Made by a program: the position numbers and the translations under genes. Positions 1 through 15,615 of a stretch of DNA of 15,615 bases are shown in pieces. The stretch lies in assembly GCA_026987995.1 (NCBI GenBank), contig JALSMC010000166.1:1-15615 (forward strand), given 5' to 3'. Source of the stretch: Sulfurimonas sp. (GTDB taxonomy: Bacteria > Campylobacterota > Campylobacteria > Campylobacterales > Sulfurimonadaceae). Below the pieces are notes generated by a model. The model saw nothing but the letters and a program-made list of their open reading frames with translations. It was not told the DNA's origin and ran no database searches. How positions within the stretch are numbered: position 1 is the first letter of the stretch; each line of letters opens with the position of its first letter.

Positions 1-1
1 A

Positions 2-73
2 CATCGTGGACTTAGTAAAAGTATGAAGTTGAACTTAGTTGATTTTTATTTAGTGAATTATAAGAAAAACTAG
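2..73 (+). CDS. Possible C-terminal tail of an upstream gene (partial at left edge)
   Basis: Reading frame 2 is open from the left edge for 23 codons and stops with TAG at 71-73. The visible peptide ends LVDFYLVNYKKN, a basic and hydrophobic tail. The other two plus frames close at once (TAG at 13-15; TGA at 24-26), so if a plus-strand gene enters from the left it must use this frame. No domain can be recognised from such a short piece, and it may be chance. Confidence 0.35.
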   Translation, partial: HRGLSKSMKLNLVDFYLVNYKKN

Positions 74-113
74 AAAAGTAAGCACTCGTTTTTTTAATTA
101 AGTCAAATTTGTT

Positions 114-773
114 GTGAATCATTTAGATATGATTGAGAGACTTAACATAGAACTTGATGAAAAAAACAAACTTTTAGAGAAACAAAACAGTGAACTACTA
201 GATAAAAACAGTGAACTAGAAAAATCTTTTCGTATGCTAGATACTATGGTTCATAAAGAACAAATCACACATACTAATGTAGTACAAGAGCATACTGATG
301 TTGATGGAGCGATGCAAGAGCAGATACAATACCTTATAAATGATGACTTGTACGAACTCGAAGAAATTCATGGAGAGATGGATAGAATTATTATTGAAAT
401 ATTGAATTCTACAGAGCAGGTAGATGCTAATACGATTGAAGAACTAACAAATCATTTTTCTAAGTATGCTTCTACCCTTGCAATGTATAATTTTTTTGAT
501 CAACTTGGTGCGTCTATGAAAGAGTTTTCATTTGTACTTGGGGAGAATCCACTTCCTTCAGATGAAGAGAGTGTTCGAAATATTTTTATGCTTTTAGAAG
601 GTTTTTTATATGTTTTGAGTAAATGGCAAAAAGATTTGAGAATAGGTGATATATCTAGTATAAATGCATTAGATGCCTCTATGATCAGCGACATGGAAAC
701 TATTGTCAATATGTGGACACAAAAAGAAGAGGATCTCTCTGAAGAGAGCTTAGATGATATTTTTGATTTTTAG
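114..773 (+). CDS. Unrecognised acidic coiled-coil protein, 219 aa
   Basis: I do not recognise this protein with confidence. Residues 7-45 are a heptad-like coiled coil rich in Leu, Asn, Glu and Lys (LLEKQNSELLDKNSELEKS). The rest is mostly helical and acidic, with a very acidic C-terminus ending DDIFDF. There is no signal peptide or membrane segment, so it should be cytoplasmic. The GTG at 114 is the only start after the in-frame stop at 99-101, apart from an internal ATG at 129; neither has a clear ribosome site, so the start is uncertain. The segment near residues 155-200 (MLLEGF..VLSKW, then LDASMISDME) gives me a weak impression of the helical C-terminal halves of some Campylobacterota response-regulator-like proteins, but no receiver domain is present. 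Its TAG overlaps the tyrA stop codon on the other strand. Confidence 0.75.
   Translation: MNHLDMIERLNIELDEKNKLLEKQNSELLDKNSELEKSFRMLDTMVHKEQITHTNVVQEHTDVDGAMQEQIQYLINDDLYELEEIHGEMDRIIIEILNSTEQVDANTIEELTNHFSKYASTLAMYNFFDQLGASMKEFSFVLGENPLPSDEESVRNIFMLLEGFLYVLSKWQKDLRIGDISSINALDASMISDMETIVNMWTQKEEDLSEESLDDIFDF
184..218 (+). repeat. In-frame 14-bp direct repeat encoding a duplicated heptad
   Basis: AAAACAGTGAACTA occurs at 184-197 and again at 205-218. The offset is 21 bp, exactly seven codons. The repeat encodes consecutive NSEL-containing heptads, so it looks like a one-heptad slippage duplication in the coiled coil of the 114-773 gene. Confidence 0.8.
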
Positions 774-1600
774 TCTAAAATATCGTGGAGCTTATTTGCA
801 TCAAGCATTTCTTGGTGTACTTTCTCCCAGTCATCATTCTGTATAGCACTCTTAAGATGTTCTAGTTCATCTTGAAAAATTGTGATGGACTCTAAGAGGT
901 TTGTTTTGTTCTGTCTAAAGATATCTTCCCACATATAAGGTGAACTCTTCGCTAAGCGACTCATAGAACGGTACCCACCGGCTGCTAGTGCTAAAATGTT
1001 ATGTTTATTTTCTTGACGCATTACAGTGTTGGCAATGGCATATGAAACTGCATGGGGCATATGCGAGATAAATGCGGCATGACGGTCGTGTTCAACTGCT
1101 CGCATAAATGCAGGTCGCATGTTCAGAGATGTAAAAATCATTTTTGCTGTATCTGCTTGATGCTTTGCACTATCTTCTAAGTCACAAAGAACTACTACTT
1201 TATCCTCATACAGACCTTCAACTGCTGCAAGAGGACCAAAGTTTTCTGTTCCTGTCATTGGGTGTGCGGCTACAAAGTTTTTTCGAATCTCTTTTGGCAC
1301 ACTTTGGACTATCTTCTCTTTTGTACTTCCTAGGTCAATTATCGTTGTTTCTTTGCTGACATCTGTTAACTTGTGTAATGTTGCAATCAGACCATCAACA
1401 GGAATAGCTAGAAAAATCACATCACATTTTTTTACTTCGGAAAAACTTGCGATACTGTTTACAAGTCCTAATCTCATTGCTTGTTCAGTATGTACTTCGT
1501 TGTGATCATACCCTACAATCTCTGTTACATACTTTTGCTTTTTAAGACTCATAGCAAGTGAGCCACCCATGAGTCCAAGTCCAATTATTGCTATTTTCAT
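770..1600 (-). CDS. tyrA: Prephenate dehydrogenase (TyrA), tyrosine biosynthesis
   Basis: Oxidative decarboxylation of prephenate to 4-hydroxyphenylpyruvate with NAD(P), in the cytoplasm. The N-terminal Rossmann motif GLGLMGGS is at residues 7-14. DLGSTK at 89-94 and AHPMTGTE at 112-119 match the family signatures. ISHMPH at 178-183, with H171 just before it, is the conserved substrate-site helix. At 276 aa it is the usual length for a monofunctional enzyme; no chorismate mutase or ACT domain is fused. The ATG at 1598-1600 begins directly with the Rossmann strand MKIAIIG, so the start is secure although the ribosome site (AAAGATAA-like) is weak. It is divergent from bamA, an arrangement I also recall in Campylobacter jejuni (Cj0130/Cj0129c). 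Its TAA overlaps the stop of the upstream coiled-coil gene. Confidence 0.95.
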   Translation of the reverse strand: MKIAIIGLGLMGGSLAMSLKKQKYVTEIVGYDHNEVHTEQAMRLGLVNSIASFSEVKKCDVIFLAIPVDGLIATLHKLTDVSKETTIIDLGSTKEKIVQSVPKEIRKNFVAAHPMTGTENFGPLAAVEGLYEDKVVVLCDLEDSAKHQADTAKMIFTSLNMRPAFMRAVEHDRHAAFISHMPHAVSYAIANTVMRQENKHNILALAAGGYRSMSRLAKSSPYMWEDIFRQNKTNLLESITIFQDELEHLKSAIQNDDWEKVHQEMLDANKLHDILD

Positions 1601-1625
1601 TATTTATCTTTAATATTTTTAGCCA

Positions 1626-1631
1626 ATTATA
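1626..1631 (-). promoter_or_regulatory. Putative -10 box (TATAAT) for tyrA
   Basis: On the minus strand this reads GTGTGTATAATTGGC, a perfect TATAAT about 25 bases before the tyrA start. The -35 position (about 1649-1654) reads TGTTAA and falls in a GTTAAC/TTTAAA element (1642-1653) shared with the bamA promoter side. Confidence 0.5.
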
Positions 1632-1675
1632 CACACATAAATTTAAAGTTAACAATCTATTAATAACATTAAGGG

Positions 1676-1681
1676 TAAAAT
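1676..1681 (+). promoter_or_regulatory. Putative -10 box (GGGTAAAAT) for bamA
   Basis: TAAAAT lies 28 bases before the bamA ATG, giving a leader of roughly 20 nt that holds the GGAAC ribosome site at 1701-1705. The upstream 1641-1653 stretch TTTAAAGTTAAC resembles the box before the CosR-like regulator gene. Confidence 0.4.
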
Positions 1682-1709
1682 CACTTTTAATTTTAACTAT
1701 GGAACTTTA

Positions 1710-3962
1710 ATGAAAATATTTTTACCTCTCCTTTTATTACTTTTTACAACAAACATTTTTGCACAAACTCTTAACTCTATAAAATTTGAAGGAATGGTTC
1801 ATATATCAGAAACAGTTGCCCTTCGTATGCTCTCATTTGAAAAAGGTGATGATGTAGATATTAAAATGGTAGATGATGCTATAAAGAAGTATTTTAAACA
1901 GGGGTATTTCAATGATATCTGGGCTGAACTTGATGATGGTGACTTGACATTTTTCTTTAAAGAGAAGGCAATCATCTCAAAAATTGAGCTTGAAGGCTGG
2001 AAAGATAATGATGAAGAGGTTCAAGATGCTGTTATTCAGATTAAAAAAGGTTCTCTTTATGATGACAAAATCCTTCAAGATGCAAAAAAACGTATAATTG
2101 AAGCTATCTCTCAAGAGGGAAAACTTGACTCAGTAGTTGAGATTAAAACTGAGTACTTAGAAAACGGTAGTATAAAAGTTACTTTTGTTGTAAATGAAGG
2201 TGAAGAGATAATTATTGATAAGTTAGAATTTAGCGGTGTAAATGGTCTTGACCCTGATGATTTTGATGCAGTAATTGCAAATAAAGAACATGACTTTATG
2301 GGATGGTTTTGGGGTCAAAATGATGGGAAGATGAGTCTTGCGGATTTAGCCTATGACAACTTACGAATTCGCGACTTATATATGCAGTATGGTTACTTAG
2401 ATGCAAAAATAAACGAACCTTTTGTTCGTGTAAACTTTAACCACTACACGGCAGATATGAGCTATCAAATTAAAGAAGGTAATGTTTATACAATTGAAAA
2501 AATAACATTATCTCAAGCTAGAGAGGTTGTAGATGAAAAATTACTCCGAGATATTATTTCTTTAAAAGAGGGGGAAGTTTTCAATATTAAGTCTTTTCGT
2601 GAAGATGCAGAAAGAATAAAAACTCTGATTGCTGATAAAAGTTATGCATTTGTTCAAGTTGTCCCCGATTTGAAAAAAAATAAAGAGAAAAAAACCGTGG
2701 AAGTTGTTTTTAAAATCACTCCAGGTGATAGAGTTAAAATTAGAAATGTAGTTATCTCAGGAAATACACGAACACTCGATAGAATTATTAGACGTGAGCT
2801 TTATCTTGGGCCGGGTGATATGTACTCGCTTACAGATTTAAAAGATTCTCGTAACTCTTTAGGGCGTTTGGGTTACTTTGAAGGTACAACCATAGAAGAA
2901 AAACGTGTAAATAATCAAACAATGGACCTTGTTGTAAAGCTTAAAGAAGCACCAACTGGTAATGTACAACTTGGTGGTGGATATGGTTCTTTTGGTGGAC
3001 TTCTTGTAAGTATTGGTGTGAATGATAGAAACATTTGGGGTTCTGGAATCAATGTAGGTGTAAAAGCTGAAAAGTCACAAACAACAGAGTCTTATTCATT
3101 TAATGTTTCAAACAATAGACTAAACGATAGTGACTTTAGTGGAAACTTTTCTATTTATACCTCTACCTTTGATTATAACGATTATTCGGTCTCTTCAGAT
3201 GGTGCTAGTATTGGTGCGGGGCATAGGTTTTCTCGTTATGTTACAGGATACCTTGGATATGGCTTCTCGAGTAATGCTTATAAGTTTGATGATACTCTTG
3301 ACCTGAATGTAACAGATACTTTTTACTTTGAAGATTATACAAAAAGTGGTATAACTATTAGTGTTAAGTGGGATGATACAGATGATTTTTATCTTCCTCG
3401 TCAAGGTCTTGATATATCTCAAAGTTTTGAGAAAACTGGTCTAGGTGCACAAGCAAACTACATGAAGTCAAGAACAAGTTTTGGAAAGTATATGGGACTA
3501 GAAGAGTATATAGGATTTGATGCTATCTTTAGATACAAAGCTAGACTTAATGTCCTTATAAATAATGGCTATATTCCTTTAGCTGAAAAGTTTTATATGG
3601 GTGGTATTGGTAGTGTTAGAGGGTACCAAGCATTTTCCTTATCTCCAGTTATTACTGATGATGGTGGAGTTGTAAGAAGAATCGGTGGAGAGAAAACATT
3701 TTCAAACTCTATAGAGATGAGTATACCACTGATTCCTAAGGCTAAAATGCGTATGGTTGTGTTTTTAGACTGGGGATTTATTGGGGATGAGTCTATTACT
3801 GATATCTCACGTGGTGGTTACGGAGCAGGTCTAGAGTGGTTCTCTCCTGTTGGTCCGATTCAACTTATGTTCGCTTCACCACTAAATGTAAATGATGGTA
3901 ATACTCAAGGACAAGAAGATAAAGTTTCTAGCTTTGAGTTTACTATGGGACAAAGATTTTAA
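1710..3962 (+). CDS. bamA: BamA, outer-membrane protein assembly factor (Omp85)
   Basis: Core of the BAM complex, which folds beta-barrel proteins into the outer membrane. It has a clear Sec signal peptide (MKIFLPLLLLLFTTNIFAQ, cleavage likely around residue 18-19). About five POTRA repeats follow over roughly residues 20-420. POTRA-type strands such as ITPGDRVKIRNVVISGN are near 340-355. A C-terminal beta-barrel runs from about 420 to 750. The Omp85 signature VRGY is at 636-639 inside GSVRGYQAF. The last residues, FEFTMGQRF, form a C-terminal aromatic beta-signal. The 750 aa length is normal for the family. The ATG follows GGAAC at a good distance. The TAA at 3960-3962 overlaps the stop of the convergent Ppx/GppA gene. 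BamA is essential in Gram-negative bacteria. Confidence 0.97.
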   Translation: MKIFLPLLLLLFTTNIFAQTLNSIKFEGMVHISETVALRMLSFEKGDDVDIKMVDDAIKKYFKQGYFNDIWAELDDGDLTFFFKEKAIISKIELEGWKDNDEEVQDAVIQIKKGSLYDDKILQDAKKRIIEAISQEGKLDSVVEIKTEYLENGSIKVTFVVNEGEEIIIDKLEFSGVNGLDPDDFDAVIANKEHDFMGWFWGQNDGKMSLADLAYDNLRIRDLYMQYGYLDAKINEPFVRVNFNHYTADMSYQIKEGNVYTIEKITLSQAREVVDEKLLRDIISLKEGEVFNIKSFREDAERIKTLIADKSYAFVQVVPDLKKNKEKKTVEVVFKITPGDRVKIRNVVISGNTRTLDRIIRRELYLGPGDMYSLTDLKDSRNSLGRLGYFEGTTIEEKRVNNQTMDLVVKLKEAPTGNVQLGGGYGSFGGLLVSIGVNDRNIWGSGINVGVKAEKSQTTESYSFNVSNNRLNDSDFSGNFSIYTSTFDYNDYSVSSDGASIGAGHRFSRYVTGYLGYGFSSNAYKFDDTLDLNVTDTFYFEDYTKSGITISVKWDDTDDFYLPRQGLDISQSFEKTGLGAQANYMKSRTSFGKYMGLEEYIGFDAIFRYKARLNVLINNGYIPLAEKFYMGGIGSVRGYQAFSLSPVITDDGGVVRRIGGEKTFSNSIEMSIPLIPKAKMRMVVFLDWGFIGDESITDISRGGYGAGLEWFSPVGPIQLMFASPLNVNDGNTQGQEDKVSSFEFTMGQRF

Positions 3963-5431
3963 GAGTTAAAACTAATCTTAATTTTTTGTTCTAAAGGCTC
4001 TAACTTTTGTATAGCATCTTGTGCTAAATAGAGAGTTTTTTTACTTGATACTGATAACTTGTTCGTATCAAATGAAAGTGTAAAGTCTATATTTCTTGGT
4101 CTATGGCTTAACAAAGATATACTTAAAGAGAGAAGATAACTTAAAGACTGTGTTGTTTTTTCATCTGGTAGTAAAGTACTATACTTTTGTAGATGACTAC
4201 TTGCGGGGAGTTTATTTCCTGCATATTTACAAAGTGTAGCTATTAGAGTATTACTTTTATGTGTAAACCCATACTCTAAAGCATTTTGTATGAGATTATA
4301 GGCATGCTTATTTTGAGAATAAAAGTGTGTACTACTTCCGATAAGATATAGTTTCGCCGCTAGTGCTAACTCGTATCTATATTTTTTATCAAGCTCTAAA
4401 GACTCTGCTGTTAAATCAAAAAGTTTTTTATTCAATAGACTGAGTTGAGATGAAAGTCTTGTGTCGCCTATGTGAGCATCCAAAAGATACTTTACAGAGC
4501 AGTTATAGTTATGTGGAAACTTATGAGAGGCATTACGAAGTAGGTCTGCTAAAAAGACACCTTCTCTCACTCCAACACCACTTGTAACAATCTTTTTAAA
4601 TACTATCTTTTTAAGTAGTCTTTGTAAAATAAGTGTCCCTGGCTTTATCACATCATAACGATTAGCCTTAATATAAAGTGCCTTAAGTGCATTATCACTT
4701 GTAGAGGTAAGTATCTTGTCTGTAAACGCGGCTAATGTGTCACAGGAGTAAGTATAAGCATGTAGCTTGTTAAGTTGATATGATTCTTGCTTCATGATAG
4801 CACTAGAGAGTGCTCTAAAAGTACCACCAATTCCAATAAGGGTACTATAAGTAGAAGAGGGAAGTTTTTGGAGTTCTTTATCTATATGTTTTATAGCACC
4901 ATCTATATCATCAGAGTCAAAATAAAGCTCTTTAAGGCGTATAGTACCTAAATCTAATGATAAAGTGTTTGTCACACTACCATTGTCAATAGAGCTGAAC
5001 TCTGTGGAGCCACCACCAATATCTATGCTTAAAGCATCTGTCTGCTGTGGAAGAAGAGTAGCACACGCAAGGGCACCTAAATAAGCCTCTTTTTCTCCAC
5101 TAATTATCTTAATATTAATCCCAAGATTTTCTTTAACTCTTTTTAAAAAATCTTTTTTATTTGGAGCATCCCGAAGTGCTGATGTCGCAACACAGAGAAG
5201 TTTTTTTGTTTTAAATGATTGGGTGATTTGTATAAAATTATGAAGGGCATCAAATGTACGTTGCATTGGAAGAGTTTGAAGGTTTCCCTCAAATTTATAG
5301 GCATTTTCAGATAATCGAACTTTACTCTTTTCTTCATAAAGAAGATGAAAAGCATAACGAGATGTTCTTTCATAAACAGCCATTCTAATAGAATTAGAAC
5401 CTATGTCTATAATAGCGACTCTCTTTGCCAA
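3959..5431 (-). CDS. ppx: Ppx/GppA-family phosphatase (exopolyphosphatase / pppGpp phosphohydrolase), TTG start
   Basis: Actin-like ASKHA-fold enzyme that hydrolyses polyphosphate or pppGpp; sequence alone does not separate the two activities. Phosphate-binding loop 1 is DIGSNS at 9-14, loop 2 is DIGGGSTEF at 137-145, the acidic catalytic segment SGEKEA is at 111-116, and GVGVREG at 285-291 is the conserved end of the second lobe. The 490 aa length matches the long form with an added HD-like C-terminal domain, but where related proteins read LHDIG or LHEVG this one reads LYLIG (361-365), so the His-Asp pair is missing. The start is TTG at 5429-5431; its ribosome site AGAAGAG lies inside the end of the ferredoxin gene, whose stop is only 4 nt upstream, so the two are cotranscribed and probably translationally coupled. 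No ATG is available near the conserved N-terminus VAIIDIGSNS. Confidence 0.88.
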   Translation of the reverse strand: MAKRVAIIDIGSNSIRMAVYERTSRYAFHLLYEEKSKVRLSENAYKFEGNLQTLPMQRTFDALHNFIQITQSFKTKKLLCVATSALRDAPNKKDFLKRVKENLGINIKIISGEKEAYLGALACATLLPQQTDALSIDIGGGSTEFSSIDNGSVTNTLSLDLGTIRLKELYFDSDDIDGAIKHIDKELQKLPSSTYSTLIGIGGTFRALSSAIMKQESYQLNKLHAYTYSCDTLAAFTDKILTSTSDNALKALYIKANRYDVIKPGTLILQRLLKKIVFKKIVTSGVGVREGVFLADLLRNASHKFPHNYNCSVKYLLDAHIGDTRLSSQLSLLNKKLFDLTAESLELDKKYRYELALAAKLYLIGSSTHFYSQNKHAYNLIQNALEYGFTHKSNTLIATLCKYAGNKLPASSHLQKYSTLLPDEKTTQSLSYLLSLSISLLSHRPRNIDFTLSFDTNKLSVSSKKTLYLAQDAIQKLEPLEQKIKISFNS

Positions 5432-5435
5432 GACT

Positions 5436-5687
5436 TTACTCTTCTAGTTCTAAATTTTTTGCTTTAAACAAGAGTTCTGCGATAGACTCAACATTATCTT
5501 TATCAGGTACAAAACAGTCAACTGGACAGACTGAGATACATGCTGGTTCGTCATAAACACCTACACATTCTGTACAGCGATCTGGATCGACATAGTAGAT
5601 TGGGTCTCCCTCTTCAATAGCCAGAGTCGGACATTCTTCCCGACATGCATCACATGCTATACATTCGTCATTAATTAATAGAGCCAT
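5436..5687 (-). CDS. fdxB: 2[4Fe-4S] ferredoxin, Allochromatium/YfhL type
   Basis: Small electron carrier, 83 aa. Cluster ligands are C9, C12, C15 and C19-P for the first set, and C38, C41, C50 and C54-P for the second. The long eight-residue spacer between C41 and C50 (CTECVGVYDEPACISVCP) and the C-terminal helix after residue 60 are hallmarks of the Allochromatium vinosum (Alvin)-type ferredoxins, which have unusually low and unequal cluster potentials. The ninth cysteine C58 (VDC) is also typical. The ATG is preceded by AAGG at a good distance. It is followed directly by the Ppx/GppA gene. I recall the same ferredoxin-phosphatase pairing beside cosR in C. jejuni (fdxB, Cj0354c). Confidence 0.93.
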   Translation of the reverse strand: MALLINDECIACDACREECPTLAIEEGDPIYYVDPDRCTECVGVYDEPACISVCPVDCFVPDKDNVESIAELLFKAKNLELEE

Positions 5688-5716
5688 TGTAAAACCTTAT
5701 ATTTTGTACTTATTTA

Positions 5717-5722
5717 TTTATA
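5717..5722 (-). promoter_or_regulatory. Possible -10 box for the ferredoxin-ppx pair
   Basis: The minus strand reads GGCATATAAAT with TATAAA about 30 bases before the ferredoxin ATG. A second TATAAA lies at 5729-5734. Either could give the pair its own transcript in addition to read-through from the kinase gene. Confidence 0.3.
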
Positions 5723-5736
5723 TGCCGATTTATAAC

Positions 5737-5773
5737 TAAATAAAGCTTCAGTAAGTTTTAAATACTTTATTTA
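5737..5773 (-). terminator. AT-rich inverted repeat at the kinase 3' end, possible weak terminator
   Basis: TAAATAAAG (5737-5745) and CTTTATTTA (5765-5773) are a perfect 9-bp inverted repeat with a 19-base loop, overlapping the stop codon of the histidine kinase. The stem is almost all A/T and has no clean T-tract, so it is a poor intrinsic terminator. It may instead be an RNA-processing site or chance. Confidence 0.3.
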
Positions 5774-7068
5774 TATCTAGGAATTATGCAAGATAGTTTA
5801 GAATTCAGTTGTAAAGAAGCAATTGTCCCATCAATTCCATCTTCTCTATTAGTTATTTTTATTTTTGCACCAAGAGCATCAGCTGCACTTTGTGCTAGAA
5901 AAAGACCAAGCCCAACACCTTGTCTATCTCCTTGTCTAACAAAAGGAGCAAAAAGATCAACACTATCATCAATCCCACATCCTTCATCTATAACTTCAAT
6001 AAGTAAACCATAATCATCTTGAGAACTTTGAAGAATTACCGTTTTGTCTTTTGGTGTAAATTTTAAGGCATTTTGTAAAAAGTTTTGAATAATTTGGTTA
6101 AGAAGACTCACTTGAAGCATCGCCATAAAAGCATTAGGTTCAAAACTCATCTCTAACTCTTTGCCTTCATTAGCAGCTAGTAGTTTAAAGTCATCCGCTT
6201 TTTGTTTTAAAATAGAGATAATATCAACTTGTGTTGGTTTCTCAAGCTGTGCACCCTCTTGTCGTCCAATATTTAAGATGTTTGAGACTATGACATTCAT
6301 CTCATCAATAGTTTTGTTTGTCTTCTTTAGGGCATCTATATACTCTTGGGGTGAGCGCTCTTTTATAAGTGTGACCTGATTTTTGAGCTTTATTACTGCA
6401 AGGGGAGTTTTTAACTCATGTGCAGTACCGATAAAGAGTTCTTTTTGGTACTTTACAAAGTTTTGGATACGTGCTATTAGGTGGTTAAGTATCTCTCCTA
6501 ATGGTTCAAATTCTTTAGGGAGAGAAGTTGTGTTTATAGGCTTCATGAGGTGTTCATTCATATTTGATAGTTTCGCACTAAGTTGTTTAATAGGTCTAAC
6601 AAGCATTTTGGATAAAGCTGTTGCATAGATAACTATGATTAGAAACCCAGCTATGTTAATAAGAAAAATATATTTAAGTATTTTATCTAAAAGGTATTTT
6701 GTGCTTGATATATCTTTTGTAATTTTAAGATAAGCATTGTTCTTGAGATTAAAAGGGTAAATAAGTGTGAGGTATGTACGGTTTTGTAATGTTCTTTCAT
6801 AGCCTGAAATATCAATATCTTCTTTTTTTAAATAAATTATCTCAATATTAAGAGAGAAGGAGTTTTCATTATACATTTCATCTTGTTGAAAAAGTGATTG
6901 ATTATTAGAAATATTTTTTGCATATTGTAGTAGTTCAGTATGTTTTTCATCATAAATGGACTTTTCAATAAAAAAGTATAAAATAGAAGAGAAGGCGAAT
7001 ATAAGAGCAAGAGTAGATATCATGAGTTGAATCAAAAAATCTTTACGGATACTGCGTTTGGAGAACAT
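5767..7068 (-). CDS. Membrane sensor histidine kinase, partner of the CosR-like regulator
   Basis: Two-component sensor of 433 aa in the inner membrane. A basic N-terminus leads into TM1 at about residues 13-34. A periplasmic sensing region of about 95 residues (36-131) follows, then TM2 at about 132-152 and a HAMP linker at about 155-208. The HisKA H-box FIGTAHELKTPLA carries the phospho-acceptor H217. The HATPase domain has an N-box with N329 and N333, a G1 box DEGCGI at 361-366, an F-box FAPFVR near 373, and a G2 box GVGLGL at 384-389. All catalytic signatures are intact. The ATG follows GAGG eight bases upstream. It lies 61 bp downstream of the regulator gene on the same strand, the standard regulator-then-kinase order. 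The periplasmic part resembles no sensor family I can name, so the signal is unknown. Confidence 0.93.
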   Translation of the reverse strand: MFSKRSIRKDFLIQLMISTLALIFAFSSILYFFIEKSIYDEKHTELLQYAKNISNNQSLFQQDEMYNENSFSLNIEIIYLKKEDIDISGYERTLQNRTYLTLIYPFNLKNNAYLKITKDISSTKYLLDKILKYIFLINIAGFLIIVIYATALSKMLVRPIKQLSAKLSNMNEHLMKPINTTSLPKEFEPLGEILNHLIARIQNFVKYQKELFIGTAHELKTPLAVIKLKNQVTLIKERSPQEYIDALKKTNKTIDEMNVIVSNILNIGRQEGAQLEKPTQVDIISILKQKADDFKLLAANEGKELEMSFEPNAFMAMLQVSLLNQIIQNFLQNALKFTPKDKTVILQSSQDDYGLLIEVIDEGCGIDDSVDLFAPFVRQGDRQGVGLGLFLAQSAADALGAKIKITNREDGIDGTIASLQLNSKLSCIIPRYK

Positions 7069-7077
7069 GAGTACAAC

Positions 7078-7098
7078 CTCAAATATTATAGATTTGAG
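7078..7098 (-). promoter_or_regulatory. Inverted repeat overlapping the kinase ribosome site, with embedded TATAAT
   Basis: CTCAAAT (7078-7084) and ATTTGAG (7092-7098) form a perfect 7-bp inverted repeat with a 7-base loop. In the minus-strand mRNA the second arm contains the GAG of the kinase Shine-Dalgarno GAGG, so a hairpin in a read-through transcript would mask it. The loop also contains TATAAT on the minus strand (7085-7090), and another TATAAT is at 7099-7104, so a separate kinase promoter with an overlapping operator is an alternative reading. Confidence 0.45.
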
Positions 7099-7129
7099 AT
7101 TATATCATTAAAATTTTAAAAGAGAAGGA

Positions 7130-7804
7130 TTAAGAGAGCTCTTTAGGGAAACAAAATCTATAACCACGACGACGTACAGTCTCGATAGTTGTAATTTGTA
7201 ATGGTTTGTCCATTTTTTGTCTAATCTGATTAATAGCAACTTCGATTACATTTGGAGTAACAAGTTCTGGCTCTTCCCAGATAGCGTCAAGAAGTTGTTC
7301 TTTTGAAACAATCTGATCACGGTGACGTGCAAGGTGAGTAAGAACTTCAAAAGGTTTACCTTTAAGCTCTATCTCTTGCTCTTTGTAAGTGATTTTTTCT
7401 TCTTCAGGGTTGATTGTTAAGTCTTCTATTTCGATGATGTTAGATCCACCAAAACGAAGTTTAGCTTCAATACGAGCGATAAGAACATCAAAGTCAAAAG
7501 GTTTTCTGATATAGTCATCAGCACCAGCACGAAGTGCTTCGATTTCACTTTCATTGTCATCTCTTGCAGAGATTACAATTACTGAAGTCTTGGGTGTGTT
7601 TGACTTAATGTCACCAATGATATCTACTGAGTTACCATCTGGTAACATCCAGTCCATAAGAACTAAATCGTAGTTACGAATGTCAAGATAGTACTCGCCA
7701 TCTTTAAGTGTCTCAACAACATCGCTTTGGTAACCAAACTCTTTGAGTCCCTCAGCAAGCATTTTGTTTAATGTAACTTCATCTTCAATAATAAGAATGC
7801 GCAT
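7130..7804 (-). CDS. cosR: OmpR-family response regulator, HsrA (HP1043)/CosR (Cj0355c) orthologue with intact Asp51
   Basis: DNA-binding response regulator, 224 aa. The receiver domain (1-115) has the acidic pocket E7/D8, phospho-acceptor D51, switch S79 and conserved K101-P. The winged-helix effector (about 122-221) includes segments that I recall as nearly identical to Helicobacter HsrA and Campylobacter CosR: GKPFEVLTHLARHRDQIVSK, then WEEPE, TPNVIEVAINQIRQKMDKPL and ETVRRRGYRFC. The stretch DGEYYLDIRNYDLV in the receiver is also typical of that family. In those pathogens the aspartate site is replaced and no kinase is known; here it is intact and a kinase gene follows. Known roles of the family are essential growth control and oxidative-stress regulation. 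AGGAAA precedes the ATG. Gene order around it matches cosR of C. jejuni as I remember it. Confidence 0.94.
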   Translation of the reverse strand: MRILIIEDEVTLNKMLAEGLKEFGYQSDVVETLKDGEYYLDIRNYDLVLMDWMLPDGNSVDIIGDIKSNTPKTSVIVISARDDNESEIEALRAGADDYIRKPFDFDVLIARIEAKLRFGGSNIIEIEDLTINPEEEKITYKEQEIELKGKPFEVLTHLARHRDQIVSKEQLLDAIWEEPELVTPNVIEVAINQIRQKMDKPLQITTIETVRRRGYRFCFPKELS

Positions 7805-7837
7805 TAATAATTTCCTGTATGTGAATATTTTGGCGAA

Positions 7838-7866
7838 ATTATAGCGTAGTTTTAGGTTAACTTAAA
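7838..7866 (-). promoter_or_regulatory. Regulator promoter: TATAAT -10 with TTTAAG-N5-CTAAAA at -35, possible autoregulatory box
   Basis: On the minus strand TATAAT (7838-7843) lies 17 bases downstream of TTTAAG (7861-7866). TTTAAG is followed after 5 bases by CTAAAA (7850-7855). As I recall, the HP1043 site is a tandem TTTAAG-N5-TTTAAG overlapping -35 elements, including its own promoter; here the first half is perfect and the second partial. The leader to the ATG is about 25-28 nt. Confidence 0.5.
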
Positions 7867-7905
7867 GTTTTTTTCAATTTTCTTTAAAAAAAAATGAAGT
7901 TTGGA

Positions 7906-8235
7906 TTAAGAATTGAAATCTTTAAAGAGGCTGACACTTACTTTACAGTCGGGGAGTATCGATGGTTTTGTGATTTTTAGTTCAAGAGTATTTATCTTGT
8001 TAAATTCTTTTTTTAGAAAATCCCGTAAATAAAGCAGGGCATCCTCAATAAGTAAAAACTTTTGAGTCTGCATACTGTTTTTTATAAGAGCACTTACATC
8101 GGCATAATTAATAAATTCATCTTGATAGTTGTAGTCTAGTGTAAGGTTTATGATTACATCTTGCTCTGCAGTACGTTCAAAGTCTAAAATCCCAATAATA
8201 GTCTGAAATTTTAAATCTTCAATTTGAACTTTCAT
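7906..8235 (-). CDS. folB: Dihydroneopterin aldolase (FolB), folate biosynthesis
   Basis: Converts 7,8-dihydroneopterin to 6-hydroxymethyl-dihydropterin plus glycolaldehyde. At 109 aa it is slightly shorter than typical enzymes (about 120). Family signatures are IGILDFERTAEQ at 14-25 with pterin-contacting E24, YADV at 44-47, E64 in the conserved LIED segment, and the catalytic lysine K90 in LKITKP. The ATG (8233-8235) shares one base with the plsY stop (TAATG), so the two genes are translationally coupled. About 100 bp separate it from the regulator gene downstream. Confidence 0.91.
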   Translation of the reverse strand: MKVQIEDLKFQTIIGILDFERTAEQDVIINLTLDYNYQDEFINYADVSALIKNSMQTQKFLLIEDALLYLRDFLKKEFNKINTLELKITKPSILPDCKVSVSLFKDFNS

Positions 8236-8852
8236 TAAACGACGGCTTTTTCTTGACCACTAAAAAGACGGATAATATTTGGTATATGTTTATAGTAAAG
8301 GATAAATACTATAAAAACTACAGGTGCATGTGCCATATCAGGGTGAATAAAAAAGCTAGAGATTAAAAGAACTAAAACACCTGTAAGTGAAGAAACAGAA
8401 GATATCTTAATTGTTTTTGCTAAAACACCCCAAACTACTAAAGCGATAAGTGTCTCTTGTGGTAGCATAAACATCATCACACCCATACCCGTTGCTATTC
8501 CCTTGCCACCTTCAAGTCCTAAGTAAGGAGAGAAACAGTGACCAATGACTGCTAAAACACCAACTGCCCAAAGAGTAGACTCACTCATTCCCATAAAATA
8601 AGCTAGAGTTAAAACAACAACACCTTTGAGTGCATCAAGAGCCAGTGTCGCGATACCGAGTTTTTTTGCAAGACTAGGGTTTGTCTCTTTAACAACTCTC
8701 AGTACATTCGTCGCACCTATACTACCACTACCACTCGCTTTAATATTTACACCAGCAAACTGTTTTGCTAAAAGTAGACCAAAGGGAATACCACCCACTA
8801 AATAAGCAGCTATAAAAAACTGTACATTTGTATTAAATAAAAAATCCATCAT
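8235..8852 (-). CDS. plsY: Glycerol-3-phosphate acyltransferase PlsY
   Basis: Inner-membrane enzyme that moves the acyl group from acyl-phosphate to glycerol-3-phosphate, the first committed step of phospholipid synthesis. About five to seven hydrophobic segments are visible. The three PlsY motifs are present: GSGSIGATNVLR at 41-52, EGGKGIATGMG at 114-124, and the KHIPNIIRLFSGQE region at 188-201. The length of 205 aa is normal. Two ATGs are adjacent (8852 and 8849); AAGG is only 3 bases from the first but 6 from the second, so translation may begin at the second, giving 204 aa. It is first in the minus-strand block, divergent from nadA. Confidence 0.96.
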   Translation of the reverse strand: MMDFLFNTNVQFFIAAYLVGGIPFGLLLAKQFAGVNIKASGSGSIGATNVLRVVKETNPSLAKKLGIATLALDALKGVVVLTLAYFMGMSESTLWAVGVLAVIGHCFSPYLGLEGGKGIATGMGVMMFMLPQETLIALVVWGVLAKTIKISSVSSLTGVLVLLISSFFIHPDMAHAPVVFIVFILYYKHIPNIIRLFSGQEKAVV

Positions 8853-8865
8853 TAACCTTAATTAA

Positions 8866-8871
8866 ATTATA
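8866..8871 (-). promoter_or_regulatory. Possible -10 box (TATAAT) for plsY-folB
   Basis: The minus strand has TATAAT about 14 bases before the plsY start, implying a very short leader of under 10 nt. A second minus-strand TATAAT at 8934-8939 would give a leader of about 75 nt and is an equal candidate. Confidence 0.3.
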
Positions 8872-8920
8872 TGATGACATTCTACACTTATAATATTAAT
8901 ACCTACCTAAATTATTTCGA

Positions 8921-8926
8921 TATAAT
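8921..8926 (+). promoter_or_regulatory. Putative -10 box (TATAAT) for nadA-nadC
   Basis: CGATATAATTACAG contains a perfect TATAAT 30 bases before the nadA TTG, giving a leader of roughly 23 nt that ends in the ribosome site TAGGAA. A second TATAAT at 8889-8894 lies farther upstream. Confidence 0.5.
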
Positions 8927-8955
8927 TACAGCAATTATAACTATTAGGAATTTTT

Positions 8956-9954
8956 TTGCAATTAAGTAATGAAGAATTAAAAATAAAAATAAATGAGTTA
9001 AAAGAGAAGCTAGATGTAACTGTTGTTGCGCACTTCTATCAACGTGATGAAGTTTTTGAGATGGCAGACATTACAGGTGATTCCCTTGAACTTGCAATGC
9101 GAACCAAAGCAGATAAAAGTAAGTTTGTACTCTTTTGTGGTGTTGGTTTTATGGGTCAAAGTGTAAAAGTACTAAGCCCTGAGAAACGTGTAGTTATGCC
9201 AAAAATTGCATGCTGTGCTATGGCTCGTATGATAGACTCCCTTTACTTTGATGATAGTGTGAAGTTTTTAAATAAGCATGGTATTAAAAATGAAGAGATT
9301 CTTCCAATCACTTACATCAATTCAAATGCAGATGTAAAAGCAAAAGTGGGTGAGATGGGTGGTATGGTTTGTACTAGTTCAAACGCGAAGGTTATCATAA
9401 CAAAAGCCTTAGAAGAGGGCAAAAAAATCCTCTTTGTTCCTGACAGATGTTTAGGACAAAACATAGCAAACCAGATGGGTTTAAAGTCTATGATAATCGG
9501 GCAAGAGGGTGACCCAAAAGAGTGTGACATTTTATGTTACGATGGTTTTTGTTCTGTGCATCAACTCTTTACCGTCGATGACATCGCGTTTTATAGAAAA
9601 AAATTCCCTGGAATTTTGATAGCGACACACCCTGAGTGCGATCCTACTATTTGTGATGCAAGTGACTTTGTAGGTTCTACTTCTCAGCTTATAAAATACA
9701 TAGCCGATTTACCAGTAGATCAAAAAGTAGCTGTTGGAACAGAGTTTAACCTAGTAAACCGCCTACGTCAAAAAAATACTTATGTGCTAAGCTCCACAAA
9801 ACCAGAGTGTCCAACAATGAATGAAACAACTTTAGAAGATCTTTATGTGACACTCAAAGCTATTGAAGACGGTGAGCCAATAAATGAGATACATATAGAA
9901 GATAAAACACAAAAATGGGCAAAAATTGCCTTAGAGAGAATGTTGGCATTATGA
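8956..9954 (+). CDS. nadA: Quinolinate synthase (NadA), TTG start
   Basis: Condenses iminoaspartate with dihydroxyacetone phosphate to quinolinate in de novo NAD synthesis, using one [4Fe-4S] cluster. The 332 aa protein has AHFYQ at 25-29, the GVGFMGQSVK loop at 62-71, YINSNADVKA at 120-129, CTSSNA at 139-144, HPECDP at 225-230 and VGTEF at 260-264. The likely three cluster ligands by family alignment are C87 (or C86), C199 in DGFCSVH and C285 in KPECPTMN. The TTG at 8956-8958 is chosen because AGGAA lies five bases upstream and the N-terminal helix then has normal length. Its TGA overlaps the nadC ATG. No nadB (L-aspartate oxidase or dehydrogenase) is in the window, so the iminoaspartate source is elsewhere. 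Confidence 0.97.
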   Translation: MQLSNEELKIKINELKEKLDVTVVAHFYQRDEVFEMADITGDSLELAMRTKADKSKFVLFCGVGFMGQSVKVLSPEKRVVMPKIACCAMARMIDSLYFDDSVKFLNKHGIKNEEILPITYINSNADVKAKVGEMGGMVCTSSNAKVIITKALEEGKKILFVPDRCLGQNIANQMGLKSMIIGQEGDPKECDILCYDGFCSVHQLFTVDDIAFYRKKFPGILIATHPECDPTICDASDFVGSTSQLIKYIADLPVDQKVAVGTEFNLVNRLRQKNTYVLSSTKPECPTMNETTLEDLYVTLKAIEDGEPINEIHIEDKTQKWAKIALERMLAL

Positions 9955-10766
9955 TAGAGCAGTTTGTTCGCGAAGCACTTGCTGAAGATGTTGGTCGTGG
10001 CGACTTGTATGCTTTAGTTGAGGATGCAGTGCCTGCAAGTGCAAAAATCATCGCTAAAAGTGATGGCATAGTCGCTGGTGTGAAGTACATCAATGTTCTA
10101 GCACGAATAGAAAAGTTTGAGATAACTTGGCTTAAAAATGATGGTGAAAGTTTTGTTAAGGGTGATGTAGTAGCGACTCTAAACGCGGACTCCCATACAC
10201 TTCTAAGATGTGAGCGCACAGTTTTAGACATGCTACTCCATGCAAGTTCTATTGCAACTTTGACAAACAAGTATGTAAAACTTATAGAGCCTTATGGTGT
10301 AAAACTTTTAGATACTAGAAAAACACGACCTCTTTTAAGGATTTTTGAAAAGTATGCAACTCGTACGGGCGGTGCAGTAAACCACCGTATGGGTTTAGAT
10401 GACTCTCTTATGATAAAAGACACACACTTAAAAACAATCAAAAATCTCAAAGACTACATTATAAATGCGAGAAAAAGCATCCCTTTTACAGCGAAAATAG
10501 AAGTAGAAGCTGAAAACTTTGAAATAGCTAGACGAGCATTTGAAGCAGAGTGCGACATTGTGATGTGTGATAACATGACTCCAGAACAAGTAGCAGAAAT
10601 AGTTGTCTTTAGAGATAAAAATTTTCCTCATATACTCCTCGAAGCAAGTGGAAACATATCATTAAAAACTATAGAAATGTATGCTCAAACAGGTGTAAAT
10701 GCAATCAGTTCAGGAAGTCTTATTCATCAAGCTAACTGGATTGATTTGTCTATGAAGATGGACTAA
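9951..10766 (+). CDS. nadC: Nicotinate-nucleotide pyrophosphorylase (NadC)
   Basis: Converts quinolinate and PRPP to nicotinate mononucleotide with CO2 release. The start is ATG at 9951, overlapping the nadA stop as ATGA; a longer in-frame ATG at 9915 would add 12 residues deep inside nadA and is unlikely. The resulting 271 aa is typical. Signatures are ERTVLDMLLHASSIATLT at 88-105, DTRKTRP at 121-127, GGAVNHR at 140-146 and substrate-binding K156. The usual KDNH reads KDTH here (156-159), and EASGNI (231-236) replaces the common EASGGI, both probably lineage variants. E185 and D207 are retained. It is cotranscribed with nadA; flhB follows after 16 bases. Confidence 0.96.
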   Translation: MIEQFVREALAEDVGRGDLYALVEDAVPASAKIIAKSDGIVAGVKYINVLARIEKFEITWLKNDGESFVKGDVVATLNADSHTLLRCERTVLDMLLHASSIATLTNKYVKLIEPYGVKLLDTRKTRPLLRIFEKYATRTGGAVNHRMGLDDSLMIKDTHLKTIKNLKDYIINARKSIPFTAKIEVEAENFEIARRAFEAECDIVMCDNMTPEQVAEIVVFRDKNFPHILLEASGNISLKTIEMYAQTGVNAISSGSLIHQANWIDLSMKMD

Positions 10767-10782
10767 AGAGGGCTATATTTAG

Positions 10783-11835
10783 ATGGCTGATGATGCAGAA
10801 AAGACAGAAGAACCCACCCCCAAGAAGATAGAGGATGCCCGAAAAGAGGGAAATGTCCCCAAGTCTCAAGATACTTCAGGGGTTATCACTCTTTTTGTGG
10901 CTATTTTAGCTGTTTTGATGCTTTTTCCATTCATAGCTGAGCATATGACAAACTTATTTAAGTACTATTTTTCACTTGTTGGTACTCCTCTTGATAAGCC
11001 TTTTATGATTGATATCGCGATTGTTACCTTTAAAGAGATACTTTTGATGGTATTACCGCTCGCAACAGCAGTCGCAATTGCTGGTGTTGTAGCGGCACTG
11101 GCTCAGTTTGGATTTTTATTTACAACGAAATCACTTGTTCCTGATTTTAAAAAGATAGATCCTATTAAAGGTACAAAAAATCTTTTTAGTATGAAAAAAC
11201 TAATTGAAGGTGTGAAGATAACCTTCAAGGCACATACTACTTTAGGAATAGGATTTATATTTTTCTTCTTCTTTATTGAAGAGTTACCTACTGTTGCACT
11301 GTTTAACTTACATGATCAATTAGATTGGCTAAAAGATAAGATGATAATTATTGCATTTGTAATGCTGTTTGTCATATTTATTTTCGCACTTATTGATATC
11401 GTTATCGTTCGTAAACAGTATTTTGATGGGCTTAAAATGAGCAAGCAAGAGATAAAAGATGAGATGAAAAATATGGAGGGAGATCCTCTCATAAAGTCAA
11501 AGATAAAGCAAAAACAGATGGAAATATCACGTCAACGTATGATGGCTGAAGTGCCAAATGCGGATGTAGTTATCACAAACCCGACTCATTATGCAGTCGC
11601 TATAAAATACGATGAAGAAAAAACAAGAGCCCCTGTTGTTGTAGCAAAAGGTATGGACAATATGGCGCAGCAGATTAAAAAAATCGCTAGAGAAAATGAT
11701 GTACATATCGTCCAAAATCCTCCTTTAGCACGTTCACTTTATGCTGAGGTTGAGATTGAAAAGCCTATTCCTGAAGCTCTTTTTGGTGCAGTCGCTGAAG
11801 TTCTTGCATATGTCTATAAAATGAATAAGAAATAG
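10783..11835 (+). CDS. flhB: Flagellar type III export protein FlhB
   Basis: Inner-membrane component of the flagellar export gate that switches substrate class from rod/hook to filament. The N-terminus EKTEEPTPKKIEDARKEG is the family signature. Four hydrophobic segments lie at about 33-51, 84-113, 148-165 and 187-208. The cytoplasmic domain contains the autocleavage motif NPTH at 266-269, with cleavage between N266 and P267, and keeps the following conserved HYAVAIKYD. The 350 aa length is full, so this is the entire FlhB and not the short FlhB-C-like paralogue. The ATG follows AAAGAGG at about 11 bases. It sits in the nadA-nadC transcription unit rather than a flagellar operon. Confidence 0.94.
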   Translation: MADDAEKTEEPTPKKIEDARKEGNVPKSQDTSGVITLFVAILAVLMLFPFIAEHMTNLFKYYFSLVGTPLDKPFMIDIAIVTFKEILLMVLPLATAVAIAGVVAALAQFGFLFTTKSLVPDFKKIDPIKGTKNLFSMKKLIEGVKITFKAHTTLGIGFIFFFFFIEELPTVALFNLHDQLDWLKDKMIIIAFVMLFVIFIFALIDIVIVRKQYFDGLKMSKQEIKDEMKNMEGDPLIKSKIKQKQMEISRQRMMAEVPNADVVITNPTHYAVAIKYDEEKTRAPVVVAKGMDNMAQQIKKIARENDVHIVQNPPLARSLYAEVEIEKPIPEALFGAVAEVLAYVYKMNKK

Positions 11836-11851
11836 AACATATAACTTAGGC

Positions 11852-11857
11852 TATAAT
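11852..11857 (+). promoter_or_regulatory. Putative -10 box (TATAAT) for the restriction-modification genes
   Basis: GGCTATAATTCCC sits between the flhB stop and the methyltransferase start. TATAAT is 29 bases before the TTG, so a transcript would start near 11864 with a leader of about 17 nt that holds the AGGAA at 11870-11874. No good -35 is visible, which is common in Campylobacterota. Confidence 0.5.
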
Positions 11858-11880
11858 TCCCAAAAAAATAGGAACTGTTA

Positions 11881-12921
11881 TTGAAGGGTGTATCATTATT
11901 TGCAAATGTCGGAATTGCAGAAACATATATTAAAAAACATAAGATTGATATTGTAGTTGCAAATGAGCTTTTAGATAATAGAGCACGGTTTCATCAAGAA
12001 ATGCACTCAAAGTGTCAAATGATTCAAGGTGATATCACTAATGATGATGTTTTTAACGAAGTTTTAACTACTGCAAAAAAGAAGAAATGTGACTTTCTCA
12101 TCGCTACACCACCATGTCAAGGAATGAGTCTTGCAGGTAAGATGCAAGAAAATGATCCTCGAAACTCTCTTATAAAATATGTGATAAAATTAGCAACTGA
12201 GTTACAGCCAACTAATATTCTTATAGAAAATGTACCAAAAGTTTTAAAAACATACCTTGTTCATAATGGCAATAAAATTAAGATAACGGATTATATAAAA
12301 CAAGAATTAGAACCACTCGGTTACATAATAAACCCTGTTGTGGTTGATGCTTCAGACTATGGAACGCCTCAGAGCCGAAAACGTGCTATTTATCTAATAT
12401 CTAAATTGTCCAAATGGGAACTCCCAACAAAACAAGATAAAATAACAGTGAGAGAGATGATAGAACATCTTCCAAGTTTAGAGAGTGGAGAGACATCATC
12501 AGTTGCATTTCATAAGGCTAAAGTACATAACGACAGACATATTTCTTTTTTAAAGCAAACGCCAACAGGAAAAACAGCTCTGCACAATCCTATTCATTAT
12601 CCCAAAAAGCAAGATGGTACCAGGATTAAAGGCTATGACACTACATATAAACGTATAGAGTGGGATAAACCAGCACCAACGATAACTATGGCAAATGGTT
12701 CAGTATCAAGTCAAAATAATGTCCATCCAGGACGACTTAAAGATGATGGGACATACAGCGATGCTCGGGTTTTAACACTTAAAGAAATATTTATATTAAC
12801 TGGACTACCTGATAGTTGGTCACCACCAGAGTGGGCAAGCGAGAACCTTATAAGACAAGTGATAGGAGAAGGAGTTCCCCCTAAGTTAATAGACCAACTT
12901 CTATCAACTATACCTAAATAA
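11881..12921 (+). CDS. C5-cytosine DNA methyltransferase of a type II restriction-modification system, TTG start
   Basis: Transfers a methyl group from S-adenosylmethionine to C5 of a cytosine in a specific site, protecting host DNA. Motif I is SLFANVGIAE (5-14), where FANVG replaces the usual FAGxGG. Motif IV TPPCQG (76-81) has catalytic C79, motif VI is ENV (116-118), and motif VIII is QSRKR (164-168). The variable target-recognition region lies roughly at 175-290. Motif IX is around RVLTLKE (296-302) and motif X is IGEGVPPKL (328-336). The order I-IV-VI-VIII-TRD-IX-X is canonical. The TTG start at 11881 is supported by AGGAA six bases upstream and because motif I begins at residue 4-5. The nuclease gene starts one base after its stop. 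The recognition sequence cannot be read from the protein. Confidence 0.96.
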   Translation: MKGVSLFANVGIAETYIKKHKIDIVVANELLDNRARFHQEMHSKCQMIQGDITNDDVFNEVLTTAKKKKCDFLIATPPCQGMSLAGKMQENDPRNSLIKYVIKLATELQPTNILIENVPKVLKTYLVHNGNKIKITDYIKQELEPLGYIINPVVVDASDYGTPQSRKRAIYLISKLSKWELPTKQDKITVREMIEHLPSLESGETSSVAFHKAKVHNDRHISFLKQTPTGKTALHNPIHYPKKQDGTRIKGYDTTYKRIEWDKPAPTITMANGSVSSQNNVHPGRLKDDGTYSDARVLTLKEIFILTGLPDSWSPPEWASENLIRQVIGEGVPPKLIDQLLSTIPK

Positions 12922-12922
12922 G

Positions 12923-13975
12923 ATGGAAAATAAAAAGAATTTTTGGCAAGCTCCAGGAAATGGCAAAGGTTTTGACTCATTTTTAGGCGATAATTCAAAA
13001 ATGAATAATAGAACTATTGGAATACTCTCATATATTAAAGAAAAATCAATTAGTGATGGTTATGTCTCAGAAGGTAAGTATAAAGAAGAGATTTTGCAGT
13101 ACTTAGTAAATCATTTTAATGCAGATGAAAATGATAGCCTTAAAACACACTTCTACAAGCCTGCACTTTTCTATGGGTTTATTCATAGAAACAAAAACCA
13201 TGATTTGTCATTGAGTATAGAAGGTAATCTATTTCTAAACTATTATAATCAAGAGAACTATACAGAGTGTCTTAAACTTGTTATTAACCAACTTGATAAC
13301 ACTACTTATCCAAACTCTGCGACAGAGAAAGTGCAAAATTTAAAGTTATTTCCATTTAGAATTTTATTTAAGTTACTATTGGAAAATAAAAGTATTTCTT
13401 CTAAGTTTATTAGCGAAAACTTAGTTCATATAACTGACTACCATGATGTTTTGGAGTATGAAAAAGATAAAAATATTCATGCAATAAAGAAATTTGAAAC
13501 TGCCTCAACAAAATTTCAAAAATTTAATACTTGGGTTGTAAACTCTTTAGTAGATTTAAATATTTTAAAATTATGCGCTACTAAATTATCAATAAGCGAT
13601 GAAATGCTTGAACATATGAAAGTTTTATATGCAAAGGCAAGTTTTAGTGATATGTTTTTTACTGCAACAATATGTGAAGTTAATAATAGTATTGCTGAAA
13701 AACGAGTAAAAAGAGATCAATCTTTGATTGTTGATGCAAAACAGAGGGACAAATTTCTCTGTTGTGTAGATCATGCACATAATACATTCATATCAAAAGG
13801 TGTTAATTATGTTGAAGGTCATCATGTAATACCAATGTTTCAACAGAAAAACTATAATTTTCCACTTGATGATGTAAACAATATAGTTTCATTGTGTCCA
13901 AATTGTCATAGAGAGATACATTCTGCAGATAATAAAATAGATATTTTAAATAAGCTGTATAAATTAAATATATAG
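12923..13975 (+). CDS. HNH-type restriction endonuclease, partner of the C5 methyltransferase
   Basis: Predicted cleavage of unmethylated DNA at the site protected by the upstream methyltransferase. The C-terminal HNH domain (about 270-340) has the active-site His pair in GHHVIP (299-304; H300/H301), Asn319/N320 in VNNIVSLCPNCHREIH, and H329/H333. C280 or C281 with C325 and C328 may bind structural zinc. Residues 1-260 hold no motif that I can assign firmly. The segment about 78-170 (KPALFYGFI, then LSLSIEGN, YPNSA and PFRILFKLLLENKSIS) recalls the N-terminal winged-helix recognition part of AlwI-like restriction enzymes; that is inference. The ATG comes one base after the methyltransferase TAA and has no strong ribosome site, so translation is probably coupled, which would keep nuclease levels below methylase levels. 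Confidence 0.87.
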   Translation: MENKKNFWQAPGNGKGFDSFLGDNSKMNNRTIGILSYIKEKSISDGYVSEGKYKEEILQYLVNHFNADENDSLKTHFYKPALFYGFIHRNKNHDLSLSIEGNLFLNYYNQENYTECLKLVINQLDNTTYPNSATEKVQNLKLFPFRILFKLLLENKSISSKFISENLVHITDYHDVLEYEKDKNIHAIKKFETASTKFQKFNTWVVNSLVDLNILKLCATKLSISDEMLEHMKVLYAKASFSDMFFTATICEVNNSIAEKRVKRDQSLIVDAKQRDKFLCCVDHAHNTFISKGVNYVEGHHVIPMFQQKNYNFPLDDVNNIVSLCPNCHREIHSADNKIDILNKLYKLNI

Positions 13976-14107
13976 TTTATGGAGAGTAATAGTATTGCTT
14001 TGAGTGAGTTGTATAAAATGTATCAATGTGAATGATATTAAGTAGTTTTGGGTAAAATTCTAAAACAATAAATAATTTTTAAAAAATATGGATATTAAGG
14101 AAATATA
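13976..14107. other. Noncoding gap after the restriction gene
   Basis: 132 bases without a convincing gene. It holds two possible plus-strand -10 boxes (TATAAA at 14012-14017 and GGGTAAAAT with TAAAAT at 14053-14058) and ends in the AAGGAA ribosome site of the next gene. I see no terminator hairpin, tRNA end or repeat that would mark an insertion boundary. Confidence 0.5.
14053..14058 (+). promoter_or_regulatory. Possible -10 box (GGGTAAAAT) for the 14108 gene
   Basis: TTTTGGGTAAAATTC resembles the putative bamA -10 (AAGGGTAAAAT) and lies 50 bases before the ATG at 14108. It could drive the three plus-strand genes that follow. Confidence 0.35.
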
Positions 14108-14482
14108 ATGAGTGAACAAACAAAAATAATAGCGCAGATACAAGAGTTGGTAATACAAATCTTAAAAAATGGATCGGTGACTGAAGAAGAAGGGCTTGCC
14201 ATTAACACTTTAGAAGATGAGCTTTTTGAACATAACTCTTTTAAACCGAGTGAACTTAAACAGGGTTCATTACAAGGCGAAGAGATAGCTACTCTTTTTT
14301 TTGATAGTAATATAGAAGAGGGTATAAATAAGTTAATAGAGTACTCTATAACACCTGAAGATTTTTTTGGATTTATTGAGTACCATTATGATGAAGAGCA
14401 TCCTGATGAAGCAAAAATAGGAATGTTTACACAAGCTTTTATAGTAGATATTAATGAGAAATATAGAGTAAAAATAAGTTAA
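14108..14482 (+). CDS. Unrecognised acidic protein, 124 aa
   Basis: I do not recognise the family. The protein is predicted mostly helical and strongly acidic, with no signal peptide, membrane span or cysteine, so it is probably cytoplasmic. Two blocks stand out: an N-terminal helix IIAQIQELVIQILKNGSVTE, and a central EEGINKLIEYSITPEDFFGF followed by YHYDEEHPDEAK. The ATG is well supported by AAGGAA five bases upstream. It lies after the restriction genes and 27 bases before the DHH-like gene, so it may belong to that downstream unit rather than to the restriction system. Confidence 0.8.
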   Translation: MSEQTKIIAQIQELVIQILKNGSVTEEEGLAINTLEDELFEHNSFKPSELKQGSLQGEEIATLFFDSNIEEGINKLIEYSITPEDFFGFIEYHYDEEHPDEAKIGMFTQAFIVDINEKYRVKIS

Positions 14483-14509
14483 ACAGTATATAATGAGTAA
14501 AAAAGAAAT

Positions 14510-15172
14510 ATGAAAATAGATATAGAAGAAATTAAAAATACGCAACATATTTTAATAGTTACAAGCAGTGCTTCATTTGCTAATGCAAGTGCACTGTACT
14601 CTTGTATACTTACTTTTCATAAAAAAGTTTCTTTACAAAATTTAGAACCTTTAAATAAAAAACTTTCTTTTTTACCATGGTATGATAAATGTCGTGAAAA
14701 TCAACCATCAACCGCTCAATACATAATAGAGGTAGATACAGATACTTTAGAACTTTATAAGTTTTTTAAAGAAAATGGGATTAAAATAAACCAAAAAATG
14801 GCAACAGCCCTTTATGGAGGGCTTTTGAGTCGTTATGATAACTTTTTAAGTAGTGATTGTGATGGCACAATTTTTGCTCTTGTAAGTACATTACTAAAGC
14901 TCGGTGCTCAAAAAAAACTATGTCATGAATTTTTACTCTCTAGGGAGCCTTTGTCTTATATGCGTCTAAAAGAGAGACTTTTAAGAAGTCTTGTTCTCAA
15001 AGATGATGCAAAACATGCATATGTAAGTATATGTGATGATGATTTGAAAAGTTCAAATAGTGAACTGCCGGATGCATACACGATAATAAAAGAATTTTTA
15101 ACGATAGTTCATGTAGAAAAAGTCACACTACTCAAAAGTGATGAAAACAATAAAACAATCAAGGAAATATAA
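14510..15172 (+). CDS. Degenerate DHH-family phosphoesterase-like protein
   Basis: 220 aa, cytoplasmic. The layout follows NrnA/RecJ-type DHH proteins: HILIVTSSASFANASALYSC (about 13-32) matches the first strand-helix, SFLPWY matches the usual segment after it, IIEVDTD (about 71-77) matches the VDTD motif position, and ALYGGLLSRYDNFLSSDCDG (about 100-119) matches the normally aspartate-bearing LYAGILSDTG..F segment. However, the metal-binding DxD of the first motif, the DHH triad and the aspartate of the GILSDT motif are not seen. It is therefore probably a non-catalytic relative, or an enzyme with a different chemistry. The ATG has only a weak GAAA upstream. The next gene starts two bases after its stop. 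Family assignment rests on pattern memory. Confidence 0.65.
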   Translation: MKIDIEEIKNTQHILIVTSSASFANASALYSCILTFHKKVSLQNLEPLNKKLSFLPWYDKCRENQPSTAQYIIEVDTDTLELYKFFKENGIKINQKMATALYGGLLSRYDNFLSSDCDGTIFALVSTLLKLGAQKKLCHEFLLSREPLSYMRLKERLLRSLVLKDDAKHAYVSICDDDLKSSNSELPDAYTIIKEFLTIVHVEKVTLLKSDENNKTIKEI

Positions 15173-15174
15173 TT

Positions 15175-15615
15175 TTGAGAAAAAAAAACAACTCTTCAAT
15201 CGGTACACTATTTATAATGACTTTAGTCATAGCGGGGGGACTATTTATATATTTTTCCTCAATGTTTGAGCGAAATGCTCCAGTAGTTACAATGCAAGAG
15301 AGCGGTTATTGGAACTTAAAAAAAGCATTGCATATAAAGATAGCAGATGAGAGTGGTGTAAAGTCATATAAAATAACTCTAAAAAGTGAAACACAAGAAA
15401 AAACACTACAATATGAGCAGTTGATAAATCCAGAACAACTTTTAAACCTTGAAGTAGAACCACCAAGAAGCACATTTGGCATGAAAGATAAAGAGATTCA
15501 AATTATAGTTCAAGCAAATGATGTTAGTAAGTGGAATTTTTTAAATGGAAACGCAGTAAAACAAGTATTTACATTTAAGATAGACAAAAAAAGACCACGT
15601 GTAAGTATAGTAAGT
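15175..15615 (+). CDS. Membrane-anchored envelope protein, N-terminal part (cut by right edge); possibly an M23-type peptidase
   Basis: An open frame runs from TTG at 15175 to the window end, 147 codons. AAGGA lies nine bases before the TTG and the previous stop is two bases upstream. After the basic start MRKKNNS comes one hydrophobic segment at about 9-28 (IGTLFIMTLVIAGGLFIYFS), so the protein is anchored with the rest in the periplasm. Residues 34-147 read as beta-rich Ig-like modules: VKSYKITLKSE, KEIQIIVQANDVS, then FKIDKKRPRVSIVS, the usual start of another Ig-like repeat. In Campylobacterota such an N-terminus often precedes an M23 (LytM) peptidoglycan endopeptidase domain, but that domain lies outside the window, so the function is a guess. 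Confidence 0.7.
   Translation, partial: MRKKNNSSIGTLFIMTLVIAGGLFIYFSSMFERNAPVVTMQESGYWNLKKALHIKIADESGVKSYKITLKSETQEKTLQYEQLINPEQLLNLEVEPPRSTFGMKDKEIQIIVQANDVSKWNFLNGNAVKQVFTFKIDKKRPRVSIVS

Follow-up and report, generated by a model that had tools for sequence, protein, structure and literature searches.

A CosR–CosS pair in Sulfurimonas and the probable repeated loss of the CosS kinase in Campylobacterota

Introduction

HsrA of Helicobacter pylori and CosR of Campylobacter jejuni are essential regulators and proposed drug targets (PMC9449129), and the means by which CosR is regulated in the absence of a kinase is described as unknown (PMC10936212). A stretch of Sulfurimonas sp. DNA of 15,615 nucleotides (the window, by which we mean the whole stretch analysed) carries a regulator with a closely similar DNA-binding half, an intact phosphorylation pocket and an adjoining histidine kinase, which raises the question of whether the orphan form of this regulator descends from a phosphorylation-controlled one and, if so, how the kinase and the acceptor aspartate (D51) were lost.

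The kinase was named CosS by Hwang et al. (2014), in whose study CosS-to-CosR phosphotransfer was demonstrated in C. fetus, cosS was found together with D51 in non-thermotolerant Campylobacter, and cosS homologs were noted in Wolinella, Arcobacter, Sulfurospirillum and H. pullorum; both cosS and D51 were absent from thermotolerant Campylobacter, as was cosS from H. pylori (PMC3938529). The main points are repeated in the C. jejuni CosR structure paper (PMC10936212). The original prediction for our locus described the regulator of Helicobacter and Campylobacter as lacking both aspartate and kinase, which agrees with the thermotolerant campylobacters and, for the kinase, with H. pylori, but does not extend to the whole groups, given cosS in non-thermotolerant Campylobacter and H. 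pullorum. An intact pair can be ruled out as an unreported arrangement, having been described in that study, and the window pair is one more intact CosRS, ordinary as a window finding and not new in kind. In the open-access literature we came across no account of CosRS in Sulfurimonas and none of its disappearance from Sulfurovum, so the comparative results are not certain to be new. The passages of PMC9449129 that bear on CosR and Sulfurimonas bring in the latter only when comparing numbers of two-component systems, and CosR does not appear in the passages of PMC9239204, which deals with how signalling evolved in the phylum.

Identity of the regulator

The regulator gene (7130..7804, minus strand) encodes a 224-aa OmpR-type protein in which the Response_reg and Trans_reg_C profiles both score above their cut-offs. 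Its best sequence matches in the PDB were 8uvx (E 1.6e-109), 8uuz (5.5e-109) and 2hqr (1.7e-86), entries titled only 'DNA-binding response regulator' and 'Putative transcriptional regulator' that we take to be CosR of C. jejuni (8uvx, 8uuz) and HP1043 of H. pylori (2hqr). Their effector halves are nearly identical to that of the window regulator, which bears out the resemblance given in the original prediction.

Regulators matching at E ≤ 1e-60 occurred in 396 of 397 genomes of the phylum, all of the same order or closer, and in the remaining genome (G173) the regulator is present, split over two frames. Whole family members scored at least 199.7 bits, the two G173 pieces 183 and 169, and the next paralogs at most 157.9. 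In the regulator tree the family stood apart from seven paralogs of the window's own genome with support 100, many inner branches being weak; a position outside the HsrA/CosR clade was not seen, and synteny agrees. Judged by its sequence, the window regulator is a CosR/HsrA (HP1043) ortholog, combining an OmpR-type receiver with the family's effector domain and grouping with HP1043 and CosR.

The DNA-binding half of HP1043/HsrA of H. pylori is nearly identical to the window's, and a TTTAAG-type repeat likewise lies at its own promoter (PMC5253667), but the four residues 51-54 are missing, the acidic pocket is altered and no kinase is reported. A basic residue at acidic position 8 is known in other Asp-less receivers, including HP1043 (PMC4395418). 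CosR of C. jejuni shares the window's effector domain but has D51 replaced and lacks CosS. The residue-51 string of 8uvx and 8uuz recurs in some members of our group g15, which we infer to be C. jejuni-type Campylobacter, and that of 2hqr in some members of g19; g15 genomes mostly have the window's gene order minus the kinase (15 of 20 in full). The putative identities of g15, g19, g8 and f5 are our reading of PDB sequence matches, the literature and reverse gyrase.

The kinase and its neighbourhood

A complete histidine kinase had been predicted 61 bp downstream of the regulator on the same strand, and this was confirmed. The kinase ORF (5767..7068, minus strand, 433 aa) is separated from the regulator ORF by 7069-7129, its HisKA and HATPase_c profiles score above their cut-offs, and all catalytic boxes are present (HELKTPL with H217, then the N, G1, F and G2 boxes QNFLQNALKF, DEGCGI, DLFAPF and GVGLGLFLAQ). 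The pocket of the regulator proved equally intact, with E7, D8, D51, S79 and K101 all in the sequence. Having both D51 and a kinase, the locus falls outside the orphan, atypical HsrA-like class (no phospho-Asp, no cognate kinase); with a cosS ortholog adjoining cosR and a phosphorylatable receiver, it belongs to the CosRS class.

Two long helices predicted in the kinase (residues 7-55 and 121-168) are taken to contain membrane helices, and between them lies a small, strand-rich sensor, modelled as four strands with middling confidence (pLDDT 69.5, pTM 0.42). We did not name this sensor by its fold, given these scores and given that the best 50 of 741 Foldseek matches were kinases or kinase-containing entries, uninformative on the sensor. 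A HAMP-like linker was recognised through a PDB profile match, the Pfam HAMP profile giving no match. Searched with the kinase profile, the window's own genome returned a sole match at E ≤ 1e-35, the window kinase itself (611 bits). Among 28 aligned of the 43 named kinases found, the nearest were titled Sulfurimonas (81-90% identical) and those titled Sulfuricurvum were 59-62% identical; the aligned kinases of other families were 32-50% identical to the window's. The window kinase scored 61 bits against the ArsS family sensor kinase model (NF038389), short of the curated cut-off of 250 for membership. None of the 25 best NCBIfam models listed reached its cut-off for either CosR or CosS, so automatic annotation probably names both only generically.

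The pair is embedded in a conserved gene order, all on the minus strand: PlsY (8235..8852) and FolB (7906..8235) lie upstream, and a YfhL-family ferredoxin (5436..5687, 79 bp from the kinase) and a Ppx/GppA phosphatase (3959..5431) downstream. This order, PlsY-FolB-cosR-(cosS)-ferredoxin-Ppx, is common to most families except the Helicobacter-like f2 and the Arcobacter-like f7, and the window has the PlsY-FolB-cosR-fdx-ppx neighbourhood of the CosR/HsrA family. The CosRS of C. fetus and other non-thermotolerant campylobacters likewise has cosS downstream of cosR, D51 and a highly conserved DNA-binding domain (PMC3938529), and kinase-bearing genomes of the Campylobacter-like f3, in which C. fetus itself is not named, have the window's neighbours; that system differs in belonging to another family, the window's being Sulfurimonas-like with phosphotransfer predicted from sequence. 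HPMG439/HPMG440 of H. pullorum (Bauer et al. 2013, as cited in PMC5385324 and PMC3938529) also joins an HP1043-family regulator to a cognate histidine kinase, but a role in nitrogen metabolism is reported for that pair. In genome G133 (contig C23, ~199300-202800), about 3.5 kb containing an opposite-strand ORF, GGDEF-like by eye, lies between cosR and cosS; wherever else one stretch carries both genes, no more than 429 bp separates the ORFs.

Distribution of the kinase and the phosphorylation pocket

Our table of the cosR locus comprises 205 of the 397 genomes; they were picked to represent all 13 families and all 68 genera and are not a random draw. The kinase was present in 112 (adjacent in 110, elsewhere in the genome in G133 and G349), and every one of the 112 keeps E7/D8, D51, S79 and K101. 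Two of these kinases are incomplete as read, one cut by a contig end (L189) and one in two pieces (L159, from G008); the latter, like the cosR of G173 (L136), which lies in two frames with a stop, reflects either sequencing error or real decay. By simple patterns, the H box was found in 107 of the 108 kinase ORFs of at least 380 aa (of 111 ORFs), the 108th reading HEMKTPL, and the N, G1, G2 and F boxes in 105, 105, 99 and 98 of the 108.

Among the 93 kinase-less genomes, D51 was lost in 76 and kept in 17, position 51 being S in 22, N in 22, G in 19, D in 17, deleted in 5, A in 3, E in 3, H in 1 and K in 1. Absence rests on genome-wide searches in 59 of the 93 and on the neighbourhood in the other 34. 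Where no kinase adjoins cosR, a genome-wide profile search found no ortholog in 63 of 65 genomes; it recovered the kinase in all five kinase-bearing controls, and orthologs scored 383-626 bits and the next matches 131-158. The 17 genomes that keep D51 belong to g35 (5), g34 (2), g55 (2) and f5 (8). Nine of them, all of g34, g35 and g55, retain the whole pocket and might be phosphorylated by another kinase.

Kinase and D51 were jointly absent in all 20 genomes of g15, in 46 of the 53 kinase-less genomes of the Helicobacter-like f2 and in all 10 of g50 (Sulfurovum). Named loci, taken as the best 80 of 516 relatives and including some of the genomes already in the table of 205, extend this pattern: the pocket is intact in 43 of 43 with a kinase, and position 51 in the 37 without one is G, S or A in 33, D in 3 and truncated in 1. 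Of these 37, 32 are titled Sulfurovum; L224 has only 199 bp of downstream sequence, and L220 comes from a tubeworm record. In the regulator tree a branch with support 99 sets the 37 apart from the other loci. Some loci titled Sulfurovum carry a kinase and fall on the other side, and such titles are therefore loose.

Order of loss and decay of the receiver

Our species tree was built from rpoB alone for 59 genomes by a quick method, rooted on f5, with no bootstrap and several open forks; no rpoB match was found in the window's genome, which is not in the tree. Parsimony on this tree gives seven changes in kinase presence and five in D51. The kinase changes fall in Sulfurovum, g15, g55, g34, the main Helicobacter-like group, G034 (in g8, where the kinase is otherwise present) and the split between f5 and the rest. 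If the kinase was never regained, the first six count as losses, and the f5 split may be a loss or a gain. For D51, losses fall in most of the main Helicobacter-like group, Sulfurovum, g15 and G034; a count of five calls for a regain in g35, the alternative being a larger number of losses. An independent-pairs test of kinase against D51 on the same tree gave three to four agreeing pairs, none opposing and two to three without difference (p 0.125-0.25, not significant). The rpoB open frames were 2600-2917 aa in all 25 f2 genomes (L301-L324, L326) and 1377-1413 aa in all 34 others matched; an RpoB-RpoC fusion is expected in Helicobacter and Wolinella and fits the long f2 frames.

Kinase loss most likely preceded Asp loss, because D51 is invariant where the kinase is present (112/112) and persists in some genomes where it is absent (17/93, nine with the whole pocket); these counts contradict the original proposal that kinase and Asp were lost together. 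Three named Sulfurovum loci (L231, L235, L237) have D51 and no kinase inside clades with G51, so D51 can apparently come back. We rejected them as a step between the two losses, since within those clades, and with the normal loop after residue 51 missing, a reversal is as likely.

Receiver and effector were compared by mean pairwise identity with one genome per genus (50 kinase-bearing genera against 15 kinase-less ones, f5 left out). The effector was nearly as conserved with the kinase as without it (87.7% vs 86.8%), whereas identity fell from 73.5% to 50.8% in the receiver and from 72.9% to 30.4% in alpha-1, the usual kinase-docking helix of receivers. It is the output side, effector domain and promoter repeat alike, that is kept, and the input side that decays. 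The spacers between cosR and the ferredoxin gene in kinase-less g15 (100-365 bp, 16 measured), g50 (83-184 bp, 10 measured) and g55 (150 and 370 bp), with gene starts estimated as the first fitting Met, fit a clean kinase deletion; the spacers around the window kinase add up to 140 bp (61 + 79).

A candidate CosR site in the cosR promoter

The HP1043 repeat, TTTAAG-N5-TTTAAG, is a motif from H. pylori (PMC5253667). In the window, a candidate CosR site in the cosR promoter (7851..7877) consists of two overlapping repeats of this type, at 7861-7877 on the minus strand and 7851-7867 on the plus strand, with two mismatches each. Such matches are not above chance within the window (7 found, 8.3 expected), and the site draws its support from other genomes, in which a repeat of this kind is conserved ahead of cosR. 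Searching the 150 bp before cosR with at most two mismatches, and with dinucleotide shuffles as control, we found the repeat in 104 of 111 kinase-bearing genomes vs 20.1 in shuffles and in 80 of 93 kinase-less genomes vs 17.3, the genomes counted being related and one kinase-bearing genome of the 205, with <100 bp upstream, being left out. With one genome per genus, the repeat preceded cosR in 47 of 50 kinase-bearing and 15 of 19 kinase-less genera. A spacer of 5 gave the peak, spacers of 4 and 6 being raised less (77 and 80 of 111; 48 and 47 of 93), and six control words occurred in 16 to 54 of 204. CosR likely controls itself via the candidate repeat. We set aside promoter-like and terminator-like patterns in the window, of which there were 16 vs 14.2 expected and 1 vs 1.7.

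Function of the pair and origin of the orphan regulators

The reading that we hold with considerable confidence is that the window genes are CosR and CosS of the known CosRS system, working by phosphotransfer and repeat control, and that the kinase was lost repeatedly elsewhere, with decay following. CosS is predicted to autophosphorylate at H217 and would pass the phosphate to D51 of CosR, as expected from the sequence and from the precedent in C. fetus (PMC3938529). Phospho-CosR would then act on presumed target genes via direct repeats of the TTTAAG type, of which its own promoter likely carries one, so that CosS would modulate an essential DNA-binding regulator. After loss of the kinase, D51, the pocket and the docking helix may have decayed in several lineages while the DNA-binding half and promoter repeat stayed, likely because the essential output of CosR does not depend on phosphate. 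In C. fetus, a cosS knockout was obtained and had little phenotype, a cosR knockout was not obtainable, and binding of the C. fetus CosR to promoters that CosR targets in C. jejuni was very weak (PMC3938529); given that weak binding and the mild knockout, a shared output is not proven.

For the history of the system we favour, with some reserve, a series in which six lineages (by parsimony), in and outside hosts, lost the kinase, always before the Asp, and four of them then lost the Asp and docking helix, the DNA-binding half and CosR's own promoter site remaining fixed. If this is true, the essential job of CosR/HsrA was never phosphate-dependent and the kinase is a removable modulator.

The alternative that fares best is that the oldest CosR had no kinase at its locus and acquired one only after the Nautiliaceae had branched off, which we consider a real if lesser possibility. 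It turns on f5. Reverse gyrase scored above cut-off in all nine f5 genomes searched and in none of seven others, and since Nautilia profundicola has this enzyme, we infer that f5 is Nautiliaceae. None of the eight tabulated f5 genomes has a kinase beside cosR or an ortholog-level match elsewhere, and the regulator and ferredoxin genes are 1-2 bp apart in all eight, as against the longer g50 and g15 spacers (starts estimated in each case), and nothing in the sequence hints that this locus once carried a kinase. However, CosR in all eight keeps D51, S79 and K101 with K or R at position 8 (one also lacks E7), and so looks like a decayed phosphorylatable receiver. Outside the Nautiliaceae-like family, the predicted phosphorylation-controlled ancestor survives as the probable older state of every family; the term 'phosphorelay' should give way to simple two-component phosphotransfer.

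Joint loss of kinase and Asp as an adaptation to host life, which the original prediction had proposed, is improbable. The joint absences in g15 and among kinase-less f2 genomes are what it would lead one to expect, but the same absence recurs in Sulfurovum (all of g50, and 33 of the 37 kinase-less named loci among the best 80 of 516 relatives, most of the 37 being titled Sulfurovum), a mainly free-living genus, even if L220 comes from a tubeworm. The kinase is also absent throughout f5, the group carrying reverse gyrase, and nine kinase-less genomes keep the whole pocket; moreover, cosS is present in H. pullorum, and C. fetus retains it together with D51 (PMC3938529). Host association is thus already contradicted as a general rule and, given the mainly free-living Sulfurovum, is unlikely to be the whole reason for the loss, though it could be one contributing cause. 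That the adjacent kinase serves another regulator, CosR being phosphate-independent even in the window organism, would suit the dispensability of cosS but not cosR in C. fetus, and is very unlikely against the pocket conserved in all kinase-bearing genomes, the poorer conservation of alpha-1 without the kinase and the phosphotransfer demonstrated in C. fetus (PMC3938529).

Our comparative table indicates that kinase-less CosR arose repeatedly, also outside hosts. The evolutionary picture is thereby corrected and broadened: the kinase was lost several times, most likely ahead of the Asp and not in hosts alone. Matched relatives with and without the kinase (other Sulfurovaceae and Sulfurovum) make CosR control in the absence of a kinase addressable in non-pathogens.

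L100, L102, L104, L106 (f6) and L108 (G249) carry a second CosR-like regulator that has diverged (48-61% identity to the window's). It has D51, but its acidic pocket is broken and no CosS ortholog adjoins it (L100, L102 and L104 have <0.9 kb of downstream sequence); these proteins group with f5 in the tree, possibly through long-branch attraction. Elsewhere in the window (11881-13975), a C5 cytosine DNA methylase is directly followed by an HNH-domain protein, the two probably forming a restriction-modification pair.
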